Shown: one piece after another, positions 1-43,330 of the stretch
How positions within the stretch are numbered: the stretch's first letter is position 1
How the letters are laid out: the number at the start of each line of letters is the position of its first letter
NCBI GenBank assembly: GCA_028684815.1
Contig: JAQUFE010000001.1
Coordinates: 92,665 to 135,994 of the forward strand
Direction: 5' to 3'
Length of the DNA stretch: 43,330 nucleotides
Source: Sulfurimonas sp.
Lineage (GTDB): Bacteria > Campylobacterota > Campylobacteria > Campylobacterales > Sulfurimonadaceae
Made by a program: the position numbers and the translations under genes
Notes under the pieces: model-generated
Seen by the model: only the letters and a program-made list of their open reading frames with translations
What the model was told of the DNA's origin: nothing
Databases searched by the model: none

Positions 1-67
1 GACGAGTTGGAAGTTCAGGGTGACGAGTTGGATGGCAGGGTTGGAAGTTCAGGGTACGAGTTAGAAG
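1..67. repeat. Degenerate short direct repeats at window edge
   Basis: About three and a half imperfect units of roughly 20 bp, each built around GACGAGTTGGAAGTTCAGGG or shortened forms of it, run from the window edge to about position 67. The words are related to the 'gttcaggatgacg' repeats elsewhere in the window (about 1881-1903, 40726-40748 and 42797-42820). The cluster is cut by the window edge, so its full extent is unknown. No gene is visible in it. Confidence 0.5.
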
Positions 68-88
68 ATTGATTTGTTTGAGAGGGAT

Positions 89-112
89 ACTCTAAGCAGA
101 GGTGCTTAGAGT
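89..112. terminator. Hairpin downstream of the DEAD-box helicase gene
   Basis: A perfect 9-bp stem (ACTCTAAGC with GCTTAGAGT) closes a 6-nt loop 14 nt beyond the helicase stop codon. The T-run (GTTTTT) lies on the plus-strand side, so intrinsic termination is best supported for transcripts entering from the left. On the minus strand the stem lacks a following U-tract but could still end or stabilise the helicase mRNA. Confidence 0.5.
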
Positions 113-126
113 GTTTTTGCAAAGTA

Positions 127-1668
127 TTATCTAGCTCTGCTTGAACGGTTTTTATCACGGCTTGTAGTACCACGGTATCCGCCTGAACGGTTTCTATCTG
201 TTTGACCTGATGGACGGCTGCTACTGTTAGAGCGGAATGAACCACCTCTTGAGCGGCCACCTTTTCCTCTTGAGTCATTTCTTTGAGAAGCTCTTGCTAG
301 AATTGCTTCCATTTTTTCAGCTGGAATACCAATGTTGTTTGGTCCCTTTATATCTTGCTGATCTAGTAGCATAGAGATAAGTTTATAAGCCATCTGCTCT
401 TCATCTATATCTTCGCGAAGCTTATCTAGAACTTTGTGAGCTTCATCATAGATTTTATGATCTTCTACTTTTTTAACAAGATTGTCTATAGTAGTGCTTC
501 TTAAGTCAGTCTTGCTTGGAACATAAGCGTGAGCCATAGAAGTTCCTACTTTTTGCTTGATGCGTTGAAGTTCTTTAAACTCTAGTGGAGTTAAAAGTGT
601 GATAGCTTTACCCTTAGTTCCAGCACGGCCAGTTCTACCAATACGGTGAACATAAGACTCTGGATCAAAAGGAATATGGTAGTTAAAAACATGAGAGATG
701 TTGTTTACGTGGATACCACGAGCGGCAACGTCAGTTGCCACTAAAACCTTTACAGAGTTAGATTTAAAACCCTTAATAACAGTCTCACGTTGACGTTGCT
801 CCATATCTCCATGAAGTCCATTTGCTAAGTATCCAGCGTTTGAGAGAACATTTGATAGTCTATCAACTTCGCTCTTTGTTCTACAAAACACAACTGACTT
901 TGTAGTCTCTTCTGAATCCATAAGACGGATGATTGCATCATCTCTCTCTGACTCTTCTATCACATAGTATAGTTGTTCTATATCTGTGTTTGTTGTTTCA
1001 CCTTGAGTGATAGAGATAAACTCAGGGTTGTTTAAAATTCTCTCTGCTAGAAGTTTTATAGGCTTTGGCATTGTTGCTGAGAATAGTAGAGTTTGACGGT
1101 TTGTTGGAAGATAAGAGAATATCTCATTGATATCATCTAAAAATCCCATATCTAGCATCTCATCTGCTTCATCTAAAACAACTATGCTTGGTGTAAAGTT
1201 TTTTACTAAATTTTTCTTGAGGATATCTAAAAGGCGGCCTGGAGTAGCAACTACTACACTTGCACCTCTGTCTATTAAATCTATCTGTCTGTTGTAAGAG
1301 CTTCCGCCATAAACTGTAACAGTTCTAGCGTTTATCGTTCTACCATATTTGAAAAGTTCATCACTTACTTGAGTAGCAAGCTCTCTTGTTGGAGTGATAA
1401 CGAGTATCTCAACTCCAGCATTAACGTCGATGTTATTTAGTGCAGGAAGACCAAAAGCTGCAGTTTTACCTGTTCCAGTGTGTGCTTGACCTACGATATC
1501 ACGACCTTCTAATATAAAAGGGATTGCAGCTACTTGAATTGGACTAGGTATTGTAAAACCAGCCTCTTTTACGCTTCTAAGCATGTTTTTGTTTAAACCT
1601 AAATCATCAAATGTGACTAGATTCTCCTTTACGGGTACGTTTAGTTCTGTTTGTGCATTTTCTTGCAT
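127..1668 (-). CDS. DEAD-box ATP-dependent RNA helicase
   Basis: A cytoplasmic RNA helicase, probably unwinding structured RNA in ribosome assembly or mRNA decay. The core motifs are in order: Q-motif region near residue 20, Walker A AHTGTGKT (62-69), PTREL (93-97), TPGR (142-145), DEAD (166-169), SAT (197-199) and HRIGRTGR (341-348). Beyond residue 460 the tail is rich in Arg, Gly and Ser, as in RNA-binding tails of CsdA/RhlE-type helicases. I chose the ATG at 1668 (513 aa) because AAGGA sits 5 nt upstream of it; an in-frame ATG directly before it has only 2 nt spacing, and a longer reading to 1719 adds 17 unconvincing residues. The subfamily (csdA, rhlE or other) is not resolved. Confidence 0.93.
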   Translation of the reverse strand: MQENAQTELNVPVKENLVTFDDLGLNKNMLRSVKEAGFTIPSPIQVAAIPFILEGRDIVGQAHTGTGKTAAFGLPALNNIDVNAGVEILVITPTRELATQVSDELFKYGRTINARTVTVYGGSSYNRQIDLIDRGASVVVATPGRLLDILKKNLVKNFTPSIVVLDEADEMLDMGFLDDINEIFSYLPTNRQTLLFSATMPKPIKLLAERILNNPEFISITQGETTNTDIEQLYYVIEESERDDAIIRLMDSEETTKSVVFCRTKSEVDRLSNVLSNAGYLANGLHGDMEQRQRETVIKGFKSNSVKVLVATDVAARGIHVNNISHVFNYHIPFDPESYVHRIGRTGRAGTKGKAITLLTPLEFKELQRIKQKVGTSMAHAYVPSKTDLRSTTIDNLVKKVEDHKIYDEAHKVLDKLREDIDEEQMAYKLISMLLDQQDIKGPNNIGIPAEKMEAILARASQRNDSRGKGGRSRGGSFRSNSSSRPSGQTDRNRSGGYRGTTSRDKNRSSRAR

Positions 1669-1856
1669 CATTATCCTTGTAATTAAGGAGATGATACAAT
1701 TTTGCCAAACGCAAAGCACCTTCCCCTTAAACTATTTGGCGGATTATATCCAAGTAAAACATAATTTAGCTTGAAGTTGATTATATTTCTGATAATTTAA
1801 GTTTATATTGTGTAAAAAAGACCTGAAACAATTTGAATCTCTCAAAAAATTGAACC

Positions 1857-1973
1857 CTCTGATTAATCTATAAGCTAGATCCTGAATCAAGTTCAGGATG
1901 ACGCGTGTTCAGGATGGCGCGTGTTCTGTCATTCCGTGCTTGACACGGAATCTAGTTTATAGATTAATCAGAG
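1857..1973. repeat. 117-bp element with 24-bp terminal inverted repeats
   Basis: The left arm (1857-1880, beginning CTCTGATTAATCTATAA) and the right arm (1950-1973) are inverted copies with one mismatch. Inside are two hairpin words: CCTGAA-tcaag-TTCAGG and CCGTG-cttga-CACGG. The right end reappears at about 40465-40497, inside the repeat cluster next to the flavoprotein gene, which shows the family is multicopy. It codes for nothing and looks like a small non-autonomous element. Confidence 0.7.
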
Positions 1974-1998
1974 CACACAATTAATTTTTCGTAGCTTT

Positions 1999-2096
1999 TA
2001 GGTATGCTAATCAATGGCATACTCAATGATATAGGTATTACTAGCAAATGACATACTCCATGATATAGGTATGCTTACCAATGGCATACTATATGA
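1999..2096. repeat. Three tandem 33-34-bp palindromic repeats
   Basis: Three imperfect units start near 1999, 2032 and 2066. The best conserved carry GGTATGC, a 9-nt loop containing CCAATG, and GCATACTCC, so GTATGC can pair with GCATAC. Single related copies lie at 38961-39001 and, with altered stems, inside 15126-15180 and 15980-16034. No coding capacity is evident. Confidence 0.7.
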
Positions 2097-2160
2097 TTAG
2101 TGTGCAATCTATGTTTTGCTTCTGCCATTTAAGTAAACTTACTTGATAATATGCGTAATC

Positions 2161-4326
2161 TTAGTAGATAATACTACGGTTTCTTCCACTGTTTTTAGCC
2201 CCATAGAGTGCTTTATCTGCTCTTTGTAGGATTGCTTTTACATCTTTATCATCATCTTGTCTTGAAGATATTCCTATGCTTAGAGTGTATTTTATACTTT
2301 TACCATCATGGTTTACAACTGAGTTGGAGATTGTTTCACGGAATCTCTCAGCAAAGATAAGAGCGCCATCAGAGTCTGTCTCTCTTAGCATCACTACAAA
2401 CTCTTCACCGCCAATCCTAGCTACAATATCTAAACTCCTCGCCATGCTTAAACATATACTAGAGAAGTGTTTAAGCACTTCATCGCCAGCATCGTGCCCA
2501 TAAGTGTCGTTTATCTTTTTAAAGTGGTCAATATCTAGCAATAAAAAACTTAGCTCACTTTTATAGCGGTTTGAACGCTCTAGCTCAATTTGAGACAACT
2601 CATCAAACTTACGGCGGTTCATAGTACCTGTAAGAGGGTCAATATATGCCATCTCTTGAAGTTCAACATTCTGTTTTTGCTGAGACTCTATCTCTAACTC
2701 TTTTTTATTTAGATAGAGTTGGGTGTAGATATCACCCTTTAGGAGTTTTTGTCTGGTTGTCTCGTATGCATCGTACATAACAGCTAACTCATCTCTGTTT
2801 ATATTTATAGGAGAGAGTCTAAGCGACCTTCCTCCTTTAGCTAAATCTTTCATGGCATCTGTGAGTTGATGGATCTGGTACTTTGTGCTTGTTCTAAAAG
2901 TATAGAGCATAGAGAGTGTAATGATTAAGATAGTTGTAGCAAAAAATAACCATAAAAGAAGATTTACTATAGAGTCATTTATACTTGCCTCTACTAAAGA
3001 GTTAATCTTAAAGAGGAGACTCTCTTCAAAGATTTTTATCTCATTGATAAGCTCTGTGACAGAGTCAAACCAGACTTGCGAATCAAGAGAATCAAACTCT
3101 CTGAGATAGATGCTTTGTTTATAGTCATCTATTTTTTTCGCTATGTCTGAGGATATAATTAAATTATACTCACCTTGTTCTAAGGGAGATGCACTCTGCT
3201 TAAATGTTTCGAAAAAAGCTCTTTGGGTTCCATCTAGCTTTGCAAAGTGTAGATATTCATCTATGGAGCCACCATTTTTTTCTATAAGCATAATTGCATA
3301 GGCTCTTTGTTGGCCTAAAGACTCTTTTAGATGTTGCAAAGAAGATAGTGTGGCAATATTAGAAGATATCTCTCTATCGTAGTTTAAAAAGGCTACCTTT
3401 GGCGTGATGTTTAGGATATTTTTAATAATCTGGGTATAAGAATATATCGCTTCATCTTGGGTGATTTCTTTTGCATCTATCTTATCCCTGAGCTTTTTTA
3501 GTGATAATATATCTGCTTGAAATCTTTTTATATATGGTTCTATTACGCTTATATGCTTTATATCTGGTTCTTTGATTTTTTCTTGAAACTTTTTTATTGA
3601 GATATTAAGGCTAAGCTTTTGTCGTCTTAGAGTCTCTTTAAACTTTCCATCTGAGCAAGTAACATGGCCAATACTTAGACCTCTTTCCATCTGCATATCG
3701 TGAACAACTTTATCTACACTTGATACAATCTGAGTTATCGTAGATGTTTTTTTCATGTTCATATATTTTGTGAGGTTGTTAAATAGTATGATAGTCCCAA
3801 AGAGGAGCATTCCTAAGAGAGGAATAATGGCTGAGAGAAAAATTCTCTTTGTAAAACTAAAATTTTCTATAGTTTTTTTTGTTATTTTAGAGATAAAACT
3901 CTTTTTATTACTCATTTTTTGTTTTGTAAGACCATGCTGTTCATATATACTAATAGTTGGAATATCTTCTTCTATAATATGGTTAAATAGCCAATCTGTT
4001 AGAAAGTAACTTACTTCTTGCGCATTAGCACTATTTTTTACATCGGCTAGTTTTGTCATTAGTTCGGGAATTTTTTTGCCAAACTCTCTATGCTGAGCCA
4101 TATGCTCTTTTATATCTTCATAATTACACTTTTTAAGGAGTGCTTCTTCTCTATGAAAATGCTCTAGTACATACTTTTGTAAGTCTTTGAATGTTTTATC
4201 TATAACTTCTTGCGTGTTGCCATCTTTTATAGCATCTGAGAGAGTGTTGATAATGTTTAGGAGTTTTTTATGGTCATCATCAATGGCTTTTACGCCAAGA
4301 CTTAACCCTTCGTGCCATTGGATCAT
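2161..4326 (-). CDS. Hemerythrin / NIT-like / GGDEF diguanylate cyclase, membrane sensor
   Basis: Predicted to make c-di-GMP under control of two sensory regions. Residues 1-135 form a bacteriohemerythrin domain with all seven di-iron ligands visible: H19, H56, E60, H75, H79, H116 and D121. A membrane segment follows (about 163-183), then a long helical extracytoplasmic region (about 195-445) with the ERGLS motif typical of NIT nitrate/nitrite-sensing domains, a second membrane segment (453-475), a linker, and a C-terminal GGDEF domain with GGEEF (639-643) and the inhibitory-site motif RSLD five residues before it. Start: the ATG at 4326 is chosen because the hemerythrin domain begins there (721 aa). 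No good Shine-Dalgarno is visible, but TAGAAT lies 7 nt upstream, so the mRNA may be nearly leaderless. It is divergent from rmuC. Confidence 0.9.
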   Translation of the reverse strand: MIQWHEGLSLGVKAIDDDHKKLLNIINTLSDAIKDGNTQEVIDKTFKDLQKYVLEHFHREEALLKKCNYEDIKEHMAQHREFGKKIPELMTKLADVKNSANAQEVSYFLTDWLFNHIIEEDIPTISIYEQHGLTKQKMSNKKSFISKITKKTIENFSFTKRIFLSAIIPLLGMLLFGTIILFNNLTKYMNMKKTSTITQIVSSVDKVVHDMQMERGLSIGHVTCSDGKFKETLRRQKLSLNISIKKFQEKIKEPDIKHISVIEPYIKRFQADILSLKKLRDKIDAKEITQDEAIYSYTQIIKNILNITPKVAFLNYDREISSNIATLSSLQHLKESLGQQRAYAIMLIEKNGGSIDEYLHFAKLDGTQRAFFETFKQSASPLEQGEYNLIISSDIAKKIDDYKQSIYLREFDSLDSQVWFDSVTELINEIKIFEESLLFKINSLVEASINDSIVNLLLWLFFATTILIITLSMLYTFRTSTKYQIHQLTDAMKDLAKGGRSLRLSPININRDELAVMYDAYETTRQKLLKGDIYTQLYLNKKELEIESQQKQNVELQEMAYIDPLTGTMNRRKFDELSQIELERSNRYKSELSFLLLDIDHFKKINDTYGHDAGDEVLKHFSSICLSMARSLDIVARIGGEEFVVMLRETDSDGALIFAERFRETISNSVVNHDGKSIKYTLSIGISSRQDDDKDVKAILQRADKALYGAKNSGRNRSIIY

Positions 4327-4428
4327 AAAGTCGATTCTAGCATAAAAGATGGCATTTTGCATTGAAATGAGACAATGCAAATACAAATACTGTATAATTT
4401 ATACAAATCAAACTTAGGATAATTTTTA

Positions 4429-5613
4429 ATGGATTTATATTTGGCTCTTTTGATTGTTTGTTGTGTAGTTATTGCAACATTGTTGTATCTTTATGTATCG
4501 ACTCTTCAAACCAAAAATGACTTAAGAATGAGATACGCCATCTTAAGTAGTAAGTATGAAGGAAATATAAAATCTCATCAAGAGAAGATAGAGATGCTCC
4601 AAAGTGCAAAAGAGGAGCTATCAAAAGAGTTTAGACTTCTAGCTAATGAGATTTTTGAGACAAAATCAAAGAGTTTTAACCATACGCATAAAGAGCATTT
4701 TGAGATGCTTCTTCGTCCTTTTCGTGAACAGATAACAAACTTCTCAAACCAATCAAAAGAGCAGTTTAGTTATGAGACGAAAGAGCGGCATCTATTAAAA
4801 GATGAGTTAGTAAGACTAAAAGAGATGAACTCTAAACTATCTCAAGATGCATTAAATCTTACAAATGCTCTAAAGGGTGAGAACAAAACTCAAGGAAACT
4901 GGGGCGAGATAGTTTTAGTTAGAATCTTAGAAGAATCAGGCTTAAGAGAGGGGATGGAGTATAAAACACAAGTGAGTCTAAAATCTCCTGAGGGCAAAAG
5001 TTACCGCCCTGATGTAGTGATTCATATGCCACAACAAAGAGATATCATCATAGACTCAAAAGTCTCTCTTTTAGCTTATGAAAAGTTTGTAAAAGAGGAT
5101 GATGCTAAGCTAAAGAGTCAGGCTTTAAGAGAGCATCTAAACTCCATAAGTACGCATGTAAAAGAGCTTAGCGCTAAAAATTACGATGCTTTAGAGGGTG
5201 TAAATACACTTGATTTTACACTTCTTTTTATGCCAATAGAAGGAGCTTTTCTTCTTGCACTTGAGTCAGATGGAGAGTTTTTTAAACGTGCTTATGATAG
5301 CAATATCTTAGTAGTCTCACCATCTACACTCCTAGTGACACTTAGAACTATAGAGCATATTTGGAGAACAAAACACCAAGAAGAGCATGCCCAAAAAATA
5401 GTGAGTGAGGCTGAGGCGATGTATGAAAAACTTGTTTTGTTTGTAGATGAGATGCTAAAGGTAAAAGAGCATCTTCAAAAGGCTCAGGACTCTTACGATA
5501 TCTCTATGAAGAGACTAAAGAGTGGTAAAGGAAACATTATAAAACGGGCACAAAATCTTGTGGAGTTAGGGCTTAAGCCTAAAAAAGAGTTAAGCATAAT
5601 AAGTGAAGAGTAA
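4429..5613 (+). CDS. rmuC: DNA recombination protein RmuC family
   Basis: RmuC proteins limit DNA rearrangement at inverted repeats and are predicted nuclease-fold proteins anchored in the membrane. Visible here: one N-terminal membrane segment (3-22), a long coiled-coil region (about 28-150), GNWGE (156-160), then the conserved domain with RPDVVI (193-198) and IDSKVS (208-213), the restriction-endonuclease-like core. The length of 394 aa is usual. AGGA lies 9 nt before the ATG and TATAAT lies at about 4393, so a promoter immediately upstream is likely. The kinase gene starts 2 nt after the stop, so the two are probably co-transcribed. Confidence 0.92.
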   Translation: MDLYLALLIVCCVVIATLLYLYVSTLQTKNDLRMRYAILSSKYEGNIKSHQEKIEMLQSAKEELSKEFRLLANEIFETKSKSFNHTHKEHFEMLLRPFREQITNFSNQSKEQFSYETKERHLLKDELVRLKEMNSKLSQDALNLTNALKGENKTQGNWGEIVLVRILEESGLREGMEYKTQVSLKSPEGKSYRPDVVIHMPQQRDIIIDSKVSLLAYEKFVKEDDAKLKSQALREHLNSISTHVKELSAKNYDALEGVNTLDFTLLFMPIEGAFLLALESDGEFFKRAYDSNILVVSPSTLLVTLRTIEHIWRTKHQEEHAQKIVSEAEAMYEKLVLFVDEMLKVKEHLQKAQDSYDISMKRLKSGKGNIIKRAQNLVELGLKPKKELSIISEE

Positions 5614-5615
5614 AC

Positions 5616-7469
5616 ATGAAGATAAATGAAAAAAGAGTAATCTCATATCTTATAGTCGTAGTGCCATTAGCCTTGGTGTTGACGGCTAGTTTTTTTATAA
5701 CTACTTTTTATATAGATAAAGTAAACGCTTATTTCAAAAAAGTAAAAGAGATTTCTATAGCTGAGCATATAGAGTCTAAAAAAGCTAAGAGTGAGATTTG
5801 GGTAGATCAGTTAAACCTTCTATTTGACTATAAAACAAATCGTTTAGCTGATGGCATAAAAATGGAGCTTAAGCAGAGTGTTGATATGGCTTATGATAGT
5901 GCTAGATATATCTATGAAAAGTATGATATGAAAAAGTCAGCAAGAGAGATAAAAGAGCGGATAATAGATTCTCAGATGGCATTTAACGCAGGTAAAAGCC
6001 CCATTTTTATGGTTAGTTTTAATGGAGAAAATATTCTACCACGAAGCTTAAAACTATCGCAAAAAAACATTATATCTTATGAAGATGCTAACCATAGAGC
6101 CATAATCTTAGAAGAGATACAAAAGGCGAGAAAATACCAAGAGGGCTTTTTAGAGAGCGATTTTTATGAACAAAAACAGAGTTATATAACGTATGTTAAA
6201 AACTTAAATATTTATGACTACTACATAGGCTCATCCATAAATGTTGAGAATAAGAGAGATTCTCTAAAGTCTGAACTCTTAGAGATGCTAAAGAGCATAC
6301 CTATGGATAGAGCCGATTTTATGGGCCTTTATGAAGCAAAAGAGCCTATTTTTTTATCTAAAAAAATGTCATCTTTTTTAGGAGATAACTCACTTGAATT
6401 TATATCTACAAACCTCTCAGAAGAATCAAAATGGCATAAAGACACCTTAGATAATTTTTACTACTACTCTAAGTACTATGAGCCACTTGATTGGTACTTG
6501 CTTTATGGTTTTGAGACATCTAAGATGAGTAAAAAAGAGTTAGAAAAACAAAATCAATTGGAGCAGATGCTAGATAATGAACTAGACTTTATCCTAAGTG
6601 CATCAGCGGCTATTGTTATCTTTGTTGTTGTTCTCTCACTTCTTCTCTCAAGAAAGATAAATGGTATATTTTTAGAGTATCAAGATGAGGTGCAAAGAAG
6701 AGCTGATGAACTTGAGAAATTAAATGAGTCACTAGAGCAAAGGGTTGCTGATGGATTAAGGGAACAGAGACAAAAAGATAAAATCCTAATCCAACAGTCA
6801 AAGATGGCAGAGATGGGGGATATGTTAAGTATGATAGCTCATCAGTGGAGACAACCTTTAAATCAGATGTCATATGTATTTATGAATATCGACTCAGCTT
6901 ATGAGCATAAAGAGCTTACAAAAGAGTATCTTGATGAGAAGTTAGTTGAAGCAAATGCTATCTTAGAGTTTATGTCTGTAACCATAGATGATTTTAGAAA
7001 CTACTTCAGACCTGATAAATCAAAAGAGTTTGTACTTGTTAGCGATGTAGTAAATACAAGTGTGAGCTTGATGCAAAAATCGCTTGAACTTAGTGGCATA
7101 GAACTTGAACTAGATACTCAAGGACGGGATTTGACTCATATATATAAAAATGAGTTTATACAAGTTATGTTAAATCTTATAAAAAATGCAAAAGATATAT
7201 TAGTAGAAAAAGAGGTACAAAATCCTAAAATCACCATCAAAACGAGATGCCAAAAAGAGAAACTAGTTGTAGAAGTTTGTGATAATGCTGGAGGGATTGA
7301 TGAGGCTATAAAGGAGAAAATATTTGAGCCATACTTCTCTACAAAAGATAAACATAACGGAACAGGTTTAGGACTCTATATGTCAAAGATGATTATAGAA
7401 GAGCATCTTGGAGGAAGCCTGAGTGTTAGCAATTTTGAAGATGGAGTTTGCTTTAGGATTGAGATATAG
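5616..7469 (+). CDS. Sensor histidine kinase with extracytoplasmic sensor
   Basis: A membrane histidine kinase of 617 aa. It has TM1 (about 11-34), a large extracytoplasmic region of about 290 residues with a Cache-like look (not proven), TM2 (about 327-346), a coiled coil, then a phosphoacceptor helix with MIAHQWRQPLN (H409), a form common in Campylobacterota and Deltaproteobacteria. The ATPase domain shows the N-box NLIKNAKD, G1 DNAGGI, the F-box FEPYFSTK and GTGLGL (582-587). No response regulator adjoins it, so the partner is unknown. It follows rmuC by 2 nt and probably shares its transcript. Confidence 0.9.
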   Translation: MKINEKRVISYLIVVVPLALVLTASFFITTFYIDKVNAYFKKVKEISIAEHIESKKAKSEIWVDQLNLLFDYKTNRLADGIKMELKQSVDMAYDSARYIYEKYDMKKSAREIKERIIDSQMAFNAGKSPIFMVSFNGENILPRSLKLSQKNIISYEDANHRAIILEEIQKARKYQEGFLESDFYEQKQSYITYVKNLNIYDYYIGSSINVENKRDSLKSELLEMLKSIPMDRADFMGLYEAKEPIFLSKKMSSFLGDNSLEFISTNLSEESKWHKDTLDNFYYYSKYYEPLDWYLLYGFETSKMSKKELEKQNQLEQMLDNELDFILSASAAIVIFVVVLSLLLSRKINGIFLEYQDEVQRRADELEKLNESLEQRVADGLREQRQKDKILIQQSKMAEMGDMLSMIAHQWRQPLNQMSYVFMNIDSAYEHKELTKEYLDEKLVEANAILEFMSVTIDDFRNYFRPDKSKEFVLVSDVVNTSVSLMQKSLELSGIELELDTQGRDLTHIYKNEFIQVMLNLIKNAKDILVEKEVQNPKITIKTRCQKEKLVVEVCDNAGGIDEAIKEKIFEPYFSTKDKHNGTGLGLYMSKMIIEEHLGGSLSVSNFEDGVCFRIEI

Positions 7470-7520
7470 TTTTGTATCTTAACACTCATGTAATGGAGTT
7501 TTGTGTAGAATGTTTGCATT

Positions 7521-7820
7521 ATGAAAATGATTAAAAAAAGAGTTTTAACTCTACTTCTTATTACTTTTGCTTTTTTTGTTGTGCATGACTATGTTGTGCA
7601 CGATATGCATCACGATGCAAATTATGAGCTTAGTTACAAGGTGTATGACAAAGCAGATATGCAAAGTAAGGTTCATGACACCATCCACAATATTTTTAAT
7701 TTTAACCTCAAAGATACTCTGTTTATAGAGACTAAACTCTTAGATACAAAGCCATCGAGCATTATCCTCACTCTAAGTTCAAACACATCACAAGTTCCAC
7801 AAAGACCGCCACTCATATAG
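7521..7820 (+). CDS. Small His-rich membrane-anchored protein ahead of a metal efflux operon
   Basis: A 99-aa protein of unknown family. Residues 4-21 form a signal anchor or signal peptide; directly after it comes a His/Asp cluster (VHDYVVHDMHHDAN), with further HD pairs near residue 52. The C-terminus is Ser/Thr/Pro-rich and ends in PPLI. Its place 42 nt before the OMF gene of an RND heavy-metal exporter suggests a periplasm-facing metal-binding or regulatory accessory, by analogy with small proteins in other czc/cus operons. That function is inference. No clear Shine-Dalgarno precedes the ATG; TAGAAT at 7506-7511 may be a -10 box. Confidence 0.7.
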   Translation: MKMIKKRVLTLLLITFAFFVVHDYVVHDMHHDANYELSYKVYDKADMQSKVHDTIHNIFNFNLKDTLFIETKLLDTKPSSIILTLSSNTSQVPQRPPLI

Positions 7821-7862
7821 ACTTTTTTTATAAAACTAAAATTTTAAAAAAAAGGTTAAATA

Positions 7863-9038
7863 ATGAAAATAAAAATATTCTTACCACTCTTTATATCTAC
7901 AGCTCTTTTCGCACAAAATCTAAGCGAGATATTAGAAGCTGGGCAGATGAGCAAAAGAGTGACTTCAATGAAAGAGCAGACTAAATCAGAGATCGCTCAA
8001 ACAGAACTTTTAGGTGCTTATGATGCCCCATATTTGGGTCTTAGCATCTCTCACGCTGATGAGACTGGCAAAAAAGGAGAAGAGTACGGAGTTGGCATCT
8101 CTCAAGAGATAAGTCATCCCTTTGCAAACAAAAGCAAAGCTGTAGATGCGAAAAAAGAAGCTATAGAGATAAGTGCATCTTTCGCTCTGGATATGATGAG
8201 TTTAGATATAGCAAAAACATATCATCAAGCCTGCATCTCAAAAGGGATGAGTGAGTCCTTTAAAGGGCTATATGATGAGCAAAATGAGGGTTTTTTAAGA
8301 CTTCAAAGAGCTTATGAACTTGGAGAGATTTCAAAAAAAGAGCTACTCTTTAACAAGTTGGATTTAGCAAAAACAAAGCAGAGTCTCTCAGCTTTTAGGC
8401 GAGCCTATATCTCAGAACTTTCAAGCCTAAATGAAGCAGTTGATAATCTTACAATAGAAGAGTTGGCTTGTGACGATTTGTTTAAAATCACAAAAAGAGT
8501 TGAGATAAAAGAGGTTCAAGAACACGCTCTTATAAAAGCGATAGCTCAAGAACAAAGCTCCACAAAGGCTTTTTATAATGTATATAACTCAACATTTAGC
8601 TCCATAGGCTACGAACTGCTTTATGAAAAAGAGCTAGATACAAAGCGCTATACTTTTGGAGTGAGTCTTCCACTTGATTTTTTAAGTTCAAAAGCTCAGT
8701 TACAAAGAGCTGAGTTGCTTCACAAAGATGCCTCACTTGTGGCTAAAAAAGATGCACTAAGTATTGAGATAGAAAAGTCTCTTGAGGCATCTGCTAAAAA
8801 GTTAAAGGCCCTTTATGAGGAGTCTGTTCTCTTAGAAGAGGAGATTTTACCTCTGAGTTTAGAGTTAAAAGATTTGGCTAAAGAGTCTCTTAGAGAGGGA
8901 CATAGCAGTGTTTTAGAGTATCTGGATGCAACGCGTTCATATTCAAAAACACTCCTTGAACTTCAAGAGATTAACAAAAATTATTACAATGAGTTAATAG
9001 AGCTTTATAAAAGAGCTGATATGAGGGAAAAATTATGA
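7863..9038 (+). CDS. TolC-like outer membrane factor of heavy-metal efflux (CusC/CzcC type)
   Basis: The outer membrane channel of a tripartite RND exporter. A signal peptide is clear (hydrophobic residues 4-17, cleavage after LFA). The rest is long amphipathic helices with conserved alternation, as in the OEP/TolC family; 391 aa is in range for CzcC-like proteins. AAGG lies 7 nt before the ATG. The stop overlaps the start of the next gene (ATGA), so the periplasmic adaptor is translationally coupled. The metal cannot be read from the sequence. Confidence 0.85.
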   Translation: MKIKIFLPLFISTALFAQNLSEILEAGQMSKRVTSMKEQTKSEIAQTELLGAYDAPYLGLSISHADETGKKGEEYGVGISQEISHPFANKSKAVDAKKEAIEISASFALDMMSLDIAKTYHQACISKGMSESFKGLYDEQNEGFLRLQRAYELGEISKKELLFNKLDLAKTKQSLSAFRRAYISELSSLNEAVDNLTIEELACDDLFKITKRVEIKEVQEHALIKAIAQEQSSTKAFYNVYNSTFSSIGYELLYEKELDTKRYTFGVSLPLDFLSSKAQLQRAELLHKDASLVAKKDALSIEIEKSLEASAKKLKALYEESVLLEEEILPLSLELKDLAKESLREGHSSVLEYLDATRSYSKTLLELQEINKNYYNELIELYKRADMREKL

Positions 9039-10093
9039 GAATATTAACACTTTTAACACTTATCTTTATGACTCTTTTTGCAAATATTGAGATTAGCAAA
9101 AAGCAAGAGAGTGAACTTGGTATCAAAACCACAAAAGTACAAAAAGCTACAACTATAGAGTTTGGAGCATATAACGCAAAGGTGAGCTTAGATGCAAAAG
9201 ATATCATCTCTGTCGGATTAGCAGTTGATTCGGTTGTCTTAGATATTTTTGTCACAAAACTCTCCTCTGTAAAAAAAGGAGATAAGCTTATCTCTTTAAG
9301 AAGTAGCGAGCTTTTAAAGCTTCAAAAAGAGTATATCAACGCTCTTATAGAGAAGCAAAACCTACTTAAAAACTACCAAAGAGATGAGAAGCTCTTTAGT
9401 GAGGGAATCATCTCAGAGAAGAATCTGTTTACCTCACAAAAAGAAAAACTAAACTCCGAGTTAAGAGTAAGTTTGAGTGAGGGCGAACTCCTTATGAGCG
9501 GCTTTAATGAGATTCTACTAAAGAGAGTTAGAGATACTCACACGCTTGTAGAGTCTATAAATATCTTGGCACAAAGAGATGGTTTAGTAGATGCCATAGC
9601 TGTAAATATTGGACAAAAAGTTGAATCTAACAAAACTATGATGAAAATCTATGCAGATGCAAAGAGGTATTTGGAATTAAGTGTGCCTATTGCTGTTGCG
9701 AAAAATTTAGTTCTTGGAGATAGATGCTACTTTGAATCAAAGAGTGCCGAGATCGTTGCCATTTCAAACATCGCAAATGAAGAGACACAGTCTGTAAATG
9801 TAAGAGCTATCATAGAAGATGCAAAAGGCGTGATGATAAATAGAGTCTATTTCGCAAAGATAAAAAAGAGTGTAGAGAGTGCATTTGTGGTTGAAAAAAG
9901 TGCTTTGGTTTATAAAGAAAACATGCCAATAATCTTTAGAAAAACCCCAAAAGGATATGAGGCTTTGAGTGTTGTAATACTCAAAGAAGATGCACAAACT
10001 TACACCATAGAAGCAGAATTGACTGATGAAGATAAAGTAGCTGTGAGTTCCACTTCCGCACTTCTTAGTGCAATGGAGCATCAAGGTGAGTGA
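9035..10093 (+). CDS. Periplasmic adaptor of RND metal efflux (CusB/CzcB type)
   Basis: A membrane-fusion protein linking the inner membrane pump to the outer membrane channel. It has an N-terminal signal or anchor (about 1-17), a short barrel/lipoyl-like region, a helical hairpin (about 95-160, Lys/Glu/Leu-rich), a return lipoyl segment around QRDGLVDAIAVNIGQKVE, and a C-terminal beta-barrel part. At 352 aa it is somewhat short for CusB but normal for compact HME adaptors. It overlaps the previous gene by 4 nt and the pump gene by 8 nt, which points to one operon and fixed stoichiometry. Confidence 0.85.
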   Translation: MRILTLLTLIFMTLFANIEISKKQESELGIKTTKVQKATTIEFGAYNAKVSLDAKDIISVGLAVDSVVLDIFVTKLSSVKKGDKLISLRSSELLKLQKEYINALIEKQNLLKNYQRDEKLFSEGIISEKNLFTSQKEKLNSELRVSLSEGELLMSGFNEILLKRVRDTHTLVESINILAQRDGLVDAIAVNIGQKVESNKTMMKIYADAKRYLELSVPIAVAKNLVLGDRCYFESKSAEIVAISNIANEETQSVNVRAIIEDAKGVMINRVYFAKIKKSVESAFVVEKSALVYKENMPIIFRKTPKGYEALSVVILKEDAQTYTIEAELTDEDKVAVSSTSALLSAMEHQGE

Positions 10094-13000
10094 GAGACTC
10101 ATTAGTTTTGCACTTTCGCAAAGGTTTTTAGTTCTCTTAGTCGCATTTGGAGTCTTGTTTTTTGGCGCATCTTCGATGCTAAAACTACCAGTAGATGCCT
10201 ACCCTGATGTGGCTCCAACTCAGGTAAAAATCATACTAAAATCATCTGGTATGACACCAGCTGAGATGGAGTCTCGTGTGATGATTCCAGTGGAGCAAAA
10301 CCTGCAAAGCATACCAAAACAGGTGATGGTTCGCTCACTTTCAAAGTATGGACTTTGTGACATAACTATTGACTTTGAAGATGGGGTTGATATCTACTGG
10401 GCGAGACAGCAAGTGGCACAAAGGCTAAGTGAGGTAAAAGATGTACTTCCTGAGAATGTCGCAGGAGGACTAGCTCCCATCACTACACCTTTGGGCGAAG
10501 TTTTGATGTTTACTATAGAGTCTGATGACTTAGATTTGATGCAAAAGCGAACACTTCTTGACTGGGTTATAAATAAAAAAATCCGCTCAATTGATGGTGT
10601 GGCAGACACAAATGCTCTGGGCGGATATGTTAAGACTTATGAGATAGTTCCTGATTTTTTAAAGATGAAACTGCACAAAATCACAATGAGCCAACTCGAA
10701 GATGCCATTAAAAAGAACAATAAAAATGAGGGTGTTGGAAGGCTCTCCATAGGCGAGCAGAGCCTCTTTATAAGAACAGAGGGGAGACTCAAAAATCTTA
10801 GTGATATATCAAGACTAATTATAAAGAGTGTTGATGCAAGAGATATCAGAGTATCTGATATTGCTGAGGTTAGGATTGGCTCACTTACAAGAGGTGGTTT
10901 TGTCACAAAAGATGGTAAAGAAGAAGCAGTTCAAGGTTTGATACTCTCGCGAAAAGGTGTTGATACTTCTGGGGTTTTAAAGAGAGTAAAAGAAGAACTA
11001 AAAAATATAGAAAAAGATTTGCCAAAAGGCACAACTATCAACATCTTTTACGACCGTTCAGACTTAGTCTCAAAAGCTATACATACAGTTACTAAAGCAC
11101 TACTTGAAGCTATGGCTCTTATCATGATAGTTTTATATCTCTTTTTGGGAAGCTTTGCATCTGCTTTTAGTGTAGCCATCATCTTGCCTTTTGCCGCTAT
11201 GATGACCTTTGTGGCTATGAGCTACTTTGGTATTAGTGCAAACCTTATGAGTCTTGGAGGGCTTGCTATTGCTATTGGGATGCTCGTAGATGCTGGGGTT
11301 GTTATGGTTGAAAATATTGCAGAGCATCTCCAAGATGAAAAGTACAAAGATGAGTCAAAACTAAGTGTGGTTTTGATTTCGGCAAAAGAGGTTGCAACTC
11401 CAGTTTTTACTGGGATACTCATCATCATCATAGTTTTCTTACCACTACTAACACTAGAGGGCTTAGAGGGAAAACTCTTTGTTCCAGTTGCTCTTAGCAT
11501 TGTTTTTGCACTAACTTCTTCACTCATTTTAGCACTTACTTTTATACCTGTTGTGAGTTTTTATGTGCTAAAAAAAGAACCAGGAAAAGAAGTGGCTTTG
11601 ATGGTATTTTTAGAGAAATGGTATGAGAAGATTTTGAGGTTTTCTCTCTCTCATCAAAAGAGCGTCTTTGCTGTAGTTGGGGTTTTATGGATAGCTGCAG
11701 TTGTCGCATATCTGGGAGTTGGAAAGACATTTATGCCAACGCTTGATGAGGGAAATGTTATCATCGGTATAGAGAAAAATCCATCTATCTCACTTGAAGC
11801 TAGTCGTGATATTGACTTAAAAATCCAAAAAGCTCTTATGCGTGATGTCCCAGAAGTCCTCTCCATAGTAGCAAGGGGTGGAAGTGATGAGATAGGACTA
11901 GATCCAATGGGCTTGAATGATACAGATACATTTTTAGTCTTAAAACCAAAAAATGAGTGGAGAGTACCATCAAATGAGTGGCTGCTCGATGAGTTTAGAG
12001 GAGTTTTAGATGAATTTGTAGGCATTGAGTATAGTTTTACACAACCCATAGCTATGCGAGTATCTGAGATGCTAAGTGGCTCAAGAGGGGATATAGTTGT
12101 AAATATCTATGGAGGCGACACAGAGAGGCTTGAAGAGATAGCTAAAGAAGTAGCCACAATTACGGAGTCCATCAAGGGTAGTAGCGATGTTTACAAAAAG
12201 GCTAATGAGGGAGTTGCTTACTGGGAGATAGAGTTTAAAGAAGAGGCGATGGCTAGGCATGTGGTAAGTAAGGATGAGCTCTCAAACTACCTAAAGGCTA
12301 GTGTTGATGGGATAGAAGTTGGGATTGTTCAAGAAGATTTAAGACGGATTCCACTTATGATAAAGGGAGATAAAACTCTTCAAACTACAATGAGCAAAAA
12401 CAAAAACTTGCAATATGTGCTTGCTAGTGGAGAGAGCGTTGAGATAAACGAGTTAGTAGAGTTTAAAATGACACAAGGTCCTGTGCAGATTGACCATGAG
12501 AACTCTATGAGAAAGTCTCTTGTACAAACCAATGTAGTAGGGCGAGATCTGGTAGGTTTTGTGGATGAGCTTAGCACCTTAATAGATGAGAAGCTAGAAC
12601 TTCCGCAAGGATATTTTATAGAGTATGCAGGAGAGTATCAAAACCAACAAAGAGCATCTAAGCGACTCTCTATCATAGTGCCACTTAGTATAGTTATGGT
12701 TTTCATCTTGCTTCTTTTGACATTTAAGTCATCTCTGCAAGCATTTTTAATCCTCTTAAACATACCTTTTGCACTTATCGGCGGAGTCTTTGGACTTTAC
12801 TATATGAATGAGTATATGAGTGTGCCAGCTAGTGTTGGTTTTATCGCTCTGATGGGAATTGCAGTCTTAAACGGCGTTGTGATGCTGGAGTACTTTAACA
12901 AACTAAGAGGAACTATAGAGGACTCACAAGAGTTAGTTATTCAAGGCTCACTAAGAAGACTTAGACCAGTTTTAATGACAGCATCCATAGCAGCTCTAGC

Positions 13001-13151
13001 CCTCATCCCAATGCTCTTTGCAACAGGACCAGGTTCAGAGATACAAAAACCACTAGCGATAGTTATCATAAACGGTCTAGTCTCATCAACCTTTTTAACG
13101 CTAGTGCTTTTACCGATTTTGTATCATAAGTTTGTAGCGAAAAAAGGGTAG
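10086..13151 (+). CDS. Heavy-metal RND efflux pump (CusA/CzcA type)
   Basis: A proton-driven inner membrane transporter exporting metal ions through the CusCB-like partners. It has RND architecture: TM1 near residues 9-29, a large periplasmic loop, a block of membrane segments with LVDAGVVMVEN (about 400-410, holding the proton-relay acidic residue of HME-RND pumps), a second large loop, and a final TM block with FALIGGVFGL and GIAVLNGVVMLEY. I prefer GTG at 10086 (1021 aa): GGAG lies 7 nt upstream, while a GTG at 10068 has no such site. Monovalent (Cu/Ag) versus divalent (Zn/Co/Cd) specificity is not decided. Confidence 0.92.
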   Translation: MSERLISFALSQRFLVLLVAFGVLFFGASSMLKLPVDAYPDVAPTQVKIILKSSGMTPAEMESRVMIPVEQNLQSIPKQVMVRSLSKYGLCDITIDFEDGVDIYWARQQVAQRLSEVKDVLPENVAGGLAPITTPLGEVLMFTIESDDLDLMQKRTLLDWVINKKIRSIDGVADTNALGGYVKTYEIVPDFLKMKLHKITMSQLEDAIKKNNKNEGVGRLSIGEQSLFIRTEGRLKNLSDISRLIIKSVDARDIRVSDIAEVRIGSLTRGGFVTKDGKEEAVQGLILSRKGVDTSGVLKRVKEELKNIEKDLPKGTTINIFYDRSDLVSKAIHTVTKALLEAMALIMIVLYLFLGSFASAFSVAIILPFAAMMTFVAMSYFGISANLMSLGGLAIAIGMLVDAGVVMVENIAEHLQDEKYKDESKLSVVLISAKEVATPVFTGILIIIIVFLPLLTLEGLEGKLFVPVALSIVFALTSSLILALTFIPVVSFYVLKKEPGKEVALMVFLEKWYEKILRFSLSHQKSVFAVVGVLWIAAVVAYLGVGKTFMPTLDEGNVIIGIEKNPSISLEASRDIDLKIQKALMRDVPEVLSIVARGGSDEIGLDPMGLNDTDTFLVLKPKNEWRVPSNEWLLDEFRGVLDEFVGIEYSFTQPIAMRVSEMLSGSRGDIVVNIYGGDTERLEEIAKEVATITESIKGSSDVYKKANEGVAYWEIEFKEEAMARHVVSKDELSNYLKASVDGIEVGIVQEDLRRIPLMIKGDKTLQTTMSKNKNLQYVLASGESVEINELVEFKMTQGPVQIDHENSMRKSLVQTNVVGRDLVGFVDELSTLIDEKLELPQGYFIEYAGEYQNQQRASKRLSIIVPLSIVMVFILLLLTFKSSLQAFLILLNIPFALIGGVFGLYYMNEYMSVPASVGFIALMGIAVLNGVVMLEYFNKLRGTIEDSQELVIQGSLRRLRPVLMTASIAALALIPMLFATGPGSEIQKPLAIVIINGLVSSTFLTLVLLPILYHKFVAKKG

Positions 13152-13178
13152 GAATAGTGAACTAATTTTCGGTTCCAA

Positions 13179-13204
13179 AAAGCGAGTTTTTAAAAACTCG
13201 CTTT
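13179..13204. terminator. Bidirectional terminator between cusA-like and toxin genes
   Basis: A perfect 26-bp palindrome with arms AAAGCGAGTTTTT and AAAAACTCGCTTT lies between the convergent efflux operon and toxin-antitoxin operon. It is followed by GTTTATTT on the plus strand. The A/T-rich inner stem supplies a U-run in either direction, so it can end both transcripts. Confidence 0.75.
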
Positions 13205-13206
13205 GT

Positions 13207-13476
13207 TTATTTAAAGAGTGAGTTGTGATTTCCAACTTGAACAAGGGCTAATTCTAAAATTTTATCATCTATTTTGTAAATCAGGAGTAGGTCAGGCTTT
13301 ACATGGCACTCTCTTAGATTTTTAAAGTTTCCGCCAAGCTTGTGGCCCTTGTATATTTCTTCAAGTGTTTCATTATTAGCTAGTAAAACAATCACCTCTT
13401 TTAAAAGTTCTTTATCTGTAAAAGATAACTTTTTGTATTGCTTTTTAAAAGAGGATGTTCTAAAGATAGAGTACAT
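13207..13476 (-). CDS. YafQ-type mRNA interferase toxin (RelE superfamily)
   Basis: The toxin of a type II toxin-antitoxin pair that cleaves mRNA on the ribosome. The 89-aa protein matches YafQ in size and in its C-terminal pattern: HKLGGNFKNLRECHV, then PDLLLIYKI, then VGNHNSLF. This includes the His, Asp and terminal His/Phe positions used for catalysis in YafQ. Its ATG shares one base with the antitoxin stop (TAATG), so its translation is coupled to the antitoxin. It is expressed with, and repressed through, the upstream gene. Confidence 0.88.
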   Translation of the reverse strand: MYSIFRTSSFKKQYKKLSFTDKELLKEVIVLLANNETLEEIYKGHKLGGNFKNLRECHVKPDLLLIYKIDDKILELALVQVGNHNSLFK

Positions 13477-13730
13477 TAGCTATCTAAATCCTCAAAGAGT
13501 TCTTTAGTATTTTTAAAATTTTTGCCCTTTTTATGTTCTAACTCATCTAAAGAAGTCTTAAATTCTTTTGTAGGTAGTCTCACATCAAAGGGCATTCCTT
13601 TAGTAGCTACAACCATATTTGTAAATATATTTACAGCATCTGTAAAATTAAGACCTAGATTTTTTAGTATCTCTTTTGCTTCTAAAAGTTTGTCTGCATC
13701 AAGTCTTAAACTAGTTTGTACTTTGCTCAT
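13476..13730 (-). CDS. RelB/DinJ-family antitoxin
   Basis: The 84-aa partner of the YafQ-like toxin. The N-terminus (SKVQTSLRLDADKLLEAKEIL) reads as a ribbon-helix-helix DNA-binding fold, followed by the DinJ-like FTDAVNIFTNMV and KGMPFDV segments; the Lys/Asp/Glu-rich C-terminus would wrap the toxin. AAAGGAG lies 5 nt before the ATG. A palindrome overlapping a probable -10 box just upstream fits autorepression by the antitoxin-toxin complex. Confidence 0.88.
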   Translation of the reverse strand: MSKVQTSLRLDADKLLEAKEILKNLGLNFTDAVNIFTNMVVATKGMPFDVRLPTKEFKTSLDELEHKKGKNFKNTKELFEDLDS

Positions 13731-13748
13731 AGCATCTCCTTTTTATGT

Positions 13749-13768
13749 ATTATACACCAAATGGTATA
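13749..13768 (-). promoter_or_regulatory. Promoter/operator of the toxin-antitoxin operon
   Basis: On the minus strand an imperfect 18-bp palindrome, TATACCATTTGGTGTATA, runs into a -10-like TATAAT. The AAAGGAG ribosome-binding site of the antitoxin follows shortly after. The overlap of palindrome and -10 box is the usual geometry for RelB/DinJ autorepression. A -35 box is not obvious. Confidence 0.55.
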
Positions 13769-13777
13769 TTTAAATCA

Positions 13778-14464
13778 TTATTTGCTATAGATGTTGAGCT
13801 TGTAACCACTCCCTGAGATATTTTCAATGGAGTTGTGTGGTACTTTTTTTCTAAGTCCTCGCACCAAAGAGCGGATGGCATCTTGGCTCATTCCATCGTA
13901 TGGCCAGATCGCACTCTCTATCTCTTCGTACTTTACAACTCTTGTGTGGTGGTGTGCTAATAGGTCCAAAAAGAGAGTCTCATTTTTGGTTAGTTTTACC
14001 TCTTTGTCATCTTCATAGATTACTTTTTCATAAGCGTTATATTTAGTATTTTGCGAGAGTGCTAGGCTAAATTTACTCTTATCTTTTATGAGTTCTATGG
14101 ACTTTTCTAGTGCTTCAATGAGTTTTTCTTTTGTTATAGGCTTTATGATGTATTTTACAAGTTGAAGCTCAACCGCTTTTAGTAAATACTCTGTGTCAGA
14201 GTGAGCCGTTGCTATGATGATTTGGACATCTTTGTCATGTGACCTTATATAGCTCGCCATATCTATGCCATTTAAGCGCGGCATATTTATGTCTGAGATG
14301 ATGATATCTGGCTTATGACTCTTCCAAATCTTGATAGCATCTTTGCCATCTTTTGCTTCTAAAACCTCTTTGGCAACGCGGCTAAGATACTCCACCGCAC
14401 TAGCTCTTACCATCTCATCATCTTCTACATATAAAATAGTGAAGTTTTTTAGCATATTTTTCAT
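13778..14464 (-). CDS. Response regulator, receiver plus winged-helix DNA-binding domain
   Basis: A 228-aa OmpR-type regulator. The receiver domain has E14-D15-D16, phospho-acceptor D58 in SDINMPRLNG, T86 and K108. The C-terminal 80 residues show an OmpR-like winged helix (LTKNETLFLDLL, then SQDAIRSLVRGLRKK, ending SGSGYKLN). AAGG lies 6 nt before the ATG. No kinase gene is adjacent, so it is an orphan here; the nearest orphan kinase in the window is at 5616-7469, but pairing is speculation. Confidence 0.9.
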   Translation of the reverse strand: MKNMLKNFTILYVEDDEMVRASAVEYLSRVAKEVLEAKDGKDAIKIWKSHKPDIIISDINMPRLNGIDMASYIRSHDKDVQIIIATAHSDTEYLLKAVELQLVKYIIKPITKEKLIEALEKSIELIKDKSKFSLALSQNTKYNAYEKVIYEDDKEVKLTKNETLFLDLLAHHHTRVVKYEEIESAIWPYDGMSQDAIRSLVRGLRKKVPHNSIENISGSGYKLNIYSK

Positions 14465-14510
14465 AAACTGCCTTTGTGCGATAAATAGATTTTTGGCTAT
14501 TATACTACTT

Positions 14511-14708
14511 ATGAATATACAAACACAATACAGCTATGAAAAAACATGGACGACCACAAGTGAGAAAGATCTGCTTCGCATAATACAAGAAGAGATCGGA
14601 GATGCTGACCCACAAGGCACGCTTTTATATGTAAAAGAAGCTATTAAAAATGGTAGAGTTATAAGCGTTGGAAGTTGTAGATTTAGAAAAAGTGATATAA
14701 AGGAATAG
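14511..14708 (+). CDS. Conserved-looking 65-aa protein of unknown function
   Basis: A small soluble protein of mixed charge with no signal peptide or membrane segment. The ordered segments (SEKDLLRIIQEEIGD, then GTLLYVKEAIKNGRVISVGSCRFRK) read as helix-helix-strand. The stop is followed after one base by the DoxX-like gene, so they are probably co-transcribed. TATACT ends only 4 nt before the ATG and no Shine-Dalgarno is visible, so the exact start or promoter is uncertain. I do not recognise a family. Confidence 0.6.
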   Translation: MNIQTQYSYEKTWTTTSEKDLLRIIQEEIGDADPQGTLLYVKEAIKNGRVISVGSCRFRKSDIKE

Positions 14709-14709
14709 A

Positions 14710-15099
14710 ATGTTTCAAAATATAGATGTAGCAAAACTCATAATCAGGTTAAGTCTTGGCATCATGATGCTCTTTCACGGGGTTGATAAGATTAGAAATG
14801 GCATCGACGGGGTAAAACACCTAGTGACAAAAGCTGGACTTCCTGAATTTTTAGCGTATGGAGTCTATATGGGAGAGGTTTTAATGCCTATCTTTATCAT
14901 CTTAGGACTCTATGCAAGAGCTGCATCAGTTGTTTTAGGATTTACTATGGTATTTGCTATATTTTTAGCTTACGGCGTAGCTTTTTTAGCCTTAACGAAA
15001 CACGGCGCACCTGCGATGGAACTTCCATTTTTGTATCTTGTACTATCACTAAGTGTATTTTTTCTAGGTTCTGGAAGGTATGCTTTAAACTCTAAATAG
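14710..15099 (+). CDS. DoxX-family integral membrane protein
   Basis: A 129-aa protein with four membrane segments, matching DoxX/DoxD small membrane proteins: an N-terminal RLSLGIMMLFHGVDKI segment, then GVYMGEVLMPIFIILGLYAR, a third hydrophobic helix, and a C-terminal helix ending FFLGSGRYAL. DoxX members have been linked to thiosulfate or quinone redox chemistry in some organisms, but a specific role cannot be read here. AGGAAT lies before the start. It follows the 65-aa gene directly. Confidence 0.82.
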   Translation: MFQNIDVAKLIIRLSLGIMMLFHGVDKIRNGIDGVKHLVTKAGLPEFLAYGVYMGEVLMPIFIILGLYARAASVVLGFTMVFAIFLAYGVAFLALTKHGAPAMELPFLYLVLSLSVFFLGSGRYALNSK

Positions 15100-15125
15100 T
15101 TTTGAGGATTTTTTAACAACATCTC

Positions 15126-15180
15126 AAAACCGCGAACTCTAGGAATAGTAACTAATGGCATTCTCCACGATGTTTCGGGG
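15126..15180 (+). repeat. 55-bp direct repeat, left copy
   Basis: It begins AAAACCGCGAACTCTAGGAA and ends CCACGATGTTTCGGGG. It matches 15980-16034 base for base except for about six substitutions, in the same orientation. The two copies bracket the gene-free island. The inner part is a variant of the palindrome seen at 1999-2096. Confidence 0.75.
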
Positions 15181-15186
15181 TTCTAG

Positions 15187-15276
15187 CTAGTTCCCACGCT
15201 CTGCGTGGGAATTCATATATAACTTTTTGAGTATTGTGTATATATAGGCTCCCACGCGGAGCATGGGAGCCAGAGA
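15187..15276 (+). repeat. REP/BIME-like 90-bp double palindrome, copy 1
   Basis: The first palindrome is TTCCCACGC-tct-GCGTGGGAA. A fixed AT-rich spacer of about 40 bp (ATTCATATATAAC through GTATATATAG) follows. The second palindrome has arms GCTCCCACGC and GCATGGGAGC with one mismatch. The architecture is that of REP-pair (BIME) elements, which in other bacteria are mobilised by RAYT Y1 transposases. No such transposase is in this window. Confidence 0.8.
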
Positions 15277-15290
15277 AACTCTAAGTAGTT

Positions 15291-15319
15291 TTGACAAATT
15301 TTTCTTACTTTGCTATACT
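15291..15319 (+). promoter_or_regulatory. Near-consensus sigma-70 promoter for the candidate sRNA
   Basis: TTGACA (15291-15296), a 17-bp spacer and TATACT (15314-15319) form one of the best promoters in the window. The predicted start is near 15326-15330. No protein gene follows; the transcript would end at the terminator 15384-15417. Confidence 0.7.
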
Positions 15320-15325
15320 TCTTTT

Positions 15326-15417
15326 GTTGAGATATATGAATCTTAATTATATCTGCCTAACTAACAGATATCTAAAAGGATGAGGCTAAGACTTTCGAGT
15401 CTTGGCCTTTTTTTTTT
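15326..15417 (+). ncRNA. Candidate small RNA of about 90 nt
   Basis: A transcript from the promoter at 15291-15319 to the terminator at 15384-15417 would be about 90 nt. It can form a 5' hairpin (15330-15336 with 15348-15354, AGATATA/TATATCT), then a self-complementary AGATATCT, then the terminator. It contains a 15-codon frame (15336-15383, MNLNYICLTNRYLKG) whose stop abuts the terminator stem. No good Shine-Dalgarno precedes it, so a leader peptide is possible but less likely than a noncoding RNA. I recognise no known RNA family. REP-like elements flank it on both sides. Confidence 0.55.
15384..15417 (+). terminator. Strong intrinsic terminator of the candidate sRNA
   Basis: A 10-bp stem (GGCTAAGACT with AGTCTTGGCC, one T-G wobble) closed by a TTCG tetraloop is followed by ten consecutive T residues (15408-15417). 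This is a textbook Rho-independent terminator on the plus strand. Confidence 0.85.
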
Positions 15418-15419
15418 AG

Positions 15420-15509
15420 CTAGTTCCCACGCTCTGCGTGGGAACTCATATATAACTTTTTGAGTATTGTGTATATATAGGCTCCCACGCAGAGCATGGG
15501 AGCAAGAGA
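15420..15509 (+). repeat. REP/BIME-like 90-bp double palindrome, copy 2
   Basis: Same length and order as copy 1, with a few substitutions (GGGAACTC for GGGAATTC; CACGCAGAG for CACGCGGAG in the second loop). It begins 3 nt after the T-run of the sRNA terminator. Confidence 0.8.
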
Positions 15510-15512
15510 CTT

Positions 15513-15636
15513 GGTCAAAAAAGCTAAAATCAAAAGTGATGAAAAAATTTATGCGTAAGTTACAACATCTGCAGAGCGAAGAAAGAACAAATAAATTTCG
15601 TTAAGAAAATTCAACTGTTTGAACGAAGTGAGTTTT
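15513..15636 (+). repeat. Composite repeat block, direct and inverted copies at 15868-15941
   Basis: The left part (from 15513, GGTCAAAAAAGCTAAAAT) recurs directly at 15915. The right part (15599-15636, beginning CGTTAAGAAAATTCAACTG) recurs inverted at 15868-15905 with about three changes. The block therefore consists of multicopy words rather than a gene; short frames in it are not credible. Confidence 0.6.
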
Positions 15637-15638
15637 AA

Positions 15639-15728
15639 CTAGTTCCCACGCTCTGCGTGGGAATTCATATATAACTTTTTGAGTATTGTGTATATATAGA
15701 CTCCCACGCGGAGCATGGGAGCCAGAGA
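15639..15728 (+). repeat. REP/BIME-like 90-bp double palindrome, copy 3
   Basis: The third copy has the same 90-bp length, identical first palindrome and spacer to copy 1, and one change (GACTCCC for GGCTCCC) that opens the base of the second stem. All three copies share orientation and start CTAGTTCCC. Confidence 0.8.
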
Positions 15729-15781
15729 CTATTAAAATAATCTATTTTTAAATTAGCTTTAGCCTTAAAATGAGTTTTTCA

Positions 15782-15805
15782 GCTTACTTTTTTAAAAAAG
15801 TAAGC
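15782..15805. repeat. 24-bp perfect palindrome
   Basis: The arms GCTTACTTTTTT and AAAAAAGTAAGC are exact inverted copies with no loop. It lies far from any stop codon (680 bp past doxX, 250 bp before the phosphatidyltransferase stop) and is followed by CAAAAAGC rather than a T-run, so I list it as a palindromic repeat. It could act as a bidirectional terminator. Confidence 0.6.
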
Positions 15806-15867
15806 AAAAAGCATGTCACGAGTTGGATTTTTTAACGCTTTTTTTCGGTCATTGCGTCTAAAAATGC

Positions 15868-15905
15868 AAAACTCGCTTCGTTCAAACAGTTGCATTTTCT
15901 TAACG
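15868..15905 (-). repeat. Inverted copy of the 15599-15636 repeat
   Basis: Read on the minus strand it starts CGTTAAGAAAATGCAACTG and matches the plus-strand copy at 15599-15636 over 38 nt with about three differences. The pair could form a long stem with a 230-nt loop if the whole island were transcribed. Confidence 0.65.
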
Positions 15906-15979
15906 ACTCCATTCGGTCAAAAAAGCTAAAATCCAAAGTGACAAAAAGAGTATCTAGCTCTTAAAATTTCATAAACAAC

Positions 15980-16034
15980 AAAACCGCGAACTTTAGGAAT
16001 GCTAACCAATGGCATTCTCCACGATATTTCGGGG
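15980..16034 (+). repeat. 55-bp direct repeat, right copy
   Basis: It begins AAAACCGCGAACTTTAGGAA and ends CGATATTTCGGGG, matching 15126-15180. It carries GAATGC, a 9-nt loop, and GCATTC, a stem-preserving variant of the GTATGC/GCATAC palindrome at 1999-2096 and 38961-39001. Confidence 0.75.
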
Positions 16035-16056
16035 CTCCGAAAAACTTGCCAAATTT

Positions 16057-16614
16057 TTACGGATGTCTAACTTTTATCTTAGAGTTCATGCTCCACCCCA
16101 CAATAATCATCAAAACTACCACAACCATAGCTGGTAAAATATCATAAGCGTGAGTTAGATAAGCTAGCCATAATAAAATCGCTCCTAGTGGAGTTGGTAC
16201 GCCTGTAAAATACTTACTTACCTCGCCTGCATCTGTGTGCAAGTTGAAATGTACAAGACGTCTGAGACCGCTTATTACATAGTAGATGCTAATAATTGAG
16301 GCAATGATTAGTGAGAGACCTGAGAGTGAAGTTGCATATACGGCTTGAAAAATTAAAAAGACGGGAACAAGTACAAAGGTTAAAAAGTCTGCAAAACTAT
16401 CTAGTTGGACTCCAAACTCATTTGAGAGCTTAAACTTTCTTGCAATTTTGCCATCAAAGATATCAAAAGCACCACCAATCCATGCTAAAATGATGGCTAA
16501 AACAAAGTTGTTTTGAGTGATAAAGTAAGTGGCAAGAAGTCCTGCTGTAATATTTACAAAGGTAAAAAGATTTGCAAGGTTGAAGTGAGAGCTTGGATTG
16601 TAGAGAAATTTCAT
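16057..16614 (-). CDS. CDP-alcohol phosphatidyltransferase, PssA-like
   Basis: An integral membrane enzyme that joins a CDP-diacylglycerol lipid to an alcohol, probably serine, in phospholipid synthesis. The full family signature is present: D54-G55-x2-A58-R59-x8-G68-x3-D72-x3-D76, with about five or six membrane helices around it. The segment GLRRLVHFN followed by YFTGVPTPLGA resembles the substrate end of phosphatidylserine synthases. I chose the ATG at 16614 (185 aa) because AAGG lies 6 nt upstream; the frame extends to 16722, but that start has no ribosome site and lies inside a candidate Fur box. Serine versus another alcohol is inferred. Confidence 0.85.
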   Translation of the reverse strand: MKFLYNPSSHFNLANLFTFVNITAGLLATYFITQNNFVLAIILAWIGGAFDIFDGKIARKFKLSNEFGVQLDSFADFLTFVLVPVFLIFQAVYATSLSGLSLIIASIISIYYVISGLRRLVHFNLHTDAGEVSKYFTGVPTPLGAILLWLAYLTHAYDILPAMVVVVLMIIVGWSMNSKIKVRHP

Positions 16615-16707
16615 AAAAAGCCTTGAGCTAAATTTAGGTGTGATTATATCTCTTAAAACGCTTTTAATCAAACTATTTATATGAAAAAAAGTACTTAAAG
16701 CTTTATT

Positions 16708-16726
16708 GATAACATTTATCATTATT
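16708..16726. promoter_or_regulatory. Candidate Fur box between pssA-like and feoA
   Basis: gataacatttatcattatt matches the classical 19-bp Fur consensus (GATAATGATAATCATTATC) at 14 positions by my count. It lies 64 nt upstream of the feoA start, where iron-dependent repression of ferrous iron uptake is expected. The region is AT-rich, so chance similarity is possible. Confidence 0.4.
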
Positions 16727-16790
16727 AAGATGCTTTTAAATTAAAAAAGACTATCCTTGTGAATATAAAAAATTAAAATTAAGAACATAG

Positions 16791-17018
16791 ATGAAAACAT
16801 TAATAGATTGTCAAAAAAATGAAAAAGTAAGAGTAGTAAAGCTTCATGCTCCAAAAGAGTTAAAACAGAGGCTAATCTCTTTTGGCATTATGAAAGAGGC
16901 GATTTTAGAAGTTATAGAGTACGCGCCTGCAAAATCTACCATAAAGATAAAGGCTGGCAAGATGAGTCTAGCCCTAAGAGCAAAAGAAGCCCAATTTATA
17001 GAAGTGGAGTCAATATGA
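16791..17018 (+). CDS. feoA: FeoA, small cytoplasmic ferrous iron transport protein
   Basis: A 75-aa SH3-like protein that assists FeoB. The family pattern is visible: KVRVVKLHAPKELKQRLISFGIMKEAILEVIEYAP, then a strand region and a C-terminal ALRAKEAQFIEVE. The stop overlaps the feoB start (ATGA), so the two are coupled. The ribosome site is weak (AAGAAC). Regulation by Fur is likely if the upstream box is real. Confidence 0.9.
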   Translation: MKTLIDCQKNEKVRVVKLHAPKELKQRLISFGIMKEAILEVIEYAPAKSTIKIKAGKMSLALRAKEAQFIEVESI

Positions 17019-19153
17019 ACCTAGAACAAGATAAGGCTTGTCCAGTTATAGCAAAGCACCTAAAGATTGCACTTGTGGGTCAGCCAAATGTTGGTAAGAG
17101 TATGCTTATCAACTCAGTATCAAATGCACATCTTCATGTAGGAAACTTCTCTGGTGTGACTGTAGATAAGACTGAGGTTTTATTTGACTATAAGGACTAC
17201 CACTTTACGGTGGTTGATTTGCCCGGAACTTACGCATTTACGGACTATTCAATAGAAGAGAGAGTAACTCATAACTATCTTAGCGGTGGCGGATATGACC
17301 TGATTATAAATGTAGTGGACTCTACAAATTTAGAGAAAAACCTACAGCTCACTTCTGAGCTTATGAGCATGAATAAAGATATAGTTATAGCGTTAAATAT
17401 GAGTGATGAGGCGGAAAAAGAGGGCATAGAGATAGATGCAGACTATATGTCTGAGCTTCTTGGCATCCCTTGTATAAAGACCTCTGCAGTTACAAAAAAG
17501 GGAATAGCAGAACTCTTAGATGCGATAGTAAAAGTTGGCTCGCAGACAAGACAAGAGTCAAAACTTATCTTTAGTGAAGCAGTTGAAGAGGAGATTTCAA
17601 AGATAGTTGCCTGCTTGCAAAAACATAAACATGAAGCACCAAACTCATATAGAAACATAGCTATAAATCTTTTAAAAAACAACAAAAAAACCTATGCAAG
17701 GCTTCATGATAATCCTATCTGGATAGAGCTTCAACCCATCCTTATAGATGCTATAAAGCATATAGAATTGCATCATGATAGTGATGATATTAAAGAGGCC
17801 TTTGCAGAAGAGTATGTTGCCTTTAACAGAGGTATCATTGCAGAAGTTGTAAAAACATCAATGGTCAATGAGGAAAAAACAACCACTCAAAAGATAGATG
17901 ATATCTTGATTCATCCACTCTTTGGCATCCCGATATTTCTCTTTCTTATGTGGGGGCTTTTTCAGCTTACTTTTGAAATTGGCTCTATACCGATGGATTG
18001 GATGGAGGCCTTTTTTGGCTGGTTAGGCGACACAGTAGGTGCTACCATTGCAAATGAAGATATCCGTTCACTTATAGTCGATGGTGTGATTGCAGGTGTT
18101 GGAGCTGTTGTTTTGTTTGTTCCAAATATCATTATACTTTTTATTGGAATAGCACTCTTAGAGAGTACAGGTTATATGTCAAGGGTCGCTTTTTTATTAG
18201 ATGGTTTTTTTCATAAGTTTGGACTTCATGGTCAATCTTTTATCCCTCTTGTGACTGGTTTTGGATGTTCCATCCCAGCTTATATGAGTGCAAGGATCCT
18301 TAAAAATGATAGAGATAGACTGCTAACTCTTTTTATCATTGGCTTTATGAGTTGTGGGGCTAAACTCCCTGTTTATGTTCTTTTTGCAGGTGCATTTTTC
18401 TCAGCTGAGATGGCTGGAAATGTCCTGTTTGCCATCTATATAGGCGGTGCTTTTCTTGGGCTAATTGCCGCAAAGATTTTAAAACTAACTGCATTTAAGG
18501 GTGCGGATGAGCCTTTTGTTATGGAGATGCCAAAGTATAGACTTCCATCAGTAAAGCTTATCTGGCACACAGTTTTAACAAAAACTAAGATGTATCTTAA
18601 AAAAGCGGGTACATTTATAGCAGCGGCATCTATGCTTATTTGGTTTTTGAGTAACTATCCGCACGACCTAGAGTTAAAAGAGGAATTTGCAACTAAGATA
18701 GAGTTGGCAGCTACAGAGGAGACAAAAAATAAGTTAAAAAATGAGCTTTCAGTTTTACACCTAGAGCAGAGTTATTTGGGAACTATTGGAAAGTTTTCAG
18801 AGCCTCTTTTTGCACCTTTAGGTTTTGACTGGAGAATGAGCGTTGCACTTCAAACAGGTCTTGCAGCTAAAGAAGTTGTAGTCTCAACTCTTGGAGTTTT
18901 ATATGCCCTAGGCGATGAGGTAGATGAAGAGAGTAGCTCACTAGTAGATGCTATAAGTAAAAACATATCTTTTGCCTCAGCTGTTGCTTTTATAGTTGTA
19001 ATCATGATTTACCTTCCATGTTTAGCAGCATCTATAGTCTTTACTCGTGAAGCTGGCGGTATAAAGTACTTTATTTATCTCTTTACTTTTACTTCTATAG
19101 CGGCTTATTCTTTAGCATTTGTAGCGTATAACATCGCTTTACTATTCTCGTAA
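17015..19153 (+). CDS. feoB: FeoB, ferrous iron transporter with GTPase domain
   Basis: The inner membrane Fe(II) importer. The N-terminal G domain shows GQPNVGKS (22-29), the G2 Thr region (GNFSGVTVDK), DLPGTY (68-73) and NMSD (128-131). A helical spacer follows, then a membrane core with two Gate regions, including GFGCSIPAYMSAR and LAAKEVVVSTLG, which carry the conserved Cys and other transport residues. The length of 712 aa is typical. It overlaps feoA by 4 nt. An OmpR-type regulator gene begins 34 nt downstream. Confidence 0.96.
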   Translation: MNLEQDKACPVIAKHLKIALVGQPNVGKSMLINSVSNAHLHVGNFSGVTVDKTEVLFDYKDYHFTVVDLPGTYAFTDYSIEERVTHNYLSGGGYDLIINVVDSTNLEKNLQLTSELMSMNKDIVIALNMSDEAEKEGIEIDADYMSELLGIPCIKTSAVTKKGIAELLDAIVKVGSQTRQESKLIFSEAVEEEISKIVACLQKHKHEAPNSYRNIAINLLKNNKKTYARLHDNPIWIELQPILIDAIKHIELHHDSDDIKEAFAEEYVAFNRGIIAEVVKTSMVNEEKTTTQKIDDILIHPLFGIPIFLFLMWGLFQLTFEIGSIPMDWMEAFFGWLGDTVGATIANEDIRSLIVDGVIAGVGAVVLFVPNIIILFIGIALLESTGYMSRVAFLLDGFFHKFGLHGQSFIPLVTGFGCSIPAYMSARILKNDRDRLLTLFIIGFMSCGAKLPVYVLFAGAFFSAEMAGNVLFAIYIGGAFLGLIAAKILKLTAFKGADEPFVMEMPKYRLPSVKLIWHTVLTKTKMYLKKAGTFIAAASMLIWFLSNYPHDLELKEEFATKIELAATEETKNKLKNELSVLHLEQSYLGTIGKFSEPLFAPLGFDWRMSVALQTGLAAKEVVVSTLGVLYALGDEVDEESSSLVDAISKNISFASAVAFIVVIMIYLPCLAASIVFTREAGGIKYFIYLFTFTSIAAYSLAFVAYNIALLFS

Positions 19154-19187
19154 TTATTCATTAGTTTAAATAGGATAAAATTTCACC

Positions 19188-19850
19188 ATGAAAAAAATAT
19201 TAATGATTGAAGATGACTTAGAATTAGCAGAAATTTTAACTGAATATCTTGAGCAGTTTGATTTTGAGGTGATTACAGAAGATGACCCTTTTAAAGCGGT
19301 GAGCATACTAAAGCTAGAGAAGTATGACTTAGTGATACTAGATCTTACCCTTCCTGGTATGGACGGACTTGAGGTTTGTGAGGCGATTCGTGAGAGACAA
19401 GATATCCCTATAATCATCTCCTCAGCTAGAAGTGATGTGACAGATAAGGTAAAAGCCTTAGAGCTAGGCGCTGATGACTACCTGCCGAAGCCTTATGACC
19501 CAAGAGAACTTGAAGCTAGAATCCACTCAGTTTTAAGAAGATATGCTGCAAAATCAGAAGCAAAAGAGGAGTCTAAAAGTGATTTTAGATGCGATTTGTC
19601 TTCTATGATGATAACTTATAAGGGTAGAAATATAGACCTTACAAACGCAGAGTTTGGCATCCTTGCATATATGATAGCAAAACAAGGGCTTGTAGTCTCA
19701 AGAGAAGACTTAATCCACAATGTAAATGCCATAAATGAAGACTCATCAAACAAAAGCATAGATGTAATGGTTGGCAGAATCAGAAATAAACTAGGCGATA
19801 AAACTCTTATAGAGTCAGTTCGTGGCGTTGGATATAAACTACTTAAATAA
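19188..19850 (+). CDS. OmpR-family response regulator, ArsR-like (HP0166 type)
   Basis: A two-component regulator of 220 aa. The receiver has E8-D9-D10, phospho-acceptor D52 (LDLTLPGMDG) and K101 (PKPYD). The C-terminal winged helix ends VRGVGYKLLK. The sequence resembles the acid-responsive ArsR (HP0166) of Helicobacter pylori and its Campylobacterota relatives, and it precedes a matching kinase gene. What it senses here is unknown; the feoAB neighbourhood allows a link to iron or pH, but that is inference. The gap to the kinase gene is 132 nt and carries a hairpin. Confidence 0.9.
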   Translation: MKKILMIEDDLELAEILTEYLEQFDFEVITEDDPFKAVSILKLEKYDLVILDLTLPGMDGLEVCEAIRERQDIPIIISSARSDVTDKVKALELGADDYLPKPYDPRELEARIHSVLRRYAAKSEAKEESKSDFRCDLSSMMITYKGRNIDLTNAEFGILAYMIAKQGLVVSREDLIHNVNAINEDSSNKSIDVMVGRIRNKLGDKTLIESVRGVGYKLLK

Positions 19851-19927
19851 TAAAAATTGATAATTTTTTCTCTTAGCTCTAAGTAAAGCTTTTTCTAAAG
19901 AAAGGTAAATTTTTGTGAGAGAAATTT

Positions 19928-19976
19928 AGTAAAGAAAAACATCGCATCCTTGCGGCATACGTTCTTTACTAAGGAG
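19928..19976 (+). promoter_or_regulatory. Hairpin abutting the kinase Shine-Dalgarno sequence
   Basis: A perfect 9-bp stem, AGTAAAGAA (19928-19936) with TTCTTTACT (19962-19970), ends exactly where the ribosome site AAGGAG (19971-19976) begins. Its 25-nt loop contains another small GC-containing inverted word. Such a hairpin could modulate translation of the kinase or stabilise the mRNA between regulator and kinase genes. Confidence 0.5.
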
Positions 19977-19982
19977 ACAATA

Positions 19983-21257
19983 TTGCGTAAACACGCCGTT
20001 TTACTAACTGTGCTCTTTGCACTAACTGTTACCCTGTTTAGCGTTAGTGCAGTTTTTTGGGAGTTTTATAAGCTAAATAAAACTCAATATGTAGAACAAA
20101 TCTTTACAAAACATGAAACTATAAATCAAATTTATCGCGAGCATCTACAAAAAAATACTTCACAAATTATGCTTGAAGCAAATCTGGCAGTATATAAATT
20201 TGTTTTAGAAAAAGATGAAATAGATAAAAAAAGAATCACAAAACACGCAAAGATTCTAAAGCAAAGGAACTTTACAAGAGTAGATGAAGCCATTATGCTT
20301 AACAATCAAGGGCTTTATACTCAAAAGGTGACTCGTGACTTTAGAATCTCGATGCTTGAATATGCAAAGAGAATATACTTCTATATAGAGTCACCTTTGG
20401 GAGTTGCACTTATTGAAGATGAAGAGCTAAAGCCATATACTTACTACTCTATCGCTTACTCTTATCTGACTATTGTTTTAATAATTTTTATCTCATTTAT
20501 GCTGATACTTCAAAGACTAAGACCACTAATAAGGCTTAGAAGGAAGATAGCACTTTTTGGAAATGGAAATATGAATATCTCTTTTAAAACTTCAGGAAGA
20601 GATGAGATAGCACTTGTATCAAATGAACTAGAATTTACAAGAGAGAAGATAAATACACTCCTAGATGCAAGAACCCTCTTTTTAAGAAACCTTATGCATG
20701 AGTTAAAGACTCCCATAGCAAAGGGAACAATAGCTACTCAGATGCTTAGTACTCAAAAAGAGAGAGATAGATTTAGCTCTATCTTTGGAAGGCTAGAGAC
20801 TTTAGTGGAGGAGTTTGCACTTATTGAAGAGGTAACTAGCATTAGCGATAAGAGCAATTTTAATGAGTATAGGCTTGTAGATATTATAGATGGTGCGATA
20901 GATATGGCTATGGTGGATGGAGAGTGTGTGGATATAGACGTAGATGCTAGCGTTAAGGTGCAAGCAAATTATAGGCTCTACACAACTGCTATAAAAAACA
21001 TGATAGATAATGGTATAAAATACTCAACAGATTCTCATATCAAAATAGTTATGAAAAATGGCGAGTTATGCTTTGAGAGCGTTGGAAAGTGTATAGCACA
21101 TCCACTACAATACTACATAGAACCATTTACAAAAGACAATCCATCTAAAAATAGTTTTGGACTAGGTCTCTACCTCGTTGACTCAATACTCAAGGTACAT
21201 GACAAGGTTTTAGCGCACGAATATGAAAGTGGTATCAACCGCTTTATATTTGCGTAA
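19983..21257 (+). CDS. Sensor histidine kinase, ArsS-like
   Basis: The partner kinase of the regulator at 19188. Start: TTG at 19983 (424 aa) with AAGGAG 6 nt upstream; earlier in-frame codons lack any ribosome site. It has TM1 (about 3-24), an extracytoplasmic domain of about 125 residues, TM2 (about 155-178), a HAMP-like stretch, the H-box LMHELKTPIAKG (H239), an N-box IKNMIDNGIKYST, and a G-box NSFGLGLYLVD. The usual DxGxG box is replaced by ESVGKC, so the nucleotide lid is reduced. mltF follows 23 nt later. Confidence 0.88.
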   Translation: MRKHAVLLTVLFALTVTLFSVSAVFWEFYKLNKTQYVEQIFTKHETINQIYREHLQKNTSQIMLEANLAVYKFVLEKDEIDKKRITKHAKILKQRNFTRVDEAIMLNNQGLYTQKVTRDFRISMLEYAKRIYFYIESPLGVALIEDEELKPYTYYSIAYSYLTIVLIIFISFMLILQRLRPLIRLRRKIALFGNGNMNISFKTSGRDEIALVSNELEFTREKINTLLDARTLFLRNLMHELKTPIAKGTIATQMLSTQKERDRFSSIFGRLETLVEEFALIEEVTSISDKSNFNEYRLVDIIDGAIDMAMVDGECVDIDVDASVKVQANYRLYTTAIKNMIDNGIKYSTDSHIKIVMKNGELCFESVGKCIAHPLQYYIEPFTKDNPSKNSFGLGLYLVDSILKVHDKVLAHEYESGINRFIFA

Positions 21258-21280
21258 GCTTGTATATGTAAACTAATGCA

Positions 21281-22726
21281 ATGAGTAAATTAGATAAAAA
21301 TATAAGAGCCTTACTAATAGTTCTTTTTGCTTTGAGTTTTTTTGTTTTTGGTTGGCTGAGTAATTCTGCTTATGAGCCAGGAAAGAGAATAGAGAAGCCA
21401 TCTGTCTTAGATGAGATAAAAAAAACAAAAGTACTTAATGTTGTTTTGCTAAATGCACCATCAACCTATTATATAGGCGTAGAAGGTCCACAAGGCTTTG
21501 AGTATGACTTGCTAAGTGCTTATGCCGAACATTTGGGTGCAAAGTTAAATATAACAACGGCAAACACAATTAAAGATGCTATTAGACTCTCAAAGCTTCC
21601 TCACATTCATATAACCTCTGCATCTTTAGCCAAAACGAAAGATAGAGAAAAAATTTTTAACTTTGGTCCCTCATATTTTGAAGTTCAAGAGCAGGTTGTT
21701 TGTAACCGTGGGATGATTATTGGCGGGAATTTTCCACGCAATATAGAAGACTTAGCAGGACTTCGCATAAAGGTTGGAGAAGAGACAAGCTATAGTGAAA
21801 CTTTGCGCTCACTTCAAGCAGATGGCTTTGATATAAATGCATCTTTTGATACTGAACTCTCAACCGAAGAGCTACTAGAACAAGTTGCATCTCATGAGAT
21901 AGATTGTACAGTTGCAGATTCAAATATATATGCACTAAATCAAAGATATATGTCGCAAATTGAGTCAGCATTTATCATAAGTGAAAGAGAGCAGTTGGCG
22001 TGGGTTCTTGCGCCGAATTCTAAAAAGCTTGAGGCTGATATGTACTCATGGCTTAACAAATATAACCAGAGTGGTAAATTAGCCCAACTAAAAGACCACT
22101 ACTATAGTTATGTGCTTTTCTTTGACTATTATGATAACACAATGTTTTATAAGAGAGTAAAATCAAGACTTCCAACTTATAAAGAGTACTTTGTTAAATA
22201 TGGAGAGATGTACGCTATACCATGGAGACTATTAGCTGCGCAATCCTATCAAGAATCGCACTGGAATCCTAAAGCAAAGAGCTTTACAGGGGTTCGTGGT
22301 TTGATGATGCTAACACTAAAAACAGCAAAACTCTTAGGTGTGAAAAATCGTCTTGATCCAAGAGAGAGTATAAAAGGCGGAGCTAAACATCTAAACCAGA
22401 TGCTAAAGAGTGTTCCAGAAGGAGTAGAAGGAGAAAACCGTTTAAAGTTTGCACTAGCTGCATATAATGTGGGTATGGGGCATATAGTAGATGCGCAAAC
22501 ATTAGCAGAAAAAATGGGGCTAGACAAAAATATCTGGAGTGATTTGAAAAAAGTTTTACCACTTTTGTCTCAAAAAAAGTACTATAAAACTCTAAAGCAC
22601 GGCTATGCTAGAGGAAGTGAGCCTGTTAGATATGTTGATTCAATCTATGATTATAAAGATATTTTACAAAATATAAATGAAGAAACTAAAGAGACAGTAG
22701 AGCAGGAAATAGAAGAGGAGCAGTAG
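21281..22726 (+). CDS. mltF: Membrane-bound lytic transglycosylase MltF
   Basis: Cleaves peptidoglycan glycan strands in the periplasm. An N-terminal membrane anchor (9-27) is followed by a bacterial solute-binding (family 3) domain (about 50-275) with [16 protein letters not shown], then a C-terminal SLT domain with the catalytic glutamate E325 in SYQESHWNP, plus [10 protein letters not shown] and NVGMGHI. The length of 481 aa and the domain order match MltF. The tail is Glu-rich. It lies 23 nt after the kinase gene, probably in the same transcript, and ends before a hairpin terminator. Confidence 0.94.
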
Positions 22727-22729
22727 AGC

Positions 22730-22753
22730 GTAAAAGGAGGTTTTTCCTTTTAC
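22730..22753. terminator. Hairpin between convergent mltF and rsfS
   Basis: Arms GTAAAAGGA and TCCTTTTAC form a perfect 9-bp stem with a 6-nt loop. It lies 4 nt after the mltF stop and 7 nt before the rsfS stop. No long T-run follows on either side, but the position and the A/T-rich outer stem fit a shared bidirectional terminator. Confidence 0.6.
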
Positions 22754-22760
22754 AAACTAA

Positions 22761-23096
22761 CTATAAAGTGTTGCCTTCTTTACCATCAGAGAGTGAAGTT
22801 AAAAAGCTCTCCATATCATACTTGACTCTGTATTCAGGTGTCATGATATGGATTAGTATATCGCTAAGATCTATAACGACCCAGTCCTCACTCTCATCAA
22901 CATGTACAAAAGTCTCAGTTGGCTTTAGGTCAGTTTTTATGTGGTTTAAAAGCGCAGTTGTGTGTTTTGAGCTTAGTGATGAAGCTATAATCGCATACTC
23001 TACAAAGTAGTTTTTTTCTCTTAGGTCAAAGACTTCTATTGACTCTGCCTTGTTCTTATCTAGTGAGTTTACTATTTTTTCTATTCTTGATTGCAT
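22761..23096 (-). CDS. rsfS: Ribosomal silencing factor RsfS
   Basis: Binds ribosomal protein L14 and blocks subunit joining during starvation. The 111-aa protein shows the family features: LDKNKAESIEVFDLREKN, AIIASSLSSKHTTALLNHI, and EDWVVIDLSDILIHIMTPEYRVKYDMESF. AAGGA lies 5 nt before the ATG. It overlaps nadD by 16 nt; nadD-rsfS is a common bacterial pairing. Confidence 0.94.
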   Translation of the reverse strand: MQSRIEKIVNSLDKNKAESIEVFDLREKNYFVEYAIIASSLSSKHTTALLNHIKTDLKPTETFVHVDESEDWVVIDLSDILIHIMTPEYRVKYDMESFLTSLSDGKEGNTL

Positions 23097-23629
23097 TTTT
23101 TTCCTTGGTAAAATTTTATTATCTCATCTGCACATTTTGATGGCAGTTTTGTTATGTCTAAATCTTCTCTTAACATAGTTGATGAGATATCTATGTCAAT
23201 GTTAAGCCTTAAATAACTCTCTGGTATATCTACACTATCTCTTGATGCCACTATAAATGTAACTAGACTATTTAGCTCATCAAAACTCGTCCATTTACTT
23301 AGTGAAGAGAGATTATCCGCGCCTATGACTAAGTATATCTTCTTATAACTTTTTAGAAGATGCTTTACACTCTCTATACTTGGAACTTTTTTGTTTTGCC
23401 TAACTTCGTAGTCACTGACTTCAACCTCATTTGAGTCACTAAAAATCTCTCTTAGCCATTTTAGCCTCAACTCTGAGGGTGCAAAGAAATGCGATTTAAA
23501 AGGATTTAGATATGTAGGCATTACTACTACTTTGTCAATCCCTTTTATTTCCAAAAGAGCTTTTACAAGAGCCTCGTGAGCGATGTGAGGCGGATCAAAA
23601 GAGCCGCCAAAAAGTGCAATAGTTTCCAT
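23081..23629 (-). CDS. nadD: Nicotinate-nucleotide adenylyltransferase NadD
   Basis: Adenylates nicotinate mononucleotide in NAD synthesis. The nucleotidyltransferase motif GGSFDPPHIAH (8-18) and the C-terminal ISSTMLR (148-154) are both present; 182 aa fits the compact Campylobacterota form. I start at the ATG at 23629 because the protein motif begins immediately and GGA lies 7 nt upstream; a TTG 12 nt earlier is in frame but poorly supported. It is divergent from gapA and in an operon with rsfS. Confidence 0.93.
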   Translation of the reverse strand: METIALFGGSFDPPHIAHEALVKALLEIKGIDKVVVMPTYLNPFKSHFFAPSELRLKWLREIFSDSNEVEVSDYEVRQNKKVPSIESVKHLLKSYKKIYLVIGADNLSSLSKWTSFDELNSLVTFIVASRDSVDIPESYLRLNIDIDISSTMLREDLDITKLPSKCADEIIKFYQGKKCNQE

Positions 23630-23707
23630 AGACTTGTCCAAATTTAAAGCGAATTATAGCTAATTTTGGATAAAATAATTTGATTTTTTTAATTTTAGGA
23701 ATTATAT

Positions 23708-24715
23708 ATGGCGCTTAAGATAGCAATAAACGGATTTGGTAGGATTGGTCGCTGTGTCACGCGCATAGCAGCTAGTAGAAATGATGTCCAAATCGTAGCA
23801 ATAAATGACTTAGCTACAATTGACATGATGCTCTACCTACTAAAAAATGACTCAGTTCACCAAACATTTAAAGGTGAGGTAGTTCAAGTTGATGAAAACA
23901 ATATTAACATAGATGGCAAAAATATCAGAGTCTTTAATGAAAGCGATCCTAAAAAACTTACCTTTGCTGAGTGTGGTGCGGACATTGTTTTAGAGTGTAC
24001 TGGTTTCTTTTTAACTCAAGAGAGTGCTCAAATTCATATAAATAATGGAATAAAAAAAGTTCTTTTTTCCGCTCCATCACAAGACAAAGAGACTGCTACT
24101 TTTGTAATGGGAGTAAATGAACATCTCTACGCTGGGCAAAAAATAGTCTCTAATGCATCTTGTACTACAAACTGTTTAGGTCTTGTTGCAAAGACTTTAG
24201 ATGAGGCTTTTGGGATTGAAAAAGGTTTGATGACAACTATTCACTCATATACAAATGATCAAAATCTCTTAGATGTAAAACATTCAAAAGATAGACGCCG
24301 CTCACGTGCAGGGGCAATAAATATGATACCTACTACAACTGGTGCTGCAAAAGCTTTAGGTTTAGTTCTTCCGCAATTAAGTGGAAAACTTCATGGTCAA
24401 AGCGTTCGCGTTCCAACCCCAGATGTTTCTATGGTTGACCTAAATGTAGTAGTTAGAAAAAAAACAAGTGTAGAAGAGGTAAATGCTTTATTTAACGAGA
24501 TGGCATCAACTAAACTAAAAGGACTTTTACTTATTGATAAAGAGATGAGGGTATCTCAAGACTTTGTAGGATGTTCTTATAGCGCAATAGTTGCAGAGGA
24601 TTTAACTCAGGTAATAGCAGGTGATATGATCAAAGTAATGGCGTGGTATGATAATGAATGGGGTTATTCAACAAGACTTCTTGATATGGCTCTGTACATC
24701 TCATCTAACAAATAG
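23708..24715 (+). CDS. gapA: Glyceraldehyde-3-phosphate dehydrogenase
   Basis: Interconverts glyceraldehyde-3-phosphate and 1,3-bisphosphoglycerate; in an autotroph with few sugars it would serve mainly gluconeogenesis. NAD(P)-binding GFGRIGR (9-15), catalytic C152 in SNASCTTNC and H179 in TTIHSYTND are visible; 335 aa is standard. AGGA lies 7 nt before the ATG. It heads a cluster with pgk, tpiA and fabI. The 122-bp gap to pgk holds a degenerate reversed copy of the structured cassette found before fabI. Confidence 0.96.
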   Translation: MALKIAINGFGRIGRCVTRIAASRNDVQIVAINDLATIDMMLYLLKNDSVHQTFKGEVVQVDENNINIDGKNIRVFNESDPKKLTFAECGADIVLECTGFFLTQESAQIHINNGIKKVLFSAPSQDKETATFVMGVNEHLYAGQKIVSNASCTTNCLGLVAKTLDEAFGIEKGLMTTIHSYTNDQNLLDVKHSKDRRRSRAGAINMIPTTTGAAKALGLVLPQLSGKLHGQSVRVPTPDVSMVDLNVVVRKKTSVEEVNALFNEMASTKLKGLLLIDKEMRVSQDFVGCSYSAIVAEDLTQVIAGDMIKVMAWYDNEWGYSTRLLDMALYISSNK

Positions 24716-24795
24716 GCAAAATGAGTAGAATCCGTTTTGCAAAGCTAATGCCCAAAGGGTACTTAGTCGGGCTCGCTGAGAAGACTTCAGCGGTA
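24716..24795 (-). repeat. Structured cassette, degenerate reversed copy (gapA-pgk gap)
   Basis: Read on the minus strand it follows the same order as the cassette at 26861: a stem CGCTGA/TCAGCG, then TACCC-ttt-GGGCA, then the outer hairpin GCAAAA/TTTTGC (24716-24721 with 24735-24740). In the plus (mRNA) direction the middle stem keeps pairing through a G-T wobble. It ends 43 nt before the pgk start, which uses an AATTAAGGA ribosome site like those following the other copies. Confidence 0.6.
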
Positions 24796-24837
24796 AGTTC
24801 ATAATATCTAACATTATAAAAAAAATTAAGGAAATAT

Positions 24838-26040
24838 ATGGAATTATTAAACATAAAAAACTTAGATTTAGCTGGTAAAAAAGTCTTTATAAGATGTGAT
24901 TTTAATGTCCCTATGGATGAGTATGGAAACATCTCTGATGATAGAAGAATCCGCTCAGCTCTCTCAACTATAAACTACTGTCTTGACCAAGAGTGTGCAG
25001 TTGTCTTGGCATCTCACTTTGGCCGCCCAAGAGGAAAAGTTGATGAAAAATACTCTTTAGTCCCAGTAGCAAGAAGAATCCAGCATCTTTTAAAAAGGGA
25101 TGTAATAATAGCTAAAGATGTGATAGGCCCAGATGCAATATCTAAGGCAGCTTCACTTAAAAATTCTCAAGTACTGCTTCTGGAAAATCTTCGTTTTGAA
25201 GATGGGGAGACTAAAAATGATAGAGGGCTCTCAGAAAAGTTAGCATCTATGGCAGAATTTTATATAAATGATGCTTTTGGTGTTAGTCATAGAGCGCACT
25301 CTTCAGTTGAGGGAATAACGCATTTTTTTGATAATGAACATAAGGCTGCAGGCTTTTTACTTCAAAAAGAGATAACATTTTTCTCCAAACTTATAAACAA
25401 TCCAGTACGTCCTTTTGCCGCAATAATTGGAGGCTCAAAAGTCTCTGGAAAACTAGAAGCTCTTATGAATCTACTGCCAAAAGTAGATAAGATGTTTATA
25501 GGTGGTGGTATGGCATTTACCTTTTTAAAAAGGATGGGTTACAACATAGGCTCATCTTTAGTAGAAGATGATTTGCTAGAAGAAGCTGGACATATTATGG
25601 ATGAAGCAAAAAAGCTGGGTGTTAAGTTTTACCTTCCTGTGGATGTTATAGTAGCGGACAAGTTTTCAGAAGATGCAGTAAGTAAGATAGTAACCACTCA
25701 AGAGATTCCAAACGCTTGGATGGGTCTAGATATTGGGCCTGCAACTGTTAGACTTTATCGTGAGGGTCTAGCTGATGTGCAAACAGTACTTTGGAATGGG
25801 CCAATGGGCGTTTATGAGATGGAAAAGTTTGCAAGAGGTTCAAGTAAAATCGCTAATTTTGTAGCTGATAGCTATGCTACAACAGTAATTGGCGGTGGAG
25901 ATACAGCAGACCTTGTTCAAAGAATAGGTGTAGATGATGAGATGAGTTTTATCTCTACTGGCGGTGGTGCATCACTAGAACTTTTAGAGGGAAAAATACT
26001 TCCAGGAGTTGAACCTTTAATAATTAACAAAGAGGCCTAA
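24838..26040 (+). CDS. pgk: Phosphoglycerate kinase
   Basis: Transfers phosphate between 1,3-bisphosphoglycerate and ADP. Family motifs: [20 protein letters not shown] near the N-terminus, [21 protein letters not shown], and the C-terminal ATP-site GPMGVYE and [10 protein letters not shown]. The length of 400 aa is typical. AAGGA lies 5 nt before the ATG. tpiA begins one base after the stop, so both are translated from one mRNA. Confidence 0.97.
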
Positions 26041-26041
26041 T

Positions 26042-26752
26042 ATGATAATTGCAGCTAATTTAAAAACAAATTTAACTAGAGCCGAGACGCTTGAGTATCT
26101 TAAGAGTTTAGAGTCTTGTTTGAGTAAGAGTAGTATTACTCAGGAAGTCTTGGTTTTTCCAGCAACTTCTTCGATAGTTGCACATAATGGGAAGATTATA
26201 GTAGGTGCTCAAAATGCACATGGGGCTATTAAGGGCGCATTTACTGGAGAGATAGGAAGTATGCATCTTGATGAGTTTGGGATTAAAACCATTCTTATAG
26301 GACATAGTGAGAGAAGGCACGTACTAGGTGAATCTCAAGAGGAGCTTGTTAAAAAGTTTGATTTTTATAAAAATCTTGGATTTAAAATAGTCTACTGCGT
26401 AGGTGAGCCTCTTGAGGTTAGAGAGTCTGGATTTGACAATATGATGGAGTATATCTCAAAGCAGTATGAGGGCATAGATACAAACTATGAAAATCTCATA
26501 ATCGCTTACGAGCCAGTTTGGGCAATAGGTACGGGACTTACTCCAACCAACGAAGATATAGCATCTCTTCATAAGGAACTAAAGAAAAAGTCAGCGTCGG
26601 CACTTCTTTATGGTGGAAGTGTAAAAGTAAGTAATGCAAAAGAAGTTTTAAGTATAGATGCAGTCGATGGCATTTTAGTTGGAGGTGCAGCACTCAATGC
26701 ACAAGACTTTTGTGAGATGTGTAAAATTGCACAAGAGATAGAGAAGAATTAA
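26042..26752 (+). CDS. tpiA: Triosephosphate isomerase
   Basis: Interconverts dihydroxyacetone phosphate and glyceraldehyde-3-phosphate. Catalytic residues visible: K8 (ANLKTN), H88 (IGHSERR) and E157 (AYEPVWAIGTG); phosphate-binding YGGSV and LVGGAAL lie near the C-terminus. At 236 aa it is slightly shorter than the usual 250, as in Helicobacter. It is coupled to pgk; AGAGG lies 6 nt before the ATG. fabI follows after a 268-bp gap with repeats, the same gene order as in H. pylori (recalled). Confidence 0.96.
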   Translation: MIIAANLKTNLTRAETLEYLKSLESCLSKSSITQEVLVFPATSSIVAHNGKIIVGAQNAHGAIKGAFTGEIGSMHLDEFGIKTILIGHSERRHVLGESQEELVKKFDFYKNLGFKIVYCVGEPLEVRESGFDNMMEYISKQYEGIDTNYENLIIAYEPVWAIGTGLTPTNEDIASLHKELKKKSASALLYGGSVKVSNAKEVLSIDAVDGILVGGAALNAQDFCEMCKIAQEIEKN

Positions 26753-26796
26753 GAGTCCACTCGTCACACCTCTTTCTGAGTTGTGATTTACTTTTA

Positions 26797-26840
26797 TAGT
26801 TATGTGTTGGTATGCATTCCACCTCTGGAGAGGTGGAACG
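26797..26840 (+). repeat. REP-like palindrome with ATTCC/GGAAC flanks
   Basis: TATGCATTCCACCTC and GAGGTGGAACGAGA form a perfect palindrome stem (TTCCACCTC/GAGGTGGAA). The unit is the same as in the three-unit cluster at 40256-40644. It lies just upstream of the structured cassette before fabI. Confidence 0.7.
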
Positions 26841-26860
26841 AGAAAAATAAAATTAAGGAA

Positions 26861-27839
<979 letters not shown>

Positions 27840-27854
27840 TCCACTCAGAAAATA

Positions 27855-27882
27855 ACAAACAGAAGTTTTTACTTTTGTTTGT
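27855..27882 (+). terminator. Terminator after fabI
   Basis: Arms ACAAACAGAAGT and ACTTTTGTTTGT pair over 12 bp with one G-T wobble around a TTTT loop, followed by GCTTCTTTT. It lies 15 nt after the fabI stop and is the natural end of the glycolysis-fabI transcript. Confidence 0.7.
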
Positions 27883-27977
27883 GCTTCTTTTAGAGTTAAT
27901 TTATACCTAACTACTTCATACACAGGCTTTTAAAAAAGCTTTATTCTCTTTATTGCATCAAGGGGAGTTAAATTTGA

Positions 27978-27983
27978 TATAAT
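27978..27983 (+). promoter_or_regulatory. -10 box 7 nt before the permease start codon
   Basis: TATAAT at 27978-27983 leaves only 7 nt before the ATG at 27991. A weak -35, TTGCAT, is at about 27953 with 19-bp spacing. If used, transcription would start at or next to the A of ATG, giving a leaderless mRNA; consistent with this, there is no Shine-Dalgarno in the last 15 nt. Confidence 0.45.
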
Positions 27984-27990
27984 CTCTCTT

Positions 27991-28941
27991 ATGATAAAAA
28001 AAATCTTTTATATAATCTTTATGTTGCTCCTTATTTCAATCATCTCGTTTTTAGCTATTCATGCGGCACCCAATAGTTTTTTTGCAGCTGGAGAGTTAAA
28101 TCCTAATATGACAGAAGAAGCTATAGAGCAGCTAAAAGCGGTCTATGGCTTAGATAAATCGCTAACAGCTCAATATCTAGACTGGATAAAAAACATAGTT
28201 ACACTAAACTTTGGCATCTCATTTGTAACTGGCCAAGATGTAAGTAGTGAGATATTAAAGAGACTTCCAATCACGCTTATTATGAACTCTATAGCTCTTG
28301 TTTGTGTCTTTGCTATCTCTTTATATCTTGGTATAAAAGCGGCACTAGAGTATGAAAAAAAAGCGGACTATATTATCCGCCAAATCTCTCTAGTCTCTTT
28401 TTCTATGCCATCTTTTTATTTAGCACTATTGTTTATTATCTTTTTATCACTGAATCTAAATCTTTTTCCTATTGCAGGACTTCACTCTACTGAACCTAAA
28501 GAGGGTTTTGCATATTATAGCGATATGGCTTGGCATCTAGTACTTCCAGTCGGCGTTATGATTTTTGTAGGTCTTGGTAGTATGATAATCTATGTGCGCT
28601 CCCTAACTTTAGAGATATTAAAAAGCGATTACTATTTTTTTGCACTCTCAAGGGGATTATCAGAGCAAAAAATGCTTCGTTACTACATACTCCCAAATCT
28701 CTTACCTCCAATCATTACACTACTTGGATTATCACTTCCAGGACTTATCGGTGGTAGTGTTATTTTAGAGTCTATTTTTGGGATAGATGGGATGGGACAG
28801 CTATTTTTTATGAGTGCACTAAGTCGCGACTATCCCATAATCATGGGAACTTTGATAATAACAGCATTTTTGACACTTTTGGGGAATATGGTTGCGGATC
28901 TGATTTTATTAAAATTAAATCCATATATCAAACGTGGGTAA
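27991..28941 (+). CDS. DppB/OppB-type ABC transporter permease
   Basis: An inner membrane permease subunit for peptide, nickel or similar uptake. It is 316 aa with about six membrane helices, an N-terminal DppB-like region (ELNPNMTEEAIEQLKAVYGLDKSL), and the cytoplasmic EAA loop ALSRGLSEQKMLRYYILPNLLPP that contacts the ATPase. No DppA, DppC or ATPase gene is adjacent, so the other subunits must be elsewhere or the gene is solitary. The start at 27991 is the only plausible one; no ribosome site is visible. Confidence 0.88.
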   Translation: MIKKIFYIIFMLLLISIISFLAIHAAPNSFFAAGELNPNMTEEAIEQLKAVYGLDKSLTAQYLDWIKNIVTLNFGISFVTGQDVSSEILKRLPITLIMNSIALVCVFAISLYLGIKAALEYEKKADYIIRQISLVSFSMPSFYLALLFIIFLSLNLNLFPIAGLHSTEPKEGFAYYSDMAWHLVLPVGVMIFVGLGSMIIYVRSLTLEILKSDYYFFALSRGLSEQKMLRYYILPNLLPPIITLLGLSLPGLIGGSVILESIFGIDGMGQLFFMSALSRDYPIIMGTLIITAFLTLLGNMVADLILLKLNPYIKRG

Positions 28942-28972
28942 AATTTTAATTTAGAATTTGTAGGCTGTAAGT

Positions 28973-29012
28973 TATATATGAATTCCCACGCAGAGCGTGG
29001 GAATGAGAGGAG
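28973..29012 (-). repeat. Solo half of the REP/BIME-like element
   Basis: On the minus strand it reads TTCCCACGC-tct-GCGTGGGAA followed by TTCATATATAAC, identical to the first palindrome and adjoining spacer of the 15187, 15420 and 15639 elements, but stops before the second palindrome. It lies between the convergent permease and nusA genes. Confidence 0.75.
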
Positions 29013-29023
29013 CGGCTAGCGTA

Positions 29024-29048
29024 GCAAAAGGGACTTTGTTCCTTTTGC
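29024..29048. terminator. Hairpin between convergent permease and nusA genes
   Basis: A 10-bp stem (GCAAAAGGGA with TTCCTTTTGC, one wobble) around loop CTTTG, 7 nt past the nusA stop. It is a stem variant of the GGACTTGTTC hairpin in the leader cassettes, preceded by the same AGCGTAG word. No T-run follows on the nusA side, so termination is possible but not proven. Confidence 0.5.
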
Positions 29049-29054
29049 GGACTA

Positions 29055-30188
29055 TTAACTAAACAGTGCCTCTAATGCATCAACACCATCTTTTGATTCT
29101 TGTGCTTCACCTTGTTCATCTGTAACTTCATTATTTTCTACAAGCTCAATATTTAAGCCCGTTAGCATAGATGCAAGGCGGATATTTATACCACTCTTAC
29201 CAATGGCTTTTGATTTTTGGTCAGCTGGCAGTGTAATGATAGCTTTTTCAGGCTCTCCATTTTCATCTCTTATAATCTCAACATGAGAGATAATTGCAGG
29301 CGACATAACTCTTGAGATAAAAAGTTCAGGAATTGTAGTGTACTCAACACAGTCAATGTTCTCACCTATAAGCTCACGGCTTACAGCGTTAATTCTAACC
29401 CCTTTTACACCAACTGTAGCACCAACTGCATCAACTTGTGGATGCGTACTAATAAGTGCTATTTTAGCTCTCTCTCCTGGTATTCTAGCACTCTTTTCAA
29501 TGATAACTGCACCATCAGCAATCTCAGGAACTTCTAACGCTAAAAGCTCTTCTAAAAATTTAGGAGAAGTTCGTGATAGTTCTATTTGGATACCATTTTC
29601 TTTATCCATTAAAACGCGGCGAACAACTGCTTTTAGGTGATCTCCTTTTTTGAAAATCTCACCTTTTATACGACTCTTCATTGGTAGTACCGCACGAACT
29701 TCATCTACCTCTATATATGTAGCATTTTGAGAGTCAACACTTGTTACGCGACCATTTACAAGTGTACCTATTTTAGAGTTGTATTTGTTAAAAAGCTCAT
29801 CTTCTACGAGTCTTTGAACATGGTACTCTATCTCACGGTGCAAATGAGATGCAGCGGTTCTTCCATACTCTTCTAAGTCATGTGGAATTTGAAGTTGATC
29901 ATCAAGCTCTACTTGATCATCATACTCCCTAGCATCAGTTATAGAGATGTATGCAGGTGCAACTTCTTCATCTTGAAGCTTCTTGTCATCATCAGCTACA
30001 ACTGTAATAGTTTGAACTATATCCACACTTCTTTTTGTTTTATCAATATTTGCCTCAAAAGCAAACCTTCTATCTATAACTCTCTTTGCAGTCTGAATAA
30101 ATGCAGTCTTTAGAGCCTCTATAACTTTGTCAGGTTGAAGGCCTTTTTCATGTGCAATAGCATCAACAATATCTAAGATTTTTTCCAT
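29055..30188 (-). CDS. nusA: Transcription termination/antitermination protein NusA
   Basis: Binds RNA polymerase and RNA and modulates pausing, termination and antitermination. From the ATG at 30188 (AAGGA 7 nt upstream; 377 aa) the order is N-terminal polymerase-binding domain, S1 domain (about 125-200, beginning IGTLVNGRVTSVDSQNATYIE), and two KH domains (PGERAKIALIS and AIGKSGINIRLASML). The C-terminal acidic repeats of E. coli NusA are absent, as usual outside Gammaproteobacteria. It is divergent from the HP0268-like/miaB operon, an arrangement I recall from Campylobacter. Confidence 0.95.
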   Translation of the reverse strand: MEKILDIVDAIAHEKGLQPDKVIEALKTAFIQTAKRVIDRRFAFEANIDKTKRSVDIVQTITVVADDDKKLQDEEVAPAYISITDAREYDDQVELDDQLQIPHDLEEYGRTAASHLHREIEYHVQRLVEDELFNKYNSKIGTLVNGRVTSVDSQNATYIEVDEVRAVLPMKSRIKGEIFKKGDHLKAVVRRVLMDKENGIQIELSRTSPKFLEELLALEVPEIADGAVIIEKSARIPGERAKIALISTHPQVDAVGATVGVKGVRINAVSRELIGENIDCVEYTTIPELFISRVMSPAIISHVEIIRDENGEPEKAIITLPADQKSKAIGKSGINIRLASMLTGLNIELVENNEVTDEQGEAQESKDGVDALEALFS

Positions 30189-30310
30189 ATCAATTTCCTT
30201 GATTTTTTGCATAGGCAATGGTTTTTTTAAAGTCTCATAAAAAACAGTAATAATAATATTTGTTGGGATTTCTTATGAAGTTTGAAATTATATCCAAAAA
30301 TATCTTTAAT

Positions 30311-30338
30311 ATGACTTTTAGTAGTTTTCGTATATAAT
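30311..30338 (+). promoter_or_regulatory. Putative promoter of the HP0268-like/miaB operon
   Basis: ATGACT (30311-30316), a 16-bp spacer and TATAAT (30333-30338) match sigma-70 well at the -10 box. The predicted start is near 30345, about 615 nt before the first gene. Other promoters inside the repeats cannot be excluded. Confidence 0.5.
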
Positions 30339-30506
30339 GCAAGACTTTTAATAGTAGTAGGAATGGTGTTTAGGTATTTAGAGTTAACGAGGTTAAAACC
30401 TCGCTTCCAAGAGAGTGATAAGCTTGATACAACTTTCTTAAGCGATGCTTTTAGCTTTAGTAAGTGTAGCGGAATTACTTTCGATACAGTGAGAAAATAG
30501 AACAAA

Positions 30507-30659
30507 GAGGCACAAGTGCCGAGAGCCTTGCGCTGAGCAAAACTCAGCGCGCACGACGGAGTACCCTTGGGGTATTAGCGTAGGTAGCGGAATTACTTCC
30601 GATATCGTGACAAAATAAAGTGAAGGGTTTTCTTCATTTTACAAAGTAAAATAAAGGAA
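30507..30659 (+). repeat. Structured leader cassette, unit B
   Basis: Starts GAGGCACAAGTGCCGAGAG, as in copy A, with GCGCTGAG-caaaa-CTCAGCGC and TACCC-ttg-GGGTA. The variable hairpin here is CGGAA-ttac-TTCCG. It ends with GTGAAGGGTTTTCTTCA, ATTTTAC-aaa-GTAAAAT and AAGGAA. The ATTTTAC/GTAAAAT stem differs from ATTTTAT/ATAAAAT in copy A by a paired change. Confidence 0.75.
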
Positions 30660-30821
30660 GAGGCACTAGTGCCGAGGGCTTCCTGCCGAAGGAAACTCAG
30701 CGTTAGCGTAGGTAGCGGAATTACTTCCGATATCGTGACAAAATAAAGTGAAGGGTTTTCTTCATTTTACAAAGTAAAATTAAGGGACATAAGGTTCCCT
30801 TAAATTTATGAAATAAACAAA
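30660..30821 (+). repeat. Structured leader cassette, unit C
   Basis: A short form: GGCAC-ta-GTGCC, then TTCCT-gccga-AGGAA in place of the long second and third stems, then ACTCAGCGTTAGCGTAG, the CGGAA-ttac-TTCCG hairpin, and the same 40-nt tail as unit B. It ends in a variable segment with TTAAGGGA/TCCCTTAA stem before unit D. Confidence 0.75.
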
Positions 30822-30955
30822 GAGGCACAAGTGCCGAGGGCTTCCCGCCGAGGGAAACTCAGCGTTAGCGTAGTAAAACGGACTTGTTCGTTTTGCGTGA
30901 TAAATGAATAGGGAAAAGGTTCCCTTAAATTTATGAAATAAATTAAAGGAAATAA
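30822..30955 (+). repeat. Structured leader cassette, unit D, ending in the HP0268-like ribosome site
   Basis: GGCAC-aa-GTGCC, then TTCCC-gccga-GGGAA (a paired change from TTCCT/AGGAA in unit C), then AGCGTTAGCGTAG, the hairpin GTAAAACGGA-cttg-TTCGTTTTGC (30873-30896), AGGGAA-aagg-TTCCCT, AATTTAT-gaa-ATAAATT, and finally AAAGGAA as the Shine-Dalgarno of the gene at 30960. Confidence 0.75.
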
Positions 30956-30959
30956 AGAG

Positions 30960-31205
30960 ATGGATTTAAAATTTGCAAGAACAGATATCGAAACAAAACC
31001 AAAAAAAGTTGATTTAGAAAAGCTAGAAGCTAGTGTTGAAAAAGAGGGGAGTATGATTTTTTATTTTGATAAAGATAACTCTCACAAAGATTTGCTAGAA
31101 CTTCAAGACCATTTTGAGCAAAAAGGTAAGAGTTTTTATATGAGCGAAGTAAAATATGGTCTTTCTGACAGTGAGTATATGTACCAAGTACATATCATTA
31201 GCTAG
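30960..31205 (+). CDS. HP0268-like small protein (Smr-like nuclease family of Campylobacterota)
   Basis: An 81-aa protein resembling H. pylori HP0268, which has been reported to have an Smr-like fold with nicking endonuclease/ribonuclease activity (recalled). Shared features: VEKEGSMIFYFDKDN, then LQDHFEQKGKSFYMSEVKYGLSD and a final YQVHI strand. As in Helicobacter it precedes miaB. The role here is inferred from the family. AAAGGA lies 9 nt before the ATG, at the end of cassette D. Confidence 0.75.
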   Translation: MDLKFARTDIETKPKKVDLEKLEASVEKEGSMIFYFDKDNSHKDLLELQDHFEQKGKSFYMSEVKYGLSDSEYMYQVHIIS

Positions 31206-31251
31206 GAAACAAAATGAATATTCTCACCAAGGGTTTAGCGACTAAAAACAG

Positions 31252-31267
31252 TTTGGACTTGTTCAAA
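31252..31267 (+). repeat. Short GGACTTGTTC hairpin between HP0268-like and miaB
   Basis: TTTGGA-cttg-TTCAAA forms a 6-bp stem 18 nt before the miaB ATG. It keeps the GGACTTGTTC core of the larger cassette hairpins but with a different, still complementary, stem. It may be a remnant of a cassette. Confidence 0.5.
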
Positions 31268-31284
31268 GTCTTTGAGGTAAAATA

Positions 31285-32580
31285 ATGAAACTATTTATTG
31301 AGACCTTAGGTTGCGCTATGAACTCACGCGATAGTGAGCATATGATAGCCGAGCTTACAGAGAAAGAGGGCTATGAAGTAGTAGCTGACTTTAGAGATGC
31401 TGACCTAATACTCATAAATACTTGCTCTGTTAGAGAAAAACCTGTCTCAAAGCTTTTCTCTGAACTTGGAGTCTTTAATAAAAGAAAAAAACCAGATGCA
31501 AAGATAGGTGTTTGTGGTTGCACAGCATCGCATCTAGGTGAAGAGATTATAAAAAGAGCGCCATATGTAAACTTTGTACTAGGTGCTAGGAATGTCTCTA
31601 AAATCAGTGAAATCATACATAAAGATAGAGCTGTTGAGATAGATATAAACTACGATGAGAGCGAATTTGCTTTTAATGACTTTAGAACATCCCCTTACAA
31701 AGCTTTTATAAATATCTCCATCGGTTGTGATAAATCTTGTACTTACTGCATAGTCCCAAAAACTCGTGGCGATGAGGTTTCTATCCCTGATGGTCTTATT
31801 ATAAATGAGGCCAAAAAAGCAGTAGACGCTGGAGCTAAAGAGGTTTTTCTTCTAGGTCAAAATGTAAATAACTATGGCCGTAGATTTTCGGGTGAACATG
31901 AAAAGGTAAACTTTTCAGAGCTTCTAAGAAGGCTTTCAAAGATAGAAGGACTAGAGCGTATCCGTTTTACTTCTCCGCATCCTTTTCACATGGATGATGA
32001 GTTTATAGAGGAATTTGCAAAAAACCCTAAAATATGTAAATCCATGCATATGCCACTTCAAAGTGGATCAACAAAAGTTTTGAAAGATATGAAGAGAGGT
32101 TACACAAAAGAGTGGTTCTTAAACCGTGTAGAAAAACTTCGTACAGAGTGCCCAGAAGTTAGCATCTCTACTGATATCATTGTAGCCTTCCCAGGTGAGA
32201 GTGATGAAGATTTTCTTGACTCTTTAGATGTTATGCGTCAAGTTAGATTTAACCAAATTTTCTCTTTTAAATATTCTGCTCGTCCTGAGACGGAAGCTGA
32301 ACACTTCACTAATACTGTCGATGAAGAGGTGGCATCTCATAGACTTACAGCACTTCAGACTCTTCATACAGAGATTCTAGATGAGATAAATGCCACATCT
32401 CTTGGTAAGATTTACAGAGTCTATTTTGAAGATCTTGTTCAAGACTTCTATGTAAGCGGTAGAAGCGATGATAACATCGTTATAAAAGTAAAAGGTTCTG
32501 ATGAACTTTTAGGCGAATTTAGAGATGTTAAGATAACTTCCATTGGAAGAACTATTTTAACAGGTGAAGTTGTTGCTTAA
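31285..32580 (+). CDS. miaB: tRNA-2-methylthio-N6-isopentenyladenosine synthase MiaB
   Basis: A radical-SAM enzyme that methylthiolates A37 of tRNAs reading UNN codons. It has an N-terminal UPF0004 domain with cysteines in [13 protein letters not shown] (C10), INTCSVREK and GVCGCTA; a radical-SAM CxxxCxxC at C148/C152/C155 (CDKSCTYC); and a C-terminal TRAM domain. The length of 431 aa is typical. GAGG lies 7 nt before the ATG. The C-terminal end overlaps the next gene by 17 nt. Confidence 0.95.
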
Positions 32581-33196
32581 AAAGATAAGTCGTGCCCTTG
32601 CTCTAATCATAGTGCCCTTACTGGGTTCACTTTTGATTAGATTCTTATATATAACAAACAAAAAAAAGTTTTATGCTCCAGATAGTATTGGTGATGAGCC
32701 TATCATTATGGCTTGTTGGCATGGTGAACTTTTAATGATTCCATATGCCTACACTAGATTTAGAAAAACTCCACATGTAAAATTATTAATTTCAGAACAT
32801 TTTGATGGTAACCTAATTGCAAAAACGCTAGAGTTTTTTAAATTTGGCACAATCCGCGGCTCATCTACTAGAGGCGGAGCAAAAGCTTTGATACAATCTA
32901 TTAAAGAATTAAAAGATGGATATGATTTAGGTATAACGCCAGATGGACCTAAGGGCCCAAGACATGAAGTTGCAGATGGTATAATTGTTATGGCTCAAAA
33001 AGCAGATGTGAAAATTGTTCTTGTTGAGATAAAACCTAGTTCATATTGGCAATTTTCTTCTTGGGATAAATTTGTAATACCAAAACCATTTGGTACAATA
33101 AACTACTATATTAGCAATTTGATTGATATTAGCGGTATGGAAATGGAAGAAGCGAGAACTATAATAAAAAAGGGGCTAGAAACTCATGAGATCTAG
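32564..33196 (+). CDS. DUF374 lysophospholipid acyltransferase-like protein
   Basis: A membrane-associated acyltransferase-type protein of 210 aa, probably acting on lipid A or phospholipid precursors. It has an N-terminal hydrophobic segment, [13 protein letters not shown] (catalytic-type His), [12 protein letters not shown], and [15 protein letters not shown], all standard for DUF374. Start: GTG at 32564 is used; a TTG at 32573 with AGGTGA 5 nt upstream is an equally fair choice. It overlaps miaB and the next gene, so it is translationally coupled on both sides. Confidence 0.88.
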
Positions 33197-33641
33197 AGTG
33201 TTGATTCCAATTGTAGCCTTTTTTTTAATCTTCCTTATGGCACTCTATTTTCTTATAAACCCATCCTATGAAAAATCTCTAAAAGCAAAATACTACTATG
33301 AGATAGGCGAGTATAAAGAGGCCCTTTTTTATGCAAAAGAAGCCTTTAGTATGGATATATATAACCGTATGGCATCTACAGTTATGGCTCAGTCTATCAC
33401 CTCTCTTAAGTATGTCTCTTACATAGAAGAAGCAAGAGCTTATATGCAAGATATCAATAAAATTGCCACACATGAAGTAATCTCTAACGCTGATAGAGCA
33501 AAGATAAGAACCATTTGTGAGATAATGATAAGTTCATATAGAAAATTAGCCCCAAGTGTTGTGACTGATGAGAGGCTAGTAAGTCAAGCAGCAACATATC
33601 ATAAAGATTTCGAGAAGTTACTTGAAAAAGTCAATAAATAA
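33186..33641 (+). CDS. Single-TM protein with a TPR-like segment, unknown function
   Basis: 151 aa: a signal anchor (5-24), then a TPR-like helix pair (AKYYYEIGEYKEALFYAKEAFSMD, 34-57) and further helices facing the periplasm or cytoplasm. I do not recognise a named family. It overlaps both neighbours (11 and 20 nt), placing it in the miaB-to-PilO-like chain. A scaffold role for the downstream membrane proteins is possible but unsupported. Confidence 0.75.
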   Translation: MRSRVLIPIVAFFLIFLMALYFLINPSYEKSLKAKYYYEIGEYKEALFYAKEAFSMDIYNRMASTVMAQSITSLKYVSYIEEARAYMQDINKIATHEVISNADRAKIRTICEIMISSYRKLAPSVVTDERLVSQAATYHKDFEKLLEKVNK

Positions 33642-34455
33642 GAAAAGAGTAGCCTTTTTAGAGCATCTTGAGAGCTTTAGGGGTTATTCGGATTTGACTA
33701 TAAAGAGTTATGATGAAGCTATACAAGAAGCACTAGAGTATGTAGAAATCTATGAAGAAGATGAGAAAACCACTATCAATCTTATGCCATATCGTATAAA
33801 AATAGCAAAATTAAATCCTAAGAGTATAAGTAAGAAATTAAGTGCTATAAGAGGCTTTGTAGAGTTTTTAAATGATAATGAGATGAGCGTTTTTCTAAAG
33901 GCAGATGATAGTATAAAAGTAGCAAAAACTTTACCTAAACCAATATCACATAAACATATAACAGAGGCACTTGAATATACAGATGAGTATGAGAGACTAA
34001 TAGTTGTAATGCTCTACTCTTTAGGCCTTAGAATATCTGAACTAGTAAATTTAAAGCTAAGTGATATATCGAGTGAGTGGATAAGAGTTTTAGGTAAAGG
34101 CGCTAAACATAGAGATGTGCCACTTCTTAAATCAACCAAGAAACTCATAGATGAGTATTTGTCCAAAAACTCCCCAAAAGTATTTCTTTTTGAGGCAAAT
34201 GATGAAAGATTAAGCCAAAACACTCTAAGATATAAGGTTAATAAAGTCTTTAAAAGAGTGGGATTAAAAGTGTCACCACATCAACTCCGTCACTCTTACG
34301 CAACAGAGTTGCTAAATGGTAGTGCATCTATCGCTGATGTTAGTGAACTTTTAGGGCACTCAAGCATGGCTACTACACAAATATATACAAAATTAGGCAG
34401 TGCATTGAAACAACAAAACTATAACAAAGCACATCCTTTATGTGGAGATGAATAG
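33622..34455 (+). CDS. XerC/D-type tyrosine recombinase
   Basis: A site-specific recombinase of 277 aa. The catalytic set is complete: R137 (LGLRISEL), K159 (GKGAKHR), H220 and R223 (SPHQLRHSYA), H246 (LLGHSS) and nucleophile Y255 (QIYTKLG). The N-terminal SAM-like core-binding region is present. Campylobacterota usually resolve chromosome dimers with a longer XerH (about 355-360 aa), so this shorter protein may be XerH-equivalent or a second recombinase. The start is a TTG at 33622 with GAGAAG upstream, overlapping the previous gene. Its stop overlaps the GTG of the next gene. Confidence 0.9.
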   Translation: MKKSINKKRVAFLEHLESFRGYSDLTIKSYDEAIQEALEYVEIYEEDEKTTINLMPYRIKIAKLNPKSISKKLSAIRGFVEFLNDNEMSVFLKADDSIKVAKTLPKPISHKHITEALEYTDEYERLIVVMLYSLGLRISELVNLKLSDISSEWIRVLGKGAKHRDVPLLKSTKKLIDEYLSKNSPKVFLFEANDERLSQNTLRYKVNKVFKRVGLKVSPHQLRHSYATELLNGSASIADVSELLGHSSMATTQIYTKLGSALKQQNYNKAHPLCGDE

Positions 34456-35462
34456 TGCTTGACAAACTTTTTGAATCCATCTATAGTAAGATTTTTGTAG
34501 CTATTGTTATTGAACGTTCAAAGAGTGTTGTCTACATTCAAATAAGTAGTAAAAAACATACCCCTAAAAACTATCATAAAAGCTTTGAAGATAGAGAGTT
34601 CACTACAACTATGAGAGAGTATATTGACTCTTTTATAGGTGAGTCTCCTTTTTCTTATATCTGTGTTTTAGACTACTCAGAGGAGCAAGGCGCTATACCA
34701 ACATGTTCTACTAAAGATATGACAGTCTTTGGCGATTTTAGTGCTTCAAAGATGATGTGCCATGAGAATGATTGGGCTTATTACACATCAGTATCAGGCA
34801 TTGAGACAATCAAAAAAACCTATGCGGGTATAGGAGTTGATTTTATATTTTCCTCTTTTAGTATATTGTCTAGTTTTTTTAAAGATAAAATAGAGACACA
34901 GTTAGGACTCTTTGTTCTTGTAGAAGAAAACTTCATCACGGTAGGCGTTTTTGATAAAATGAAGCTCCTTTTTGGCGAACATTTATATGTAGGACATGAT
35001 AATAATCAAGATGAGATGATGATGGATTCATCAGACTCTGAGATTGATTTGGATCTAGAATCTAGTATAGATTTAGATGATATTGATACTATGAGTGATA
35101 TTGATGGTTTGGATGATTTTGGAGATATTGAAGATCTTGATGCCATAGATGAGATAGATGAGTTTTCACAATCTCAAGATGATGATTTTTTAGATGAAGA
35201 GGAAGATTTTTTAGTTCAAGGCCCAAGTAGTTTTAATGAGGATTATCAAAGGTTTACAGCTATTCAAAATTCTGTAAATAGGTTTTATAAAGATTCTAAA
35301 TATCAAAGTAAATTTATAGAGACTGTTTATATTGCTGATGCTATAGGGGTAAGCGCTGATCTTAAAACATACCTTGAAGAAGAGATGTTCTTTAGTGTTT
35401 TTGTTAGACATATAGATCTTGGTGGTGAGATGATTGACCTTGCAAAGGCAGAGTTAAAATGA
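34455..35462 (+). CDS. PilM/GspL-like ASKHA-fold protein with acidic insert
   Basis: A 335-aa cytoplasmic-looking protein. LFVLVEENFITVGVFDKMKLLFGEHL (about 151-176) and IETVYIADAIGVSADLKTYLEEEM (about 288-311) resemble the actin-like strands of PilM and GspL. Residues 182-252 are an Asp/Glu-rich low-complexity stretch of about 70 residues, rare in this family. The GTG start shares one base with the recombinase stop; its own stop overlaps the next start (ATGA). Together with the next two genes it forms a PilMNO/GspLM-like trio. Assignment is by pattern and neighbours, not by a strong signature. Confidence 0.6.
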   Translation: MLDKLFESIYSKIFVAIVIERSKSVVYIQISSKKHTPKNYHKSFEDREFTTTMREYIDSFIGESPFSYICVLDYSEEQGAIPTCSTKDMTVFGDFSASKMMCHENDWAYYTSVSGIETIKKTYAGIGVDFIFSSFSILSSFFKDKIETQLGLFVLVEENFITVGVFDKMKLLFGEHLYVGHDNNQDEMMMDSSDSEIDLDLESSIDLDDIDTMSDIDGLDDFGDIEDLDAIDEIDEFSQSQDDDFLDEEEDFLVQGPSSFNEDYQRFTAIQNSVNRFYKDSKYQSKFIETVYIADAIGVSADLKTYLEEEMFFSVFVRHIDLGGEMIDLAKAELK

Positions 35463-36022
35463 AATATAGTTATATAAAACCACGTAAAAAAAGTGTGATA
35501 TCTGCAGAGCTAAAGTTAATCTTTAGTTTTTTTAGTATTACGCTTATTATGCTTTTTTTAACTTATTTCTTTTTATTTTTTAAGGATTATAGATTTACTC
35601 AAAATATACAAGATATAAAACAGAAGATGATTGAGTTAGAAGCAAGTGTGCAAAAGATGAACTCACAAATAACTTTTATAGAAAAAGAAGTCCAACTCAG
35701 TGAGAGAATAAGCACTAAAAATACGGTATTAAAAGACTCGATTGCAAATCTTTTTGACCTTGTTCCACAAAGAATAACTCTATCACAAGCTACACTCTTA
35801 AAAAATGGGCTCATACTACATGGAATAACACCCAACAAAGATGTCTATAACTTTATGCTCCAAGCACCTCTTCGCTCTATCTTTCATAGAACTTATAGCA
35901 GTTTCTATGAGAGCCAAAATGGTTGGCTAAAGTTTGTCTCTACAAACTATATAGATGAAGAAGAATTATCGCTAGAGTCTCCTAAATATGAGGAAGAAAA
36001 AGAGGTTGATGATGAAGATTAG
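35459..36022 (+). CDS. PilN-like inner membrane protein
   Basis: 187 aa with a short basic cytoplasmic start, one TM (about 21-44), a coiled coil (about 48-85), and a ferredoxin-like region starting LFDLVPQRITLSQATLLKNGLILHGI, the PilN/GspL pattern. The tail is acidic. It is overlapped by 4 nt upstream and about 11-14 nt downstream. In type IV pilus/type II secretion and DNA-uptake machines such proteins link the cytoplasmic ring to the periplasm; in Campylobacter the analogous Cts proteins act in natural transformation (family knowledge). Confidence 0.65.
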   Translation: MKYSYIKPRKKSVISAELKLIFSFFSITLIMLFLTYFFLFFKDYRFTQNIQDIKQKMIELEASVQKMNSQITFIEKEVQLSERISTKNTVLKDSIANLFDLVPQRITLSQATLLKNGLILHGITPNKDVYNFMLQAPLRSIFHRTYSSFYESQNGWLKFVSTNYIDEEELSLESPKYEEEKEVDDED

Positions 36023-36545
36023 TATAACAAAACAGAGCCTATATCTTCTTTTTTTCTCGATAATATTACTGCTATTTGTACTGATTTTTTCCTTTTTAGT
36101 TCTTATCCCTGAGGGAAAAAATTATAGAGAACAAAGAGGAGTTCTAAATAAAGAGGCTATGGAGCTTAGAAGATATGAAGAGTTTACAGATAAAACTTTA
36201 GATAAGCTAAAGCAGTTACAATCTGATAATGCCCATATAATAACCTCATTTGACAACTCTTTTAATCCTACAAGATTTAAAAAACTCTTTAGAAGTTACT
36301 TTATATCCCTAGAGTTATTAGAACAAAAACAATTAGCTGATGAAGATGAGTTTAGTGTTTATGAGGTAAATACAACTTCATCTATAAACTCTCCGCAGAG
36401 TTTTTATAGCTTCTTAGATGCGATAAACAAAGCTGATTGGATTATAGGTGTAAACTTTCCTATAGAGTTTAAACGAGACCATGAGCTAATAAGCTCATCT
36501 TTTACTATGAGAGTCTATAGAAGCAAAAAAGTATCACAGCAGTAG
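36012..36545 (+). CDS. PilO-like inner membrane protein
   Basis: About 177 aa: TM (about 8-31), a helical coiled region (about 38-75), and a C-terminal part with FYSFLDAINKADWIIGVNFPIEF and FTMRVYRSKK, the pattern of PilO/GspM ferredoxin domains. I prefer the ATG at 36012 (AGAGG 6 nt upstream); the frame extends to 35988. Its end overlaps the convergent tilS by 12 nt. No ATPase, pilin, platform or secretin gene follows, so the rest of the machine would be elsewhere. Confidence 0.65.
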   Translation: MKISITKQSLYLLFFSIILLLFVLIFSFLVLIPEGKNYREQRGVLNKEAMELRRYEEFTDKTLDKLKQLQSDNAHIITSFDNSFNPTRFKKLFRSYFISLELLEQKQLADEDEFSVYEVNTTSSINSPQSFYSFLDAINKADWIIGVNFPIEFKRDHELISSSFTMRVYRSKKVSQQ

Positions 36546-37523
36546 TTCTTTTACCTTTGTAAAAGTTTCTTTGTTTGTGTAGAGATATGGACGCATCTTA
36601 GGCTCTATCTTTAAAACTCTACACTCCTCTTTAAACTCTTTAGTCATAGGAGCATCTAAATAAGGCAAGATAAAAACAAACCCTTTTGAGAAACTCACCA
36701 AAAACTCTCTTCCTACGACTAGGCTACTCTGTTTATGAAGTAACTCTCTCTCACTAAAGCTAAGCATATAAGATTTTGTTTTTAGAATTTTGTCTATTAT
36801 AAAGATGTCTGAGCGAATGTTCTTAGTGGATTTAAAATAAGTGAGTTCATTTATATGAGCAATCTCAACTTCTGGGATAAGAATCTCTCTATCAGCATCT
36901 ATATACTCAAAACTCTTTTTGATGCCACTTAGATGCTTATCTAGTAGAACATTTGTATGTCTATGTCTAAAAGAGTTTCTCTTTATCTCTTCATCTCTAT
37001 TTGTTGCATCTTCAAAGTATTTTATATCATTTTTTTTGAGATAGATATATAATTCGCTTTTATCAAGATGCAAAAGAGGGCGAACTAAAGTGTATCCATC
37101 TCTCTTTTGAACCCTTTGCATCCCAGCCATTTCAGCACATCCCGCACCCTTGCAAAACTGTATTAGCATCCACTCAAATCTGTCGCCAAGATGATGAGCA
37201 GTTAAGAGATTTTCATAGGAGTATTTTTTTATAAGAGTCTCAAAGAAGTTATATCTTATCTCTCTAGCTTTTGCTTCAAAATTAGACTCAATGCTAGGAG
37301 ACACAAAAATGTGGCAGAGAAGATTGTGCTTTAAAGCCAGCTCTTTAGCATAGCTCACTTCTAGTTCACTTTGTGCTCTTTGTTTGTAGTTTACTATGGC
37401 TATATCAAACTCTATATTTTCACCTAAGAGTAGGAAAAAAAGAGCTGAAGAGTCTACTCCGCCTGAGAATGCTAAAAGGTTTTTTTTACCCCTTAGTTGG
37501 TTTAAGCAAGAGTGTTCAAGCAT
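36534..37523 (-). CDS. tilS: tRNA(Ile)-lysidine synthase TilS
   Basis: Converts C34 of tRNA-Ile(CAU) to lysidine, essential for AUA decoding. The PP-loop SGGVDSSAL (20-28) and LTAHHLGDRFEWMLIQFCKGAG are clear. At 329 aa it lacks much of the C-terminal domain of E. coli TilS, as in other Campylobacterota. It starts 5 nt after rimO, so the two are co-transcribed, and ends inside the convergent PilO-like gene. Confidence 0.93.
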   Translation of the reverse strand: MLEHSCLNQLRGKKNLLAFSGGVDSSALFFLLLGENIEFDIAIVNYKQRAQSELEVSYAKELALKHNLLCHIFVSPSIESNFEAKAREIRYNFFETLIKKYSYENLLTAHHLGDRFEWMLIQFCKGAGCAEMAGMQRVQKRDGYTLVRPLLHLDKSELYIYLKKNDIKYFEDATNRDEEIKRNSFRHRHTNVLLDKHLSGIKKSFEYIDADREILIPEVEIAHINELTYFKSTKNIRSDIFIIDKILKTKSYMLSFSERELLHKQSSLVVGREFLVSFSKGFVFILPYLDAPMTKEFKEECRVLKIEPKMRPYLYTNKETFTKVKELLL

Positions 37524-37528
37524 AAGAT

Positions 37529-38845
37529 TTAGTCTCTGTTGTCAACTGTTGCAGTCAGAGTATCGCCTACAAGCTCAGTGATTTTTGCTATATAAATCTT
37601 ACCAAACTCTAAATCTTTGTCCTGTGTTCTATCATTTACATATATTTCACCATCAATCTCAGGCGCCCACATAAGCTCTTTTGCACTTAGAAGATATTCA
37701 TGCTCATCACTCTCTTTATCTATGATGATTTTTGTATCCATCCCTACTCTTTTTTGTAAAGACTCAGAGCTTACTTTTGAAGCTATATCGCCAAGTATTT
37801 GAGCTCTTGTGGCAATGGTTTTTGCTGAGATTTTATCACTCATATCGTAAGCTGGAGTTGTCTCCTCATCAGAGTATGAAAAGACATTTATCCTATCAAA
37901 ACCAAACGAAGATGCAAACTCCGTCATCTCATCAAACATCTCTTTTGTCTCTTTTGGATGCCCAACTATAAAGCTTGTTCTTATAAATGAGTTAGGCAGA
38001 CTCTTCATAAAGTCTAAGAGCTCTAGAGTTTTATTTCTACCAAAACCTCTCTTCATGATGCCTAGCATCTCATCGTTTATATGCTGGATTGGCATATCGA
38101 AGTAGTTGTGGAAAATCTCACTCTTTGCTATGTTTTTAAGAAGTGAGATAGTTGTAGTTGATGGGTAGAGATAGAGGATTCTAGCACTCTTTACACCCTC
38201 AATAAGCTCTATTCTTTGGATAAGCAGACTAAGTCCATCTTTGATATTTTGGTCTCTTAAAAATGAAGAGCTATCTTGTGATACGAAGCTAAAATCATAG
38301 TAACCTTTAGCTACTAAGCCCTCAACTTCTTTTGCGATGGAGTCAAGGTTACGAGAGTTTAGCTTTCCTTTAAAAGAGGGAATAGCACAAAAACTACAAG
38401 TTTGGTTACACCCTTCTGAGAGTTTTATATAAGCGTGATATGAGGAGCCAGTTACCACTCTCTCGCTACCATCTATAAGAAAAACTTCATCTGAGAAACG
38501 ACTCTTTTTCTCTTTTAAGAGCTCATCGATGCGGTCATAATCGCCAACACCAGTAAAGATATCTACCTCTGGCATCTGAGTTGCCAAGTCCTTTTTGTAT
38601 CTCTCACTCAGGCATCCTGCCATTACTAAAACAGAGTCCTCTTTTCTTGCTTCATGAAGAGATAAAACAGTGTTTATAGACTCCTCTTTTGCAGCATCTA
38701 TAAACCCACAAGTATTTACGATGATAACATCAGCTTGCGACTGGTCATCAGTGAGTGTAAAGTTTTGAAGTTTGCCCATCATAACTTCAGTATCGACAAG
38801 ATTTTTGGTGCATCCAAGAGAGACTATATGGAGTTTGTTGCTCAT
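37529..38845 (-). CDS. rimO: Ribosomal protein S12 methylthiotransferase RimO
   Basis: A radical-SAM enzyme that methylthiolates an aspartate of ribosomal protein S12. From the ATG at 38845 (438 aa): cysteines C12, C46 and C78 of the UPF0004 domain, radical-SAM CxxxCxxC at C146/C150/C153 (CNQTCSFC), the RimO-type LSEGCNQTCSFCAIP context, and a C-terminal TRAM domain. The frame extends 15 codons upstream but the family N-terminus (MSNKLHIVSLGCTKN) fits the chosen start. The ribosome site is weak. It is upstream of tilS and divergent from the flavoprotein gene. Confidence 0.94.
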   Translation of the reverse strand: MSNKLHIVSLGCTKNLVDTEVMMGKLQNFTLTDDQSQADVIIVNTCGFIDAAKEESINTVLSLHEARKEDSVLVMAGCLSERYKKDLATQMPEVDIFTGVGDYDRIDELLKEKKSRFSDEVFLIDGSERVVTGSSYHAYIKLSEGCNQTCSFCAIPSFKGKLNSRNLDSIAKEVEGLVAKGYYDFSFVSQDSSSFLRDQNIKDGLSLLIQRIELIEGVKSARILYLYPSTTTISLLKNIAKSEIFHNYFDMPIQHINDEMLGIMKRGFGRNKTLELLDFMKSLPNSFIRTSFIVGHPKETKEMFDEMTEFASSFGFDRINVFSYSDEETTPAYDMSDKISAKTIATRAQILGDIASKVSSESLQKRVGMDTKIIIDKESDEHEYLLSAKELMWAPEIDGEIYVNDRTQDKDLEFGKIYIAKITELVGDTLTATVDNRD

Positions 38846-38911
38846 TATTACTACTTTTAAAAAGATTTTCGTAATTATATCTAACTTCACAACTGATGTT
38901 ACGAGCTTTTA

Positions 38912-38934
38912 TAAAAACGGACTTGTTCGTTTTA
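38912..38934. repeat. GGACTTGTTC hairpin, solo copy 1
   Basis: AAAACGGA-cttg-TTCGTTTT forms an 8-bp stem with one wobble. The core is identical to that in the cassette hairpins at 26937 and 30873. It is followed by AGTGTTGTAATT and lies in the leader region of rimO. Confidence 0.55.
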
Positions 38935-38960
38935 GTGTTGTAATTCTCGAAAACTTGTTT

Positions 38961-39001
38961 TTCGTAGCTTTTAGGTATGCTAACCAATGGCATACTCCAT
39001 G
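38961..39001 (+). repeat. Palindromic repeat related to the 1999-2096 array
   Basis: TTCGTAGCTTTTAGGTATGC followed by TAACCAATG and GCATACTCCATGG is nearly identical to the first unit at 1989-2030, including the upstream TTTTTCGTAGC word. The GTATGC/GCATAC stem is intact. Confidence 0.7.
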
Positions 39002-39011
39002 GTAAGGGGGT

Positions 39012-39060
39012 TGTAGGGACGGCGAGTCCCTGCCACTAGAACGGACTTGTTCGTTTTAGT
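39012..39060 (+). repeat. Two adjacent hairpins: GGGAC palindrome and GGACTTGTTC hairpin copy 2
   Basis: GTAGGGAC-ggcga-GTCCCTGC pairs over 8 bp with one wobble, then ACTAGAACGGA-cttg-TTCGTTTTAGT (39035-39060) pairs over 11 bp with two wobbles. They lie 33 nt before the flavoprotein start. No T-run follows, so termination is not indicated. Confidence 0.6.
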
Positions 39061-39092
39061 GTTACATATCAATTAGATGCTACAATACGCCC

Positions 39093-40247
39093 ATGAAAAT
39101 ATATGATGTTTTAATCCTCGGCGGAGGGGCTAGTTCTTTGATGTGTGGGGCTCATTTGAGCAAAAAATTAAGTGTTGGCATCATCGATGCCAATGCTAAA
39201 GTTGCACAAAAACTTAAAATCTCTGGCGGTGGTAAGTGTAATATTACAAATACCATAATGAGCGAGAAAAACTTTGATGGAGATGCGGAGCTAATTTCAA
39301 GTGTTTTGAGTCGTTTTAGTAGAGATGATTTACTAGAGTTTTTAAAGCAAAATGGGCTTAATCCTGTTGTGCGAAAAAACCGCTACTATTTTTGCAAAGA
39401 CTCATCTGATGAGATTATAAATATCCTAAAAAAACTCACTTCAAGAAACACTTTTATGCTCAACTGTGATATATTAGAAGTTAGCAAAATGGATGATATT
39501 TTTTGTGTCAAAACAAGCCAAGGCGAGATAAAAGCTAAAAGAGTAGTGGTTGCAACTGGTGCAAAGAGTTACAAAACTTTAGGAGCTAGTGAGATAGGAC
39601 TCGGTATTGCCAAAAGCTTTGACATTGCAACAAAAGAGTTTACTCCAGCACTTGTGGGGCTTACTCTTCAAAAAGAGCAGTTTTGGATGAAAGAGCTTAG
39701 TGGACTTAGCTGTAATGTCCGCATAAAAGTAGAAGATAGAATTTTAGAAGAGGACCTGCTTTTTGCGCACAAAGGCATTAGCGGACCTGTTATTCTCAGT
39801 GCATCTCTGTATTGGAAAAAGGGAAATATATCTATAGATTTTTTGCCAGATAGAGATATATCAGAACTTACAAGGGAAAGTAAAAAACTCATAAGCTCGG
39901 TAATTCCTCTACCAAAAAGACTTAGTGTAGCCATACTAAAGGCCTTAGATGTTGTAGATGTAGAGTGCAGAAAAATAACAAAAGAGCAGAGAGAAAAACT
40001 CCAAAATATTCATAACTATGTGTTCGCTCCAGCTGGTAACTTTGGTTTTACAAAGGCTGAAGTTTGTCGGGGTGGAGTCCTTAGCTCTGAGTTAGACTTT
40101 AAAACTCTAGAGTCAAAAAAGGTTAAAAATCTACATTTTATAGGTGAAGTTGTAGATGTAACGGGAGAGCTTGGAGGTTATAACTTCCAATGGGCTTTTA
40201 GTAGCGGTGTGGTCTGTGCAAGAGAGATAAATAATTCCATCTCGTGA
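39093..40247 (+). CDS. BaiN/HI0933-family NAD(P)/FAD-dependent oxidoreductase
   Basis: A flavoprotein of 384 aa, substrate unknown. Its N-terminal dinucleotide site is ILGGGASSLMCGAHL (8-22); family-specific KLKISGGGKCNITN follows; C-terminal GEVVDVTGELGGYNFQWAFSSG closes the FAD site. A middle insert (about 190-330) is as in HI0933/YhiN. These are cytoplasmic proteins with suspected reductase roles. It is a single gene between repeat clusters; no operon partner. Confidence 0.9.
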   Translation: MKIYDVLILGGGASSLMCGAHLSKKLSVGIIDANAKVAQKLKISGGGKCNITNTIMSEKNFDGDAELISSVLSRFSRDDLLEFLKQNGLNPVVRKNRYYFCKDSSDEIINILKKLTSRNTFMLNCDILEVSKMDDIFCVKTSQGEIKAKRVVVATGAKSYKTLGASEIGLGIAKSFDIATKEFTPALVGLTLQKEQFWMKELSGLSCNVRIKVEDRILEEDLLFAHKGISGPVILSASLYWKKGNISIDFLPDRDISELTRESKKLISSVIPLPKRLSVAILKALDVVDVECRKITKEQREKLQNIHNYVFAPAGNFGFTKAEVCRGGVLSSELDFKTLESKKVKNLHFIGEVVDVTGELGGYNFQWAFSSGVVCAREINNSIS

Positions 40248-40255
40248 ACTTCTGT

Positions 40256-40710
40256 ATTTTGGGAGATGTTTGTGATATGCATTCCACCTCGGGAGAGGTG
40301 GAACGAGAGGGATTCCGTGTCAAGCACGGCATGACGGAACACTTCGTCATCCTGAACTTCTCGTTGCACCACTCTCGCCACACTTTTTCTGAGGTGTGGC
40401 GTATTTTGGGAGATGTTTGTGATATGCATTCCACCTCGGGAGAGGTGGAACGAGGGGTAGAACTCTCTGCTTAATCTATAAACTAGATTCCGTGTCAAGC
40501 ACGGCATGACGGAACACTTCGTCATCCTGAACTTCTCGTTGCACCACTTTCGCCACACTTTTTCTGAGGTGTGGCGCATTTTGGGAGTTGTTTGTGATAT
40601 GCATTCCACCTCAGGAGAGGTGGAACGAGAGGGATTCCGTGTCAAGCACGGAATGACGAGACATGCACGGAATGACGAGACACGCATGGAATGACGGGAC
40701 ACGCGTCATT
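40256..40710 (+). repeat. Cluster of three mosaic palindromic repeat units
   Basis: Unit starts (ATTTTGGGAG) at 40256, 40403 and 40578 give periods of 147 and 175 bp. Each unit contains TTCCACCTC-nnnn-GAGGTGGAA, then CCGTG-tcaag-CACGG, then (in the first two) CGCCACAC/GTGTGGCG. The 28-bp length difference is an insert in unit 2 (TAATCTATAAACTAGATTCC region) identical to the terminal repeat of the 1857-1973 element. After unit 3 there are three short AATGACG(A/G)GACA repeats. It fills the gap 40248-40794; short frames across it are not credible genes. Confidence 0.8.
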
Positions 40711-40725
40711 ATGAACGAACAAACC

Positions 40726-40752
40726 GTCATCCTGAACTTGATTCAGGATCCA
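40726..40752. repeat. Solo TTCAGGATGACG-type palindrome
   Basis: CATCCTGAACTTGATTCAGG holds the TTCAGG/CCTGAA stem around cttga. The same word is at 1881-1903 and, with one change, at 42797-42820. It is a dispersed short repeat. Confidence 0.6.
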
Positions 40753-40794
40753 ACTTAATAATTGTTCAGAGCATTCAATAGATAAAATAAGTAT

Positions 40795-42702
40795 TTACTC
40801 CACTATAGTCCTCATAGACACATCTAGTTTAATATCATCACCTATGTTCCCAGATATGTTTTTCTTTAAACTTACCAAGTCTTCTTTACTTAAAAGTGTG
40901 TCACTTCTTGTTTTTATATATAGAAGTGGAATTTTAGAGCTTAGATCTACTTCTAGGACAGTAATATCAACTTTTTTATTATCTATAATGTAGATTTTGT
41001 TGTTTAGTCTGCTTAAGATGCTATTTTGCTTGATGAGTTTTGTAAAGGAGACTATCAAGGGAATTGCCACTAAAGCTAAAATTATAGAGGTATAAAGCAG
41101 TCCTTTTTTTGCTCTTTTTAGAGGTGAATATCCTAAGACTAAAAATGTCAAAGATGCAGAGAGTGTGATACCTACGAGGTTAGTAATAAAGAGTAAAAAT
41201 GAGCCATAAATGATGTCTATGTTGCCCCAACCTATACCGATACCTGTTACACTTAGTGGCGGAATAAGAGCTACGGCTATTGCTACTCCTGCTAAACTCT
41301 TAGCTACTTCGCTTTTAGAACTTGCGTAAGCTCCAGCAATTCCTGAGATGATGGCTACCATAAGGTCGAGTACATTTGGATTTAGTCGCCCTCGCATCTC
41401 TGGTGTTAGTTCTGAGAGAGGCATAGAATATGTGTAGATGCATGAGAAAAATAGAGCGGTGGTTACACCATAAGCCAATGTTTTTATACTGCTACTAATG
41501 AGTTGATTCTCAGCTCTAACTACACCCATGGAGAGTGAGATTATAGGACCCATAAGTGGTGCTAAAATCATCGCACCAATGATAACTGGAGCTGAGTTTT
41601 GAAACAAACCTGTAGTTGAGAGGAGTGTACTTAGTACCATTAGCACTATAAAGATTGAGCTAAACTTTGAACTCTCTCTTAGTGAGAGAAATAGATCTTT
41701 AAAGTCTTCTTCTTCTGCTCTTTTAAACAGCGGAACAGTCTCACTCAAAAGAGAGCTTACCATCTCACCTTTTGGTAAGTCGTTTGTTTTTATAGTATCT
41801 TTTTCATCTTCTGTTGCAAGTTCTTTTGGCAACTCTTTTATATCCCTGCCTAAAGAGATACTAAGAGCTTCTTTTATAACCTCTAACTCAATGACTTTAG
41901 AGCTTACTAAACTCTCATCTATTTTAAAATCCATAGGCTTAGAACTTGTAATATTTAATTTTGAAGTTTTTATAACGCCTATACTTCTAGGAAGATTGCT
42001 TAGTGAAATTTTACTATAAAAAAACACCAAAAAGAGATAATAGACATAGGATAAGATGCTTGTAGGTGAGAGTATAAAAACATTTAGCTTGCCATCTTGA
42101 AATGAAAAATCTTCATTATCTGCATTATTACTGGCATATTTTACACTGTGTTTGAGTATCAAAACGCCAGTTGCTGCGGTATGGAGTTCATAATCTTTTA
42201 TAGTTGTAAAGGTAAAATCTTTAAAGCTTAGATGCCTTATGTGTATGAAAAAGTTTTTTACTTTTGAGAAGAAAAGCCTCTTCTCTAAACTGACATTATT
42301 TAGTCCATGAACATTTCCGATAATGATACTTGTAAAAGTAGGCTCACCGTTACAAAGTAGTATATCTACTTTCATATATCTTGAACTCTCAAGCGCATCT
42401 TCAAGAGCTTCATGGATGTCGTTTGAGACTCCATAACTTGAGATGGTTTTAGGGTTCTTGCTAGTTGGAAGGATTGCTATATTTATATCACTATTTAAGT
42501 GATTTTTAAAAAAAACTTTTATCTCTTCATCACTAAGATATAACAATACAAATGCTTTTAACCCAGCCGCATCAATAGTCTCATTATAGTATTTTAACTC
42601 TACTTCTAACTCATAGTGAGTTTTTATAAGTAAGACTAAGTCACTAAAAGCAGTTGTTTGTTCTTCATCTTTAGTTGTAACTAAAAAGACTTTTTTTATC
42701 AT
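40795..42702 (-). CDS. DUF389/TIGR00341 membrane protein with lipid-kinase-like N-terminal domain
   Basis: 635 aa. Residues 345-560 carry the DUF389 membrane core: about six or seven helices with NSAPVIIGAMILAPLMGPI, GIAGAYASSKSE and VALIPPLSVTGIG. Residues 1-270 resemble the diacylglycerol kinase fold: an ILPTSKN segment (77-83) where kinases have ILPLGTAN, VDILLCNGEPTFTSIIIGNV (112-131), DGKLNVFILSP (203-213), and a terminal SKPMDFKIDES (254-264). The catalytic GGDGT is missing; FVLLYLSDEEI (51-61) stands in its place, so this is probably a non-catalytic sensor domain. Function of DUF389 is unknown. It is a single gene with repeats on its 3' side. Confidence 0.82.
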   Translation of the reverse strand: MIKKVFLVTTKDEEQTTAFSDLVLLIKTHYELEVELKYYNETIDAAGLKAFVLLYLSDEEIKVFFKNHLNSDINIAILPTSKNPKTISSYGVSNDIHEALEDALESSRYMKVDILLCNGEPTFTSIIIGNVHGLNNVSLEKRLFFSKVKNFFIHIRHLSFKDFTFTTIKDYELHTAATGVLILKHSVKYASNNADNEDFSFQDGKLNVFILSPTSILSYVYYLFLVFFYSKISLSNLPRSIGVIKTSKLNITSSKPMDFKIDESLVSSKVIELEVIKEALSISLGRDIKELPKELATEDEKDTIKTNDLPKGEMVSSLLSETVPLFKRAEEEDFKDLFLSLRESSKFSSIFIVLMVLSTLLSTTGLFQNSAPVIIGAMILAPLMGPIISLSMGVVRAENQLISSSIKTLAYGVTTALFFSCIYTYSMPLSELTPEMRGRLNPNVLDLMVAIISGIAGAYASSKSEVAKSLAGVAIAVALIPPLSVTGIGIGWGNIDIIYGSFLLFITNLVGITLSASLTFLVLGYSPLKRAKKGLLYTSIILALVAIPLIVSFTKLIKQNSILSRLNNKIYIIDNKKVDITVLEVDLSSKIPLLYIKTRSDTLLSKEDLVSLKKNISGNIGDDIKLDVSMRTIVE

Positions 42703-42790
42703 TTGGTTTCTACTTTTACTATAGTTTGTTTAATCTTTGGATTATATCATTATTTATAAAGCCTAATTGAATGCTTTGAAAAATTATTGA

Positions 42791-42823
42791 ATTGGATCCT
42801 AAATCAAGTTCAGGATGACGGTT
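42791..42823 (+). repeat. Solo GGATCCTAAATCAAGTTCAGG repeat
   Basis: A dispersed copy of the repeat word CCTGAATCAAGTTCAGGATG with one change (CCTAAA) that weakens the stem. It lies between the DUF389 gene and the small exported protein gene. Confidence 0.55.
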
Positions 42824-42896
42824 TTAATAACGAACTTTAAAACTAGAGGGTATAATCATTCTTAGAAAAACATAACTCTTACTGTTGGATAATTTT

Positions 42897-43229
42897 ATGA
42901 AAAACATTTTAATATTAGCTCTCTTTTTAAGTTTAGCCCAAGGTGATGTTGTAAAAAAAAATACACTCGCTTGTCCTAGTGTTGAGGCGCTAAGAGGTGC
43001 ACCTTTAAGTAAAGATGATGACTCTATGAGTCTTAGTCTCTATAGCATTGCAAATAATTGCATCATCATAAGTCATAAGGACAAGATTGAGGCGGTCGGA
43101 TATGATCCATTAAACACGAAAGAGATGCATCAAAAAATCATCTATAAAAAAACAGGAGCTACTCTTTATGTATTAAAGTCAAGCATAGATGTTGAGCAGA
43201 GTGGCAAAAAGAACTCTCTAAGATTTTAA
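42897..43229 (+). CDS. Small exported protein of unknown function
   Basis: 110 aa from the ATG at 42897 (GGA 7 nt upstream; a TTG 12 nt earlier is less likely). A signal peptide is clear (about 1-16, ending LAQG). The mature part has two cysteines (C26 and C55) that could form a disulfide, and short strand-like segments (NNCIIISHKDKIEAVGYDP, KTGATLYVLKSSID). TATAAT at 42851-42856 may be its -10 box. I do not recognise a family. Likely periplasmic. Confidence 0.75.
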   Translation: MKNILILALFLSLAQGDVVKKNTLACPSVEALRGAPLSKDDDSMSLSLYSIANNCIIISHKDKIEAVGYDPLNTKEMHQKIIYKKTGATLYVLKSSIDVEQSGKKNSLRF

Positions 43230-43301
43230 AGTGACAAAATAGAACTACGAAACACTTTTAAAACAAGCTAAAATGTCATAAATACAAAGTGAGGTTTTAG
43301 C

Positions 43302-43330
43302 ATGAAAGTAGTACTAACAATAGCGGGATC
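43302..43330 (+). CDS. thiD: 5' end of probable thiD (phosphomethylpyrimidine kinase), cut by window edge
   Basis: GAGG lies 7 nt before an ATG whose nine complete codons read MKVVLTIAG, and the next partial codon begins TC (Ser). MKxVLTIAGSDS is the typical N-terminus of ThiD, which phosphorylates hydroxymethylpyrimidine phosphate in thiamine synthesis. Only this short stretch is in the window, so the call is tentative. Confidence 0.5.

Follow-up and report, generated by a model that had tools for sequence, protein, structure and literature searches.

The locus examined here raises the question of which RNA a promoter and an intrinsic terminator would delimit when they stand about 62 nt apart and no protein gene in the window overlaps them, and what such an RNA would do. 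The window is the whole stretch of 43,330 nt of Sulfurimonas sp. DNA that was analysed, taken from a draft genome (G000, 2.27 Mb, 96% complete). From comparison with related sequences, we are highly confident that this unit encodes the RNA antitoxin of a type I toxin-antitoxin family found in Sulfurimonas and other Campylobacterota, and that it is present in the window as an orphan without its toxin.

A conserved, predicted small RNA gene

The sigma-70-type promoter (15291..15319, forward strand) consists of TTGACA at 15291-15296, a 17-nt spacer and TATACT at 15314-15319, with an extended -10 TG at 15311-15312, one base ahead of TATACT. The intrinsic terminator (15382..15417, forward strand) includes a hairpin at 15382-15409, for which a scan counting G-U gives 12 pairs, a TTCG loop, and a run of ten T at 15408-15417. 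Direct reading confirmed the promoter, the interval of about 60 nt, the TTCG-capped terminator and the ten T of the original prediction, as well as the REP-like elements, which end 14 bp ahead of the promoter and resume 2-3 bp past the T run. With a score of 11/12, this site is the best of the promoter-like sites between 12000 and 19000, which taken together are not enriched over shuffled sequences.

The RNA start was put by eye at about 15326 from the position of the -10 element, and the 3' end lies within the T run, up to 15417. The resulting 92-nt RNA has a predicted fold of -30.4 kcal/mol, compared to -14.2 kcal/mol for shuffled sequences (z -6.1). Downstream of its 5' segment, the RNA forms hairpin 1 (15349..15371, forward strand), a covarying stem with a 9-nt loop, CCUAACUAA, at 15356-15364.

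We searched 135 Sulfurimonas genomes with a 132-base query, a check that had been proposed for the candidate and that gave a positive result. At the syntenic site of genome G010, the whole unit, from promoter to terminator, is found with 89% identity across 128 nt (E 4e-43). Many copies that are more distant occur in other genomes, several per genome in some of them. This conservation indicates that the unit is more than a chance arrangement. Once oriented, the copies align from promoter through terminator, and both hairpin 1 and the terminator covary, with changes on both sides in 9 of their 16 pairs. We built a covariance model, R1, from 26 aligned copies, including that of the window, which itself gives a full-length match of 84.5 bits (15326..15415, forward strand). 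R1 matches occur in 50 of the 135 genomes, often in multiple copies; one lies in the window and one more good copy is on contig 94 of the same genome. About ten R1 matches, which start with GTTGCTGCACAAATGG, were discarded as false positives, being the 3' ends of other genes with a similar terminator. Rfam, at the gathering score, gives no match in the window and only a tRNA at the intact loci.

The predicted small RNA is thus very probably real. It had also been proposed that a 15-codon frame, MNLNYICLTNRYLKG*, which is indeed present and starts at 15336, could make this a leader-peptide or dual-function RNA. This proposal is not supported, as the frame ends after 8 codons in the G010 ortholog, and frames of at least 12 codons that start within the first 40 nt are found in only 13 of 49 family members.

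The downstream ORF and its pairing with the RNA

In relatives, the same strand continues beyond the T run with a small hairpin and a G-rich stretch, and then a Shine-Dalgarno sequence, an ORF and a 3' hairpin. The ORF, which we regard as the predicted toxin, has 18-21 codons, is hydrophobic and lies in a structured mRNA. The 49 distinct loci contain 47 distinct peptides that share a common pattern, with a mean Kyte-Doolittle hydropathy of about 2.0, and start codons are usually TTG (30 loci), followed by ATG (13) and GTG (5). Examples are MSHKTIVVFLMLMVFTPSFH in the G010 ortholog (L033), MLYTTIIVFLLLMVFAPALY in L046, MLSRVIVILLILWFWFPTPLY in L043, and MLSKIVIVLLILMFCCTVRIY, the other toxin of the window genome (L032). 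Such a peptide would insert in the inner membrane. Pfam and NCBIfam families give no match to these very short peptides, and a Pfam scan of six of them, with the Ibs model included, gives none either, with a power limited by their length. In the window genome, the best hit of the Ibs model PF13956 reaches 10.2 bits for a cut-off of 27 and lies off any toxin locus.

The first 20 or so nucleotides of the RNA are antisense to the Shine-Dalgarno sequence and start codon of the adjacent ORF, with pairing centred on the region from about -10 to +8 relative to that codon. Over the 49 distinct loci, cognate duplexes have a mean energy of -20.3 kcal/mol, compared to -10.4 kcal/mol (sd 0.49) for RNAs and ORFs randomly exchanged between loci, and none of 100,000 permutations is as good, in a simple duplex model and with related loci that are not fully independent. 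The 5' end of the RNA has an inverted similarity to the downstream sequence, for which diversity-generating element, guide RNA, recombination-site and integron readings were dropped, because this similarity proved to be antisense pairing at the start codon of a same-strand ORF.

A second and independent contact, spotted by eye and then tested, connects the loop of hairpin 1 with the loop of the 3' hairpin of the toxin mRNA. The two loops form 6.0 Watson-Crick pairs on average, compared to 4.2 after permutation (sd 0.17; 0 of 100,000 permutations as good). There are 29 distinct loop pairs, many of them differing by double changes, such as UAACUA/UAGUUA, UUUACUA/UAGUAA, UGAUUA/UAAUCA, GUGACUA/UAGUCAC and UGGCU/AGCCA. 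Inside the toxin mRNA, a long-distance helix joins codons 6-9 or so to the 3' end (0 of 100,000 permutations as good; 20 double-changed cells, compared to 4.5 in shuffles), and a hairpin at the Shine-Dalgarno sequence has modest support (z -4.3). The G-rich leader was also considered as a partner for the 3' half of the ORF, but this pairing is worse than in permuted pairs and is not supported.

A covariance model of the toxin mRNA, R2, has 72 matches in the genus, 48 of which have an R1 antitoxin just upstream. When the 24 remaining loci were read, 20 proved to have an upstream same-strand antisense gene, missed by R1 because its terminator differs, which means that the antitoxin family is broader than R1; at a few of these 20 loci, duplexes are not clearly below shuffles and support is weak. 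One further match is at a contig edge, and the three that have no antitoxin are decayed toxins. Conversely, about a dozen antitoxins have no toxin. This asymmetry, with toxin-less antitoxins being common, is what a harmful ORF would be expected to give.

Several loci have additional features. Loci L172-L191 contain antitoxins with quite different terminator sequences, for example GGTAACTAG...CTAGTTACC, and another group of toxins, for example ...LIMLILMF...RLY. Directly downstream of decayed units, L034 (near 9520-10300) and L035 (near 5200-6250), from two genomes, show what we judge by eye to be a predicted type II-like pair, a short ribbon-helix-helix-like ORF followed by a RelE-like ORF, as if one system had replaced another. 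Units in L037 (1279-2300), L038 (5952-6600) and L034 (11509-12300) adjoin a tRNA-Ser-like gene, and those of L037 and L038 are also beside fragments of tyrosine-recombinase-like ORFs (both judged by eye), which suggests that units are carried on integrated islands.

Regarding expression, the antitoxin upstream regions of the 49 loci have a mean promoter score of 9.2/12, compared to 6.6 in shuffles, and 41 of them have an extended -10. No enrichment of sigma-70-like promoters is found between the antitoxin terminator and the toxin ORF (6.3, compared to 6.8 in shuffles), a spacing that is nearly constant at 49-71 nt, and none is found downstream on the opposite strand (7.57, compared to 7.66). 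Antitoxin and toxin lie in tandem on the same strand in all loci read, with two separate hairpins. As we find no sigma-70-like promoter for the toxin, we infer that there is one promoter and that the toxin mRNA would arise by read-through of the antitoxin terminator, which would keep the antitoxin in excess; a promoter of another kind could have been missed by this analysis. At intact loci, the promoter would yield an RNA of about 85-90 nt with a 5' end antisense to the start of the downstream ORF. The loop-loop contact would start the interaction, the single-stranded 5' end would then invade the start site, and the outcome would be blocked translation, cutting of the duplex by RNase III, or both.

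The family also extends beyond Sulfurimonas. In three families of the order, weak R1 matches turned out, once the loci were read, to belong to it (L160, L162, L163, L164, L166 and L167), with cognate pairing of -19.0 kcal/mol, compared to -8.3 kcal/mol for non-cognate pairs, while three others (L165, L168 and L169) are not members of the antitoxin family. pSULKU04 (L204), a 3,421-bp mobilizable plasmid of Sulfuricurvum kujiense with only three annotated genes, has a complete, unannotated antitoxin-toxin pair that crosses the origin of the record (3323-3421 joined to 1-200), with the toxin MSHLLMVFLVLMVLAPALH and an antitoxin duplex of about -28 kcal/mol. A phage collection gave no match, and no exact match to the pattern of the toxin 3' hairpin was found in viral contigs.

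Toxin loss at the window locus

The unit has the same neighbours in the window and in G010, an upstream gene that resembles DoxX and a downstream gene that resembles a CDP-alcohol phosphatidyltransferase (as judged from sequence), and pairwise alignment with L033 shows that the promoter-terminator unit is intact in both. In place of the 150-bp toxin gene of G010, the window has 310 bp (15418..15727), with one junction at the T run of the antitoxin and the other in the terminator tail of the toxin gene. This replacement contains two BIME/REP copies (15420-15509 and 15632-15728). A third copy (15180..15276) is found upstream, within an insertion of about 187 bp (about 15104-15290) that is absent from G010 and flanked by an imperfect 28-nt duplication (15087-15114 and 15276-15303). 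The element is 97 bp long and has a TATATA core flanked by two palindromes, TTCCCACGC...GCGTGGGAA; the three copies at this locus (15180-15276, 15413-15509 and 15632-15728) are among dozens in the genome, and none is present at the G010 locus. BIMEs are thus the later arrivals at the locus. The region is also flanked by a second repeat family, a 59-nt direct repeat, CAAAACCGCGAACTYTAGGAATRSTAACYAATGGCATTCTCCACGATRTTTCGGGG, whose copies at 15125-15183 and 15979-16037 are 90% identical.

Since the toxin gene is replaced by BIME/REP sequence and the window has no toxin match, we interpret the window RNA as an orphan antitoxin that remained after loss of its toxin. Indeed, its 5' antisense segment, or guide (15326..15345, forward strand), is complementary to the Shine-Dalgarno sequence and start codon of the G010 ortholog toxin, with a duplex of -19.0 kcal/mol, compared to only -5.0 kcal/mol with the toxin that its own genome has elsewhere, and its hairpin 1 loop is the counterpart of the loop that partners the 3' hairpin of the toxin mRNA in relatives. 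As judged from these comparisons, no cognate toxin was found in the window genome. The predicted small RNA of about 90 nt therefore stands, with its conserved promoter, 5' end, hairpin and terminator, but not its description as a free-standing regulatory RNA, as it is an antitoxin whose toxin has been lost here.

Relation to known systems and other explanations

Taken in the broad sense, type I systems include an RNA that covers the translation start of the toxin, which we find over the 49 loci, with the antitoxin only in the window, and a small hydrophobic peptide, which is found in relatives and absent from the window. The customary type I layout is different: the antitoxin is encoded opposite the toxin strand and separately transcribed (PMC12390103), and opposite, convergent and divergent arrangements have been listed (PMC4147584), none of which is seen in the new family. 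Its gene order rather corresponds to that of type III systems, in which one promoter is followed by an antitoxin RNA gene, an intrinsic terminator and the toxin, as in ToxI/ToxN (PMC5086642). Order and terminator match, the single promoter being deduced in the new family from the absence of another. However, ToxI consists of tandem repeats and acts by binding the toxin protein, an endoribonuclease, whereas the RNA described here, of about 90 nt, is unrepeated and antisense to the toxin mRNA.

Further parallels are found among type I systems. In Fst/par (RNA I/RNA II of pAD1; Fst/Ldr family), which the new family would resemble most in its mode of action, a loop contact at the 3' terminator hairpin of the toxin mRNA precedes pairing at the start site, the Shine-Dalgarno sequence is partly hidden in an intramolecular stem, and both plasmid and chromosomal copies exist (PMC7472228); in the new family, the loop-loop feature is seen through covariation only. 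Fst/par differs in its convergent promoters, shared bidirectional terminator and direct repeats, whereas the new family is arranged in tandem on one strand, and the PXXXG(C) motif and charged tail of Fst are absent from its peptide of about 20 residues. Ibs/Sib of Escherichia coli has a similar hydrophobic peptide of about 19-20 residues, multiple chromosomal copies and an antitoxin that covers the start (PMC4147584, PMC8309996), but Sib is encoded on the opposite strand and overlaps the whole ibs ORF, while the gene of the new RNA precedes the toxin in the same orientation, and its product pairs only around the start codon and with one loop. AapA/IsoA of Helicobacter pylori is also a type I system of Campylobacterota, in which the toxin mRNA engages its 3' end in a long-distance helix (PMC6733600). 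Nevertheless, IsoA is an antisense RNA that overlaps in cis, and in AapA it is the Shine-Dalgarno sequence that the helix hides, whereas the new helix connects codons of about 6-9 with the 3' end. The AapA peptides also differ from those of the new family. Finally, TisB/IstR-1, Zor/Orz, ShoB/OhsC and DinQ/AgrB also have an antitoxin beside the toxin and a limited pairing region (PMC4147584), but they are divergently transcribed, and their pairing region is in a long 5' UTR at a distance from the start codon, whereas it covers the start codon in the new family. Fst/par, Ibs/Sib and AapA/IsoA each have at least one defining feature that was tested and that the new family lacks.

In the literature, we found no description of this family and no link between type I toxin-antitoxin systems and Sulfurimonas, in a search that covered few subscription journals and preprints; for Arcobacter and Sulfurospirillum, the titles and abstracts retrieved with type I toxin-antitoxin systems were those of incidental papers only. 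The family is previously uncatalogued. Our more complete proposal is that it combines a type I mechanism, with antisense loop-loop and start-site pairing, and a type III-like operon with one promoter and a leaky terminator, distributed over several Campylobacterota families on chromosomes and at least one small plasmid, with orphans left after toxin loss; we consider the chances that all of this is right to be evenly balanced.

Some of the same features could be accounted for by a cis-acting leader of the attenuator type, in which the 5' end folds onto the downstream ORF, premature termination is the control and the short RNA has no role in trans. The same-strand order, the terminator between the two parts, the lack of a detected ORF promoter and the tight spacing of 49-71 nt would all agree with this, and a leader within the read-through transcript would use the identical pairing. 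However, by analogy with par/RNAII (PMC7472228), antisense RNAs acting in trans typically have features seen here, namely a strong terminator (8-10 T), a 5' end that is single-stranded and a loop-loop contact. In addition, antitoxins are retained at about a dozen toxin-less loci, which would leave a leader without a target. We therefore consider a cis-acting leader unlikely.

Still less probable is a trans-acting small RNA for other mRNAs, either as the original function or as a new role acquired following toxin loss. The orphan copy does retain its promoter, hairpin and terminator, in agreement with such a role, but the guide covaries with the adjacent toxin and not with distant genes. In the window genome, a 19-nt complement of the window guide has no more near-matches than a reversed control. 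The presence of BIME/REP copies on both sides of the unit, and of dozens in the genome, might point to a functionless promoter-terminator pair imported or made by these elements. This origin is refuted by the occurrence of the unit at the same place in G010 without any BIME, and beside toxins in many genomes, and we give it practically no credit. An RNA antitoxin of a type I family is thus the explanation that we retain.

With this reading, a multicopy type I family is added to the free-living Campylobacterota, a group for which AapA/IsoA of Helicobacter is the only well-described type I family found in our literature search. Searches for opposite-strand antitoxins would miss the new family. 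Its two contact sites, which covary over dozens of loci, constitute a natural data set on antisense specificity among paralogs, and the copy on pSULKU04 makes plasmid stabilisation directly testable. The window itself offers a case in which the toxin has been lost and the antitoxin kept.

Follow-up and report, generated by a model that had tools for sequence, protein, structure and literature searches.

What does a domain that resembles a lipid kinase do in front of a DUF389 membrane domain, and is it still a kinase? The question is raised by one gene of Sulfurimonas sp. in the window, that is, the whole stretch of 43,330 nucleotides that was analysed. An earlier note, made from the sequence alone, had read the product as a pseudokinase lipid sensor controlling a membrane unit and had described DUF389 as having no established function. 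On the latter point the papers searched agree: the mentions of DUF389 examined there are passing ones or concern DUF3892/3893, with no functional study found among them. The searches likewise found no description of a bacterial lipid kinase that is dead and fused to a membrane core, and no mention of TIGR00341 in these papers.

Domain organization of the fused DUF389 protein

The open reading frame 40795–42702 is free of internal stops and represents an intact copy in the source genome, located near a contig end. It comprises the following features, all on the reverse strand:

40795–42702, reverse strand: whole gene of the pseudo-lipid-kinase–DUF389 membrane protein; ATG start, 635 aa plus stop
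41833–42702, reverse strand: N-terminal domain with predicted lipid-kinase fold, residues about 1–290 (NCBIfam, 73-sequence profile and predicted structure)
42523–42537, reverse strand: LSDEE, residues 56–60, aligned at the GGDGT place of lipid kinases, Asp58 corresponding to its Asp
42079–42096, reverse strand: DGKLNV, residues 203–208, aligned at the kinase DGxLDV, the acid being replaced by Asn207
41911–41919, reverse strand: DES, residues 262–264, aligned at the kinase DGE, the Glu being replaced by Ser264
41017–41658, reverse strand: DUF389 membrane core (residues 349–562) with seven predicted helices; Pfam PF04087 at 378–514, and model
40807–40995, reverse strand: C-terminal β-α-β domain, residues 570–632 (model; probably outside, from the helix count)

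The second half is a clear DUF389 domain, as the earlier note had it: residues 378–514 match the entire PF04087 model (E-value 4.5e-42, 143.8 bits against a gathering score of 23.9), and this model is matched by all 73 family members at E 0.01 or better. The NCBIfam model TIGR00341 scores above its cut-off (124.7 versus 94.75 bits), with only model positions 104–316 of 325 aligned, and the score of TIGR00271 is slightly below its own cut-off. The first 103 positions of TIGR00341, a short N-terminal part, find no counterpart in the 635-aa protein; judging from this alignment, a 290-residue pseudo-kinase takes their place.

The N-terminal half is predicted to adopt a lipid kinase fold

None of the Pfam kinase models matches the N-terminal half of the 635-aa protein, PF00781 (DAGK_cat) included. 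PF00781 is also absent from the families listed at E 0.01 for the 73 members, and a PDB search with the whole protein as a single sequence found no solved relative. Two NCBIfam models match far under their curated cut-offs, PRK00861 (“putative lipid kinase”) over residues 68–292 (2e-9) and PRK13059 (2e-5). Taken individually, 45 of the 73 members match PRK00861, 34 match TIGR00147 and 10 match the Pfam model YegS_C. When the 73 N-terminal halves were combined into a profile and compared with the PDB, matches were obtained to 4wer (6.5e-14), to 4wrr, 3s40 and 3t5p (near 1e-12), to YegS (near 5e-6) and to DgkB (2e-4).

The AlphaFold2 model of the N-terminal half has a mean pLDDT of 89. The first 46 rows of a Foldseek search with this model are lipid kinases throughout, sphingosine kinase 1 and a TIM22-complex row included, and VIA-align superimposes it onto DgkB (2qvl) with a Z of 21.4 and an r.m.s. 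deviation of 3.5 on 260 aligned residues, followed by NAD kinases at Z about 13. Ordered motif matches over 220–290 residues are far beyond chance, and a fortuitous resemblance to lipid kinases is ruled out by the profile and structural matches. Profile searches and predicted structure together confirm residues about 1–290 as a diacylglycerol kinase/YegS fold. Indeed, the stretches ILP, DGKLNV and IDES, on which the diacylglycerol kinase pattern had been recognized before, align to kinase motifs, and the comparison with YegS and DgkB proposed at that time gave a predicted lipid kinase fold and not an unrelated one.

The two-lobe fold is common to residues 1–290 and the soluble lipid kinases (DgkB, YegS and BmrU; PF00781, PF19279 and TIGR00147), with Z values of 19–21, and D113, N118, G129, D203 and D262 are conserved in the fused family too. 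Unlike the soluble enzymes, the fused family has lost GGDGT, GTxN, the acid of LDV and the Glu of DGE, has a shorter stretch ahead of the GGDGT position (a 6-column gap in the alignment) and is joined to a membrane domain.

The catalytic site is degraded across the family

The 73 N-terminal halves were aligned with 11 GGDGT kinases, which are PF00781 matches from genomes also holding the fusion. Recognised copies of one genome, short DUF389 forms and cut genes are omitted from the 73 rows, and a fragment with a stop (L145) from the kinases; L006, which has an internal TAA, the cut gene L026 and a number of near-copies were omitted from an earlier 32-row alignment. In the 635-aa protein the kinase landmarks are LSDEE (56–60) for GGDGT, ILP for the start of GxxPxGTxN, DGKLNV for DGxLDV and IDES for xDGE. 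We take Asp58, Asp203 and Asp262 to lie at kinase active-site motifs, and GTxN, the DGxLDV acid and the Glu of DGE to be catalytic.

The full GGDGT motif is present in 11/11 kinases and in 0/73 family members, none of which has as many as three of its five letters. At the individual positions, G56 is found in 8/73 members, G57 in 11/73, G59 in 2/73 and T or S60 in 4/73, against 11/11 kinases in each case, and the Asp of the motif, D58, in 57/73 members and 11/11 kinases. G81 and the Asn of GTxN, N84, are each found in 2/73 members versus 11/11 kinases, an acid at 207 (DGxLDV) in 0/73 versus 10/11, and E264 (the Glu of DGE) in 5/73 versus 10/11. The residues kept in the family are P79 (68/73), D113 (61/73), N118 (67/73), G129 (72/73), D203 (65/73), G204 (58/73) and D262 (72/73). 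Others are specific to it: P213 (73/73; 5/11 in kinases), S215 (70/73; 1/11) and P238 (70/73; 2/11), and a Leu-x-Asp-Glu sequence is common across the family at the former GGDGT place. GGDGT is also missing from all 80 ORFs of the best 80 of 461 relatives, as are close variants that would fit the pattern G[GE]DG[TS].

The catalytic apparatus is degraded across the whole family and not in one gene, which extends the pseudokinase reading of the earlier note. Its replacement of GGDGT by YLSDEE holds for the motif as such, but the Asp had been missed, being present as D58. Asn207 and Ser264 are two further catalytic-site changes in the 635-aa protein that had not been described. Sequence comparison and predicted fold indicate that the N-domain is most likely a catalytically dead relative of the diacylglycerol/YegS lipid kinases; annotation as an active kinase was rejected on the loss of catalytic residues in the 73 members relative to the 11 kinases. 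D58, D203 and D262 are mostly kept and may support a residual or altered activity; since they persist, we do not claim the loss of every polar contact. For DgkB, three nucleotide-binding motifs and a contact of Asp97 with Mg are described in published work (PMC7864038).

The three aspartates retained in most members, and the common Leu-x-Asp-Glu, could also belong to a different enzyme, one that uses another nucleotide or phosphoryl donor or carries out another reaction, in a fold family that does include the NAD kinases (Z about 13). Such an enzyme seems very unlikely to us: the nucleotide-loop glycines are mostly changed to Leu, Ser or Glu, the Asn of GTxN and the Glu of DGE persist in only 2 and 5 of the 73 members, and the members vary at these positions, where greater uniformity would be expected of an enzyme.

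A lipid kinase fold located beside a membrane translocase is also found in acylglycerol kinase (AGK) of the TIM22 complex, the fold of which matches the N-domain at Z 16.5. Unlike the N-domain, AGK is an active kinase, a separate subunit and mitochondrial; its role in TIM22 is reported to be apart from its kinase function (PMC6240735). By analogy, the N-domain might be purely structural, binding no ligand and helping the membrane core to assemble or to be anchored, with its catalytic residues lost and its scaffold residues kept. We consider this somewhat unlikely, as the retention of Asp58 (57/73), Asp203 (65/73) and Asp262 (72/73) goes beyond scaffolding needs.

Helix 214–231 is slightly more hydrophobic in the N-domain than in the kinases (0.84 versus 0.59), with overlapping ranges, and a membrane-inserting helix is not claimed on account of this overlap.

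Distribution, constraint and origin of the fusion

A first scan of the genome collection with the single protein found no relatives. The genome-collection scan then gave 461, and the analysis retained the best 80 of them; these include Sulfurimonas, Arcobacter and its kin, Halioglobus, Methylophaga, Bowmanella, Alkalimonas, Cyclobacterium, Salegentibacter, Gillisia, Belliella and Magnetococcales. The fusion is present in Campylobacterota, Pseudomonadota and Bacteroidota, the names of the last two samples being inferred from the genera Bowmanella and Gillisia. It is carried by 26/151 genomes of the source family (Sulfurimonadaceae), one of them (L006) with an internal stop, and by 21/298 genomes of Campylobacterota, among which the search alignment of L047 begins only at residue 212, its ORF aligning from near the N-terminus. 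L006 is a full-length relative with an internal TAA, and related genomes hold intact copies.

The frequency of the fusion, which the earlier note had suggested surveying, was determined with the DUF389 model. Among 150 Campylobacterota genomes 13 were positive, with 10 fused and 3 unfused forms. The Bacteroidota sample, the phylum of Gillisia, had 83/198 positive genomes and no fusion in the 20 best loci; five frames of 621–631 aa, including the Gillisia protein already known to be fused, suggest fusion by length only. In the Pseudomonadota sample, the phylum of Bowmanella, 33/249 genomes were positive and 6 of 20 examined loci fused. Sequences were used for the fusion call at 10, 20 and 20 loci of Campylobacterota, Bacteroidota and Pseudomonadota, respectively, and frame length at the others, except three short Campylobacterota ones. 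Among DUF389 proteins, the fused ones are in the majority in the Campylobacterota sample and a minority in the other two.

Conversely, all strong matches of the N-domain profile (E at most 1e-48) lie in fused frames: 12/12 in 200 Campylobacterota genomes and 6/6 in 248 genomes of the Pseudomonadota sample, the 18 frames measuring 605–674 aa. They are followed by a gap (next best match 4e-18) and then by apparent ordinary kinases; three further matches, weak and partial, are to frames of 488 aa. In a DUF389-core tree, built by a quick method from 101 rows chosen among 185 aligned, the 55 fused rows lie on one side of a branch and the 46 others on the opposite side (SH-aLRT 95), so that one fusion, then descent or transfer, would be the simplest account.

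The dN/dS values of the N-domain range from 0.04 to 0.23 in 10 of 11 pairs, one pair not being computable, while those of the membrane core range from 0.01 to 0.13, with domain limits in the other members scaled from the 635-aa protein. The N-domain values are mostly higher, yet well under 1, and indicate that this domain is under purifying selection. A single degenerate gene was rejected as an explanation, given this selection and the family-wide state of the motifs.

DUF389 without the N-domain occurs in frames of about 330–550 aa with other partners. In place of the N-domain, the Bacteroidota-sample proteins of 430–500 aa (L171–L190) have an extended segment C-terminal to the membrane core. 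Plasmid records contain DUF389 without the fusion, with 0/99 matched records aligning to 80% of the query at a single location. In one genome (L204 and L228), the N-domain of the fused gene is matched as two overlapping pieces in different frames, which resembles a frameshift or an assembly error.

The DUF389 membrane core

The full-length model (mean pLDDT 86, pTM 0.74) contains a helix at 331–345, followed by seven helices at 349–368, 372–396 (broken near 380), 399–426, 444–462, 468–492, 495–523 and 528–566, and by the β-α-β tail (570–632). Positive charges cluster in the 522–534 loop, which fits a cytosolic N-domain; with seven crossings, the model would place the tail outside.

In VIA-align, residues 327–529 match the FNT channel HSC (Z 11.5, r.m.s. 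deviation 4.5, 198 aligned; Z 11.2–11.5 over the HSC matches) and the FNT channel 4fc4 (Z 11.2), and residues 346–525 match a fish aquaporin (Z 11.3, r.m.s. deviation 3.0, 167 aligned). The tool flags this Z range as often reached by helical models, for which it may reflect no more than a common arrangement. FNT channels and aquaporin are the only membrane folds on the list. Among viral models, a DUF389 protein was matched, and a formate/nitrite transporter weakly so. No sequence homology was detected by hhalign between DUF389 and 11 FNT proteins (probability about 0.1%). In a test for an internal repeat of three helices, the two halves align in the expected register, with a score hardly above controls (17.6 versus 16.3 for the reversed control) that was reached by 4/120 block shuffles and 0/60 column shuffles. 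The predicted arrangement may be similar to that of FNT channels and aquaporins, from which the DUF389 core differs by one more predicted membrane helix and by the lack of sequence similarity. We regard an FNT/aquaporin-like fold as a lead suggested by the model and not supported by the sequence tests. That DUF389 is an unrecognised branch of this fold, with a pore gated by the fused dead lipid kinase reading membrane lipid, is unlikely; if true, it would mean a lipid-gated aquaporin-like channel in bacteria.

Genes adjacent to the fusion

No neighbour gene common across phyla was found at the fused loci, where Pfam was run on 74 of 116 same-strand neighbours. In some lineages, an MscS channel is the adjacent same-strand gene at 6 loci (gaps between −17 and 11; at one locus the channel gene is on the opposite side) and a periplasmic binding protein at 6 loci, 5 of these overlapping by one base. 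The overlap is with the end of the fused gene (L018, L019, L023, L024 and L026).

These adjacencies, together with the structural match of residues 327–529 to FNT channels and aquaporin, argue against a DUF389 core that transports nothing and acts as a sensor or signalling scaffold, reporting the lipid state to another protein. Such a role, with which the single-sequence search of the whole protein (no solved relative) and the sequence tests (no FNT link) would be compatible, appears quite unlikely.

Proposed working of the fused protein

We give a probability of about one in two to the reading in which the pseudo-kinase N-domain is a ligand-responsive regulator of a solute- or ion-passing DUF389 core. 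The N-domain (about 1–290) would be cytosolic and connected by a linker to the seven-helix inner-membrane core (349–562), which is followed by the small α/β domain (570–632). Having lost phosphate transfer and retained the two-lobe scaffold, it would either read the membrane surface or bind a lipid or nucleotide ligand at the former cleft or close to it; its movement would then set the state of the DUF389 core, through which a small solute or ion would pass. We infer the topology, the binding of a ligand, the regulation and the role of DUF389 as a channel or transporter; the last is suggested by the structural match in the flagged Z range and by the lineage-specific neighbours.

Since DUF389 is paired with other partners, we read the N-domain as a swappable input, most probably a pseudoenzyme that senses a ligand or a lipid and has a regulatory function, and the regulation proposed in the earlier note is plausible. 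Against this explanation, such domains can be mere scaffolds, no neighbour is common across phyla, and the gene of the 635-aa protein has no informative neighbour. Beyond what that note contained, the analysis shows that the motifs are lost throughout the family, that the fusion is constant in the samples and apparently arose once, and that the N-terminal part of TIGR00341 is replaced; it also adds the FNT/aquaporin lead. A probably dead lipid kinase, conserved over three phyla and missed by the Pfam kinase model, is joined to a widespread membrane domain, and offers a first handle on DUF389 as a separable soluble part for purification and ligand screening.

Other kinases and sequences flanking the gene

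No PF00781 kinase was found in the source genome, which has an unrelated DgkA-type kinase (PF01219). A PF00781 match is present in 19 of 31 other fusion-bearing genomes, in 17 of them above the cut-off, and absent from the remaining 12; a real PF00781 kinase is thus neither required for the fusion nor incompatible with it.

Upstream of the fused gene lies a divergent ORF (42885–43229). The downstream same-strand ORF (40178–40702, reverse strand) consists mostly of repeats and is not a likely gene. Direct repeats extend over 40256–40739, in families of 147 and 86 bases with spacings of 147 and 175, and include a 22-base near-palindrome and a 29-base unit.
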